Position numbers and translations under genes: made by a program. Source: Patagioenas fasciata (lineage: Eukaryota; Chordata; Aves; Columbiformes; Columbidae). From it: 64,000 nt of DNA. A model generated the notes under the pieces. It was not told where the DNA came from. It saw only the letters and a program-made list of their open reading frames with translations, and made no database searches. This document shows, one piece after another, positions 1 through 64,000 of the stretch. How positions within the stretch are numbered: position 1 is the stretch's first letter; every line of letters begins with the position of its first letter. Location of the stretch: NCBI RefSeq assembly GCF_037038585.1, contig NC_092520.1, positions 2,199,001-2,263,000 on the forward strand, written 5' to 3'.

Positions 1-27
1 CTGAAGCCCTGGGGGGACATTATTGTA

Positions 28-90
28 GAATCATAGAATAGTTTGGGTTGGAAGGGACCTTCAGAGGTCATCTAGTCCAACCCCCAATGT
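28..90 (-). mobile_element. CR1 LINE 3' tail fragment
   Basis: Typical reversed CR1 end: agaatcatagaat..., then ttgggttggaagggacc and a short body. Confidence 0.8.
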
Positions 91-104
91 CTGTCAATGT
101 CTAT

Positions 105-405
105 AGATCCGTGAGAGGCGGCAGTAAGGGCAGCAGAAGCAGGTTCTTCTCAGTGGTGCCCAATGACAGGACGGGGGACAATGGACACAAACTGAAACAC
201 AAGTTTCGCTTACCATAAGAATAAAGCCTTTTACTGGGAGAGCGATGGAGCCTGGCGCAGGTTGCCCAGGGAGGTTGTGGAGTCTCCATCCTTGGAGATG
301 TTCAGAACCCAACTGGACATGGACTTGGCCACATTTCTCCTGGTGACCGTGCTTGAGCAGATGGGTTTGGTCTCCAGAGGTCTTTGCCAACCTCAACCAT
401 TCTGT
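105..405 (+). mobile_element. CR1 LINE fragment
   Basis: Contains the CR1 ORF2 C-terminal signature (aggttgcccagggaggttgtggag region) in an older, diverged copy. It lies head-to-head with the preceding fragment. Confidence 0.75.
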
Positions 406-2731
406 TAGCAAACGCTGAAGAAGCTGATGTATTTCATTAAATAGCTTACAATCTTCAAAATCTATAAAAACTACTTGGGACGACCTTTTGGTGTACCTTG
501 ACTATAACAGCTTAAATTGGCTAATTAATCACGTTTTCAAGCCTCAATTTTTGTCACTCACTTTGAGATTCATACGTCCCACGTCCCCTCTGCCTCCTCT
601 CCAGCCATCTTGAAGCACTTGGAAAAGCATCGTAGATGTTGGTGTAAAACCAGATTTTGAGCTCGAGATGCGCTACTGGTTGTGAGACTTCGCTAAGTGT
701 GATTTCTTTCTTTACATTAAAACAGTTGCCTGGTGAAAGTCTTGGAAGGCAGATAGGTGCAGCAGATGGGAGGCTTTGTTTGAGGATTCAGCCAGCCAAG
801 AAGAAGAAGAAAGAACGAACATATTCATGGTGAGATGCTCAGCCTGATTTGTAAGAAAATAAGCACGTTCACGTTTCTCCCAAGGAAGATGGAACAACCT
901 AAGGATCAAGACAAAAGGATGTTGTGGAAAAGGAGAAGCAGATTGTGGCTATATCTTCTCCCACATCGGAAAAATTGTTGGCCCTGAGGGTGGTGAATAA
1001 TCAGTAGATTTTTCTTAGCTTGTCTTAGTCCCCATGTCCAGTTTGCTGGACCACAGATGCCCATGGCAGGGCAGGAAAATGGGGCTGGCAATGCCACGTG
1101 TTGTCGTACCCGTATGTGACAGCCCAAAATCTTCCAACACTACTGATTCTTTCACTTATGAAAGTTTACTGATTTGTGGCCGGAAGGTTCTAAGTTCTAA
1201 TTTCTTGTTTCCACAAATGCCCTGATGCCAAAGTATATGTATATATATATGAAATTTTCCATTGGCGTATCTTAACATAATTTAATTAACACCCTTTTAG
1301 AAGAACTAGAGCAGCTACTCTTGTTGGGAAACTGTTTCCGTCCTCAGAAAACTTCTAACTTGTTGGTTTGTGTTTTGGAAACATTAAGATCTCGTCTTCA
1401 TCTGCAAGTCTAAACACAAACTGCTGGAAGGTAAAATGAAGAGAACAGTGAGAACCTCAAGATTTTGATTATCCCTGCCAGGAATAGAGGAGGGAGCTAC
1501 AGGGTTTGCTGGGGACGAGGAGGATTTGATTTGATTTTTGAGCTTTGAATCACCGGCTGGCATCAGCTTAGTGAAACCCAGGAGCCTCTGAGCCACACAA
1601 GGGGAACCAAAGTGTTTCTGAATCAAGCTCAACTTCTTTTTATTCAACTGAATCCATCACCAGATGGGTGTTTCTGAATCTTTCACCGGTGAATAGAAAA
1701 TCCGGTGGCCGGGAGCGTGGATTAACGGTGTAACGCACACGTCTGTGCGCGAACGTTGAATATGGCTGGAGTCGTTCAAGGCTATGAGTCTCTAATAAAG
1801 ACAAGCAGCGTTAAATAATTAGAGGATGTTTTGGCCTCTCCACTCGTGTAGAAATCAGTTGTTTTTATCCAAGATTGAGGACAATAGGATGAAGCTCTCG
1901 TCTGCCAACACAAAGGAGCAGGATGTCGGGTTTGACGCCGCCGCTGCGACTGTTTCGGTGCTGTCGTCCTGTTTGGAAGGAGCCAACACTCCCAACGACC
2001 TTTCTGAGTCACCTTCGTTCAGAAACCATTTCTGTGGCCACACAGCAAAAATCAAGTAAAGGCCGTTTTTTCTATCATTTTACGCATTCCCGCTGTTCTC
2101 CTAGGCCATAGCGTGCATCAGAGCAGCTGAGTAGCCTTATAGTATTTATGTTTGATCGCATAAGGATCACAGGTGATGCTCTGATCGCGTTTTCTTCCTC
2201 CCCAGCTGCATCCCAGTACGAGGACTGGTCTGGTTCCATTTGCACCGCTCTAACCCAGAAACTATAATGGGATGTTTTAAGCATCGATATCCGGTTGTGC
2301 AAACATTTATGGTTTCATCTCTTCTGCGCAGACTTAGAAATTTGGGGTCTCTGTCTTATGACCCATTTGTAAAATCTATAATGGTTGCATAAAGATGCTC
2401 TATATAAAGATGCTATACATAAAAATGTGTCTACCTGATGTTAGAGCACTAGCTAAACCAGCACAACTTTAGAGATAAATGTTGTTCCATTATTTAAATT
2501 CTATTCTGAATGCACATAAGCAATGAAACCAGTTAATGTGGCTGCTCTTTATCGCTGTGTGTTTCCCTTGGCTTAGCTCGTGCGCTTTTATTATCCTGGG
2601 GGGTGGAAAAATGCACCTTCTTAGCGGTGAAGATAAGTTCTGAGACAAGCCTTTTTTTCTTTTTTAAGCCTTATAATCTTTAAGTTTGATTACAATATAT
2701 TTTTCCCCCATTTTAAAGCAAGTATTAAAGA

Positions 2732-3410
2732 GAGCAGTGTAGGGGAAAGGGCCCTGGGGTCCTGGGGACAGCAGGGTGAGCGTGAGCCAGCACTGGGCCC
2801 TTGTGGCCAGGAAGCCAATGGTACCTGGGGTGGGTTAGAAGGGGGTGGTCAGTAGGTCAGAGAGGTTCTCCTGCCCCTCTGCTCTGCCCTGGGGAGACCA
2901 CCCCTGGAATATTGTGTCCAGTTGTGGCCCCTCAGTTCCAGAAGGACAGGGAACTGCTGCAGAGAGTCCAGCACAGCCACCAAGATGCTGAAGGGAGTGG
3001 AGCATCTCCCGTGTGAGGAAAGGCTGAGGGAGCTGGGGCTCTGGAGCTGGGGAAGAGGAGACTGAGGGGTGACTCATTCATGGGGATCAATATGGAAAGG
3101 GTGAGTGTCAGGAGGATGGAGCCAGGCTCTTCTCAGTGACAACCAATGATAGGACAAGGGGTAACGGGTACAAACTGGAACACAAGAGGTTCCACTTAAA
3201 TTTGAGAAGAAACTTGTTCCTGGTGAGGGTGTCAGAGCCTGGCCCAGGCTGCCCAGGGAGGCTGTGGAGTCTCCTTCTCTGCAGACATTCAAACCCGCCT
3301 GGACACCTTCCTGTGGAACCTCAGCTGGGTGTTCCTGCTCCATCGGGGGATTGCACTGCATGAGCTTTCCAGGTCCCTTCCAATCCCTAGCATTCTATGA
3401 TTCTGTGATA
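2732..3410 (+). mobile_element. CR1 LINE, 5'-truncated
   Basis: Runs from the reverse-transcriptase C-terminal region ([10 protein letters not shown]-like) to an attctatgattctgtga tail. Confidence 0.9.
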
Positions 3411-5639
3411 ATTGAACTATTGGGAGGTCTGATGGGTTAGAACAGGATTTTGCGAGGGTTTAAACAGGACGTTTTGGCACCAGGGCTGTGACGTGTCCCC
3501 AGGGAGGAGGCAGACGCCGCCATGAACCTGATGCCCACCGGGGCAGTCGGTCTGTTTGATTTCCTTACCCCGCCGTGAACTTTTTCATTTCACGCCGACG
3601 TGTTTGAGCAATAAAAACGCTCCCTCAACAAAACGTGTGCGATGGATCTGCCGGGTTGTATCCCTTAATTTTAGCGAGCTGGGAAAAGTAAATACCGCGG
3701 GTGTTTCCTTCTTGTTCATACCTGTTTCATCCCGAAGTTCGGGATGATGAGCGATGCTGAGCCAAGATGGTTTTTCAGGGCTTATTGTTTTATTCCGGTC
3801 GTTCCTTTTTCCATCCAGGCTCCTCCGACTGTACCACAACTTGCCCAGACTTGTGCTGCGCAGAAGCGAGCGGGAGCTCGACGGGATGAAAATAGAAAGA
3901 GTCGTTTGGGGAGTAACAAACTCCAGCAACGGAGGTTAAACTAGAACCCGGTGCCAAGAAGCTTTTTGGTTTCTGAATTCCCAAGGGGGACGGGAGGAAA
4001 TGGGAGCAGGATGGGGAATTCCTGCTGGACAGAACGGCCCGTCCGCTCCCAAATAGCGGCCTCGGGGAAGCTCAGAGCCTTAGGGTTCTGCTCGCTGCAG
4101 AACAATGGTTGGATTTCTCAAAGAGAAGCGCGACTTAGAAGAGTTCGGTTGGGGGTTCATTCTGTTACTGCATGGGGGAAATACAGCAAACCGAATGCTG
4201 CTGAACTTCTCTCCAGGTGTTTGTATCCGTTCACCAAGCAAACTGTCAGGATTCTTCTCTCCCTGATAACCATTTGCAGAGCAGACTTTCAGGAGACAAA
4301 ATTCTTAGGAAAATATAAAAAATGTAATGGAGTAGATGAGCAGGAGGGCTGGATCCAGCTGGGAACCTGCGCAGAGGCCCAACCGAGCATAGGAAACCAC
4401 AGACCTTGATATCTTTACATACCATTCACACCATGATTCAGTCCAATAGCGAAACTTCACTTTGGGGTCTTCTTGCTTCTCGTTGGATCTTTTTCTCTGA
4501 CTCCACATGGTCCTTTGTTTTGTTCAGCTGTTGACATTGTTTCTGGTCCATGGCCTTGCAGGTGCTGTTTTGTCTGGATAAATCCTTTCTTAGCAAAGTG
4601 CAAAATAGGCCTTATCTTGTAAGTGTTCAGTGAAATTCATGGTTGCTTTTGGTGAATATGAGCACAACTTTACAGCTTCAAATTTCAGCAAATCCAGCTT
4701 AGCAAGTAACATGAAGCAAAGAGTATATTAAAAATCATACAACCTTTTATCTCTAAATAATGCATTATAGTTAGTGTGCATCTACTTAAGCTAAATGGTG
4801 ATTCTGTGATTCATCCACTGACCTGTGAGTAGTAAAACCATCACCGGGCAGCTCACTTATTTAGCAGGGACAGCTCAAAGTGGCTCATCCAGGCTGTCGT
4901 ATTTGTAGAATGAAGCGGTTGACTCGTAGTCAAATCACACACAGTAGGAAAAGTCTGCACGACGCTCCCCGTGCCCACAAGTTATCGGGGTTTGGTTCCC
5001 CTTCTGCTTCCTATGGGTGTCCTGGAAGGATTTCTTGGCCTCGCTGCAGCTCGGGCCTTTCCCTCCTCTGGAACCTGAACCAAAGTGCTGCCGGTTCGGC
5101 TGGGAGGGCCGAGCGCACCCGCCACACTGCGGGATGGCAAACGGAGGAGTAAAAGTGTTATTTATATAGAAAATAATATTCTCAAGATGATGGTTTAAAC
5201 AGCAGGGTGTGGATTGGGGGTGTTGCTGCTCTCAGCCCGCATTTCCTGGGCGTCTGGCTGGAGCAGACGCGTTAAGCCTGGTTTTATTTCTAGGACTGAG
5301 GCTTCCTGTGACATCTCAGGGCTGTTACTTAACAACTGTGTTTACGTCCTAAATACTCCCCCGATGGCTCGTCGAGAGCTCTTGAGAATCTCCAGAGAAA
5401 CTCTAGAAGTGCACAATGGTGTTATTAGTACTTGGCCGCCCTCCTCCGAGCGTTCCTGTGTGTTCAACAGAGCTTTGGTAGCAGCAGCATCATATAAATA
5501 TATGTGCTGGAAAAAATGCTGCATAACCCCTGGTGCGGTCCCTGGAGAACTTGCTCATTTTGGGAAATAATGGACAAGCCAAATCCTCATACACTAAAAT
5601 GTATTTCCTTTTGTTGTTTATTTTCCCTTCTCTTTGCAG

Positions 5640-5716
5640 ACTTCATATTCAGAGCACCCATTAAATTAAGCAAACCGGGGGAACTCCGCGAAGAATACGA
5701 AAGCCAGCTAAGGAAG
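5640..5716 (+). CDS. RNF169: RNF169 coding exon 2
   Basis: 77 nt between a ctttgcag acceptor and a gtacgg donor. The first two bases complete a split Asp codon; the exon encodes FIFRAPIKLSKPGELREEYE and ends in phase 0. It is nearly identical to the human exon, with one extra Gln before LRK. Confidence 0.95.
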
Positions 5717-8700
5717 GTACGGTATTCGGCGTAATCATGGGGTTTCTTCCAGAATAAATTGGATTTCCTGCAGGAATGCCATCATGTCCATCAATAGATT
5801 TAATCAGTTTTCAGAGCCTTGATCTCTGGGATGCTGGTTTGTCTTTTTTCGTGCTCATTAGTTTACCTGCTGGGGAAAGGAACCTTTTCTTTTCATAATG
5901 GAAGTGTTTTCTTTGGGTTTTCACTCAACAGCCGTTAAATAGAAAAAAAATAACCTTGCTAAGTAGGAAAAGATTGTTGAAATGATATTTAAGGAAAATA
6001 ACTAGTCTGGGAAATGCAGATATGGGAGGAGACAATTAAAAGATGTGGAAGGGTCTTCTCTGCTGCCTGGATCCAGCGCAGAGCCTCAGGGGGCAGTGCT
6101 GGGCCGGGATTATTCAATATATTCGTCAGTGACTTGGATGAGGGAACAGAGTGACTGTCAGCAAGTTTGCTGGGGACACCAAGCTGGGAGGAGTGGCTGA
6201 CACGCCAGAGGCTGTGCTGCCATCAGAGACCTGGACAGGCTGGAGAGTTGGGCGGGGAGAAATGGAATGAACTAGAACAAGGGCAAGTGTAGAGTCTTGG
6301 ATCTGGGCAGGAACAACCCCAGGTTCCAGTGTAAGTTGGGGAAGGAGCTGTTGGAGAGCAGTGTAGGGGAAAGGGACCTGGAGGTCCTGGGGCCAGCAGG
6401 GTGAGCATGAGCCAGCACTGGGCCCTTGTGGCCAGGAAGGCCAATGGTACCTGGGGTGGGTTAGAAGGGGGTGGTCAGTAGGTCAGAGAGGTTCTCCTGC
6501 CCCTCTGCTCTGCCCTGGGGAGACCACCCCTGGAATATTGTGTCCAGTTGTGGCCCCTCAGTTCCAGAAGGACAGGGAAGTGCTGCAGAGAGTCCAGCGC
6601 AGCCACCAAGATGCTGAAGGGAGTGGAGCATCTCCTGTGTGAGGAAAGGCTGAGGGAGCTGGGGCTCTGGAGCTGGAGAAGAGGAGACTGAGGCGGGACT
6701 CATTCATGGGGATCAATATGGAAAGGGGGAGTATCAGGAGGATGGAGCCAGGCTCTTCTTGTTGACAACCAGTGACAGGATAAGGGGTAATGGGTACAAA
6801 CTGGAACACAGGAGGTTCCACTTAAATTTGAGAAGAAACTTGTTGGGGGTGAGGGTGTCAGAGCCTGGCCCAGGCTGCCCAGGGAGGTTGTGGAGTCTCC
6901 TTCTCTGCAGCCATTCAAACCCGCCTGGACCCCTTCCTGTGGAACCTCAGCTGGGTGTTCCTGCTCCATGGGGGGATTGCACTGCATGAGCTTTCCAGGG
7001 CCCTTCAACCCCTGACATTCTGGGATTCTGTGAATTAAAAGCGACACCGATGGGCAGTGTTACTATGGGTTATTAGGGTGAGTTTGTCCCTTTTCATTAA
7101 CTGGTCTTAAGAAACGCAAACACTTCTCTGGTCGAGTTGTCCTCCATGTAGTTTGCGCATAAAGTCTTGCAATTTGTGGCATTTTTAGCAACATTTGTTG
7201 AGAAATGCTTTGGACAGCAGTATAAGCCTTAAGCGGGCAGAAATCTTGTTTGTATAATAATCTAGTTTATTAATTAAACGTGCATCCCTGTATTTGGCAG
7301 TTTATATTTTTTTCACTCTAACATTCATGAGGAAACTCAAGGTATTGTTGGCGTAAAGAAATAAAGCTTTTTATGTAGATATTAGTCATAAACCTCGCTA
7401 GGGTTTTATAAATCTCCCCATAATAGCGAGCGGAAGACTTTCCATTATGATATCGGAGCAAATTCCTCCCGGATCCTGCTGGACTTGTCACTCGACGTCT
7501 TCAACCCAGAATTTCCCTTGGTTCTTCCAAGTGTCTCCAAACTGAAGCAAAACTGCATCTTCTGGAAGGATGAAACCATCTTTTCTCCCATGATCCATAA
7601 AATAATGTATAGGAGCATCACACCCATGCAGGACCAAGCAGGGAATTTGTCACCGCTTGCTAATCCCGATCACTCCCTTAAACCGACTTTAAGCGTGATT
7701 TATATAAAGTGCAACGAAGCACATTTGAAGCAGCTGAAGAGGTTTTTTGCATCTATTGCTTCAGGGAAAAAAAGGTACCATGTTCAGTCCATTGCCAACA
7801 CTTCTCACCTCCCCACAAAAAGGCAATATTTTACCATATTTCCGGCATTTTGGGACATGGTTTTTACCTCATTCCTGTTCAGGCTGCTGCCTCCCCCTTT
7901 CTACTCACCAGACAGATAAGATTTGTTGCCCGTCTCAACTTAAATTCACTTTTTATGACCCTCGTTTTAACGAGCTGGGGGATTTTCTGAGTCATCACCC
8001 AAGAGAAAAGGGCGACGTGATTTTTGTTGACAACCGACGATACGCTCGCGGTGTTTCCATACCCCCTAAAAAGCCTCACTCGTCCTTATTAAACCGTCTT
8101 TCTATCGTGAGCCGTGTTATTGCTCATAACCACACGCAAACAGGAGGGAAACTCCTACCTGGGGCATGTGCTGACGTGCAGCTTTCCAGCCAGCAAACCC
8201 AGACGGTTTATTGAGCAAAGAGAAGATACCAAACGTGAGCTCAGCGCATTTCTTACGCCAATTAAATGAGCGATTGCTTGTGGAGTGTTTTTTCCTGCAG
8301 CTCCAAAAGGCTACGGACAAGTTAAAATACATTATCTGATAATCACACACCTGATGATGCTGCATCCAGGATTTCAAAGGTGCTACTTAGATAACATAAG
8401 ACGCTTCTTCATGTTTCGTAGCAGCTCATTTCAGTTTCTCGTCCTCGCGTCCCAGCGCAATATTGCCACGTTTGTAAGTAAATCCTGCGGGAGATAATTT
8501 CCATTAGGCTACTTGAAATGATTTTAATTAGTAAAAATATCACCATTAGAATTAGCTTTTATTTGCAACCTGAACTCCGCACCTGAATTTTCGTATCCCG
8601 TTCATTAGGAATCCTGTTGTTGCTTTTGCCACTGTCAGCAGAGCTTGTGTTTGCACCTCTCATTAACGGTGCCGTGTCCTGGCCTAAAATCCTTAAATAT

Positions 8701-11700
8701 TCCCATGCCCTGGCCTAAAATCCTTAAATATTCCCATGTCTTGTTCCATACGCTTGTGCCTTTAGATTTGAGAACTGAGAATTGTATAAGTTAGGCAAAA
8801 CCAGTGAAGATTTCCATGTGAGAAATACAGAAGGGACACAAGTGCTGGGCAGTATCTCAGCTGGCCAAAAAGAGTCGTCTTTATGATAAATCTTGATGTT
8901 AACTTGTTTTTAAGATGATACTTTCAGAAGTCTCTTTAAATATCGTTCGTGAAACACACAGCGGACTGTTCATCATGCGGCCGCAATCTGCATTAGTCAG
9001 ACCTTGTGTTGTCGTTACTGCCTGAGATTATTAATAAATCAGGAATTTCAAGGTGATACATCTTAAAACGATTCTCAACAAGAAGTCAGACAAGTCAGAA
9101 AATATTTGCTAATCACCCAACTTAGCCAATTGGGGGAATTTTCCTGGTTTCTGCCTTCTCTCTTCATCACCTCTGGGGGTTGGGGTTCAGTAGCATTTGT
9201 GTTCTTCCCAGCCTGAAAATCATGATATGATTTTGTGGAATTCATCATGAACTCTGTTTTCTTTGTCATCCGCATGCCCATGCTTTTTATTTCCCCACCT
9301 TGCAGCAGAGAAGATAAATACTAAATATTTTTGGAAGGATGAGTTGTTTCAACGCTGCCGTGAATTTTCCTGGGGGGGTCCCACAGCAAAACTGTCTCAG
9401 AAATCGAGGGGGAAATGACACCGTGTGAGAAGAGAGGGAGTGTAACAGAGCAGCTTTTTAAACAACTGGGGTGTCTACACCCAAACGTGAGGAATAAACA
9501 GAATGATTTGGTTTCTTAGTGCTTGTCCCGAGCAGTGATTCATCGGCGTGACAGAGATCTATCAGTCAAAGGTCACGCTTGTTGGCCCAGAATTATGCAC
9601 AGGGGTTGGGTGGAGGAAGAAGGAAGAACTAGGTGTATATACGTATATATTTAGAGTATTTATGGCCTTCGTGCCGTCTGAAGTTGAAGAAGAGGTGAGA
9701 GACAAGCTAAGGGAGAAAGGAGCAGGGCGATGTCCTAGGATGGCACTGTCTGAGGTACGTACGGCAGAGAAAAGGGGTGGAAAGGAGGGTGGAATCATGG
9801 AATCATAGAGTAGTTTGGGTTGAAGGGACCTTCAAAGCTCATCCAGTGCCACCCCTGCCATGAGCAGGGACATCTTCACCAGCTCAGGTTGCTCAGAGCC
9901 CCGTCCAGCCTGGCCTGGGATGTCTCCAGGGATGGTTCATCCACCACCTCTCTGGCCAACCTGAGCCAGGCTCTCACCACCCTCAGGGCAACAGTTTCTT
10001 CCTGATGTCTGGCCTGAGTCTCCCTCCTTTAGTTTCAAACCATCACCCCTTGTCCTATCACAACAGGCCCTGCTCAAAAGTCTGTCCCCATCTTTCTCCT
10101 CGGCCCCTTTTAAGTCTGGAAAGGCCGCACTAAGGTCTTCCCAGAGCTTCTGTTCTCCAGGCTGATCCTGTGGTTCGGGAACAAAAGATTCTGCAGGGAG
10201 AGCCTGACCAGGAGAAGCTTGTGGAGACTAAAGATTGATCTTGGTTACTTAAAAGGGATGGCTACGTGCTAGATTGTGCTTTTCGGAGGGAGGGAAGGAA
10301 GGAGAATCATAGAATCACAGGATGGTTTGGGTTGGAGGGACCTTCAGAGCTCCCCCAGTGGCACCCCTGCCATAGCAGGGACATCTTCACCAGCTCAGGT
10401 TGCTCAGAGCCCCGTCCACCCTGGTCTTTCTTGTTCCCCACTCTCCATATTAATGGAGTTCCACACGCTCCAGGATGGGCAGTGGATCTCATGGGAAGGT
10501 CCAGTAGTGCAGCATGTCGACAAAATAATGTGTCTACTGTGTTTAGCTCCATTTGAAGCCTAAAACTGAAATGCCATAGCTTGCGTGACTTTATTTGCAG
10601 TGTGATTATCTACAAGTAGACAAAAGCTTTTGTCTCTGTGTTAGAGGAGAGTGTGGCGGAGAAATCTTCGTCAAACCCTGGACCGTTCGCTGTTTGGCAA
10701 AGGGGAAAATATCCACAGTATTTGTGTGGAGAGCACGAACGTGAAAGCGCTGTAGGAACAAACCGGTTTTCACATTGTTGCTGGAGAGAGGAACAGAGAA
10801 ATGACGACGCCAAATTCAGCGCTGTGGCCAGACTCTTGGAAAATCGCTTGTTGGCAACCAGGCGTAGGACTTGAAAACATGTTAACCACGCTGTCTCTTT
10901 TTGTCGTTATTTCCAGCTGAGAGAAGAAAAACTACAAGAAGAAAAAGCTTCCGAGGATCTGATTCACAAGTTCGTTCTCGATGACATGGAAGGAGGCAAA
11001 AGAAAAACGGAAGAACAGCAGAAAAAAGATGAATCTTTAGTGCTCAAAGTGAACCAAGAGTGTGTAAGTAAGATTGTGTTTCCTTTTCTGTGTTGTAGGC
11101 ACTGGCGGGTGAAACGCTGCTAAGGCTCAGTCCTGGAGCAAGAACTGGTTTTTGTAAGACCTTGACCCTGTTCCTGCCCGTTGAGTTTCCATCCTTGGAC
11201 ACAGGGAGCTTTTCTAGGACTAATTAATTGATTTTGTCGTAGCCCTTGAAGGCGGCGAGTGAACAGATCATAATGTTAATGAGAACTGCCTTCTGAGGTT
11301 TGTGGATGTTCTCCTAAACGTTTCTGGCCCCTTTTTACCCCCTTTACTGGTGGTTGAAGGTGCAGCGTTTCCAAACGCAGCCATTACATCTGCAGAGGCC
11401 ACCGCTGTGCTTTGCGCATCCTCAGTCTTCATATCTCCATCAGTTTTCCACAGCGTATGATACTGTAGCCCAACAGATTCTTCACACTGAGCTTGGCCTG
11501 TTTGTCGTTTCAGTCGTGAAGCTCAGCAGGAAACGCGTTTTAGTATTTAAAGACTGATGGGCTGACGCGTGGCTACTGAATAACATCCGTAGTACCTTTC
11601 TTGTAGGATTTTCTCCCCATTCCTCGATCAATAAATTAACTTTCCGCGCTGACTGACAGCTATACATAGGAACTCTATATTTATTTTTGCTTTATTTATG

Positions 11701-14700
11701 CTTTTGCCCAAATTTCTGAGCTATCACAGCTCCAGTGAAGGAGCCGCACGAGCAGTTGATGTCCTGTAGGTATAATCTTTTGGGATCTTGAATATCTTTA
11801 CAAGAAAGAGCTTTGTTTTCCAAGCGGTTCTTTTTGTCGTACGTGTCAGCTGACTCTCCCTTCATTGGCTTCAGTTTCCTGAACGTCTCTCGGATTCGGA
11901 GAACGAAGAACCGTTCCAGGGCAAGCAAACGCATCGCTCGGCTTTTGTTTCCAAGACCAGCGCCTACTCCTTTGCTTTCCTTTCAGGGTAAGATGCTGAG
12001 GTTTTATTTAAACTGATTAATGTCCCTTACAGATGGTCTTTTGACTCTTGTTCTAAACATACCTGAGATGCTTTAAATTAAAATGGTTGTCCCGATCGAA
12101 AATAAGCAATATTTTTAATGGAATTTTAGAACTGATTGGTAGAATGTAGCGCCCGATGACCTGTTCTAAAACACTGGAATTAACAATGTTCATCCCACGA
12201 GGCAGAAAAATCATCGCCTGTAGATTTAAATGACAGAAATCATTAAAATATAGAATTCCGTGCGATGGACCCAAGAGCGCCGGATCTTTCTCCAGCACAG
12301 ACGCTCAGAGTTCGCATCAGCCCCAAAACTGCTCAGTGAAAACCATCGCGCTGGAATAATGAATCGCGTTTACGCTCGGGAAGCGCGGAGGTTTCTGTAG
12401 CGTCATCGTTAGCTCTGACCTCAGTTAATTACGAGGCGGAGGCGTCGTGTTTATGAACACAGCCCGGGGCGCTGCGGCACATCCAAAATTCCTGGATCCC
12501 TTTACCCCGAGGGTGTAGGAGGAATCTCTTCCAGAGGAAAGATGCCAAGGACGCTGCCTCCCCCACAGGTACCTCCTGCCAATGCCATTGGGCTGGTTGT
12601 TCTTGCTCCCTTTTTTAACCCCTGTGCTTTTCAGGAACCTGACCAAGGTGGAAAGGAGCCGGAGCTGCAACGACACCATTCAGGAGAGATCAAAGAGCAG
12701 GCAGAGATCAGCCCCAGCCAACAAAACAAAGGTACCGGCTGCGTCGGGAAACAAAAGGTTTCCATGTATAAATGTTCTTATCTGAGGTTACACAGCGCCG
12801 GTAATCTGGAGATATGAAATAACCGTGTTTGCGGCGCTGCGGGTGCTGCGTTATCACCACGGGGCCAATCGCTTCCTCGCAGCTCACAATAAAAACCTCC
12901 CGGGTTAGAAATTACCGAGTTGTTTGTTAGCACTGGAGGATAATTGGAAGTTGGAAGGATACTCATCGTGCTGTTGTTTTCTAATTGATTTGCTTTTCAA
13001 GGCTGAATCCCCCAGCAGAATAAAGAAAAATCTTTTAGAAGTTGAGAAAAAAATCCTTTCTTTCTCCCCCTTTTCTCTCCTTTCTGAAACTGTTTAAACA
13101 GAGCAAAACTCACTGCTGTCCAGGTGTTGGGACACTTTCTTTTGCACTTCCACCTGATGGGAAGAGCTGCCCTGGTCGTGTTTATCCTCACATCCAGCAA
13201 ACCAAGTGAATTCACCATCTGTTTTCCCCATGTGCTGGGCCCTGGGGAGGCCAGACCTGAAATCCTGGGGGCAGTTTTGGGCCCCTCACGCCAAGAAAAG
13301 CCTTGAGGTGCTGGAGCGAGTTGAGAGAAGGGAACGGAGCTGGGGAAGGGGTTGGAGCACAAGTGTGATGGGAGCAGCTGAGGGACCTGGGGGGTTCAGC
13401 TGGAGAACAGGAGCTGAGGGGAGACCTTCTGATCTCTGAACTGCCTGAAAGGAGCTTGGAGCCGGGGGGGTCGGGCTCTGCTCCCCAGGAACAAGCGCCA
13501 GGAGCAGAGGAAACGGCCTCAAGTTGCGCCAGGGGAGGTTGAGGTTGGATGTGGGGAACAATTTCTTCCCCAAAGGGCTGTGGGGCATTGGAACAGGCTG
13601 CCCAGGGCAGTGCTGGAGTCACCATCCCTGGAGGGTTGGACAGACGGACATGAGGTTCTCAGGACATGGGGCAGTGCCAGGGGTGGGAAATGGTTGGACT
13701 CGATGATCTTGAGGGTATTTTCCAACATAAATGGTTCTATGGTATCTTCATTCACAGTATATCAAGCCCTGCAGTGTCAGCCCTCAGGGCACAACTTCTT
13801 AAACCATCAGCTCCGAGAAGTTCCTCAGCAGGACGCAGACTGAATATTGCTCGTTCAACAAATATCTCATTAATCCATCATGCTAACTGCGTTCTGTGTG
13901 TCCTTGCATTTCATTTCCTAAATCATGCCCAGGCCCTGCTGTTTGTAACAGAAACCTTCAAGCTCTGATTTGGGCTCATTTGGGCTCACTCCCAGGGCAG
14001 TGCTGGAGTCACCATCCCTGGACGGTTGGACAGACGGACATGAGGTTCTCAGGACATGGGGCAGTGCCAGGGGTGGGTTAACAGCTGGACTCGATGATCT
14101 TGAGGATCTTTTCCAACCAAAATGATTCTGTGCTTCCATGCAGGTCCCCCCCATCACCAGCACGTCAACGCCGCTGGTTGGAGTTTTGTCGTCCACCCAG
14201 AACAACCGCTGCCTCTCGGCCCCGGACCTGACAGCGGAGAAGCGCCCGGTTCTCAACCCCGTTTCGTCCCTCTCGGCCCTGCACAAGCCAGAACGATCCA
14301 TCAGCCCCGAGAGCAACGACAGCATCTCGGAAGAGCTCAACCACTTCAAGCCAATCGTCTGCTCCCCGTGTACTCCTCCCAAGAGGCTCCCCGACGGCAG
14401 AGTCCTGAGCCCTCTCATTATCAAATCCACCCCAAGAAACCTAAACCGGAGCCTGCAGAAACCAACCACCTACGAGGCCAGTCCTAGAATACTGAAAAAA
14501 TGGGAGCAGATATTTCAGGAGCGCCAGATCAAAAAGACTCTCTCGAAAGCGACTCTTACGTCCTTGGCTTCGGAGCCTGGGGAAGACGTTTTAGTTCCTG
14601 ATGTCACCATCTCCAGCACTTGCGCTAAAGAGCAGCCGCAAATTCCGGACGATCACCTTGCGCCTGACAGCACAGCGGACGCTCGCCCCGAGCTGGATTT

Positions 14701-15355
14701 CTTCCCTTCCATCAGTGAAACCAAGTTGGGAAGGGGGAGCGAGAAGAACAGAGAGTCACAAGCCTTAACAAAGGACGACGGCGCTGCCGAACCAGACACG
14801 AGATCAAATGTCACCTCCCTAAACGCACGAGTGTCCGAAGTCGCTGACGTCAAAGTGAACGCGTTCATGGACAAATCCTGTCTTGGTCTCGGCCCGAAAA
14901 TGCTGAGCAGAAGACTCATGGGTGTCAGCACGTCGCTGCCGGAAAACACCACGCTAGGAGTCCCCATCAAAACATCAGGAAAAAAGCAGCTGAAATACCT
15001 GAACAACAGCGAACTGATCAACGTGCAGAACAACACCTGCAACTCCGTGGAGAACATCATCGGCGAGCAAACCCCGTCGCTGAGACGGGGCCACAAAAGA
15101 CGCTGCAAAACGAAGCACTTGGAGCACAACGGCTCCGTCAAAAGACTGCGGCACGCGGCGGGAGAGGCGGGTTTGGCTCCGGAGGATCGTTTGGTGCGGG
15201 AGGTGGAGCAGAAGCTCCAGCAGGAGGAGGAGGACAGGAGGTTGGCCCTGCACCTGCAGCGGATTTTCGACAGCGAGAACAGGACAGTGGACAGGCGGAA
15301 AGTGCGAGTCGATCGCTATCTGCTGCGCTCCAAGAGCACGCTGGGTGCCAAGTAG
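5640..15355 (+). CDS. RNF169: RNF169 E3 ubiquitin ligase, coding exons 2-6 (5'-partial gene)
   Basis: Nuclear RING-type protein related to RNF168. In mammals it binds ubiquitylated H2A (K13/K15) nucleosomes at DNA double-strand breaks and limits 53BP1/RNF168 recruitment. Five exons join in consistent phase: 5640-5716, 10917-11063, 11875-11987, 12635-12731 and 14144-15355, giving 547 residues plus stop. This matches the human protein from about residue 170 to its end. Recognisable blocks are FIFRAPIKLSKPGELREEY (start of the UMI region), LSDSENEEP, ERSRSCNDT, SPESNDSISEELNHFKPIV, TPPKRLPDGRVLSPLIIKST, a C-terminal MIU-like helix around REVEQKLQQEEEDRRLAL and the LR-motif region ending YLLRSKST. 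The RING exon lies upstream of the window. RNF168 is the only close alternative, but the long SPES/TPPK region and the C-terminus are RNF169-like. The gene is convergent with XRRA1. Confidence 0.96.
6055..7036 (+). mobile_element. CR1 LINE, 5'-truncated, about 1 kb
   Basis: Begins in the RT region (FNIFVSDLDEG-like, with KFAGDTKLGG-like sequence), closely resembles the 2732-3410 copy and ends in a CR1 tail near 7035. Confidence 0.9.
8678..8738. repeat. 31-bp direct tandem duplication
   Basis: Two near-identical copies starting cctggcctaaaatcc in RNF169 intron 2. Confidence 0.85.
9791..10170 (-). mobile_element. CR1 LINE, 5'-truncated
   Basis: Begins with the reversed tail ggaatcatggaatcatagag and continues to ggaagacctt-type body sequence. 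Confidence 0.9.
10303..10432 (-). mobile_element. CR1 LINE, short 3' fragment
   Basis: Reversed tail gaatcatagaatcacagg and about 100 nt of body, same subfamily as the copy at 9791. Confidence 0.88.
10917..11063 (+). CDS. RNF169: RNF169 coding exon 3
   Basis: 147 nt (49 codons) from a ttccag acceptor to a gtaagt donor. It starts LREEKLQEEKASEDLIHKF and ends NQEC. It is a charged helix continuing the ubiquitin-binding UMI region. Confidence 0.95.
11875..11987 (+). CDS. RNF169: RNF169 coding exon 4
   Basis: 113 nt after ggcttcag and before gtaaga. It encodes FPERLSDSENEEPFQGKQ, then THRSAFVSKTSAYSFAFLS plus two bases of a Gly codon. It aligns to the human LSDSENEEP...SAFVSKNNSYSLAFLAG stretch. 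Confidence 0.93.
12635..12731 (+). CDS. RNF169: RNF169 coding exon 5
   Basis: 97 nt from a gcttttcag acceptor to a gtaccg donor. The first G completes the split Gly codon, and the exon then reads NLTKVERSRSCNDTIQERSK and on to NKTK. It is equivalent to human KVERSQSCSDTAQERAKS. Confidence 0.94.
13222..13745 (+). mobile_element. CR1 LINE in RNF169 intron 5
   Basis: Body with ggctgtggggcattggaaca and the tail ttttccaacataaatggttct. Confidence 0.9.
13988..14136 (+). mobile_element. CR1 LINE 3' fragment abutting the RNF169 last exon
   Basis: Last about 150 nt of a CR1 copy, similar to the 3' part of the one at 13222-13745. Its tail (ccaaccaaaatgattctgtg) runs into the exon 6 acceptor. Confidence 0.88.
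14144..15355 (+). CDS. RNF169: RNF169 coding exon 6 (last)
   Basis: 1212 nt, 403 residues plus TAG, starting VPPITSTSTPLVGVL. It carries the SPES/TPPK serine-proline region, the ERQIKKTLSKATLTSLA block, a basic LRRGHKRRCKTKHLE segment, the MIU-like helix and the terminal LR motif. The middle (about 14590-15000) is the least conserved part. The acceptor CAG at 14141-14143 follows directly on a CR1 3' tail. Confidence 0.97.
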   Translation, partial: VPPITSTSTPLVGVLSSTQNNRCLSAPDLTAEKRPVLNPVSSLSALHKPERSISPESNDSISEELNHFKPIVCSPCTPPKRLPDGRVLSPLIIKSTPRNLNRSLQKPTTYEASPRILKKWEQIFQERQIKKTLSKATLTSLASEPGEDVLVPDVTISSTCAKEQPQIPDDHLAPDSTADARPELDFFPSISETKLGRGSEKNRESQALTKDDGAAEPDTRSNVTSLNARVSEVADVKVNAFMDKSCLGLGPKMLSRRLMGVSTSLPENTTLGVPIKTSGKKQLKYLNNSELINVQNNTCNSVENIIGEQTPSLRRGHKRRCKTKHLEHNGSVKRLRHAAGEAGLAPEDRLVREVEQKLQQEEEDRRLALHLQRIFDSENRTVDRRKVRVDRYLLRSKSTLGAK

Positions 15356-18300
15356 CGCCGCCGGACGATGTTGCCTTTGTAGAGGACGATGAGGTTTATC
15401 AAATTATCTTAGAGGAAAACTTATTTTTTTGTCATACTTCCACCCGCAGCAATTGTTTTGTTATTTTATTCTTCGTTTTGGTGGTGAGATATTTGCAGGT
15501 CCAGTTCAGAGAGAAGCCAGAGTCCTTTCAGATTAACAAAAACAAGGAGAATGGGGGAAAAGAAACCCGTCCAGCTTTTTCTTCTCAGAGAAGCGTCCAT
15601 TGTCCCCGTGAATACACTGCAACGCCCGTACGCGCAGCCAGGGACGCTGGGTTGTGTGGGGTGCAGGATAAGGACCTTGTCCATTCCGTGCTTTCCCACT
15701 TAAAAAACCAACCCACGGAGAGGAAAATAGGCTTTTTCTATCCTAAAGAGTCTCCTCTCTGCCTGCCCCGTTTTCCTCCTGGCTGTGGCGCTCAGAGCGA
15801 CGCTGATGGCAACGGGTTCCAATGACCTGACTCGAGGGCCGTTGGGAGGCCGATCCGTATTTCTGCTAAAAAATACCAAATAGATCCACTCGTAATACTT
15901 AAAAATGAATGTACCTCACTCTCCGCACCAGCAGTACGGATCACAGGTTACTTGCTTTAAGTAAAAAGCCAAACGCAGTGAAGAAAGATATAAAATAAGG
16001 ATATTTTGTGCTGAAAAGCCTGATAGGAACGTGGAGTTTCTTGGGTAGCAGAGCTGTGACCCAGCTGGTCTCCTGCCTCTCTTTCACTGATGTTGAAATC
16101 TAGAAAGGCAAACGCTGTCCGGGTGGTTTGGGGAAGGAGATTGTCCCTGCTGACACGTTCCTGCTGGGTTGAGAGATCTCTTGGCACTGCTAAAACCTGG
16201 TTTTACACATCCCAGAGCATCCCGAGGTGTCCAACATCCCCTCCTGGGCACACGATGGAAGAGCTGGGCCAGAATCCCAGCCCTGCCCCTGCTCCGAGCC
16301 GCTTGGCCTCAGCTTCAAACCACTAAAAAAGCTCAGGTGAACGATGCACTAAAATAATTCCCACTTAAAAAGGCGTGAAATCGGAAGGACCAGAGCTGGC
16401 TCGGAGCCCGGGTGCGGTGTTGTCATTTTTAACACTATTTTATCCGTGATTTCAGTAATCGGACTCAAAAACTATCAACTCAACTTGGTATTTGAAGGCC
16501 ACCTTGCAGAGTATTCACTGGGGACGTTCGGTGCTCGCTGCAGTATTAACGATCTCGCTGATAACGAGGGGTAATTTCGGCAATGTAACCGTGTCCCCAC
16601 GGTTTAAACAGGTGGAGCTGATCCCAGAGAACGATCGTCGCCCAATTTCCTCGATCTAATAAATGGTTGAATTTCTCCCTCCACCTTAAATGGTTAAAAA
16701 AGAAGCCAGGAACTGGTTTTATTTTTCATTCTGCGAGGACCCTGGTGCTTTTTTCCTAATTGAACTGGATTTTTTTTTTTTTTTTAAGGGAAAAAAAAAG
16801 AAATCTTATATTTTAATGGATAAAATTTATATATTTTAAATACTATATTTCAACAAATTGACACTTTCGTTTTGAGAGATCTTATAGCGATGATGCCATA
16901 ATATATATATCTCTATCTCTGTATCTCCCTAACACACAAACTACTGGATGGTTTAAGTCGGACCTAGGGCCGGTTAGACCCGGCCTGCGCTGCCCGGCCA
17001 CTGCGGCTTGTGGGCCACATCTTTTCTGTGCCCTCTCCCGCACCGCAGCCTCGTTGGGTTTCTGTTAATTAGAAGGAAATTAAATAATTAGGCCTTTGAC
17101 CAGACGTAGAAGAGCAGAACTGAGAGAAGGAGCGATGGGTCTGGATCGGCCCTTCGCGGTGAAATAAGCTCAGGAAGGAAAACCCACAGCTTTACTCACA
17201 ATTCTTGCCATTTTCTCCCAATATAAGGAGGTAAAGCGTGCGCTTCTCAAGTGCATTTAGATGTATAATTCTTTTTACAGATCCCTTTCTCCAAGGTTAA
17301 TCCCTTAAGCCCGGATCAAACTTCCCCAAACCGTTTCCTTCTTCCTCACGGCGCTTGGGTGGGTTTAAGCCAGGCTTGGGCTCTCCAAGCGAGCCTACAC
17401 CACAAAAAACCTACATTTACATGCCGAATGTGTCCTTTTCTTTCCCCTCACAAGAGATTTCGCAGTCAACGCACCAGGCCGGTGTCTTAAATATCTTCTT
17501 TTTACAAGATTACAGAAATATTTAGGTTTTTTGTGTGCTAATTTCCTCTTCTCTAAATCCGAGCTGGGCAGAAGTGCGAGAGGCGACGCCTGAGCTGGAG
17601 TTTGTTGCCAGCCAAAAAAAAGCTTCATGGGACGCCTCGCACCCCTAATTTCTTGAATTTCGCCTTCACTGGGAAGCTGACTCCCCAAAAAACAGAGAGC
17701 CCACATCACAGCAGCGTTTCTTGGCTCCCTGAGCGTCACGCGCGATCCATCACATCCGCACGGAAGCTCTTTGGCCGTGGTGGTGGTGGTTGACATCGCA
17801 GCAGTTTTCCATAAAACATCAGGGCAGGATCGATCTTTTCTCTGTGCCCACAGGCTGATTTTCTACGTTTCGCTTCTCCGTCTGGTCGCTGAAGGGCTGG
17901 GGGAAATCACGGGTCGTTTTCCAGCTGTTTTGCCGAGAACCTCTGGTTTGCTTCCCAAATTAGCAAGAACACAACTGCCCTCGGCCAAAATCCACCCGAG
18001 GCGGTGTTGGGTTCGAGACTTGAGGCGACGCAAAGCTAGGATGAATGTTTTTATTAATTTAGCACTCTACGTTTGTGTGAGCTTGCACAAAAGAATAATT
18101 GTATATAATTACACTTGTAGAAGAGCAGGAATTCCCAGCCTCCACCCTTGAAAGGTGAGGGATGATGCTGCCTTTCGCCACAAATCACGCCAGCCGAGAA
18201 GTAAAATACCTCTTGCGGAAGGGTGGATCTGCAGAGGCTCTTGAGATGAAACCACGTATTTATTTACGCTCGTACGGAAGTCATTTCTAACCCTCCTCCT

Positions 18301-19600
18301 TCCTCTGGCCACCGTGGCTCGGGGATGAAGGCGGGACAGCGCGGGCGGGCGAGCATCCTCCCAAAACGTGAAGCTGTCTTGTCTTCCGAGCAAAGTAAAA
18401 ATGAGATTGCACTTACCCATGGGGCTGGGGTTGGGTTGACGACGGAAGGACCGTGTCTGCCAAAGATGCCACCGACTCGGGAAAGTTGCTTTCTGACCCT
18501 CCGGATCTCTCTGGCCGGGTAAAGCCGGACGGAAAAATCCGCGTTTGGAGTCAGCGAGATGAGATAAATGAAGGAAAAAGTGCCAAAAGAAGGGATCACG
18601 CCAGATGATTGTATAATGTTGTTCTATACTGTCAGTATTTTCTTCTTCCGATGCTCTTGTACATGCAGCGCACAGTAGTCATGAAGTGTAGCTTGAACAA
18701 GCGCTTCTTTGTATTTTCTCAGTGAAAACTGAAGCCTTAAAAGACTGATTTTTAAAACAAGCCTTTAGCAACGCTCCGAGGACGGACCCAGGGACCCTCC
18801 AACAGCCCCGCGACACCTCCCCGTTGTCCGAAAGGGTGACAAGGAGCTTGTCCCGTGCGGTGGGAGAAGCGTTTGACAAAAAACCCGGCGCCTCTCACCT
18901 GTTTGGACACCCGGGATGCAAATCAACGACTGTTGGACGTGACGATCTCGCGTGTCCTCGCAAAACGGGGACGTGACACCGGTTCGAGCTATAACACAAC
19001 AGCTGGGATGATCCCACGTGTCCAACACGAACCTTTCTGTAAAACACCGTGAACATCAGCTCGAGAATTCGCTCTTCACTATGCAAACGGAAAAACCTTC
19101 AGCTGGTTACAAAGCGGGGGGGTCTGTGTGCGCCGAGTTTCCTTGGTGTTCAAAGTCCAAACTGTTTAAAATCTAGATGTTGCTACACTCTTTTTTTCTG
19201 ATAATGCTTTAAATCGTCGTGCTTTCGTATTCTCAGCTCGCCAGCAGAGCACTGGGGCGGGGCAAAAGGACTTTTAATGGTCGTTTTGGGTCTCAGCTGA
19301 ACCGCCGTGGCTTCATCTGAATGTTTTTTAAAAAGCGATGGAAGTTTCTGAAGGACTGTGGACTTGCATGTGTAAAATGTGTGGGTAAAAATGACATGCA
19401 GGCGTCTGTCATGTTGTGGCTTCTGTTATTTGGAAACGGAGTAAATCCTGCTTGTGAAAAAAAAATATATATATATAGTCACAAACCAGAAACATGCCAA
19501 CTGTGTATAAAGAACGTGTTACGTTTTAACAGCAACGAGGACTTGAGCGGCAGGACCAAGGCCGAGGTTAAAACAGAATAAAACCAGGTTCTGACAGTGA
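15356..19600 (+). other. RNF169: Probable long RNF169 3' UTR
   Basis: No coding exon and no CR1 copy is visible in this 4.2 kb, although CR1 is frequent on both sides. An AATAAA at 19577-19582 is a plausible distal poly(A) signal; another AATAAA occurs in the tract near 16660. Human RNF169 also has a multi-kilobase 3' UTR. The extent is inferred, with no transcript evidence. Poly-T/poly-A tracts lie near 16770-16800 and a short TA repeat near 19470. Confidence 0.5.
19577..19582 (+). terminator. Candidate RNF169 poly(A) signal
   Basis: AATAAA hexamer about 4.2 kb after the RNF169 stop codon and about 0.75 kb before the opposing XRRA1 poly(A) signal. Confidence 0.4.
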
Positions 19601-20328
19601 ACTCCCTGGTTTTGCAGTTATTTATGTTTTGCAGGGGAAAAAAAGAAGGTGAAGGTGAGTATAATGACATCTTTTTCATGTAGGTGAGCAGCCAGTGGGG
19701 AGCGAGCATCCTGCATCGCTTGGCACGACCCCTCCGGTTGCACGGACACAGCTGGTTTTAGGAAGGATCTAGGTTTTTAATAACTATTTTGTGGCCAGTT
19801 CAGCTCCCTGAGCACACTGGGGTGCGGCTGGTTGGGCACGTACCTGCGGCAGGACGTGTTTCCACGGCATGAGATGGATTATCCCCAGCGCTCGGCTGCA
19901 GGACAGAGCGATGCTGGGACGGCACGCGAGGGCTGAGCGAACCAGGGAGGTCCTATCAATTTGTCATTAACAATGACGCTGCTGCTCACCCTCAAGCCCT
20001 ACTTGTATGAGCCCCATCACGAGCCGCGCTCATCACGGGACAGGGCAGTCACAGCGCTCCCTATTCTCTTCCAGTCCCCCAAAAACGCAGAAGTTTTTCC
20101 AACAAGGCGGTTTTTGTGCAGGGATGGGATTTTCCAGGAACTGTAGAGCACAACAGCGAGCGCACGTTGTTTTCAGGTATCGGTGCTTTCAAGGTGGAAG
20201 CTGCCTCCTGAAAAGCTGAATCTTGTCACCAACACTTGATTTTTCCAACCTCAGGAAGGGGAAACATGGTTTTGAACAAGTCACAAAACAACATACGTTT
20301 TATCCAGGAGGACCAAGGTGTGGGATGC

Positions 20329-20334
20329 TTTATT
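20329..20334 (-). terminator. XRRA1 poly(A) signal
   Basis: AATAAA on the minus strand only 23 nt past the XRRA1 stop codon, implying a very short 3' UTR. Confidence 0.7.
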
Positions 20335-20356
20335 AAACCCCAGCCTATAGCGCAGA

Positions 20357-20584
20357 CTAAACTTTGGGCACCTTCTTGGCCACGCTTTTTGCCGGCAGCC
20401 GGAGCTGTTTGGGGTTCCCCTGCTTGGACGTTGCTGCTGCGAGAAGAGCTTTGATCACCTGCTCCTCATCCGACGGCTCAGCCACCTTCTCGCCGAGGGT
20501 TGCCGGGGGGATCTGGAACATCTCCTGGAATTCTCTCATCAGCCTCCGCGCCTCCCGGTACGCCCTGGGGCTGCATTTCTTCTT
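20357..20584 (-). CDS. XRRA1: XRRA1 coding exon 16 (last)
   Basis: 75 codons plus TAG after ccgttttgcag. It encodes [20 protein letters not shown] and continues [16 protein letters not shown]; the protein ends KKVPKV. A poly(A) signal follows within 30 nt. Confidence 0.93.
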   Translation of the reverse strand, partial: KKKCSPRAYREARRLMREFQEMFQIPPATLGEKVAEPSDEEQVIKALLAAATSKQGNPKQLRLPAKSVAKKVPKV

Positions 20585-23500
20585 CTGCAAAACGGATGCT
20601 GGAAAAGGTGCGAGTGGAGGGATGAGACAGCTCCTGAGCTGCAGTGTTTGATCTTCCCTCTTACAGCTCCACCCGCCAGTGGCCGCAGGTCCCTCCTTGT
20701 CCCCGCAGCGTGGGGTATGTCACTGGGGCAGGGACACAATGGTGGCTGCTGGGATCCTGGCACCCACACGAAACATGGGAGCCACAAAAGCAAAACCACT
20801 GCTGGGCCTGAGTAACTCAAGAGTGAAGAGACGTGATGGGTTCAGGCTGACCAGTGGATTTTACTGTAACCTGCAAAAGTGCCTCATTTTCTTGCCTGTC
20901 ATCCCCTGCTCTTCCCTCTTTAGTGCAAGGAAAAGAAAGAAGTACCAGGCAGTAGCCAGCTCCTGCTTGCACTACCACTTCAGGATTGTATAGAATCATA
21001 GAACCATTTTGGTTGGAAAAGCCCCTCAAGATCATTGAGTCCAACCATTCCCCCACCCCTGGCACTGCCCCATGTCCTGAGAACCTCATGTCCGTCTGTC
21101 CAGCCCTCCAGGGATGGTGACTCCAGCACTGCCCTGGGCAGCCTGTTCCAATGCCCCACAGCCCTTTGGGGAAGAAATTGTTCCCACATCCAACCTCAAC
21201 CTCCCCTGGCGCAACTTGAGGCCGTTTCCTCTGCTCCTGGCGCTTGTTCCTGGGGAGCAGAGCCCGACCCCCCTGGCTCCAAGCTCCTTTCAGGCAGTTC
21301 AGAGATCAGAAGGTCTCCCCTCAGCTCCTGTTCTCCAGCTGAACCCCCCAGGTGCCTCAGCCGCTCCCATCACACTTGTGCTCCAGCCCCTTCCCCAGCT
21401 CCGTTCCCTTCTCTCAACTCGCTCCAGCACCTCAAGGGTTTTCTTGGTGGGAGGGATATATGTTGAGATGGGACGTATGTTCAGAGGGGTTTATGTTCAG
21501 ATCTGCCTCTGCCTCTGCGGTGCCATCACAGGAGAGACCAAGAACACAACAACGTACCCAAGGGGACTTCAGTGAAGGTCGAGGCGTTTCCCATGGCCGT
21601 CAGGATTCCTTCCAGGACCTCTGCTCTCGTCTGTTGGGCAGGAGGGCCTGGCATCCTCCCACGCTGCAAGGAAAGTCAAGAGGATGCAGAGCATCTTCCC
21701 CCCACCCTCCAGGCTGATGATCCCTCGCCTCCTTTTCCTCCCCCTTCTCCCAGATTAACAAGAGCCCATGGTTTTGCATGAGGTAGGTGAGACAGTCGTG
21801 GGGTTTTTTTGGTGCAGTTTAGACACCAATTTAAGACTATTATAGAATAGTTTGGGTTGGAAGGGACCTCCAAAGCTCCCCCAGTGCCACCCCTGCCATG
21901 ACAGGGACATCTTCACCAGCTCAGGTTGCTCAGAGCCCCGTCCAGCCTGGCCTGGGATGTCTCCAGGGATGGTTCATCCACCACCTCTCTGCCCAGCCTG
22001 GGCCAGGCTCTCACCACCCTCAGGGCCAGCAATTTCTTCCTCATGTCTGGCCTGAGTTTCCCCTCCTTTAGTTTCAAACCATCACCCCTTGTCCTATCAC
22101 AACAGGCCTTGCTCAAAAGTCTATCCCCATCTTTCTTCTCGACCCCTTTTAGGTCCGGAAAGGCTGCACTAAGGTCTCCCCAGAGCTTCTGTTCTCCAGG
22201 CTGAACACCCCAACTCTCTCAGCCTGTCCTCCCAGCAGAGCTGTTCCAGCCTTGGATCATTCTTGGGAAGTACAAAGGATTCAGGCACTATAGTTCTACC
22301 ACAACCCATGCTGCAGACCCAGCTCCGTGACCATTTCCTCCACCTCCCTCAGGACAGGGCTGGTTTTCTCCAGGACGATGGTGACGAGCAGTGACCCCCG
22401 TGCTGCTCAGGGGCTCACATGGCTCTTGGCCATTTCCTGGTGTGCTGAGCTGCCCCATTCCTGGTAGATGCCACAAGCCCGGAGACATCCCAGGCCAGGC
22501 TGGACAGGGCTCTGAGCAACCTGAGCTGGTGAAGATGTCCCTGCTCATGGCAGGGGTGGCACTGGGGGAGCTGGGAAGGTCCCTTCTGAATCAAACCGTT
22601 CTGTGATTCCATGATTTTGTGATCCCAGCAGGTGGGTTCCCATGGAGGCTGCACACACCACACCATGAGTGAGAGAGAACAGTGAGACGCCGGGATCGGG
22701 AACTGATGCCAAGCTCAGGCTCTCAGGATCCATCCAAACACGTGGGTTGATCCACACACACAACCATTCTCCCTTTGCAGCTTCAGTTCTTCACCTTTTT
22801 CCGAGGCACGTAGGGCTTTTGTACACTGTCCAGTCGTGGCTTGGCGTCCCGGTAAACCAGGGGATGCTTCAGGATGTAGTACAGCGCTTGCACATTCTTC
22901 TGTATCCCTGCAAAACAGAGGGAAAATGCGACAATAAAAGCCCTTACTGCTTCTTTCTTGGTCAGGGTGGACCGCACCATCCATCAATCTGCCAAGGTTT
23001 TTCGAAGCAAGAGCTCTCTGCTGTTGTCACTCACCAACTGGCTCGATAAAATCTGGGTCTGTGTCCCCACCAAGCAGTTCCTCGTAGCCTTTGTATCGCT
23101 CTGGAACCACCTGGGAGCTTCCATCCTCATTCTGCTCACTCGTCTTCTCCGGCTTGCCCTCTGCCATGGGTCTGGGCAGGGATGTGGCCACATCCTCCAC
23201 CTCAAAGCAGCAAAAGAAAATCATTCACAACAGCTGATAGAATCAGCCAGAGCCTGTCCTGCTGTGGCCAGTGGTCTCCTGCGGTGACACCAAGCCACAC
23301 AGCCACCACCTCATCCCATCTCTGCTCAGCGGGACCAGGAGAGAGAGGGGCCATCCCCATGCCAGTGCAGCTGGTTTTTTTCCTCCAAATAATCCCAAGA
23401 TATTCAGGGAAATCAAGTCTGAAAGCTGCCCTGGTGAGCACTAGAAGGGAGTTTTCCAGCAGATGCTGTAGGGAAAATGCTGAACTAATGAGCTCCTGCA

Positions 23501-26500
23501 GTTGGGGCTACACACCAAGCAGGACAGCCTTGTGTCCCCCTGAGAAACAGGCCACCAATTAATGGTCATGGCGTTGCATTTATACATAGAATCATAGAAT
23601 CATTTGGGTTGGAAGAGAGCCTCAAGATCATCGAGTCCAATCATTAACCCAGCCCTGGCACTGCCCCATGTCCTGAGAACCTCATGTCTGTCTGTCCAGC
23701 CCTCCAGGGATGGTGACTCCAGCACTGCCCTGGGCAGCCTGTTCCAATGCCCCACAGCCCTTTGGGGAAGACATTGTTCCCCACATCCAACCTCAACCTC
23801 CCCTGGCGCAACTTGAGGCCGTTTCTTCTGCTCCTGGCGCTTGTTCCTGGGGAGCAGAGCCCGACCCCCCCTGGCTCCAAGCTCCTTTCAGGCAGTTCAG
23901 AGATCAGAAGGTCTCCCCTCAGCTCCTGTTCTCCAGCTGAACCCCCCAGGTCCCTCAGCTGCTCCCATCACACTTGTGCTCCAGCCCCTTTCCCAGCTCC
24001 GTTCCCTTCTCTCAGCTCACTCCAGCACCTCAAGGCCTTTCTTGGCATGAGGGGCCCAAAACTGCCCCCAGGATTCAAGGTTTGGCCTCCTCAGGTCCCA
24101 GCACAGGGACGGTCACTGCCCTGGGCCTGCTGGCCACACCAGTGCTGGTCCCAGCCGGGATGCTGGTGGCCTCTTGGCCACCTGGGCACACGCTGGCTCA
24201 TGTTCAGCCGCTGGCACCAACACCCCCAGCTCCTTTTCCGCCGGGCACTTTCCAGCCGCTCTTCCCCGAGCCTGTAATGTTGCTTCTTGCTAATTGTTCC
24301 TTCCTGAAACCTCTTGCAGCGCAAGGAGGGTTGGTTATAACCACTGGTGCCCGCGGTGTGTTCACACCATTCAATCATATAGGAAACAAAGATTCATCTA
24401 TGGACCATTTCTGGACAAGCCCTGCAGTCCGGAATGCTGACAGCCTGTCCTCACCTGTGTCATGAAGAAAGATGCAACGTCCTCCTCAGCTGGGCCAGGA
24501 GAAGGCCTGGAGTCACCTTCCTCTTCCTCCAGTGTCATCTGCTGTCTGCCAGTTGGGGTTGTGGAGCTGATGGGGGACAGCAGCCGGGCTGGACTGGGAG
24601 CTGCAGCATCTCTTGCAGTCTCCATCGCAGCTGGGAGCGGTTTGCACAAAAAGGTCTTGACAGGAGCTTCCAGCATCAGCGTCTGTTTCGTGACTTTGGG
24701 GAGATGCGACGTGACCTGGAGGGGACACAATAGATGTCCACACACGCTGCCATGAATGTCAGTGTGGGGTGGGGTCCAGCGGCTGGATGTTTGTCCTGAT
24801 GGGACAGGGAATTCCAGGGCAGCCCTGGCTCCAGGGCCAACCCAGCAGCAGCTTCAGTCCCATCGGATCACTCAGCTGAGGTCGATGAGCAGGACTGAAC
24901 TCTGTGAAAAACCCAGCCTGGGGCAGCAATACGGGGGTGGTTGGACTCCCCAGCCTCATCCTGAGCAAAATATCCCCAAACCTTCCCACCCTTCCAGCCC
25001 TGCTGGGATCCATGTGTCTCACCAGCTCTTCCTGAGCTCCCCAGCAAGTCTGTTCCTGGGCAATCCAGCCCTGAGTATTACAGCAAGGGTTTAATCCCCG
25101 CCTTAGGCAGGAAAAACCCAACGCTCCCGCGACATATCTCCCCTTACCTTGCGACTGGCTTTGAGAGGGATGGAGAAGTGTCTCCTCCTCGTGGCTACAC
25201 TCTTCTGTCGGACAAGTTTAATCCCCAGATTGTGCTGGAGGAGCTGGGTCAGCAGAGGCGGCTGCCCTGAAGGAGCAGAAGTTGCCCAGTGCTGCAGGCA
25301 GCCAGCACAAAGCTCGGCTCACTGTGCCAACTAACCCCATGGCACTGCCCAAGGACCAGAGTAGAAGTCACCTGGTGTTGTAGGGAGATATTTTAGCCCT
25401 AAGGACATAACTGGACTGAGCTACGTGCCACGCAGGCCGGAGGAGCATCCCTGACCTGTTTTATTTACTAGTGTACACGTCACTTGTGCAGGGAGCAGTA
25501 ACAGTGCAACGTTTCATCAGCATCCTTTTGGCTACAGCCAAACGTCACCTACCAAGGCCACAGGGACACCTGGAGCAGGTTCAGACAAACCCTTTGTGGG
25601 ATAAAAAACATTTGGGGAGTAAAATTTACCCTGAGACTGCACTGCCTCAGCCACAGACGGGCTGTTATGGACTTTGATGGGGCTGGGAGTAGCAGGAGGG
25701 CACTTATAGAATAATTTGGGTTGGAAAAGACCCTCAAGATCATCGAGTCCAACTGTTCCCCCACCCCTGGCACTGCCCCATGTCCTGAGAACCTCATGTC
25801 TGTCTGTTCAACACTCCAGGGATGGTGACTCCAGCACTGCCCTGGGCAGCCTGTTCCAATGCCCCACAGCCCTTTGGGGAAGACATTGTTCCCCACATCC
25901 AACCTCAACCTCCCCTGGCACAACTTGAGGCTATTTCCTCTGCTCCTGGCGCTTGTTCCTGGGGAGCAGAGCCCGACCCCCCTGGCTCCAAGCTCCTTTC
26001 AGGCAGTTCAGAGATCAGAAGGTCTCCCCTCAGCTCCTGTTCTCCAGCTGAACCCCCCAGGTCCCTCAGCCGCTCCCATCACACTTGTGCTCCAGCCCCT
26101 CACCAGCTCCGTTCCCTTCTCTCAACTCGCTCCAGCACCTCATAGGCCTTTCTTGGCATGAGAGGCCCAAAACTGACCCTAGGATTTGAGGTTTGACCTC
26201 CCCAGTACCCAGCACAGAGGACAGTCACTGCCCTGGTCCTACAATTAACAGCATTTGCAAGACCAGTGCTCATGTGCATTGCTCTTTAGAGAGAAGCAAT
26301 GATTAAACCACCTCACTGAAGGCCTGGGCCAAGGCCAGCACGGCAGGAGTGTCCAAACACCGAAAGGCAATGCTGTCCCTGTCCCAGAGATCTAAACATG
26401 AAGGAAGGACAAAGCAGGAGTCTCTGCACAGAGCCAGGCTCACACTGTACCTCTCCGGGTGGTGGTGAGAGGGTTGTTGTGAAACGTCAGCTCCTTCAGG

Positions 26501-29500
26501 CACGGGAAGAAAGCCACGGGTAAGAGAGCTGTCTCATCTGCGATCTGCAGGATAAAATATAATTTATTGTTTGCTCTAAGCATTGAGTCATGCCAGAGGC
26601 TGTAGAGTTTCATCCCAACCCTCCTACCAAAATGCATCTCTCCAGTGCTCGTAAGAGCTGCAAGTTAAAGAGGCAGAAAATGTCTTGCCTCTCCACCCTG
26701 CAGTCCAAACCACAACCTGGGAAGGGCACAGCAGCCAAAAACCAGCTCACCAACAAGGCAGTGACCTAAAACAAGGTGACAACACATGGGGAAAGGCAGC
26801 AAAGCTCACTTTGCAAGCAAGCAGAGCCGCAACGTCACGTCCCAAGGGGATGCCACTCGCTGAGTCGCGATAACTCAGCTCTGCCATCTCACCCGGCTGG
26901 GAATCAGCCTGAGTTAAGTGCTGGGCAACAGCCAAAAGCACCATGAAGGGGAGGTTAAATGAACACGTTACTTGTCTGTTGGGGCACACAGAGAACCCAG
27001 TGTGACTCAGGAGATTGGTATAACCTGGCACTAAATCAGCACTAAGTTCTCAATGAGACATCACCATCCACCATGCAGCTCCAGCAAAGGATCAGTCCAA
27101 GGGGAGAGCACTTATAGAATCACAGAATCATTTTGGTTGGAAAAGACCCTCAAGATCATCGAGTCCAACCGTTCCCCCACCCCTGGCACTGCCCCATGTC
27201 CCTGAGAACCTCATCTCCGTCTGTCCAACCCTCCAGGGATGGTGACTCCAGCACTGCCCTGGGCAGCCTGTTCCAATGCCCCACAGCCCTTTGGGGAAGA
27301 AATTGTTCCCCACATCCAACCTCAACCTCCCCTGGCGCAACTTGAGGCCGTTTCCTCTGCTCCTGGCGCTTGTTCCTGGGGAGCAGAGCCCGACCCCCCC
27401 TGGCTCCAAGCTCCTTTCAGGCAGTTCAGAGATCAGAAGGTCTCCCCTCAGCTCCTGTTCTCCAGCTGAACCCCCCAGGTCCCTCAGCTGCTCCCCAGCA
27501 CACTTGTGTTCCAATGATCCTTCACGTATCCCATTTTCTGATTAAATCCCCAAATATGCAGGTAATTTCACTCCCTGAATAGGCATCCTGTCCCCTCTGG
27601 GAGATCCTGGATATGTGATACATCCCCATGGGTTGGCAGACAGACAGAGCCAGGGAGAGCTGTGCCCTTTTGCAGCAGTACCTGAAGGCCAGGGCTGTCT
27701 CCCAGGGAACAAGCAGCTGAATATTTACATTTATTCAGAGTCACAAGACCCAAATCACCTTGTTGAAGGCCAAGCTGAGGTGCTTCAGCTGAGGAAAAGG
27801 AGCACAAAGGTCCCTGTGTGTGGCAGGAGCCGGCAAAGTCTTAGAAGCAGTTTGGTCTCCTTCCCTAGGAGCAACCTTCAAGAGAGGAGGAAGAGGGTGA
27901 GCAGAGACACGGCTCAGGGGCTCTGGTGGCAGGAGACACCCCCAGTGACAGGACACCACCACCCTGAACCCAAACACAGCTCTAATTTGAAAAGATTTTT
28001 TGTTCAGATTAACTTTGGAGATTGCCTGGTGGCAGCTTGCTCTGGCTTCTGTGTTGCTGTGGAAGCTCTGCGGGGAGTCACAACAAATGCACCAAATTCC
28101 CATCATCCAGCACTGAAAACGTGCGTGGACTCAAGAGGAAGCAGCTGAGCTCTCAGAGAGAGTGTGTGTGTGTGCATGCGTGTGCTACCCTAAAACATCC
28201 TGCGAGAGCTCAGCATCTCTGAAGCTCAGCCCCTTACTCAAGTTCTAATAAAAATCAGCATATTTGGCTTCAAGCACTCGATTCTGAATGAGCATGACAT
28301 ACATAAATCCGAGGGGAAAAGATTACAGTGTTAGGAATGAATAAACTCTCTTCAGTCCCCATCTGAGCCACAGAACATGCTTCCCTGTGCAGGGAGGGCA
28401 CACAGTCACAAGCAAATGGTGACCCAGCTTTTATTTGAAAGTCATGTAAGTCTAAGCTCCAGTGTCCCTTCATTACAGGAAAATTTGCTCCTGATCTTCC
28501 CAATGAGAGACAATACTCACTGTAAAGCTTTGCAGGCACCCAGGGTCCCAGCTGTATCCACAGGCTGATTGAAACTCAGCTGACGGATTTTGGAAGGGAA
28601 GTTTTGGAACTCACACCCCCAAAATCACATATCAGCCAACAGTTCTTACCGGCGCCAGGCATTCCCAAGAGTCAGAATTCCAAACAAGCTCTGCAATGAA
28701 ACACAAAGGGAGGGTTTCTATGTGAAGCCATGGCAAGGCTGGAATTATCCTGATAAAACAAATCAGCATCAGGCAGGATCTGGTTCAGTGGCAAGACGTG
28801 CCCAAGGTGAGGGGAGTTCAGTCCCACCACTTGGTGACAGCCCCATCGCTCCAGGTGAGTTGCGCCAGGGGAGGTTGAGGTTGGATCTGAGGAACAATTT
28901 CTTCCCCAAAGGGCTGTGGGGCATTGGAACAGGCTGCCCAGGGCAGTGCTGGAGTCACCATCCCTGGAGGGTTGGACAGACGGACATGAGGTTCTCAGGA
29001 CATGGGGCAGTGCCGGGGTTGGGTTAACAGTTGGACTTTATGATCTTGAGGGTCTTTTCCAACCAAAATATTCTGTGATTTTGTGTCCAGTAAGCTTCCA
29101 GTAATTATAGAGGGACTGTACAGGTTAGTTCAGATGTCTAAAAAGGTTCCGTGCATCCCTCCCTGACTGTTTTAATTTTGTCAAGCTGCTTCGCTCACCA
29201 GCAAACATCGAGCAGATCCTCACCCTGACATCACTGGGCTCTCTCCCACTGAAATCCCCCACAGTTTCAGTGCAGGCAGGGAGAAGCAGGAGCTGCTCAC
29301 CCGTCCTGTCTGGATCCATGCCGTTCTGTGATGTGACAGATCCAAACTGTCCTTTCTTCACTTCCAGCTCTGCTGGCACCTCCGTGTCCTCCTGCTGCGG
29401 TGGCTGGGGCTGATGCCAGAGGCTGCTCAGGGATTTGTACCACTCTGCCCTGAAGCTGCCGCCATCCAGCGCCGGGTGGAGAAAGAACTGCCTGCTCTCC

Positions 29501-32500
29501 GCTTGGTGCAGGTAGGGGACAGCCGAAATCCTGTTCCTGTCCAGATTCAGCTCTCTCAGGCTGTTGGAAGAGAAAATGTGTGAGAAACTCCATGGGTGCT
29601 ATCAGCGTACGCACGAGCCATCTGTTCACCCCAGCACTTGCAGGGCAGGGAGCTCAAACTCCACCTGCCACCTCACTGGGCTTCCCAGCAGCAGAGCGGA
29701 GGTGTTTGCGACATTGAGGGGTAGGAAGGCTCTGCAGAGAGATCCGGCCTGGCTGGATCAATGGGCTGAGGCCAATTGTCTGAGGTTCACCAAGGCCAAG
29801 TGCCAGGTCCTGCACTGGGGTCACAGCAACCCCAGGCAGCGCTACAGGCTCGGGGAAGAGCGGCTGGAAAGTGCCCGGCGGAAAAGGAGCTGGGGGTGTT
29901 GGTGCCAGCGGCTGAACATGAGCCAGCGTGTGCCCAGGTGGCCAAGAGGCCACCAGCATCCTGGCTGGGACCAACACTGGTGTGGCCAGCAGGCCCAGGG
30001 TAGTGACCGTCCCTGTGCTGGGACCTGGGGAGGCCAAACCTTGAATTCTGGGGCCAGTTTTGGGCCCCTCACACCAAGAAAGGCCTTGAGGTGCTGGACC
30101 GAGTTGAGAGAAGGAAACGGAGCTGGGAAAGGGGCTGGAGCACAAATGTGACGGGAGCGGCTGAGGGACCTGGGGGGTTCAGCTGGAGAACAGGAGCTGA
30201 GGGGAGACCTTCTGATCTCTGAACTGCCTGAAAGGAGCTTGGAGCCAGGGGGGTCGGGCTCTGCTCCCCAGGAACAAGCACCAGGAGCAGAGGAAACGGC
30301 CTCAAGTTGTGCCAGGGGAGGCTGAGGTTGGATGTGGGGAACAATTTCTTCCCCAAAGGGCTGTGGGGCATTGGAACAGGCTGCCCAGGGCAGTGCTGGA
30401 GTCACCATCCCTGGAGGGTTGGACAGACGGACATGAGGTTCTCAGGGACATGGGGCAGTGCCAGGGGTGGGGAACAGTTGGACTCAATGATCTTGAGGGT
30501 CTTTTCCAACCAAAATGATTCCATGAGCCTGTGAATCACAAGACCCCACATTAAACAGAGGGAGCTGATCTGCAGCCTTTCCTAGTGCTGCTGTGCTCAA
30601 ATAAAGGTTGAATCTGGGGCGAAGAAGGGAAAACGCAGAAAGCAATTGCCTTTTGTCAAATCAGAGTTGGAGGTCAGCAAACATGCAGGGCAGGAGCTGA
30701 ATTACCAGCCACCTGCCGGGTTTGGCCAGCTCGTGCTTTGCAGCAGGCTGTGTGCTTCCATTCAGTCCCATTTGCAAGACTAGAGAGACTAAACAGGGAA
30801 TTTTCTGAGTGAATCACAAAGATTTTGTTTTTCATTTGAAGCTGGCTACTGTACAGCAGCTGACAGAGGCAGCTGCCAGCCCCCAAACGCCAGAGCCATC
30901 TGCTGCCAGGTGCATCCTTACCTGCACAGATGAGACAGGCTCACAAAGACGCTCGGGTCTGACAGGCGATTGTCATCCAGCGACAAGACCTCCAGAGATG
31001 GAAACCTGGAATGAGCAGAGCTGCGAATACAAAGAGGTTCATCAATAACATGCTCAAGCAAAGACAGGTGAAAAATACGTAATTTGCTGTCATTGGGGGA
31101 AGATGTATCCACTGGGAGACTGGGCTGGGGCTGTTTTCATTCTTTTAATAGAAAAATGATAAATTCAGTCTAAATTGGATCAGTGCAAAGGACTGTCCAG
31201 CTCAGCGTCTTATCTCCAAGTATGGCAAACAGTGGATACCTTGGCATGGCAGTTGTGCCTAAGCTGTACATGAGGGGTCTAATTAATGATGAATAAATAG
31301 CATCTTACATGGCTCAACCACCCAACAGGGCTGCTGAATCTCTGTCCAGAGGTTCCTCTCTAGCTGTCCAGCTGCTGGTGACAGAAGTCGACCTGGGTGA
31401 TCTGGAGCTGAGGTGGGATAACACTTCCCTGCCACCCAGCACTGACCATGAGGTTATTTCATCTTCCAGTTTGCGAGGGAAGAGCTCTGCTGCCCACACT
31501 GATAAATTCCAGGCTGCCCACCCTCACTGGTCCAGAGAATCATAGAATGGTTTAGGTTGGAAGCGCCCTTCCCAGCTCCCCGAGTGCCACCCCTGCCATG
31601 AGCAGGGACATCTTCACCAGCTCAGGTTGCTCAGAGCCCCATCCAGCCTGGCTTGGGATATCTCCAGGGATGGGGCATCTACCACCTCTCTGGCCAACCT
31701 GGGCCAGGCTCTCACTACCCTCAGGGGCAGCAATTTCTTCCTCATGTCTGGCCTGAATCTCCCCTCCTTTAGTTTAAAACCATCACCCCTTGTCCTATTG
31801 CACCAGGCCCTGCTATAATGTTTGTCCCCATCTTTCTTCTTGGCACCTTTAAAGGCCGCACCAAGGTCTTCCTGGAGCTTCTCTTCTCCAGCTGAACACC
31901 CCAACTCTCTCAGCCTGTCCTCCCAGCAGAGCTGTTCCAGCCTCGCATCATTCCTGGGGCTCCTCTGGCCCCTCTCCAGCCGCTCCATGTGTGTCCTGTG
32001 CTGAGGACCCAGAGCTGGACCAGCACTGCAGGGGGGTCTCACCAGAGTGGAGCAGAGGGGCAGAATCCCCTCCGTCCACCTGCTGCTCACGCTGCTGGGG
32101 ATGCAGCCCAGGACAGGGGTGGATTTCTGGGCTGCAAGCGCACGTTTCCAGCTCATGGCCAATCTTTCACCCCCAGCACGCCCAAGTCCTTCTCCTGGGG
32201 GCTGCTCTCCATCTCTCCATCCCCAGCCTGGACTGACACCAGGGGTTGCCCCGACACATGTGCAGGACCTTGCACTTCGCCTTGCTAAACCTCCTCCAGC
32301 TTGTCCAGGTCCCTCCGGATGGATCCCATCCCTCAGGTGTGTCAACTGCACCACTCAGCTTGGGGTCATCTGCAAGCTTGCTGAGTGTTCACTCGATCCC
32401 ACTGTCTGTGTCATTGATAAAGATGTTAAACAGCACTGCTCCCCGTACGGATCCCTGAGGGACACCACTTCTTACTGGTGTCCGTCCAGACATTGAGTCA

Positions 32501-35500
32501 TTGACCACTGCTCTGTCCATCACTCTTCCCAACTGCCAGGCACATCCCACCAGCAGCTCCCCACCAAACTGAAGCATCATTTGCTGTGGACACTTACTTC
32601 CATGAGCCTGCCAGGTCTGGAGGCAAAGATTGAAGCTTGTTGCCTGTTAAGCGAAGAACTTTGAGCTGGGACAAATCTCCCAGTGTCCAAATGTCTTGAG
32701 AGGACAAATTATTGTATGAGAGATCCAGATCCTGAAGGAAACAGAAGAAACAATCCTCTGGAGCAAAGGACATTGTATATTGGCTTTCGCCAGGGGGACA
32801 TTAAATATTTAATGAGATTTTCAGTCATGCTACTACCCACCCTAGAGTGACTGTAGAGTCATTTTGGTTGGAAAAGACCCTCAAGATCATCGAGTCCAAC
32901 TGTTAACCCACCCCTGGCACTACCCCATGTCCCTGAGAACCTCATCTCCATCTGTTCAACCCCTCCAGGGATGGTGACTCCAGCACTGCCCTGGGCAGCC
33001 TGTTCCAATGCCCCACAGCCCTTTGGGGAAGAAATTGTTCCCCACATCCAACCTCAGCCTCCTCTGGTGCAACTTGAGGCCCTTTCTTCTGCTCCTGGCG
33101 CTTGTTCCTGGGGAGCAGAGCCGACCCCCCCTGACTCCAAGCTCCTTTCAGACAGTTCAGAGATCAGAAGGTCTCCCCTCAGCTCCTGTTCTCCAGCTGA
33201 ACTCCCCAGGTCCCTCAGCTGTTCCCATAACACTTGTGCTCCAGCCCCTCCCCAGCTCCGTTCCCTTCTCTCAACTCGGTCCAGCATCCCAAGGCCTTTT
33301 TTGACATGATGGGCCCAAAACTGGCCCCAGGATTCAAGGTGTGGCCTCCCCAGTGCCCAGTCCAGGGGAATGTGTGATGCTGTGAGCGTCTCTGACTTGC
33401 AGGGACTCATGGTGGGACACTGCACCTTGGCAGAAGTGCTCAGGGCTGGTCCCATGCTCACACATGCAACTCCTGGGACAATAGCCAAGAGAAAGTCAGA
33501 GAGCAGATGCTGCTGGAGCAAGGACAAGGGTTTCTGGGAGGAGTGAACAGGAGTAACTTTGCCCAGGGATTAAAATAGGCTGATTTCCCCAGAAGGAGCT
33601 AAAAGCTTTTTCAAAATCAATTTAATATGGATCACTCAGCCTTCCCAGGGCTGATTTCTCCAGGCTGTCAGCAAATGAGATCCCAGACATTGGTCATGGA
33701 TAAAGCTGGGATCCATGGGAAGACAGCAGAAAGGGGAATTTAGGTGGGTCCCATCCCCACCTTTCGCTCATACAAAGGCACCAAGGGACGGATAGGATCA
33801 TCCCTGGCCTCATGAGCCTTGGAAATTTGGTTCCCCATCACCTGGACACATGCCCACTAAGTCAAACCCCTCAGCAGGGTTAGCAACAGCACGTCAGAGA
33901 AACGTGGATTTGGGGATCTCCCAAAGCCTGCAGGCAGGAGGGAGGCTGGGATCTGAGTGTACGAAGCTGACAGCTGAGCCACCAGCAATTCTTTGAATAA
34001 AACAAGAAGAAAGAAACCTTTTAAGATGGAACTTTATGTTCAACAGCAATCAATAACCAGAAAAATCCAGGCAAGGACATGGCCTCAGAGAGCAAGCCTA
34101 GATAAGGTCAGTAGAGCTGAACTGGAGCCCAAGCTCCCTGTAGCAGAGACACAATCCAAACTGGGTGGAGAGGACAACTTGAACCATTATCCCAGGCATG
34201 GTTTCTTGTTCTTGGGATCTGCTGAGGACCACAGAGTGTCAGGGATGACACAAGTGGCTGACAGACCACAGAAAGGATTATGGAGAAACAAGGAGTCCTG
34301 TGGCAAGGAGGGGAGCGGCAGGGATCTGTGAGGAATTGCTCTGAGAGAGGGGACACAGCAGAAAGGACAACCCAGAGTCACGAGAATGCAGAAAGAGAAT
34401 GACCCTGCAGTTTCAGAGAACTCTCATGGCAGGGACACACATCAACGCTACATGTAGGCCTCAGTCTGATGCTTGGGAGGAGATGAATTAGGTCTTGGAT
34501 CCCCCTCATCTAGGGTGAGAGAAAATAGTCACAAGTTGTGCCAGGGGAGGCTGAGGTTGGATCTGGGGAACAATTTCTTCCCCAAAGGGCTGAGGGGCAT
34601 TGGAACAGGCTGCCCAGGGCAGTGCTGGAGTCACCATCCCTGGAGGGCTGGACAGACAGAGAGGAGGTTCTCAGGGACATGGGGCAGTGCCAGGGTTGTG
34701 GTAATGGGTGGACTCGATGATCCTGAGGATCTTTTCCAGCCAAATTGATTATGTGATTCTATCTTACTTCCAAATGCAGGAAGTCTCCAGCGCTGATTTT
34801 CAGATTTCTTAGTCCATTCAAGGAAAGTTCTAGTTCCCGCAGTCCTGGAAACTTCCGAAACGGCTCTGCAAGGGTGGAAAATGTTTCAGTGAGTGAGGAA
34901 CAGCAGTAACAGAACAAACCGTGTTTCACCAAGGTCTGGAATGGACCAAAACCAACAAGAATGAGAGCATTACTATAATCAGACGGCAAATTTGAAAGAA
35001 ACTGCCCATTCAGATAGATGTTTGTCCATACAATACGTGATGCCCCATCGCTCCTCAGACATCTGGTTTGCTTTCATGCACTTGCTCCCACCACAGATTA
35101 GATCATTGTTTGAAGCCACTGAAGCCACATTTAGCTTATATGTTTTATTAGCTATTCAACGATTTCCCCTTTTCCTTCTTCAAATTAACTGAGCCCACAA
35201 CACTGGATTTGGACTCACCTCCCAGCTCAACCATTAACTTTCTGAGCCTTTGGGACAAGTCGTTACATTATTTGATGCTTCTATACATTAAATGGGGATT
35301 TTTCTTTGTAAAGAGCTTGGTTTTCTAATAATGAAAAGGATGCCACAGTGGCGCACAATTATCGTTACAATAAAGGGAATTAATGCAAGGATTTCAGTTA
35401 CAGGAAAGAAGCAATTTTATAAAGTGCTGCATGTGTATCTTAAATCTCTTTGTAAAGGTCTAGACCTTTGTTCAGACAAGCATAAGCTTCCCTGGGTTGA

Positions 35501-37745
35501 AAAGCGGTGTCTATTTTTTGGTAATGCAATCCCTTACCCAGTGTCAGCAGGTTCTCAGCAGCATTTATACAAGCAACGCAATCAAATTTCTCAAAATCTT
35601 CTTCTTTAGCCTGAAAAATACACGATGGAAGGGGGAAAATCATTCTGCTCCAGCCCTGAACTGGTCTAAAACAACTGGATTTTTCATTTTCTCAGGATGC
35701 ATAAGTAATAGAACTCCCCATAGTTAGATCTTCATTTTTTTGCTGACAATGGAGAGCACCCTCAGAGTGTGTGTTTAATACACAGCTGCCTCAGTGACCA
35801 ACATCCAGAAGACTTGGACATAGCTGAAAGAACCCTAAAAAGACACTAAGAACCCATCAGCAACTTATTGCAAGTTAGTTACGAACCCAAATAAAAGTCA
35901 CTTCTCAAGGGAACCCAAAGAACTGCACTTTGTGAGGGGATGTAAGTGGGGAAGGGGCTACAGCTGATGAAGACCATGTTAATTTGGTAATGAAGACACA
36001 ATTCAAAAGTTTGTAGGACAAATCATCCAAGCCCGTTCACAGCTGGCCGGCTCACCTTCCCCCGCGAGGAATATACCTGCATTTAACATGATTTTTCTCT
36101 GTTCTCTGGACTCTCATACGCTAATGCAGTAATTTTTTCAGCTTTTAAAGCAATTTCCCTAATGCTTATTGAGTTTCTGATACTCACCAAGACCAGATTT
36201 TGGTTGCTTATGTTCACAAAGCAAAGGTCAGATGGGTTCTTCAAATGGTGGTGCTTCATCTGGGGGTGGGGGGGGGATTGGGAAGAACGACAAATGATTA
36301 GTTTTGTATGTCACGTCCTGGGACCTGAGCCCCAAAACCAGCCCTTGGGTGCCCCCTAGGTGAGGGGGGCACCTGGTTCCTTGGATTGTAGGAAGGGGAG
36401 AAAATAACAGAAGAAATCTGCACTCACTAGAAATGGCTCATCTAGGACATTGTCTTCATTCTTTTCTTTTACAGAGGCAGAATCTGGGCGGTTTCTCCTC
36501 TGCTGTGGTGTCTTCCTGGTGGTCCCTTTCTCAGTCCAAGCCCTTGGGGTAGCTCTGTGTGCCAGCACCCAGCGCCCTGACACAAAAACAGACCAAGGCA
36601 GAGCCTTGATTTCAGCCCAGCGCTGCAATCCAGCACTTTAAAATCCCTTGCATAGGGAAATACTCAAGTATAAAAGCGCCAGCAACCATGAATTTAATGT
36701 AGGAACATTAAAGCTATAGCCAGAGCCATGGAAGAGTAAAAACATGGTATTTTATAGATGGTAATAGAGCCCTTGGTGGGCTGGAAGAACCTTCTGGAGA
36801 TCTCCAGTCCAACCTCCCACCCAAAGCAGGACCATCAGCAAAGTCAGATCAGTCAGTTGCATCTTTGTTCAGCGACTTTGGATATTAGGAAACATTTCTT
36901 CACGGAAAGGGTTGTAAAGCACTGGAACAGGTTGCCCAGCGAAGTGATGAAGTCACCATCCCTGGCAGAGTTTAAAAGATGTATAGATGAGGTTCTTGGG
37001 GACATGGTTTAGCGCTAGATTTAGGTTATGATTCAATTCGATGATCTTAAGGGTCTCTTAAACTGAAATGATTCTATGATTCAACCACCTCCCAAGGTAA
37101 CCTGGCCCAGAGCTGCACCTCCTCCCAGAGAAATTCCTTGTAACATCCAACCTAAACCTCCCAAGGAGAAATCTTTGCCTTAGTTATGCCATCTGTTACC
37201 ATTAAGAGGAGTTTGTAGCTGTAAAGCCATCATCAGATCTCCCCTCAGACTCCTCTTGGCCAAACAAAACCAGCTCAGCACCCTCAGCATCTCCTAGAAG
37301 GTCCTACGCCCCTGACCAGCCTAGGAGATCTCTCTCCACCACTTCTCAAACGTTAGAAGTAATTTCTGCCATTTCTAAGCATTTAATAGATGTGACTCTC
37401 AAAGCCCTCATTTAATAGACACCCTAGACATCCTGCCCTCTTCATTTCAACGAAGTCTTAAATTATTTTAATCCTTTCTGGGCACTGTTTTAAGTTCTGT
37501 TATCTGCGTTATCAGCCGCAATGTTGATACAGGAAACCACAGCTGAATGTTCCCTCTATCTGCCCCAAAACCAGTGTGGGAGGTGGACCTGCCCCTATGG
37601 ACACGATGTTATTCTGCAGGAAGAGTTTACCAGCAGTGCTCAAAGCATCACCTTCTTTACTTGCACGTAAAATGTTCCTGGCGGGGAAGCAGTTCGTTGC
37701 ATAGTTGCTTTCATCCCCCATTTTATAGAGTTTTGTCATAGCCAT
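20357..37745 (-). CDS. XRRA1: XRRA1, leucine-rich-repeat protein (16 coding exons)
   Basis: X-ray radiation resistance associated 1, an LRR protein of poorly defined function. Sixteen minus-strand exons join with every phase agreeing: 2103 nt, 700 residues plus stop (human about 792). The start at 37745 opens [13 protein letters not shown] and continues [19 protein letters not shown], matching the human N-terminus (NNCFPARNLLR). Residues about 130-410 hold seven or so LRRs: [69 protein letters not shown] and [11 protein letters not shown]. The LRR cap [20 protein letters not shown] follows, then a low-complexity acidic linker and a conserved C-terminal block ([19 protein letters not shown] ... 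[15 protein letters not shown]). The gene is divergent from SPCS2 and convergent with RNF169. Almost every larger intron contains a CR1 copy. Confidence 0.94.
20992..21445 (-). mobile_element. CR1 LINE in XRRA1 intron 15
   Basis: Reversed tail atagaatcatagaaccattt followed by about 430 nt of body. Confidence 0.9.
21841..22265 (-). mobile_element. CR1 LINE in XRRA1 intron 15
   Basis: Starts tagaatagtttgggttggaa. Same subfamily as the copies at 9791, 31537, 38243 and 45243. Confidence 0.9.
22465..22625 (+). mobile_element. CR1 LINE 3' fragment
   Basis: Forward-strand CR1 end (gctctgagcaacctgagctg to ccatgattttgtgatcc). Confidence 0.88.
22795..22907 (-). CDS. XRRA1: XRRA1 coding exon 15
   Basis: 113 nt between gttttgcag and gtgaag. 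It encodes [20 protein letters not shown] and then [17 protein letters not shown], a conserved C-terminal block. Confidence 0.92.
23035..23200 (-). CDS. XRRA1: XRRA1 coding exon 14
   Basis: 166 nt between gctttgag and gtgagt. It encodes an acidic segment containing [20 protein letters not shown] and then FIEPV. Confidence 0.9.
23585..24275 (-). mobile_element. CR1 LINE, about 690 nt, XRRA1 intron 13
   Basis: Reversed tail catagaatcatagaatcatt; extends into RT-region sequence (tgctggccacaccagtgctgg). Confidence 0.92.
24455..24715 (-). CDS. XRRA1: XRRA1 coding exon 13
   Basis: 261 nt (87 codons) between cccctccag and gtgagg. It is a low-complexity linker rich in Pro, Ser and Glu, opening [15 protein letters not shown] and ending DVASFFMTQ. 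Confidence 0.9.
25148..25266 (-). CDS. XRRA1: XRRA1 coding exon 12
   Basis: 119 nt between ctccttcag and gtaagg. It encodes [20 protein letters not shown] and then [19 protein letters not shown], the usual PPLL...LGI capping element after the final LRR and a basic tail. Confidence 0.93.
25705..26240 (-). mobile_element. CR1 LINE in XRRA1 intron 11
   Basis: Starts tagaataatttgggttggaa. Very close to the copies at 23585 and 27112. Confidence 0.9.
26451..26544 (-). CDS. XRRA1: XRRA1 coding exon 11
   Basis: 94 nt between atcctgcag and gtacag. It encodes [16 protein letters not shown] and then [15 protein letters not shown], the last LRR. Confidence 0.93.
27112..27500 (-). mobile_element. CR1 LINE in XRRA1 intron 10
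   Basis: Starts tatagaatcacagaatcatt. Same subfamily as the neighbours. Confidence 0.9.
27759..27875 (-). CDS. XRRA1: XRRA1 coding exon 10
   Basis: 117 nt between tctcttgaag and gtgatt. It starts with a variable linker and ends in the [16 protein letters not shown]. Confidence 0.9.
28650..28690 (-). CDS. XRRA1: XRRA1 coding exon 9 (41-nt micro-exon)
   Basis: 41 nt between tttcattgcag and gtaaga, encoding [14 protein letters not shown]. Both flanking phases fit (phase 1 in, phase 0 out), which supports such a short exon. Confidence 0.82.
28859..29085 (+). mobile_element. CR1 LINE 3' fragment in XRRA1 intron 8
   Basis: Begins gttgcgccaggggaggttga and ends ttttccaaccaaaatattct. Confidence 0.9.
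29301..29560 (-). CDS. XRRA1: XRRA1 coding exon 8
   Basis: 260 nt between ttccaacag and gtgagc. It starts [17 protein letters not shown] (LRR) and continues into a long inter-repeat loop rich in Gln, Pro and Glu, ending NGMDPDRT. Confidence 0.92.
29705..30535 (+). mobile_element. CR1 LINE, about 830 nt, XRRA1 intron 7
   Basis: Starts in RT-region coding sequence ([20 protein letters not shown] readable in one frame) and ends ccaaccaaaatgattccatg. Confidence 0.92.
30922..31005 (-). CDS. XRRA1: XRRA1 coding exon 7
   Basis: 84 nt between cattccag and gtaagg. It encodes [20 protein letters not shown] and then VSLSHLC, one LRR. Confidence 0.93.
31537..32580 (-). mobile_element. CR1 LINE, about 1 kb, XRRA1 intron 6
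   Basis: Starts agaatcatagaatggtttag and extends into RT coding sequence. The minus strand reads [20 protein letters not shown], the RT motif around PQGS. Confidence 0.92.
32598..32731 (-). CDS. XRRA1: XRRA1 coding exon 6
   Basis: 134 nt between ttccttcag and gtaagt. It encodes two LRRs, [15 protein letters not shown] and [18 protein letters not shown]. Confidence 0.93.
32850..33375 (-). mobile_element. CR1 LINE in XRRA1 intron 5
   Basis: Starts ctgtagagtcattttggttg, with a typical CR1 body to about 33370. Confidence 0.9.
34530..34762 (+). mobile_element. CR1 LINE 3' fragment in XRRA1 intron 5
   Basis: Starts caagttgtgccaggggaggc. Its tail attatgtgattctat ends beside the XRRA1 exon 5 donor (34767-34766). 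Confidence 0.9.
34768..34865 (-). CDS. XRRA1: XRRA1 coding exon 5
   Basis: 98 nt between cttgcag and gtaaga. It encodes [18 protein letters not shown] and then [14 protein letters not shown], the first clear LRR. Confidence 0.93.
35538..35610 (-). CDS. XRRA1: XRRA1 coding exon 4
   Basis: 73 nt between tatttttcag and gtaagg. It encodes [20 protein letters not shown] and then LLTL, the entry into the LRR domain. Confidence 0.9.
36188..36259 (-). CDS. XRRA1: XRRA1 coding exon 3
   Basis: 72 nt (24 codons) between a C-rich acceptor ending cag and gtgagta. It encodes [18 protein letters not shown] and then NQNLVL. It is in frame with both neighbours. Confidence 0.88.
36428..36576 (-). CDS. XRRA1: XRRA1 coding exon 2
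   Basis: 149 nt between ttgtgtcag and gtgagtg. It encodes [17 protein letters not shown] and then a basic, variable stretch ending NVLDEPFL. It corresponds to human GHWLVVQKG. Confidence 0.9.
36768..37435 (-). mobile_element. Older CR1 LINE split by a second CR1
   Basis: Reversed, diverged CR1 in two parts (about 36768-36866 and 37082-37435) flanking a forward CR1 fragment. Confidence 0.7.
36870..37083 (+). mobile_element. CR1 LINE 3' fragment inserted in another CR1
   Basis: Starts near ggatattaggaaacatttct and ends aaactgaaatgattctatga. It interrupts the reversed copy. Confidence 0.75.
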
Positions 37746-37761
37746 CTTGACTGCAGCATTC
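37652..37761 (-). CDS. XRRA1: XRRA1 coding exon 1 (ATG at 37745-37743)
   Basis: Acceptor ctctccccag, then 16 nt of 5' UTR, then 94 coding nt ending GAA-G before gtgatg. The ATG is chosen because the protein aligns with human XRRA1 from its first residues. Confidence 0.92.
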
Positions 37762-38242
37762 CTGGGGAGAGTGGGGAAGAAATAAATGGGTTAAAATTTT
37801 TGCTGGTTCTAACATTGTAATACTTTGCTTTAAACAGCTCTTTTCAAGGGCGGCCACAAAAGAAGTGTCAGCCTGGAGGCAGAGGAACGCTGTCAAGGAT
37901 GTGAGGAGCGTCATCTTCTAAAACAGAGAAATAAATGAGGTGCCAGGAGCGCGCACATGGTTTTACAGCTCAGGAGAGCAAAATGCAGCCACCGGAGTGT
38001 GTGTGTGTGAGTCAGACTGTGTGGATGACAACTCACAGGATTTCTGCTTTACCCCTCATTCCTCGTTCCCCCTGTCACTTGTGGTGACACCTGGCAAAGA
38101 ACCACACCGGTCACCCCTCCTCAAACCTCAGAAATAAATGTCAAAGGTGCTACGTTGTTCTTATGCCGTGCCCTGTAGCAGGAGATGGTCTCCCAGTGCC
38201 GTCTGATGGTGTCTCCACACTCAGACACACTGATCTGACACA

Positions 38243-38545
38243 GAATCATCGAATCTCAGGATGGTTTGGGTTGGAACAGGTTGGTCCCAGCTCCCCCAGT
38301 GCCCCCTCTGCCATGACAGGGACATCTTCACCAGCTCAGGTTGCTCAGAGCCCCGTCCAGTCTGGCCTGGGATGTCTCCAGGGATGGTTCATCCACCACC
38401 TGTCTGCCCAACCTGGGCCAGGCTCTCACCACCCTCAGGGCAACAATTTCTTCCTCCTGTCCGGCCTGAATCTCCCTCCTTTAGTTTAAAACCATCACCC
38501 CTTGTCCTATGGCAACAAGCCCTGCTCAAAAGTCCCCCACGTCCC
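38243..38545 (-). mobile_element. CR1 LINE 3' fragment
   Basis: Starts cagaatcatcgaatctcagg and ends where the ACACCC array begins. Confidence 0.88.
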
Positions 38546-38549
38546 TCAC

Positions 38550-39507
38550 TACGCCTAAACACACCTCGGCTTGCACAGCCCATGCCCTTCACACCCCAAA
38601 ACACCGACACCCACGCACACCCCACACAAACACCCACACCCACAAACCCACTCCCCACACTGGCAGACACCCGCAGTGATGCACCCCCTGCACAAACACC
38701 CTCACACACCCCACATACACTTGCACCCACACACACCCCACACAAACACTCACGGACACACGCACACACCTCACAGACACCCACACTGTTGTACCCCCAC
38801 ACAAACACCTTCACACCCCACAAACACCCTCGCATACCACATGTACACCCACATCCATGTACCCCCACACCCATGTACCTCCACATACACCCTCACGCAC
38901 CCTCACACACACCCACATCCATGTATCCTGACATGACCAACCTCGCACACCCCATATACAACCACAATGATGCCCACCCCTCACAAACACCATCACACAC
39001 CCCAAATACACCCACAATGATGCACAGCCCCCACAGACACCCACACAAATACCCTCACACACCCCACATACACCCAAACCCATGTACCCCCAAACACCCA
39101 CATACATCCTCACACCCCCCACATACATCCACACCCATGTACCCCCTCACAAACACCCTCACACACCCCACAGACAGCCACAATGATGCACAACCCCCAC
39201 AAACACCTTCACACCTCCCACAGACACACCCACACACACCCCACACAAACACCCACGTATGCCCTCCCTCACACACCCCACACACCCCCACACAAACACC
39301 CTCACACAGCCCACAGACACCCACACAAACACCCTTACACACTCCACAGTCACCCACACCCACATACCCCCCACAAACACCCTCATACACACCCACAATG
39401 ATGCATAACCCACACAAACACCCCACACACACCCCACAGACATCCACACAAACACCCTCGCACACCCACAGACACCCACACCCCTGTATCCCCACACAAA
39501 TGCCCTC
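38550..39507. repeat. ACACCC-rich minisatellite, block 1
   Basis: Irregular units built from cccacacaaacaccctcaca and cacccaca on the + strand, about 960 nt. The long open frames (His/Pro/Thr) reflect low complexity, not coding. Confidence 0.92.
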
Positions 39508-39580
39508 ACAGGGACAGGAGTTGGACTGGATGATCCTTGTGGGTCCCTTCAAGCTCAGGACATTCCATGATTTATGATTT
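39505..39580 (+). mobile_element. CR1 LINE 3' tail fragment
   Basis: About 75 nt (ggagttggactggatgatcc to tccatgatttatgattt) immediately after the ACACCC array. Confidence 0.75.
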
Positions 39581-40067
39581 AGCAGAATAGTGATTGTTTG
39601 GTGTCTCACTAACAAACTACTAAGACCCTTCTCCAAGGAATTTATTTCTGTAAATATAAGCAGTTTCTGTAAGGGATGTAGAACAGCTCAGTAGCAAAAC
39701 ATGAAGAAAAGGGTTTGGTTTTAAGTCACTGGAATGTGATTGTTCGACATGTTGATGTATCTCAACTACATTAGTCACATCCAGGCGGAGACAAGTCTGT
39801 ATCCATAAGCGCACCACAGATACACATTTTGACATTATATTTCACTGCTGTGACCTAACAGGGAGAATTTCAAGGGTCTGCAACTACGAATATACATCAG
39901 CACTTGCTAATGGGGGTTCTGGTTTAAGTTTAGTAAGGTACTAACCAGTCAATTCACCCTATTGTAGAGCTTTGCTACGAGTACTAAGATCTCGTTGTGT
40001 TTAACCTTGAAGGCGACAGTGAGATGATTTCCCGCAGCAGATCTGGGAATCCACCTACCGACCTCAC

Positions 40068-40190
40068 CAAAACGATCACGAGTTAATTTAAAACTTCATG
40101 GATTTCCCTCTCTTAGACAGGCTCTGACTCTTTGGTGCAGCTCTGCAGAGGATTAAAACTTGAGGCAAGCTAATCCAAAATAGACGGAAT
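40068..40190 (-). other. XRRA1: Probable non-coding XRRA1 5' UTR exon
   Basis: 123 nt on the minus strand with a strong acceptor (tttcttacag) and donor (g/gtgagg), between the CpG promoter and the first coding exon. Any coding role is unlikely because the protein start already aligns at 37745. Inferred from splice signals only. Confidence 0.45.
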
Positions 40191-40578
40191 CTGTAAGAAA
40201 GAAAACATGTGAGACCCACCAGTTTTCTGTGTTTGTATACACTGCATTTCAGTAAAAACAGTAAAGCCATCTCTGTTCAAATGTTCCAGATCCTAAACGA
40301 CTGTGAAAATTTACCCTGAATCTTCAGTCCTAGGTAATTTAGATACATTTTTTCCCTTCTCCTTTGGTAATGTCCCTTTCCCAAAACCGTTAGTTATTAA
40401 CTTGATTTTATCTTTATCCTTTCTATAAACAGCGGCCCACATTTGCCCTGCTTCGAAAGGCATGTCGTAAACTGTGTGTTTAAGGCCTGACACTAGAAAT
40501 GTTGGACCTATTTCACACCTTCAGGTGGTCTGCAGATTTAAATTTGAAACCTTTCACGTTAGCTTAAAAGAAAGAATA

Positions 40579-40925
40579 ACCCCACGTACACCCACAATGA
40601 CGCACACCCCCCACAAACACCCTCACACAGCCCACAGACACCCGCTCCCCACAAACACCCTCACACACACCCCAAACACCCACAAACACCCTCACACAGC
40701 CCAATTATACCCATCCCCACCCCACACGAACACCCTCACACATTCCAAATACACTCACCCTCACTACACACACAAACGCGCTCACACATCGCACAGACAC
40801 CTTCACGCACCCCAAATACACCCACGTGTCCCCACACAAACAGCCATGGACACCCCCCACATCCCACTCGCATACACATACACCCCGTACACCCCCCCAC
40901 GACACCCCCCCACACACACCCCTCA
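40579..40925. repeat. ACACCC-rich minisatellite, block 2
   Basis: About 350 nt of the same unit family as block 1, separated from it by 1.07 kb that includes a probable XRRA1 5' UTR exon. Confidence 0.9.
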
Positions 40926-41043
40926 ACGACCATAGAGTTCACGGTCCTCCACGGCCCAGAGGAGGCCCGCACCCGTTTCCCCCTCACCCTCCCCGGCCCC
41001 CAGGCTGAAGCAGCCCAGCCGGGCAGCGCTGCCCGCCCCTCAC

Positions 41044-41160
41044 CCCACAGCCCGGGGGTCTCCCCAGCCGCTCTCCCGTCCCCGCACCACAGCCGCCTCC
41101 TCCTCCTCCTCCCCTCTACGACGCCTCATCGCCATAGCAACACCGAACGCGGGGGGGTGA
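41044..41160 (-). other. XRRA1: Probable first (non-coding) XRRA1 exon
   Basis: Minus-strand GC-rich segment ending in a consensus donor (g/gtgagg at 41043-41038), immediately divergent from SPCS2 exon 1. The upper boundary is a guess, as no start-site data exist. Confidence 0.4.
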
Positions 41161-41289
41161 GACGAACTACACTTCCCAGCGTGCACCGCGGCTGGGAGGG
41201 CGGGGTGGCGGCTTTTCCCGCCCGCCCGCTCCCGGCCAATCAGGAGCGAACAGATCGCCCGGCGGCGGGGGCGGAGGGCGGAGGACAAG
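41160..41289. promoter_or_regulatory. Bidirectional CpG promoter of XRRA1 and SPCS2
   Basis: GC-rich, TATA-less DNA between the divergent genes. It contains ACTACACTTCCCAGCGTGC at 41166-41184, a close match to the ZNF143/THAP11 (SBS-type) element, a CCAAT box at 41236-41240 (NF-Y type, ggCCAATcag) and GC boxes at about 41260-41280. A degenerate RFX X-box-like palindrome lies at 41128-41141. All are sequence matches read by eye. Confidence 0.7.
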
Positions 41290-41328
41290 ATGGCGGCCAA
41301 AGGCGGCAGGAGCGGGCTGCTCGATAAG
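41290..41328 (+). CDS. SPCS2: SPCS2 coding exon 1
   Basis: Encodes [13 protein letters not shown], then a gtaccg donor. It sits at the edge of the CpG island. Confidence 0.93.
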
Positions 41329-44300
41329 GTACCGCGGGCCACTCGGGGGGTTCCCCTTTCTGGAGGCACCGTCAGCCGCCTCAGCGGTGTCGGTAGAGCT
41401 GGGCGGAGCCTCGGCCACCCCGAGCTTGAGCGCCGATCACAACAACGCCTCGCAGAGGGGCATCTCCCGCATCAGGCGTGGGGCTGTGAGGGGAGGGAGA
41501 GAGGGGGGTCGGACTCTGCTCTCAAGGGACAAGCGATAGGACGAGGGGAAGCGGCCTCAAGTTGCACCAGGGGAGGTTGAGGTTGGATATTAGGGAAAAA
41601 TTCTTCACAGAAAGGGTTGTGAAGCAGCTGGAACAGGCTGCCCAGGGCAGTGGTGGAGCCACTGTGCTGCCATCCAGAGACCTGGACAGGCTGGAGAGTT
41701 GGGCGGCGAGAAATTGAATGAAATAGAACACGGGCAAGTGTAGAGTCTTGGATCTGGGCAGGAACAACCCCAGGTTCCAGTAAGTTGGGGAACGACCTAT
41801 GAGAGAGCAGTGTAGGGGAAAGGGAGCTGGGGGTCCTGGGGCCAGCAGGGTGAGCATGAGCCAGCACTGGGCCCTTGTGGCCAGGAAGCCAATGGTACCT
41901 GGGGTGGGTTAGAAGGGGGTGGTCAGTAGGTCAGAGAGGTTCTCCTGCCCCTCTGCTCTGCCCTGGGGAGACCACCCCTGGAATATTGTGTCCAGTTGTG
42001 GCCCCTCAGCTCCAGAAGGACAGGGAACTGCTGGAGAGAGTCCAGCGCAGCCACCAAGATGCTGACGGGAGTGGAGCATCTCCCGTGTGAGGAAAGGCTG
42101 AGGGAGCTGGGGCTCTGGAGCTGGAGAAGAGGACACTGAGGGGTGATCTCATTCATGGGGATCAATATGGAAAGGGGCAGTGTCAGGAGGATGGAGCCAG
42201 GCTCCAAGGGACAAGGGGCAATGGGTGCAAACTGGAACACAGGAGGTTCCACTTAAATTTGAGAAGAAACTTGTTCCTGGTGAGGGTGTCAGAGCCTGGC
42301 CCAGGCTGCCCAGGGAGGTTGTGGAGTCTCCTTCTCTGCAGACATTCAAACCCGCCTGGACACCTTCCTGTGGAACCTCAGCTGGGTGTTCCTGCTCCAT
42401 GGGGGGATTGCACTGGATGAGCTTTCCAGGTCCCTTCCAATCCCTCACATTCTGGGATTCTGTGACACCTTTAAAAGGTGTTTAGATGAGGTTCTCAGGG
42501 ACATGGTGTAATGTCAGAGTTAGGTTACGGTTGGACTCCACGATACTGAGGGTCTTTTGCAACCAAAATGATTCTGATCTATGGCAGAGGTGTCAGGTGG
42601 AGCCAGGTCGCATCTCACGGTTTTAAAGGAGCTTTTTTGTAAAGCGACTGTCACCTTGGGTCAGTTTTAAGTGGTCAGGTGTTTGTGGTGCAGCTCTTCA
42701 CAATATTGGGCAGTCTGGGAGTTGAAACTGAAGACCTGAAGGCATTTTTCTCCACGAGATGGAGTTACTTGTGTCTGTATTTCTGGTTGCAAAAGGGTAT
42801 GTTCAGAGCGGTGTGTTTGGCATCTTTCACAGAACTTCAAAATACACGTGGCTGCAATTGTAATCACTGTGATTTTCATTGATATATATATTTTTTTTTA
42901 TTTTCATAATGTCTAAAGAGTATCATTTTCTTGCATCTGTTTGAGATTAAATTATCCTTACTATCCCAAATAATTTGATATTTTTTTCTTTAGAACTGTA
43001 GAGTCAGTTGTTGAGCAAGTTCTTTAGGGGAACCCGTCCTAATGAAATATTTCTGGCTGCCTTCTGCAAATGCGCTCAGCTTTCAGTTTTGAAATGACAG
43101 CACTTTGTGGTTAAACACTGAGAGTTCTGCTCTCGAGGTGTTCCTGCTCCTCCTGCCACGTTCGGTGCATGCTGAGGGGTCGTTATTTCGGAATTAAAAG
43201 GAGTGTTCGGTGAGGGAAATAAGCTGTTGGTGCACAAGTTGAATCTTTTAGTGAGAAACCTTTTTCATCCGGGCTTCTACTTGAAGTACATACACGCGCT
43301 TGATAATGTTCTATTTTCTTTTCCCTCTGTCCCTGTGCTGATCATGGTGCCTTCGTTTCCTCCCCCTGGATGACTTAAATGAAATTGGATCATTTCTGTG
43401 AAATAAGGTGTATGTATTGCTGAGGTATCATCTGGAGAATTGTGGTCTTAGGTCCATAGTTTGGTAAATATTTGTTAAACAGGAAAAAAAAAAGGGTTAG
43501 CACTGGGGCTTTAATGTCTTAGGATGGGTTGCCTGTTCAGTGTGTCTTTTTGTAGTGAACTAGTAAATTAAATCAGGGTGAGTTTAGGGAGATTTGTGTT
43601 CTAACTGTCCTGCTTTTTGTCCTTCTCATGTTCTTTAAGCATTGGTGATAATCAAACAGCTCCTCCTGACCTCTCCCCACTTAACCAGGACACCCCTGAA
43701 TTCCCAGTGCTGCGCAGCAGCGGCCACCGTCCCCCAAACACCTCGAGATTTCACCCCTGGAGTGCAACACTAAGTTATTAACCACGCTCTGCTGCTAATA
43801 GAGTGAAACGTTCAAAGGTTTTGCAAACTCCAGGACTAAAACCACTTCCTGAACATCAACTGCTGCAACTGCCTTCCGCTTTTGTGCCCCAGAAGTTGCT
43901 CTTCGGGACCAGGGGTTGTTGGTTGTGAGTACACTCGGGTAACACTGTTATTTTGGGGAGAGTGAGGTCCAGAATTCCTTTCTCTGAGGGAGAGCTCATC
44001 GGAGCTCAGAGTGGCCTCACTGACTCGTTGCAGTTCGCTACAACTCTTCAAGAGGAAGAGGAGGGAACCAGTGTGTGGCGAGATGGCCCTGAGTTCTGCC
44101 CCTTGCAAATCCCGCTGCTGTTGGGCTTGAGCTGTACAACGTCACAGTTATTTTAGAATTTCGGGAGGGGTGGAGACCTGCGGTGTGTGCTGTGAGGGAG
44201 TCAACGTGCTTCATCTGCCGAGGCTCCTCCAGCCTTGCTTGGCTGCAACGTCACATGTCCCCGTTTGAAAAGCTTCCAATTTTAGGATTTAGGAACAGGA

Positions 44301-47300
44301 GGTTACGATCTTTTCATCTTTATAATAAAAAACACAGACTAGATGTGGAAACATTCCCCTCGAAGAGTATATATAGTTGACAGCAGCGTTCCTCTTGCAG
44401 TAGCAACAAATCTTTTTTTGTAGGGCTTGACTATTTATGTTTGCAATACCCAAAGTGCGCCATAAACTTCAAAGCAATATTCAAAGAGACAAGAAGATCT
44501 TCCAGGCTAAAATTGGATGTGATGTAAATGCGTCGATGGTAGCGGCGGAAGGAATAAGTTAAGTTTGTGGCGTGCCTTCTGAGATGCGAACACCTTGACA
44601 TTTCTCCCATAGGATTTTTCTTTGACTCCTGCTTATGAAAGAGCTTTGTGAAGAGATTTAAATGAAGGCGATGGCTTGATAAACGAGCCTTGCGAGCGCT
44701 CGGATAATGAGATGTCTCCTGTGGAAGCAAACACTTGTTTTTCTGTCCCTACTTTTGGAGTTAATGGCACAACATTCCACTGCTGCCATCCAGCTGCAGG
44801 CAGCATCTTCACTCGGATGTGAACAGCTGGGGCCCGTGTGTGCTTCTAGTGTCTGATCGGTTTTGCAGCTTCCCGATATTGCATTTCTGATTTTTATTCT
44901 TTGTTTTTAAGTAAGAGAACCACTGGCTGTGTTTCAGCCTTTGCTCTGAAGCCCTGTTCTTACACAGGTACGCTTTCCGGTACCAAATCCACTTCCTAGT
45001 TGCATCCTGTTCACAGTGTAGGATGTGTTCAGGACAAGTATCTTAACCTTTTGTTTGTTTTTTAAAATGCAGGAGTCAAATGACACACAAACTGAAAAAC
45101 TGCTTTGAACTAGTTGGGTTTTTTTTCATCCATTGGGGTTTAACTCTGAGCTTTTCTTTTGAAGCCTTTAGAGCTCACACCCAAAGTGCTGAAAATGAAT
45201 AACTGCTTGAAAAATACCATTCACTGACCAGAGGAACAGGGATCATTGAATCATGTAATGGTTTGGGTTGAAAGGACCTTCCCAGCTCCCCCAGTGCCAC
45301 CCCTGCCATGAGCAGGGACATCTTCACCAGCTCAGGTTGCTCAAAGCCCCGTCCAGCCTGGCCTGGGATGTCTCCAGCGATGGTTCATCCACCACGTCTC
45401 TGGCCAACCTGGGCCAGGCTCTCACCACCCTCAGGGCAACAATTTCTTCCTCCTGTCCAGCCTGAATCTCCCCTCCTTTAGTTTAAAACCATCACTCCTT
45501 GTCCTATGGCAACAGGCCCTGCTCAAAATCTGTCCCCGTCTTTCTTATGGGCACCTTTAAAGGCCGCACTAAGGTCTCCCCGGAGCTTCTGTTCTCCAGG
45601 CTGAACACCCCAACTCTCTCAGCCTGTCCTCCCAGCAGAGCTGTTCCAGCCTCCCATCATTCCTGGGGCTCCTCTGGCCCCTCTCCAGCAGGTCAGTGTG
45701 TGTCCTGTGCTGAGGACCCCAGAGCTGCAGGTGGGGTCTCGCCAACATTTGTATCTGCTGGGTTCCTGAGGACACCAGTGCAGTGTCACCTTCCTTCCCC
45801 ACCCCCACAGAAAAAACAGAGCTGTTCTACAAAGCTGAGACACAGGGACACTTTCCCTTCTGTTTTGGGGTGAGCGCTTGGTGGTCAGGGCCAAATTTCC
45901 ATCTCTCTTCCAAGTTGGCCATTGATCAAAGGTTTTACCCACCGTTGCATTGGTTTATAGACATCAGTGTATAGATGCCTGTATGTTTCTGTGCTTCATG
46001 GATGTTAATTGTTTTCTTTGAGCGCTTCCTTCTGCTCCTTCTTCCACGGCATTGATGCTCTGGGTACCAGTGCAGCATCCCAGCTTCTCCCCAGCCCTTT
46101 GGTCCTGCACATCAGCCTGGAAGGAGAGAAGTAGCAGCAGGTGCTGTACCCTATTAGAGAAATAACCTCAGGGGAACATCATGACCAAGGTAACAGGAGG
46201 GCTGAAGCTTTTCTTAGGCTGAAATCCCAAACCACAGATGTGTCAAGTTGCGCCAGGGGAGGCTGAGGTTGGATCTGGGGAACAATTTCTTCTCCAAAGG
46301 GCTGTGGGGCATTGGAACAGGCTGCCCAGGGCAGTGCTGGAGTCACCATCCCTGGAGGGCTGGACAGACAGAGATGAGGTTCTCAGGGACATGGGGCAGT
46401 GCCAGGGGTGGGGTAGCGGTTGGACTCGATGATCTTGAGGGTCTTTTCCAACCAGCATGATTCTGTGTCCCCATTACAAGATCCCCTCTGGCTTGAACCA
46501 CCCTGGGATTATCAAACCATTACAGTCCTGAAGCAGAACAGCCTCCGTCACACAGAAGCCCGAACAAGAACTGAAAAGCCACTCATTCCTTTGGGCAGTT
46601 TTTTTTCCCCAGCAACAGCTTTATTAAAAGAAAAAAAAAGTTACATGGGCTTTGCATCTCCCCCTGAAAGTGCTGGTTTTGTTAGAGATCGGTATCAGTT
46701 ATATATCCCTGATGTTATCTGGCAATTCCAGAATCAGGAGGTTTGGGACAGAGAACAAGAAGTGATGATTCAGTTCTGGCTCTGTCACGGGTTTCCTGGA
46801 TATACATTATTACAGTAGCGTCTCATAGATATTATTACAGCAACGCCTCGACTCGTTTTACATCCAGATTTTCCCCTCTCTGCAAATCCCTTCTGCAAGT
46901 GAAGTGTTACCAGTTCTGTGTTTCCAAGGTTCCTGTAAAATAGCTTTAAAATCTTCAGGTTTTTTTATTTTTAAAAACAACTGAGGCTTTAGTTTCATTT
47001 ATTTCTTGATTCCTGTGCTGTTCTGATTGGTATTTTCCAACTATTCTGTCTTCAAATATATCTAGAAAGCCGTTGGTTTTATTTGGGAGGAGAAGTTTTA
47101 GCACAAACCTCTATTCCATTCCCTCAGGCTTCAGGAGTTAAAACCATACATAATAAGATTGACAATGAGATTGTGCTTTAATACCAGGTAAAACATGCAG
47201 TTGCCAGTAGCAAAATCTCCAATATTGAATATTTAATCATAAAATCTATCACTCGAGTGATATCTTCTCAAGTATCTCTGGATTCTTGCTCTAATTTAGG

Positions 47301-50300
47301 AACAAGCTGGAGAAGGCTGTCGTGTTTTAAACTAAGGATTGTCTTGGTTTAGCCCTGGAAATATGGAAAACTTACTCAAAATATTTGCTGGGGTCTGATT
47401 TTTACTTCTTCAAAATGATTCGTTTAGTGGCTTTTGGAAGGAGAAAATAAAAATCACAAGTGTACTTAAAGGCAAATCTGATCTGTCCTGCAGTGGTTCC
47501 TCGTGGTATTAAAAACTTCTCATTCACTTTGTTCTTTATTATTTGTAAAAAGCAGCAGGGGGAAGGGTTGAGCAGCTATAAATATTGAGCTTTTTCAGGG
47601 ATTTTTATTGAGAACAAAACTAAGCTCTACCAGCCGAATCATGAGTACAAAAAATAACAGAATATTTCCATATCTGAGCTCAGCATTCAGTTTTTGGCGT
47701 ATCCAGTAGTGAATCCACCTGTGCTGCGTCTTGTATGTGTTTTACCAATCGATATTTTTAATCTTTAAAATATCAGGATTTTTCTAGTCCTTGATACTTT
47801 AATCTAAAAAACGTAGCCACGTAAAGTATTTTGTACCTTACACTAATGTGAGAGTTCTTTCCCAATTTTCTATGACTTTTAAATGCTTCTGGCTGTTGCT
47901 TTCGTCCCTTGTAAACCAGTCCCTGCATGTGCACGTACGGTGATGTTTATTGCGCCCCTAATAATTCATATTTACAGAGCCTGAAGGAGAATCGGGATTT
48001 CCCCTGCACGAGTGCGGAGCTAGTAAATCAGGTTTTACATCTTATTTTAAAATGATTTCATTCCTGCCAGAGAAGGGAAATGAGCTTTTGCGACAGGTAG
48101 AGAATAAATCCAACTTGTGAGCGTCAGGAGCGGGGAAATAATACGCGTGATGTTGAGAATTTGAACCAATGGCAGCTAAAAATTGGAGCTCAGCTCACTC
48201 AACTCTTTGAAATAATCGATGATTTAAAATACATGGGGCTCAATCTCACCTGTCTGTGGCTAAAAGAAATAGCATCACCAACAAATAATATCATTCAGAG
48301 GAAAATTAACCCTTTTGGAAAGCTGAGGTGTATCTGAGATTCATTATTGATGAAGGATCCGCTTTTGAGCAAAAACCTGAATATCGAAGAGTGAATATAA
48401 ATCTGAATATAGAAGAATCTTTTGGTTTCATTCTGGAAGATGGTCTCACCGAAACTTCATTTCTTGTTCATGCCTTTATTTTCTCGTGTTGCAGGTGCCT
48501 TGAAATGTTCCTGCTGTCATTAACCCCTCAAAATTCAGTGTCTAACAGTTTGGCTGAAAAACTAGAATATATTCAAAAACAAGAATTAAATCATAAGTGA
48601 TGCTTTCTGTGGATGGAAGCGGGAGCAGCAAACACAGAATCAAATTTACAGTAAAACTGATGTAAAAGTAACTTCAATAAATATTTCCAGTAGTCATGAC
48701 AAAATGTATAAGCTTAAATTTGCAAGAAAAATGCGGTTTTTGGCGCAATAAAGCTGCATATCAGGCCTCGGATTCCGTCTCTGGTCAGGTTTTCCCAAAC
48801 AGTTTGACGTTTTTTGGGTTGTTTCCTGTCTTTGTGCTCACGACAGGGGAAAACAACATATTAAAAGGGAAGACTAACCTGTGCTAAATTCTCTTAACAC
48901 CGTTTGGTTTCCGTTGCAGTGGAAGATCGACGACAAACCCGTCAAAATCGACAAATGGGACGGTTCAGCTGTCAAAAATTCCTTGGATGATTCTGCCAAA
49001 AAAGTACGTTCTGTGACCGTTGATTCCTCCCCCTTGGGAAACGCTTGGTTCCCTTAGATTTCTACATTTCATTTTAAAAATCTGTCAAATATTTGGTTTG
49101 ATTGTAAAGAAACCGTAACGGTTGGACTCAATCTTAAAGACTTTTTCCAACCAAAATGATTTATGATTCTCTCTCTTGCAATTCCCGTGGCTAAAGCAGA
49201 GGTTGGGCTTAGAGCATCAGCAACTATTGCCGTGTGTGATACAGACATTAATTCTTTATAATGCTTTTCTCAGTTTACCAATATAATTAAGGTTATTTTA
49301 TCAAAATATTATCCAGGAGGGGTTTGTAAAATGTCTGAAAACCCCCAAATAAACCCGTCTGTGTGTTTCTCCCACAGGTTCTCCTGGAAAAGTACAAATA
49401 CGTGGAAAATTTCCGTTTGATCGACGGCCGCCTCATCATCTGCACAATCTCCTGTCTCTTCGCCATCGTGGCCCTGATTTGGGATTATCTGCACCCCTTC
49501 CCCGAGTCCAAACCCGTGCTCGCCTTTTGTGTCGTATCATATCCTTTCCAGATATTTGAGTTTACACCAAAAGGGTTTTATTTTCCTCGCACAAAACCCT
49601 TCTCTGTATTCCCATTTTCAGGCCTGTGGGTATTTTACTTCCTGTGATGTGGAGATCAGCTGATAATTAAATAGTTTTTATGTGAGGATAAAAGAAATAA
49701 ATCAGCTGATCTGCTTTTGAGGTGAATTCCCAGATCTCAGACTCCTCCGCTTTGGGCTGTTAATCTCAAACTGAAGATCAGCCCTTGAAAGCTTTAGGGG
49801 CTTTTTTCTCTGCGTTTCAGTTATTATTTTGATTTTGCCTTTGGCGTAATTACAGAGACGTCTGTTCTTTCCTAATATGAGAACTCAGGTGCCGAGAGTG
49901 ACAAGTAAAACACATAACTCTTCATCACAGACACCCATGGAGGTTTTACAACCTAAATATCAGTGATAGTTGAGCGGAGCTTTCCAAGAGTTGCTCCCAG
50001 GCCTAATTTTGAGGGTGATTTTGATGGTACTGGGAGCCTGGAAACTTGTTGCTGGCCTGGGAGTCATTGGAACAGTCAGGGCCACATGGGCAATGATTTT
50101 ATTATTCCAGGCTACAGTTTTTTGGTTGGTTTTCAGCACAAATGTGGTGATAATTTGTCTTGCAGCACTACAAATTATATGATTCCCCAAATAATCCCAG
50201 AGCGTCAGGGGTTGGAAGGGACCTGGAAAGCTCATCCAGTGCAATCCCCCCATGGAGCAGGAACACCCAGCTGAGGTTCCACAGGAAGGTGTCCAGGCGG

Positions 50301-53300
50301 GTTTGAATGTCTGCAGAGAAGGAGACTCCACAACCTCCCTGGGCAGCCTGGGCCAGGCTCTGACACCCTCACCAGGAAGAGGTTTCTTCTCAAATTTAAG
50401 TGGAACCTCCTGTGTTCCAGTTTGTACCCATTACCCCTTGTCCTATCACTGGTTGTCACCGAGAAGAGCCTGGCTCCATCCTCCTGACACTCACCCTTTC
50501 CATATTGATCCCCATGAATGAGTCACCCCTCAGTCTCCTCTTCTCCAGCTCCAGAGCCCCGGCTCCCTCAGCCTTTCCTCACACGGGAGATGCTCCACTC
50601 CCTTCAGCATCTTGGTGGCTGCGCTGGACTCTCTCCAGCAGTTCCCTGTCCTTCTGGAACTGAGGGGCCACAACTGGACACAATATTCCAGGGGTGGTCT
50701 CCCCAGGGCAGAGCAGAGGGGCAGGAGAACCTCTCTGACCTACTGACCACCCCCTTCTAACCCACCCCAGGTACCATTGGCCTTCCTGGCCACAAGGGCC
50801 CAGTGCTGGCTCATGCTCACCCTGCTGGCCCCAGGACCCCCAGCTCCCTTTCCCCTACACTGCTCTCCAACAGCTCCTTCCCCAACTTACACTGGCACCT
50901 GGGGTTAAAATAAGAAAGATTAATTGCTTGATCTGTGTTTAGGAGGAGCACACAGCGATGAATTCCATGGCTCGTTTGGTCTCGTGTTTTTCCTGCTATC
51001 CCCCAACAGCTGTTGCACCAAAAATTTAGCAAAATCATGAAAAACAGGATTTTATTGTCATTTCCGCTTTATGTTTCTGCAAACAAATTTTCCATGGCCG
51101 TCGTGAGGGGAGTTGCTGTTTTCCCCGCGGCGTCCAGGCATCGATTGACGCTCTTGTGCGACAGCAAAGGTTTAATAATTGTTGTTTCGTTATAATTTAA
51201 TTTCTCAAGCTCACGAGGCATCGGCCAAACATCCTCTTTGGAATTAGAACAGCGCGAGAGGTGGTTAAATGAACAATTTCTCTGCCCAATTTCTACTTTG
51301 AATTATTAATACAACTTCTTAGTTTCCTTGACTTTTCTTGCACATATTTTGTGATGATGGGAATCCTGACTATCTATACCTCATATAAAGAAAAGAGTAT
51401 TTTCCTCGTAGCTCACAGAAAAGACCCAGCGGGGATGGACCCCGATGACGTTTGGCAACTTTCCTCCAGTCTCAAACGGTATCGATTCACAAAAAAACCC
51501 CTGATTTTTAGGCTAATTCCTAAAGAAAAGAGGGGAAAATATCGATGTTTCTGCAATTTTTGTGGCTTCTTGGGCAACTCGTGATTAATACTCACCACAG
51601 GATATTATTGCTTATCATTAACGGCGATCTGCGAACGTTCACGTTTCACTTATCTTTAAATGGTGTGGGGGTGGAAATTAAGTGCAAAGAGTATAAAAAT
51701 GCTTAATTAAATTATAATTAACGCCTGCACGTTGCAGCTGCTGGTGTCTATGTGGGGACCTCCACTCTCAGGGGCTTTCCCCTTAATTTGATGATTCCTC
51801 ACCAGCTTTACGTTAAGCCAGGCTTAAATTTTGCCCTGAAATCTCTCTACCATTCCTCACCAGCTTTACAGTAAGCCAGGCTTTCTCTCTGCCATTCCTC
51901 ACCACCTTTACATTAAGCCAGGCTTAAATCCTGCTCTGAAATCTCTCTGCCATTTCTCACCAGCTTTACATTACAGAATCATAGAAAGTTAGGGATTGGA
52001 AGGGACCTGGAAAGATAAGACAGGCTTAAATCCTGCTCTGAAATCTCTCTGCCGTTCCTCACCAGCTTTACGTTAAGCCAGGCTTAAATTTTGCTCTGAA
52101 ATGTCTGCCGTTCCTCACCAACTTTACAGTAAGCCAGGCTTTCTCTCTGCCATTCCTCACCAGCTTTACATTAAGCTAGACTAAAATCCTGCTCTGAAAT
52201 GTCACTACTATTCCTTACCAGCTTTACATTAAGCCAGGCTTGAATCCTGCTCTGAAATCTCTCTGCCATTCCTCACCGACCTTACATTACAGAATCACAG
52301 AAAGTTAGGGATTGGAAGGGACCTGGAAAGATAAGCCAGGCTTAAATCCTGCTCTGAAAAGTCTCTACTATTCTTTACCAGCTTTACATTAAGCCAGGCT
52401 TAAATCCTGCTCTAAAATCTCTCTGCTGTTCCTCACCAGCTTTATATTACAGAATCACAGAAAGTTAGGGATTGGAAGGAACCTGGAAAGATAAGCCAGG
52501 CTTAAATCCTGCTCTGAAATGTCTCTACTATTCTTTACCAGCTTTACATTAAGCCAGGCTTAAATCCTGCTCTGAAAAGTCTCTACTGTTCTTTACCAGC
52601 TTTACATTAAGCCAGGCTTAAATCCTGCTCTGAAATCTCTCTGCTGTTCCTCACCAGCTTTATATTACAGAATCACAGAAAGTTAGGGATTGGAAGGGAC
52701 CTGGAAAGATAAGCCAGGCTTAAATCCTGCTCTGAAATGTCTCTACTATTCTTTACCAGCTTTACATTAAGCCAGGCTTAAATCCTGCTCTGAAATCTCT
52801 TAGCCATTCCTCACCAGCTTTATATTACAGAATCACAGAAAGTTAGGGATTGGAAGGGACCTGGAAAGATAAGCCAGGCTTAAATCCAGCTCTGAAAAGT
52901 CTCTACTGTTCTTTACCAGCTTTACATTAAGCCAGGCTTAAATCCTGCTCTGAAATCTCTTTGCCATTCCTCACCAGCTTTATATTACAGAATCACAGAA
53001 AGTTAGGGATTGGAAGGGACCTGGAAAGATAAGCCAGGCTTAAATGCTGCTCTGAAATCTCTCTGCCATTCCTCACTGGCTTTATGTTAAGACAGGCTTA
53101 AATTTTGCTCTGAAATCTCTGCCGTTCCTCACCGGCTTTACATTAATCCAGGCTTAAACCCTGCTCTGAAATCTCACTGCCGTTCCTCACCAGCTTTGCA
53201 TTACAGAACCACAAAATGTTAGGGATCGGAAGGGACCTGGAAAGATAAGCCAGGCTTAAACCCCGCTCTGAAATCTCTCTGCCCTTCGCAGGTTCGACGA

Positions 53301-53478
53301 CAAGTACACCCTGAAGTTGACGTTCATCAGCGGGAAAACCAAACAGCAGAGGGAAGCCGAGTTCACCAAATCCATCGCCAAATTCTTCGACGCCAACGGC
53401 ACGCTGGTGATGGAGGCGTACGAACCCGAGGTGTCCAAGCTCCACGACACGCTGGCCCTGGAGAAGAAAATCAAATGA
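41290..53478 (+). CDS. SPCS2: SPCS2, signal peptidase complex subunit 2 (SPC25)
   Basis: Non-catalytic subunit of the ER signal peptidase complex, known to aid contact with the translocon. Five exons (41290-41328, 48920-49003, 49378-49538, 51344-51478, 53292-53478) give 606 nt and 201 residues, nearly identical to human from GRSGLLDK onward. Two membrane segments lie at residues about 60-76 ([17 protein letters not shown]) and 87-106 ([20 protein letters not shown]), joined by a short [10 protein letters not shown] loop, with both tails cytosolic in the known topology. The start ATG (aagATGg) gives a short [10 protein letters not shown]-terminus lacking the Gly/Ser-rich stretch of the 226-residue human protein. 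The intron after exon 3 has AT-AC ends with U12-type signals; the others are GT-AG. Confidence 0.97.
41500..42580 (+). mobile_element. CR1 LINE interrupted by a second CR1
   Basis: Outer CR1 in two parts: 41500-41662 (ends ...gggcagtggtggagcc) and 42470-42580 (resumes cctttaaaaggtgtttagat, ends aaatgattctga-like). Confidence 0.8.
41663..42469 (+). mobile_element. CR1 LINE nested in another CR1
   Basis: About 800 nt, closely related to the copies at 2732 and 6055, ending cacattctgggattctgtga inside the outer element. Confidence 0.85.
45243..45745 (-). mobile_element. CR1 LINE in SPCS2 intron 1
   Basis: Starts tcattgaatcatgtaatggt; about 500 nt. Confidence 0.9.
46240..46470 (+). mobile_element. 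CR1 LINE 3' fragment in SPCS2 intron 1
   Basis: Starts tcaagttgcgccaggggagg and ends ccaaccagcatgattctgtg. Confidence 0.9.
48920..49003 (+). CDS. SPCS2: SPCS2 coding exon 2
   Basis: 28 codons between ccgttgcag and gtacgt. It encodes [20 protein letters not shown] and then SLDDSAKK, identical in pattern to human. Confidence 0.98.
49115..49165 (+). mobile_element. CR1 LINE tail fragment in SPCS2 intron 2
   Basis: About 50 nt ending ttttccaaccaaaatgattt. Confidence 0.7.
49378..49538 (+). CDS. SPCS2: SPCS2 coding exon 3
   Basis: 161 nt from tctcccacag to an ATATCCTTT (U12-type) donor. It encodes [19 protein letters not shown], the first membrane segment and the start of the second, ending in two bases of a Ser codon. 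Confidence 0.97.
49539..51343 (+). other. U12-type AT-AC intron of SPCS2
   Basis: The donor reads ATATCCTTTCC (49539 on), the U12 AT-AC consensus. A TTCCTTGAC branch-site match is at 51324-51332, with the likely branch A at 51331, 12 nt before the AC end at 51342-51343. No AG fits the reading frame, whereas AT-AC joining restores [11 protein letters not shown] exactly. A minus-strand CR1 lies inside (50185-50905). Confidence 0.95.
50185..50905 (-). mobile_element. CR1 LINE inside the SPCS2 U12 intron
   Basis: Reversed copy of the same subfamily as those at 2732, 6055 and 41663; about 720 nt. Confidence 0.92.
51344..51478 (+). CDS. SPCS2: SPCS2 coding exon 4
   Basis: 135 nt starting after a TTGCAC acceptor (AC, not AG). 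It encodes [20 protein letters not shown], then [18 protein letters not shown], ending in a split Arg codon before gtatcg. Confidence 0.96.
51797..53291. repeat. Composite minisatellite in SPCS2 intron 4
   Basis: About 19 units of about 55-60 nt (agccaggcttaaatcctgct, ctgaaatctctctgcc, attcctcaccagctttac). At least seven are interrupted by a CR1-tail-like insert (cagaatcacagaaagttagg, then gattggaagggacc). The final unit carries the real exon 5 acceptor. Confidence 0.95.
53292..53478 (+). CDS. SPCS2: SPCS2 coding exon 5 (last)
   Basis: The G completing Arg, then 61 codons and TGA, from [20 protein letters not shown] to [12 protein letters not shown]. The acceptor cccttcgcag lies in the last unit of the upstream minisatellite. 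Confidence 0.98.
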
Positions 53479-53512
53479 TTCCCGACCCCGCAAACCCGCT
53501 AAATCCCCCCCC

Positions 53513-53518
53513 AATAAA
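53513..53518 (+). terminator. SPCS2 poly(A) signal
   Basis: AATAAA 35 nt after the SPCS2 stop codon. Confidence 0.75.
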
Positions 53519-54119
53519 GTCAAAACGGCTAAAAAAGCGAACGATCGCCTCTATTTTTGTCCTGAAATCCTAGCGCCTTGTGGATAAAGCGGGATTTTTA
53601 AGCTTAGATCGTGGATTTTCAGCAGCTTTTCTGCTTCTGCCGCCCCTTGGGTGGAGCGTGGAGGATTTGGGGACATGGGAGGGGACACTTGTCACCTCCT
53701 TTTTTACTTCTCTGGGTGGGGTGTTGCTAATGTGCATTTCACCCTCGCTTTTCCCCTTTCCGTTAGGAATTCAGGACAAAATCCTTCTGTAAAACAACCG
53801 TCCGCTCGCAAACACGGTTTTTCTTTATTTTTGTATTTATCTAATTATGGTTAAGGGATTGTTTTATATAAAAAAATCCTTTGGGGAGGGGGGGGGGAGA
53901 TATATAGGCTACTTCTGTACGTCCGGCTTATGTATACGGTGAAAAACAATGCAAGCGAAGGGCTTTTTCCCCGCTGCGAAAATGGCGTTTTCTAATCAAA
54001 TCTGATAAAATATCGATGGTTTTTTTTCAATAAAAGGGAAGAACAGACGCTGAACGTCTCCTGCGGTTTCTCTGGGGTGTTTGCGGGCTCAGAGCGGGGG
54101 GGCGGATCCTCGTTAAACC
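53519..54119. other. SPCS2-NEU3 intergenic spacer
   Basis: About 600 nt with homopolymer G and C runs (near 53885 and 54125) and a T run near 54017. No gene is visible. Confidence 0.5.
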
Positions 54120-54192
54120 GCCTCCCCCCCCCCCCCGCAGGAAGGGGCGGGATGGGGCGGACCTGGAGCGGCGGAGGCGGCTGGAGCGGCGG
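54120..54192 (+). other. NEU3: Probable NEU3 promoter end / non-coding first exon
   Basis: A GC-rich segment after a poly-C run, ending in a consensus donor (cgg/gtgagc at 54193). It would splice to 57917. This is an inference from position and splice signals; it would place the 57-bp minisatellite in NEU3 intron 1. Confidence 0.4.
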
Positions 54193-54349
54193 GTGAGCGG
54201 GGAAACGGGGGGAGATTGGGGTACGGGGTGGGGTGGGAAGGGATAGGAATGTGGGGGGGTCAGGGGAAGCGGGTACGGGGCGTCTGGGCATGGCGGGGGG
54301 GTCGGTGCGTGCGGGGAGTCGGGTTGTGGGGTGCAAGAGGTTTTGGGGC

Positions 54350-56700
54350 GCAGGGGGGTCGGTGAGTACTTGGGGTATGGGGGTGCAGATTTCGCGACAC
54401 GGGGGGTCGGTGAGTACTTGGAGTTGGGGTATGGGGGTGCAGGAGGTTTTGGGGCGCAGGGGGTCGGTGAGTACTTGGAGTTGGGGTATGGGGGTGCAGG
54501 AGGTTTTGGGGCATGGGAGGGTCGGTGAGTACTTGGAGTTGGGGTATGGGGTGCAGGAGGTTTTGGGGCGGGGGGGGTCGGTGAGTACTTGGAGTTGGGG
54601 TATGGGGTGCAGGAGGTTTTGGGGTGCGGGGGGTCAGTGAGTACTTGGAGTTGGGGTATGGGGGTGCAGGAGGTTTTGGGGCGCGGGGGGGTCGGTGAGT
54701 ACTTGGAGTTGGGGTATGGGGTGCAGGAAGTTTTGGGGCACGGGGGGGTCGGTGAGTACTTGGAGTTGGGGTATGGGGTGCAGGAAGTTTTGGGGCACGG
54801 GGGGGTCGGTGAGTACTTGGAGTTGGGGTATGGGGTGCAGGAGGTTTTGGGGCGCAGGGGGTCGGTGAGTACTTGGAGTTGGGGTATGGGGGTGCAGGAG
54901 GTTTTGGGGCATGGGAGGGTCGGTGAGTACTTGGAGTTGGGGTATGGGGTGCAGGAGGTTTTGGGGCGGGGGGGGTCGGTGAGTACTTGGAGTTGGGGTA
55001 TGGGGTGCAGGAGGTTTTGGGGTGCGGGGGGTCAGTGAGTACTTGGAGTTGGGGTATGGGGGTGCAGGAGGTTTTGGGGCGCGGGGGGGTCGGTGAGTAC
55101 TTGGAGTTGGGGTATGGGGTGCAGGAAGTTTTGGGGCACGGGGGGGTCGGTGAGTACTTGGAGTTGGGGTATGGGGTGCAGGAAGTTTTGGGGCACGGGG
55201 GGGTCGGTGAGTACTTGGAGTTGGGGTATGGGGTGCAGGAGGTTTTGGGGCATGGGAGGTTCGGTGAGTACTTGGAGTTGGGGTATGGGGGTGCAGGAGG
55301 TTTTGGGGCATGGGAGGGTCGGTGAGTACTTGGAGTTGGGGTATGGGGTGCAGGAGGTTTTGGGGCGGGGGGGGTCGGTGAGTACTTGGAGTTGGGGTAT
55401 GGGGTGCAGGAGGTTTTGGGGTGCGGGGGGTCAGTGAGTACTTGGAGTTGGGGTATGGGGGTGCAGGAGGTTTTGGGGCGCGGGGGGGTCGGTGAGTACT
55501 TGGAGTTGGGGTATGGGGTGCAGGAAGTTTTGGGGCACGGGGGGGTCGGTGAGTACTTGGAGTTGGGGTATGGGGTGCAGGAAGTTTTGGGGCACGGGGG
55601 GGTCGGTGAGTACTTGGAGTTGGGGTATGGGGTGCAGGAGGTTTTGGGGCATGGGAGGTTCGGTGAGTACTTGGAGTTGGGGTATGGGGGTGCAGGAGGT
55701 TTTGGGGCGGGGGGGGTCGGTGAGTACTTGGAGTTGGGGTATGGGGTGCAGGAGGTTTTGGGGCACGGGGGGGTCGGTGAGTACTTGGAGTTGGGGTATG
55801 GGGTGCAGGAGGTTTTGGGGCATGGGGGGTCGGTGAGTACTTGGAGTTGGGGTATGGGGGTGCAGGAGGTTTTGGGGCGCAGGGGGGTCGGTGAGTACTT
55901 GGAGTTGGGGTATGGGGGTGCAGGAGGTTTTGGGGCATGGGGGGTCGGTGAGTACTTGGAGTTGGGGTATGGGGGTGCAGGAGGTTTTGGGGCGCAGGGG
56001 GGTCGGTGAGTACTTGGAGTTGGGGTATGGGGGTGCAGGAGGTTTTGGGGCGCAGGGGGGTCGGTGAGTACTTGGAGTTGGGGTATGGGGTGCAGGAGGT
56101 TTTGGGGTGCGGGGGGTCAGTGAGTACTTGGAGTTGGGGTATGGGGGTGCAGGAGGTTTTGGGGCGCAGGGGGGTCGGTGAGTACTTGGAGTTGGGGTAT
56201 GGGGGTGCAGGAGGTTTTGGGGCGCAGGGGGGTCGGTGAGTACTTGGAGTTGGGGTATGGGGTGCAGGAAGTTTTGGGGCACGGGGGGGTCGGTGAGTAC
56301 TTGGAGTTGGGGTATGGGGGTGCAGGAAGTTTTGGGGCACGGGGGGGTCGGTGAGTACTTGGAGTTGGGGTATGGGGTGCAGAGGTTTTGGGGCGCAGGG
56401 GGGTCGGTGAGTACTTGGAGTTGGGGTATGGGGTGCAGGAGGTTTTGGGGCGCGGGGGGGTCGGTGAGTACTTGGAGTTGGGGTATGGGGTGCAGGAGGT
56501 TTTGGGGCACGGGGGGGTCGGTGAGTACTTGGAGTTGGGGTATGGGGTGCAGGAGGTTTTGGGGCACGGGGGGGTCGGTGAGTACTTGGAGTTGGGGTAT
56601 GGGGTGCAGGAGGTTTTGGGGCGCGGGGGGGTCGGTGAGTACTTGGAGTTGGGGTATGGGGTGCAGGAGGTTTTGGGGCGCGGGGGGGTCGGTGCGTGCA
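54350..56700. repeat. 57-bp G-rich minisatellite upstream of NEU3 coding exons
   Basis: About 40 units of about 57 nt; each has ggtcggtgagtacttggagt, then tggggtatggggtgcaggag and gttttgggg. A higher-order period near 399 nt (seven units) is visible from 54589 to about 55780. Long open frames occur on both strands because the unit is 19 codons. Confidence 0.97.
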
Positions 56701-57780
56701 CGGAGTTGCGCTGTGGGGATGCAGCGGGGGGGTGCAAGGAGGGATTGGAGTATGGGGGGGATCGGTGGGTGTAGAGGAGTTGGGTTGTGGGGGTGCAAGA
56801 GGTTTTGAGGCACGGGGGGGGTCGGTGAGTGCACGGAGTCGGGTTCTGGGGGTACAGGAGGTTTTTGGGCATGGGGGGGGTCGGTGTGTGCAGGGAGTTG
56901 GGTTTTGGGGTGCAGGAGGGTTAAGGCATGGGGGGCATTGGTGAGTGCATGGAGTCGGGTTTTGGGGGTGCAGGAGGGTTAGGGCATGGGGGGATATGTG
57001 GGGGTCGGTGTATGCAGAGAGTCAGGTTTTTGGGGTGCAGGAGGTTTTGGGGCATGGGGAGGTATGGGGGAGTCAGTGCATGCCGGGAACTGGGCTATGG
57101 GGGTGCATGGGGGTCTGGGTTTTTGGGGTGGCGGGGTGGGTCGATGTATGCAGGGAGTTGGGGTATGGGGGTGCAGGAGGTTTTTGGGCACGGGGGGGTT
57201 GGTGTGTGCGAGGAGTTGGGATTTGGGGGTGCAGGGGGGGTTCAAGCATGGTGGGGTATGGGGGCGTTAGTGCGTGCAGGGAATTGGGTTGTGGGGGTGT
57301 AGGAGGTTTTGGGGCACAGGGGGGTCGGTGTGTGCAGGGAGTGGGGCTGTGGGGGTGCAGGGGTGGGGGACGGGATTTTGGGCATGGGGGCGTCACAGGG
57401 GAGGTTGGTGCATGCAGGAGTGTAGGGGAATCAGAGTGTGGGCTTGCAGGGGGGGTCGTAGGGGAGTCAGACTATGGGGGTGCAGGGGGAGGTACAAGGG
57501 GGTCTGGGCATAATGGGGGGTTCAGTGCTTGCAGGGTGTAGGGGGGCCAGAGGTCATGGGGACTGCAGGGGGGGAATGGGGGTGCATGGGGGGAATTTGG
57601 GCATTGGGGGTGCATGGGGAATGGGGCGGTGCATGGGGAGGATCAGGGCCTGGGGGGTGCATGGGGAGGGGTGTAGGAGGGGATTTGGGCACTGGGGGTG
57701 TATGGGGGGGATGTAGGGGGACATAGGGGGTGCGTGGGGAAGGGGGGTGCATGGCCAAGGGGACTCTGGGCTGGAAACAC
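56701..57780. repeat. Degenerate continuation of the G-rich array
   Basis: Diverged units (ggtcggtgtgtgcagggagt type), then irregular gggtgcatgggg motifs, ending about 140 nt before the NEU3 start exon. Confidence 0.85.
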
Positions 57781-57933
57781 TGGGGGTGTTAAAACTGGGG
57801 GGAGATGGGGGTCCTGGGCAGTGCAGAGCCCTTGGGAACAACCTGGGGGGGATGTGGGGTGACCCCTGTGAGGGGCTCCGCTCTCACCCCCCACCCCCCC
57901 ATTCCGCTTCGCTCAGGCCCCAGCGAGGCCACC

Positions 57934-57960
57934 ATGTCCCAGTCTGTCACCTCCCTGAAG
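57934..57960 (+). CDS. NEU3: NEU3 first coding exon
   Basis: 27 nt, nine codons, phase 0 out. The exon probably starts at 57917 after ttcgctcag and has a gtgagt donor. Strong Kozak context. Confidence 0.75.
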
Positions 57961-59662
57961 GTGAGTCCCCATCCCTACCCGCACCCTGGGGGACATGGGG
58001 CCACCCCACTTTTGCCAGAATTTAACCCTCTACCATCTGCCCGTGCCACCCTTCCAGCAGTGGGGGGGTGACGGAGAGACCCCCCCATCCCCATCACCAC
58101 CGGGATCTCCGCTCGGCTTCCCCGGCGAGACGCTGTTCCGGCAGGGGAGCGGGGTCACCTACCGCATCCCGGCTCTGCTCTACGTGCCCCCCACCGCCAC
58201 CTTCCTGGCCTTTGCTGAGAAACGCTCCTCGGCCAGGGACGAGGACGCCAAGTTCCTGGTGCTGCGCCGGGGCTGCCAGGACGGCTCCTCGGTCAAGGTA
58301 AAAATACAACTGGGCTGGAGGAGCAAGCTGCAACCTCCATCCCCGGGAGCGATGCTGGGGGTTCTGGGGTTCGGTGACACACACAGACTTTGGGGACGGG
58401 CTTTATAGCAGGGCCTGTTGTCATAGGACAAGGGGTGATGGTTTGAAACTAAAGAAGGGAGATTCAGGCTGGACATGAGGAAGAAATTGTTGCCCTGAGG
58501 GTGGTGAGAGCCTGGCCCAGGTTGGCCAGAGAGGTGGTGGCTGAACCATCCCTGGAGACATCCCAGGCCAGGCTGGACGGGGCTCTGAGCAACCTGAGCT
58601 GGTGAAGATGTCCCTGCTCATGGCAGGGGTGCCACTGGGGGAGCTGGGAAGGTCCCTTCACCCCAAACCATTCTATGATTCCGTGACACTGGTTGCTGAG
58701 CCCGTTTTCCTCCTCGCCACCAGTGGGGTCCGCTGGAGGAGCTGTCGGCACTGGTGCTGCCCGGCCGCCGCACCATGAACCCCTGTCCCCTTTACGACGC
58801 GACGAGCGGCGTCATCTTCCTCTTCTGCATCTGTGTCGAGCGGGACAAGACGGAGCGGCGCCAAATCTGGCGGGGCTGCAGCGCCGCCCGCCTCTGCTAT
58901 TCGACCAGCGCCGACGGCGGCCGCGCCTGGACCGCGCTGCGGGACGTGACAGACCAAGCCATCGGCAGCGATCTGTCCCGCTGGGCCACCTTCGCCGTGG
59001 GGCCGGGCCACGGCGTCCAGCTGGGCTCGGGACGCCTGGTGGTGCCGGCGTACGCCTACTATGTGCACCGGCGTTTGTGCGGGGCCGTGCCGCTGCCGTG
59101 CTGCACCCGCCAGCACGCCCTGGTCTTCTACAGCGACGACGGCGGGCGCAGCTGGCACAAGGGCAACCTGGTCGCCGGCGGCGAAACGGGCGAGTGCCAA
59201 GTGGCTGAGATAATCCGGGACGATGCCCAGCGACCCGTGCTCTACTGCAACGCCCGGGCGGCGCGGGGCTGCCGGGCCGTGGCGTTCAGCACCGACCGCG
59301 GGATGCGCTTCGGGCGCTCGGCGCGGTGCAAAGAGCTGGGGGAGCCGCCGCGGGGGTGCCAGGGCAGCGTGGTGAGCTTCCCCGCGCCCACCGGGGACAC
59401 CCCCACTTGGTTACTGTACTCCCATCCCACCGACCGGCACCGCCGGAGCGATTTGGGCGTCTATCTCAACCCCTCGCCGCTGGACGGGGCGGGATGGAGG
59501 CGCCCGTGGGTGCTGCGCCCGGGGCCGGCGGGTTATTCCGACCTGGCCGTCTGTCCCGGCGGCGGTTTCGGGTGCTTGTTCGAGTGCGGCGAGAGCAGCG
59601 CCTGTGAGGAAATCGCCTTCTGCCTCTTCGCCCTGGGCGAGGAGAACCTCAAAGCATTTTAA
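57934..59662 (+). CDS. NEU3: NEU3 sialidase (plasma-membrane ganglioside sialidase family)
   Basis: Exo-alpha-sialidase (GH33 family) removing sialic acid, chiefly from gangliosides, at the plasma membrane. Exons 57934-57960 (MSQSVTSLK; Kozak gccaccATG), 58061-58297 and 58724-59662 give 400 residues. The six-blade propeller motifs are present: YRIP (Arg44), Arg64, Asp69, nucleophile-side Glu245 (GECQVAE), Arg266 (CNAR), Arg329 (RSDLG) and catalytic Tyr359 (YSDL), with spacing as in human NEU2. Asp boxes are at TSADGGRAW and YSDDGGRSW, with a weak third at FSTDRGMRF. The protein lacks the long insertion before WLLYSHP that human NEU3 carries, so NEU2 was considered. Position next to SPCS2 and the FICVxxxxTERxQI-like region favour NEU3. 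The first coding exon rests on splice signals and frame only. Confidence 0.92.
58061..58297 (+). CDS. NEU3: NEU3 second coding exon
   Basis: 79 codons, phase 0 at both ends, with a gtaaaa donor. The proline-rich start (ETPPSPSPPGSP) is followed by FPGETLFRQGSGVTYRIPAL. The acceptor is a tandem CAGCAG (58055-58060), so use of 58058 would add one Gln. Confidence 0.9.
58405..58682 (+). mobile_element. CR1 LINE fragment filling most of NEU3 intron 2
   Basis: Starts agcagggcctgttgtcatag and ends ccattctatgattccgtgac, about 40 nt before the last NEU3 exon. Confidence 0.9.
58724..59662 (+). CDS. NEU3: NEU3 last coding exon
   Basis: 312 codons plus TAA after cgccaccag. It starts WGPLEELSALVLPGRRTMNP and contains most of the propeller, both clear Asp boxes and the catalytic Glu, Arg and Tyr. 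Very GC-rich. Confidence 0.96.
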   Translation, partial: WGPLEELSALVLPGRRTMNPCPLYDATSGVIFLFCICVERDKTERRQIWRGCSAARLCYSTSADGGRAWTALRDVTDQAIGSDLSRWATFAVGPGHGVQLGSGRLVVPAYAYYVHRRLCGAVPLPCCTRQHALVFYSDDGGRSWHKGNLVAGGETGECQVAEIIRDDAQRPVLYCNARAARGCRAVAFSTDRGMRFGRSARCKELGEPPRGCQGSVVSFPAPTGDTPTWLLYSHPTDRHRRSDLGVYLNPSPLDGAGWRRPWVLRPGPAGYSDLAVCPGGGFGCLFECGESSACEEIAFCLFALGEENLKAF

Positions 59663-60190
59663 AATGGACCGATTTTAGATGGGGGTCACTCCCGATGACC
59701 AGCGGCCGGTGGCGCCCGCACCTCACCGGGGGCCTTTGCGATGCGCAGGGGGCTCAGCATCACATAGGTTTTATTTAATTAACGCTTGGCTTTTTAATCA
59801 CCCGGCGGATAGAGATGTTGGTGTCGTGGGTAGAGTGAAGAATGTGCTGGCACGGCACCCGAAATTCCACTGCTTTGCCAAAAATTGGTGGCAGCAAAAA
59901 AGCAAAAGGTGCCACCGAGAGCAGATGGTCCCATGTGGGAAAATAGCGGAAAGTGGTGGTTTAGTTAAAAAGATCAGTGATTTCTGTCTCCCCGCCACAT
60001 GGCAGAGAATCTGCTTTTTTACCCTTTTTTTATCCTGTTTTCAGATTCAGGCCGAGTTTTGCCCCATTTTCTCATGGGGAAAATCACTCAAATCTTGAGG
60101 GTTTTTTAATTCTGCTCCGTAGGGGACAGGTTGTGGCATCCCAAGAGTGACAGCGGCCACACGTCCCCGTGCGGCTGCCAAATAAAGTTG
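59663..60190 (+). other. NEU3: NEU3 3' UTR with poly(A) signal
   Basis: Non-coding sequence from the TAA to an AATAAA at 60181-60186. No CR1 copy is visible. Confidence 0.6.
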
Positions 60191-60409
60191 TCCCAAAAAT
60201 GGGTGGAATCCAGGCAATATTGGGAGCATCGTCACCTCCCACTCTCTCCCACCGCTACATTTTGATCACCTGGAAGAGAAGAAACCTCCCCCAAGAGCAT
60301 GGGGTTACAGGGTTTTTTGGGGGGGTGTCATTCCTGGGATGGACGTCTTGCCAGTAGCGCTGGGGACAACCAAAATGTCCCTGCTGGGTCTTGTGGGCAA
60401 AGCAGAAGT

Positions 60410-60975
60410 GGTTTAGTGGGACATGGGATGTAGCTGAGTGATGGGGACGTGGGGCGTGGGGTGATGGAGATGTGGGACACAGCTCAGTGATGGAGACATG
60501 GGATGTGGCTCAGTGATGGGGACATGCAACATGTAGTGATGGAGATGGGGGACAGCAGAGTAACAGGGACATGGGACAGTTGAGTGATGGGGATGTGGGA
60601 CGTGGCTGAGTGATGGGGATGTGACGTGGGATGGGGGGACATGGGGCACAGCTGATTGATGGGACCATGGGACATGGCCGAGTGATGGGGACATGACATG
60701 GGATGGGCAGGACATAGGGCAAAGCTGATTGATGGGACCATGGGACATGGCCGAGTGATGGGTCATGGAATGATGGGGGAAAAGGACACGGTTGAGTGAC
60801 GGGGACATGTCTGAGTGATGGGGACATGAGTCATGGAATAATGGGGAAAAATTACATCGTTGAGTGATGGGGACATGGGACATGGAATGATGGGGAAAAA
60901 GGACATGGTTGAGTGATGGGGACATGGGAGATGATTGCGTGATAGGGACATGAGACACGACTAGGTGATGGAACG
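60410..60975. repeat. Minisatellite of gatggggacatggga units
   Basis: Variable units (gagtgatggggacatgggac) over about 560 nt downstream of NEU3. Confidence 0.92.
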
Positions 60976-61019
60976 TGGTACCCAGACCCCAGCATGAAGG
61001 ATCTCAGAGCAATGTCCTC

Positions 61020-61575
61020 CCCAAGCCCTGCACCCATTGCATCCTTGCACCCATCATGTCCTTGGCTCATTGTGTCCTTGCACCTATTGTGTCCTCGTAC
61101 CCATCACATTGTTGCACCCATCATGTCCTTGGTTCATCATGTCGCACCCATCATGTCCTTGTGTCCGTCATGTCCTTGGCTCATTGTGTCCTTGCACCTA
61201 TCGTATCCTTGTGGCCATCATGTCCTTAGCTCATCGTGTCCTTGCATCCATCATGTCCTTGCACCCATCATGTCCTTGGTTTATCATGGCCTTGCACCCA
61301 TCATGTCCTTGCACCCATCATGTCCTTGCATCCATCATGTCCTTGACTCATCACGTCCTTGACTCATCACGTCCTTGTACCCATCGTGTCCTTGCACCCA
61401 TCATGTCCTTGGTTCATCATGTCCTTGCACCCATCATGTCCTTGCACCCATCATGTCCTTGACTCATCACGTCCTTGTACCCATCGTGTCCTTGCACCCA
61501 TCATGTCCTTGCGCTCATCATGTCCTTGCGCTCATCAAGTCCTTGCATCCATCATGTCCTTGCATTTTTTTCCAG
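61020..61575. repeat. Minisatellite of cacccatcatgtccttg units
   Basis: About 30 units of 15-18 nt. The core catgtcc is the reverse complement of the ggacatg core of the preceding array. Confidence 0.93.
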
Positions 61576-61659
61576 GGTGTGAAAATGGCCACAGTGTTGG
61601 TGGGGCACCTGCGGGGCCATCCCTGACCCACTGTCCCCACCCCACTGGGACAGGACAGA

Positions 61660-63010
61660 ATGGGATGGGGACAGGATGGGATGAGGACAAGGCAGAATTA
61701 TTACCAAACAGAGTGGGGACACATAAGATTGGGACAGGGCAGGGTGGGGACAGGCAGGAGGACAGCATGGAATTAGGGACCGGGAGGATGGGGACAGGGA
61801 CAAGCAGGATAAAGCCAGGGATGGGGACAGGCAGGATGGGACAGGAACAGGGAACAAAATGGGGACAGGGAGGATGGGGACAGGATGGGATGGGGGCAGA
61901 CAGAAGGACAGCAACAGACAGGGTGAGGTCAGGGCAGAACAGGGACAGCCAAGAGGGGTACAGGCAGGATGGGGGCAGCCAAGAGGGGGACAGGATGGGG
62001 ACAGGGAAGGATGGGGACAGGATGGGATGGGAGTGGGCAGGATGGAGACAAGGAGGAAAAGGACAGGGAGGGTGGGGACAGGCAGGAGGGCATCGTATGG
62101 GGACAGGATGAGATGGGGACAGGGACAAGCAAGAGGGATACAAGCAGGAGGGAGAGAGCGTGGAATTGGGGACAGGATGGGCTGGGGGTGGACAGGATGG
62201 GGACAAGGCGATGAGGACATGGATGGTGGGGACAGGATGGGGCCAAGGGCGAAGAGGACACAGATGCTGGGGACAGCCAAGAGGGGGACAAGCAGGATGA
62301 GGACAGGGAGAGTGGGGACAGGGAGGGTGGGGACAGGATGGGATGGGGGTGGACAGGATGGGGCCAAGGGCGAAGAGGACACAGATGCTGGGGACAGCCA
62401 AGAGGGGGACAAGCAGGATGAGGACAGGGAGAGTGGGGACAGGGAGGGTGGGGACAGGATGGGATGGGGGTGGACAGGATGGGGCCAAGGGCGATGAGGA
62501 CATGGGCGTTGGGGACAGGATGGGATGGGGGTGGAGGACAAGGACGATGAGGACATGGGTGTTTGGGACATGATAGGGTGGGGACAAGGGGGATGGAAAC
62601 ATGGATGTTGGGAACAGGATGGGGACAGTGAAGAGGGGGACAGGCAGGATGGGGACAGGGAGAGTGGGGACAGGATAGGATGGGGGTAGACAGAATGGGA
62701 ACAAGGGCGATGAGGACATGGATGTCGGGGACAGGACAGGGACAGCCAAGAGGGGGCAGGCAGGATGGGGACAGGGAGGGTGGGGACAGGATGGGGACAG
62801 GGAGGGTGGGGACAGAATGGGGTGAGGGTGAAGGACAAGGACGATGAGGACATGGATGTTGGGGACAGGATGGGATGGGGCTGGACAGGATGGGGCCAAG
62901 GGCGATGAGGACACGGATGTCGGGGACAGGACGGGGACAGCCAAGAGGGGGACAGGCAGGACGAGGACAGGGAGGGTGGGGACAGGATGGGGACAGCCAG
63001 GCTGCGATGG
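61660..63010. repeat. GGGGACAGGATGGG minisatellite upstream of P4HA3
   Basis: Purine-rich irregular units over 1.35 kb, with a local 121-nt higher-order period (ggccaagggcga at 62241, 62362 and 62483). It ends about 150 nt before the P4HA3 ATG. Confidence 0.93.
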
Positions 63011-63059
63011 GGACAAGCAGGACGCGGGGACCAGCAGCACCACGCCTCCCCCAACCCCA

Positions 63060-63163
63060 GCCAGCGTGGCGGATCCGGGGCCGACCCCCCTTTATCTCCC
63101 CCCCACCCCCAAGGCGGGGCCTCCCCGCCCCCCCCCCCGGCCTCTCCCGGCGGCAGCGGCTGG
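63060..63163 (+). promoter_or_regulatory. GC-rich P4HA3 promoter / 5' UTR
   Basis: C- and G-rich tract with GC boxes (ggcggggcc near 63112) between the end of a minisatellite and the P4HA3 ATG. No TATA box is seen. Confidence 0.45.
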
Positions 63164-63366
63164 ATGCGGGGGCTGGATGCGGGGGTCGGATGGGGGGCTC
63201 TGGCTCTGGGGGTGCTGCTGGTGCTGCTGTGTCCCCCCCCGAGCCCAGCCGAGACCTACACGGCCATGGCGAGTGTCCGCAGGGCGCTGGGCTCCGAGGG
63301 CCGCCTGCTCCGCCGGCTCCGCGGGTACCTGCGGGAGGAGCGCGGCCGCCTCCGCCGCCTCGCCAG
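63164..63366 (+). CDS. P4HA3: P4HA3 first coding exon (prolyl 4-hydroxylase alpha-3), 3'-partial
   Basis: Encodes a hydrophobic signal peptide (ALALGVLLVLLC, cleavage likely near Ala29), then ETYTAMASVRRALGSEGRLL and RRLRGYLREERGRLRRLAR, ending in a split Arg codon before gtaccg. This aligns with the N-terminus of human P4HA3 (DTFSALTSVARALAPERRLL, then LRRYLRGEEARLRDLTR), including the split Arg before FYDK. The family hydroxylates collagen prolines in the ER lumen as part of a tetramer with PDI. P4HA1 and P4HA2 fit much less well. The catalytic domain is beyond the window. The start codon context is weak; an upstream in-frame start inside the minisatellite is possible but unlikely. Confidence 0.82.
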
Positions 63367-63599
63367 GTACCGGCCCCCCCAACCCCCGGGACGGGGACAC
63401 GCGTGGGGACACCCACTCGGCACTGCGAGCATCCCCCCGCCCGCTTTAGGCAACCCCTGGCCCGAGGGTGGGTGCTGCCCTGGCAGGGATGGGGTTAATC
63501 AACTCCCCCCATCCCCTCCAGCTCTCAGTTTTTGGGGGTGCTCCTAAATATGAGGTTGTGGGTGGGTGGGAGCACGGCCTGGACACTGTCCTTACCCCC

Positions 63600-64000
63600 C
63601 AGCCATGTCCCAGGAGGGGACCGGGGACGTGGGGCATGTCCCCAGACTGGGGACGTGCCTCACAGCATCCCCAAGGAACGGGACATCCTCACCAGGGATG
63701 GGGTTCCACCAGGCTTGATGGGGTTTCCACACCTCTGGCTTGGCCAAAAAGTGGATGCTGGGGTATCATGGGTGGGTGAGGAGCACAGCCCAGACACTGT
63801 AGGGGACTGGGGATGTGGGGCATGTCTCTGGGCTGGGGACCGGGGATGTGGGTCACATCGTGCCCAAGGCACAGGGCCAGCCCCATGTACCCACCAGAGA
63901 TGGAGTTCTTCCAACTTTGATGGAGCTTCTCCAACTTTGATGGGGTTTCTGCACCTCTGGCTTGGCCATAAAGTGGACACCGGGGTGCCACAACGGGGGA
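63600..64000. repeat. Tandem repeat of about 222 nt in P4HA3 intron 1
   Basis: The segment with acctctggcttggcca at about 63731 recurs at about 63953. The gacgtggggcatgtcc segment at 63625 recurs near 63810. It continues off the window. Confidence 0.8.

Follow-up and report, generated by a model that had tools for sequence, protein, structure and literature searches.

SPCS2 and its surroundings in the window

The window, i.e. the whole stretch of DNA analysed here (64 kb), contains the gene SPCS2 in five coding exons (Table 1). Exons 2 to 5 are all open, and when joined they give a 188-residue protein. The PDB chain 7p2p_C, which is named SPCS2 and which we take to be the human chain, matches it over all of the 188 residues (E 1.6e-116). 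In addition, the Pfam SPC25 domain PF06703 is found in the protein at E 2e-49, which makes it a member of the SPC25 family. Since the five coding exons are placed in this way, the AT-AC intron between exons 3 and 4 is the third intron of SPCS2. The likely exon ends are thus available to annotators of this genome.

We have also searched the genome with the protein of exons 2 to 5. Among the six candidates scored, four matches reach E <= 0.001. They correspond to exons 2, 3, 4 and 5, and all of them lie in the window and are free of stops. That is, neither a second SPCS2 locus nor a spliced SPCS2 retrocopy was found by this search of an assembly that may be incomplete.

Intron 3 contains a 714-nt repeat, which is presumably CR1-like (avian CR1). 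Its three long copies in the window, at 6315-7027, 2730-3388 and 41766-42459, show identities of 96.2%, 97.0% and 94.1%, and one of them covers 661 nt. As it is 94-97% identical to these copies, the repeat is probably a young insertion.

Table 1 Features of SPCS2 and its third intron in the window.
Feature	Position	Strand	Remarks
SPCS2 exon 1, coding part (13 residues)	41290..41328	+	ATG at 41290; AAG/GTACCG at 41328/41329; intron 1 opens with GT at 41329; predicted from reading frame
SPCS2 exon 2 (WKIDDK...SAKK)	48920..49003	+	CAG before, GTACGT after
SPCS2 exon 3, 161 nt	49378..49538	+	3' end ...GTC GTA TC/
U12-type AT-AC intron 3, 1,805 nt, phase 2 (TC/A)	49539..51343	+	splice signals and restored protein; human counterpart in excerpts of PMC3958305
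5' splice site ATATCCTTT	49539..49547	+	sole RTATCCTTT match in window
714-nt repeat in intron 3	50193..50906	+	40% of intron; three long copies elsewhere in window
Branch motif TTCCTTGAC, candidate branch A 51331	51324..51332	+	sole TTCCTTRAC match in window
3' splice site AC	51342..51343	+	12 nt past candidate branch A
SPCS2 exon 4, 135 nt	51344..51478	+	5' start /A TAT TTT GTG ATG ATG
SPCS2 exon 5, coding part	53292..53478	+	stop TGA 53476-53478

Some other elements lie close by. Intron 4 of SPCS2 is largely a composite tandem array (51842-53287), whose units are near 58, 160 and 218 nt among others; a short segment of it is similar to a part of the interspersed repeat seen in intron 3, and it ends a few bases from exon 5. 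Downstream of the gene, a G-rich minisatellite at 54292-56724 consists of ~43 copies of a 57-nt unit, and its consensus unit holds the donor-like word GGTGAGTA. Further on, the open frame 58700-59662 shows a sialidase-type BNR domain (PF13088, E 6e-31). This frame is probably NEU3, which adjoins SPCS2 in the human genome.

Splice signals and the join of exons 3 and 4

Intron 3 starts with ATATCCTTTCC at 49539, and its last bases, up to 51343, are GCAC. The branch consensus of U12-type introns is TTCCTTRAC. Their 5' splice site follows the rule RTATCCTT according to the part of PMC2846911 at hand, and the optimum from branch point to intron end is 11-13 nt according to that of the review PMC3584512. 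All of these signals are present here: RTATCCTT(T) stands at +1, TTCCTTRAC lies near the 3' end with a spacing of 12 nt, and the terminal dinucleotides are AT and AC. The original prediction had claimed this donor, this branch motif at a distance of 12 nt from its A to the intron end, and this terminal AC, and each was right to the base. That is, a reading of the raw sequence placed an intron of a rare class to the base, which the computation has confirmed.

A first-order model, applied to both strands of the 64 kb, predicts 0.37 occurrences of ATATCCTTT and 0.93 of TTCCTTGAC; each was observed once. With such expected counts, either motif alone could arise by luck. The evidential strength lies in the position: both motifs stand at the exon edges dictated by the protein, and the branch motif is correctly spaced from the intron end, which is more than chance. 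As for the region before the 3' splice site, U12 introns are described as being without a distinct pyrimidine tract (excerpts of PMC3584512). Over the last 20 nt, however, the pyrimidine fraction of intron 3 (0.80) is not below that of the remaining SPCS2 introns (0.70, 0.75 and 0.70), so that this measure does not set the site apart; the branch motif itself is pyrimidine-rich. A genome-wide pattern search for the donor and the branch motif 4-20 nt apart gave no match, which is uninformative since the true spacing is ~1.8 kb. Scanning the window against Rfam over its full length yielded no match.

The join in phase 2 restores the SYFVMMG stretch, and the peptide across the junction is nearly identical to that of 7p2p_C. 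To what extent this join is unique can be read from the 19,600 donor/acceptor placements (140 x 140), only six of which yield the expected 18-residue stretch. These six equivalent placements run from 49538/51342 to 49543/51347, with the ends CA-CA, AT-AC, TA-CA, AT-AT, TC-TA and CC-AT. They all give one identical mRNA, because the flanking bases are shared and the boundary slides by one base per step. Among them, AT-AC alone sets RTATCCTTT at +1. The claim that AT-AC is the only choice therefore holds in one sense, since no GT-AG or GC-AG pair among the 19,600 placements tested restores the protein, but not in the strict one, as six placements lead to the same mRNA.

A wider scan with nine dinucleotide types gave 277 in-frame, stop-free joins; the individual alternatives given here are taken from the 40 of them that were listed. 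One is a GC-AG join at 49518/51322, which is in frame and of equal length and swaps LAFCVVS for FLDFSCT. Another is a GT-AG join at 49506/51322, which is 12 nt shorter and also free of stops. Because the equal-length GC-AG join exists, it is plausible that an automatic gene model restricted to GT/GC-AG could mis-place the exon and yet look open.

These joins are also what speaks for a quite different explanation, in which the major spliceosome removes intron 3 by a nearby GT-AG or GC-AG pair and the AT-AC appearance is a coincidence. A further point on its side comes from human patients with RNPC3 mutations, in whom cryptic U2 sites are used in ~30% of the SPCS2 transcripts. However, such cryptic forms are barely detected in the human controls of the same study (excerpts of PMC3958305). 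The two joins, moreover, alter or remove LAFCVVS, which corresponds to LALCVIS in 7p2p_C, and the U12 donor and branch motif next to the exons would stay unexplained. We therefore regard removal by the major spliceosome as very unlikely. It could also be supposed that the real gene is elsewhere, the SPCS2 of the window being either a degraded pseudogene or an artefact of assembly. No point in support of this was found; exons 2 to 5 have open frames and match 7p2p_C over all 188 residues at the E value given above, and the search of this possibly incomplete assembly led back to the stop-free exons of the window and to no second locus. The chance of this supposition being right appears to be negligible. 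An ordinary conserved U12-type AT-AC intron remains the reading that we follow below.

Matches to minor spliceosome RNAs and their predicted pairing with intron 3

We have searched this genome (1.45 Gb in 359 contigs) and 14 control genomes for the minor spliceosomal RNAs. In this genome, the Rfam matches above the cut-off are one for U11, one for U12, one for U4atac and two for U6atac, and in each search the number of control genomes with a match was 0/14. Judging from these matches, the host genome should encode U11, U12, U4atac and U6atac. The second U6atac match (C1:203046000-203046109) is weaker, with 57.8 bits, though above the cut-off, and is possibly a pseudogene.

With respect to pairing, TTTCCTT (51323-51329) is perfectly complementary to the U12 match of the genome, and the 5' terminus of the U11 match can form six pairs with TCCTTT of the donor, five of them Watson-Crick and one G-U. 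On the other hand, neither site is singled out by duplex energy. Of the 1,790 16-mers of the intron, 25 equal or exceed the branch site in pairing with the U12 segment, 4 of these 25 overlapping the site; of the 4,101 10-mers around the intron, 841 equal or exceed the donor in pairing with the first 12 bases of U11. Also, the base left unpaired in the minimum-energy U12 duplex is the G and not the A, which counts against the reading.

In general, U11 acts first and U6atac then follows at the donor. Applied to intron 3, this order would mean that U11 recognises ATATCCTTT in the transcript and that U6atac takes over later, while U12 would recognise TTCCTTGAC, in which A 51331 is the likely branch point. 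Joining of TC/A by the minor spliceosome would then restore SYFVMMG in the signal peptidase subunit.

Known and probable counterparts, and an AT-AC intron of SPCS3

Intron 3 has a known counterpart in human. As far as the excerpts of PMC3958305 go, that study started from the U12DB list of 881 introns in 695 genes and singled out SPCS2, so the intron has already been catalogued in human; its third intron is normally spliced as U12-type, with ~30% aberrant U2-type transcripts in the RNPC3 patients. Since the human intron 3 has been published as U12-type, the AT-AC intron of SPCS2 is not new. A figure legend in PMC11039992, seen in excerpt, describes RT-PCR across the branch junction of U12-type lariats and names 'SPCS2 introns 3-4 (U12)', an ambiguous label yet one consistent with the intron that separates exons 3 and 4. 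The gene, the intron number and the spliceosome class are the same in human as here, in a comparison made through the published class and the protein. Separately, a GT at 49468 combined with the loss of exon 4 was considered as a route to the human 69-residue deletion and rejected, because the loss is 206 nt and not 207.

A counterpart is probably published for a nematode as well. In the part of PMC2846911 that includes Table 1, SPC25 of Trichinella spiralis, named as a signal peptidase complex subunit, has an AT-AC U12 intron (EST ES570647.1). It resembles SPCS2 intron 3 in its AT-AC ends, its donor context ATC/ATATCCTTTC and a branch motif of the same type; it differs in length (182 nt versus 1,805 nt here) and in the branch motif, which is TTTCCTTAAC in Trichinella and TTTCCTTGAC here. 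If in phase 2, the ATC/GTA of Trichinella would also encode Ser-Tyr, which suggests that the two introns may lie at the same protein position. In the survey PMC10639083, as far as its text was available, 94% of the human minor introns are cited as conserved in chicken, and the AT-AC share of human minor introns is ~26%. In the literature searched, no report dealt with the SPCS2 intron in birds, and none linked Spase25 with U12; the main texts of PMC7367187, PMC2831892 and PMC10639083 contain no occurrence of SPCS or signal peptid-.

Based on the above analyses, the interpretation as a U12-type AT-AC intron, which the original prediction had proposed, is supported by the splice signals, the restored protein, the matches to minor snRNA genes and the published human counterpart. 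It is almost certain that intron 3 of SPCS2 is a conserved U12-type AT-AC intron of the ordinary kind, spliced by the minor spliceosome to TC/A. We infer that it is spliced in this animal with A 51331 as the branch point and that it shares common descent with the human intron. Most likely it was inherited from the common ancestor of vertebrates, and it is probably much older still. With this result, the published minor intron is documented in one further genome; its faulty splicing may contribute to the growth hormone deficiency of people who carry RNPC3 mutations.

In the same study, as excerpted, the splicing of human SPCS3 is slightly affected in the RNPC3 patients (PMC3958305). An AT-AC intron of SPCS3, which is another signal peptidase subunit, is found in this genome on the minus strand at C4:38243053-38245663 (2,611 nt). 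It is U12-like, with the donor ATATCCTTAA, the branch motif TTCTTAAC near the end and an AC end. Compared with SPCS2 intron 3, it concerns a different gene and position, and its motifs are further from the consensus; its candidate branch A lies 9 nt before the end, outside the 11-13 optimum given in the excerpts of PMC3584512. One may speculate that, through the AT-AC introns of SPCS2 and SPCS3, the capacity for signal-peptide cleavage depends on how active the minor spliceosome is in this lineage too, for which there are hints from the human pituitary, and that selection keeps both introns from conversion to the major class; we consider this unlikely.

The AT-AC join of SPCS3 gives FDITADLQSIFDW, where the corresponding PDB stretch is ADLENIFDW. 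Within 60 nt on either side, three equivalent placements give the stretch of the AT-AC join and none of them is GT-AG, in a test that used the stretch made by this join itself. The independent support comes from the PDB match: the joined protein with the next exon aligns without gaps to the SPCS3 chains over 88/88 residues (9rjb_D, E 1.2e-52; 7p2p_B, E 1.7e-52).
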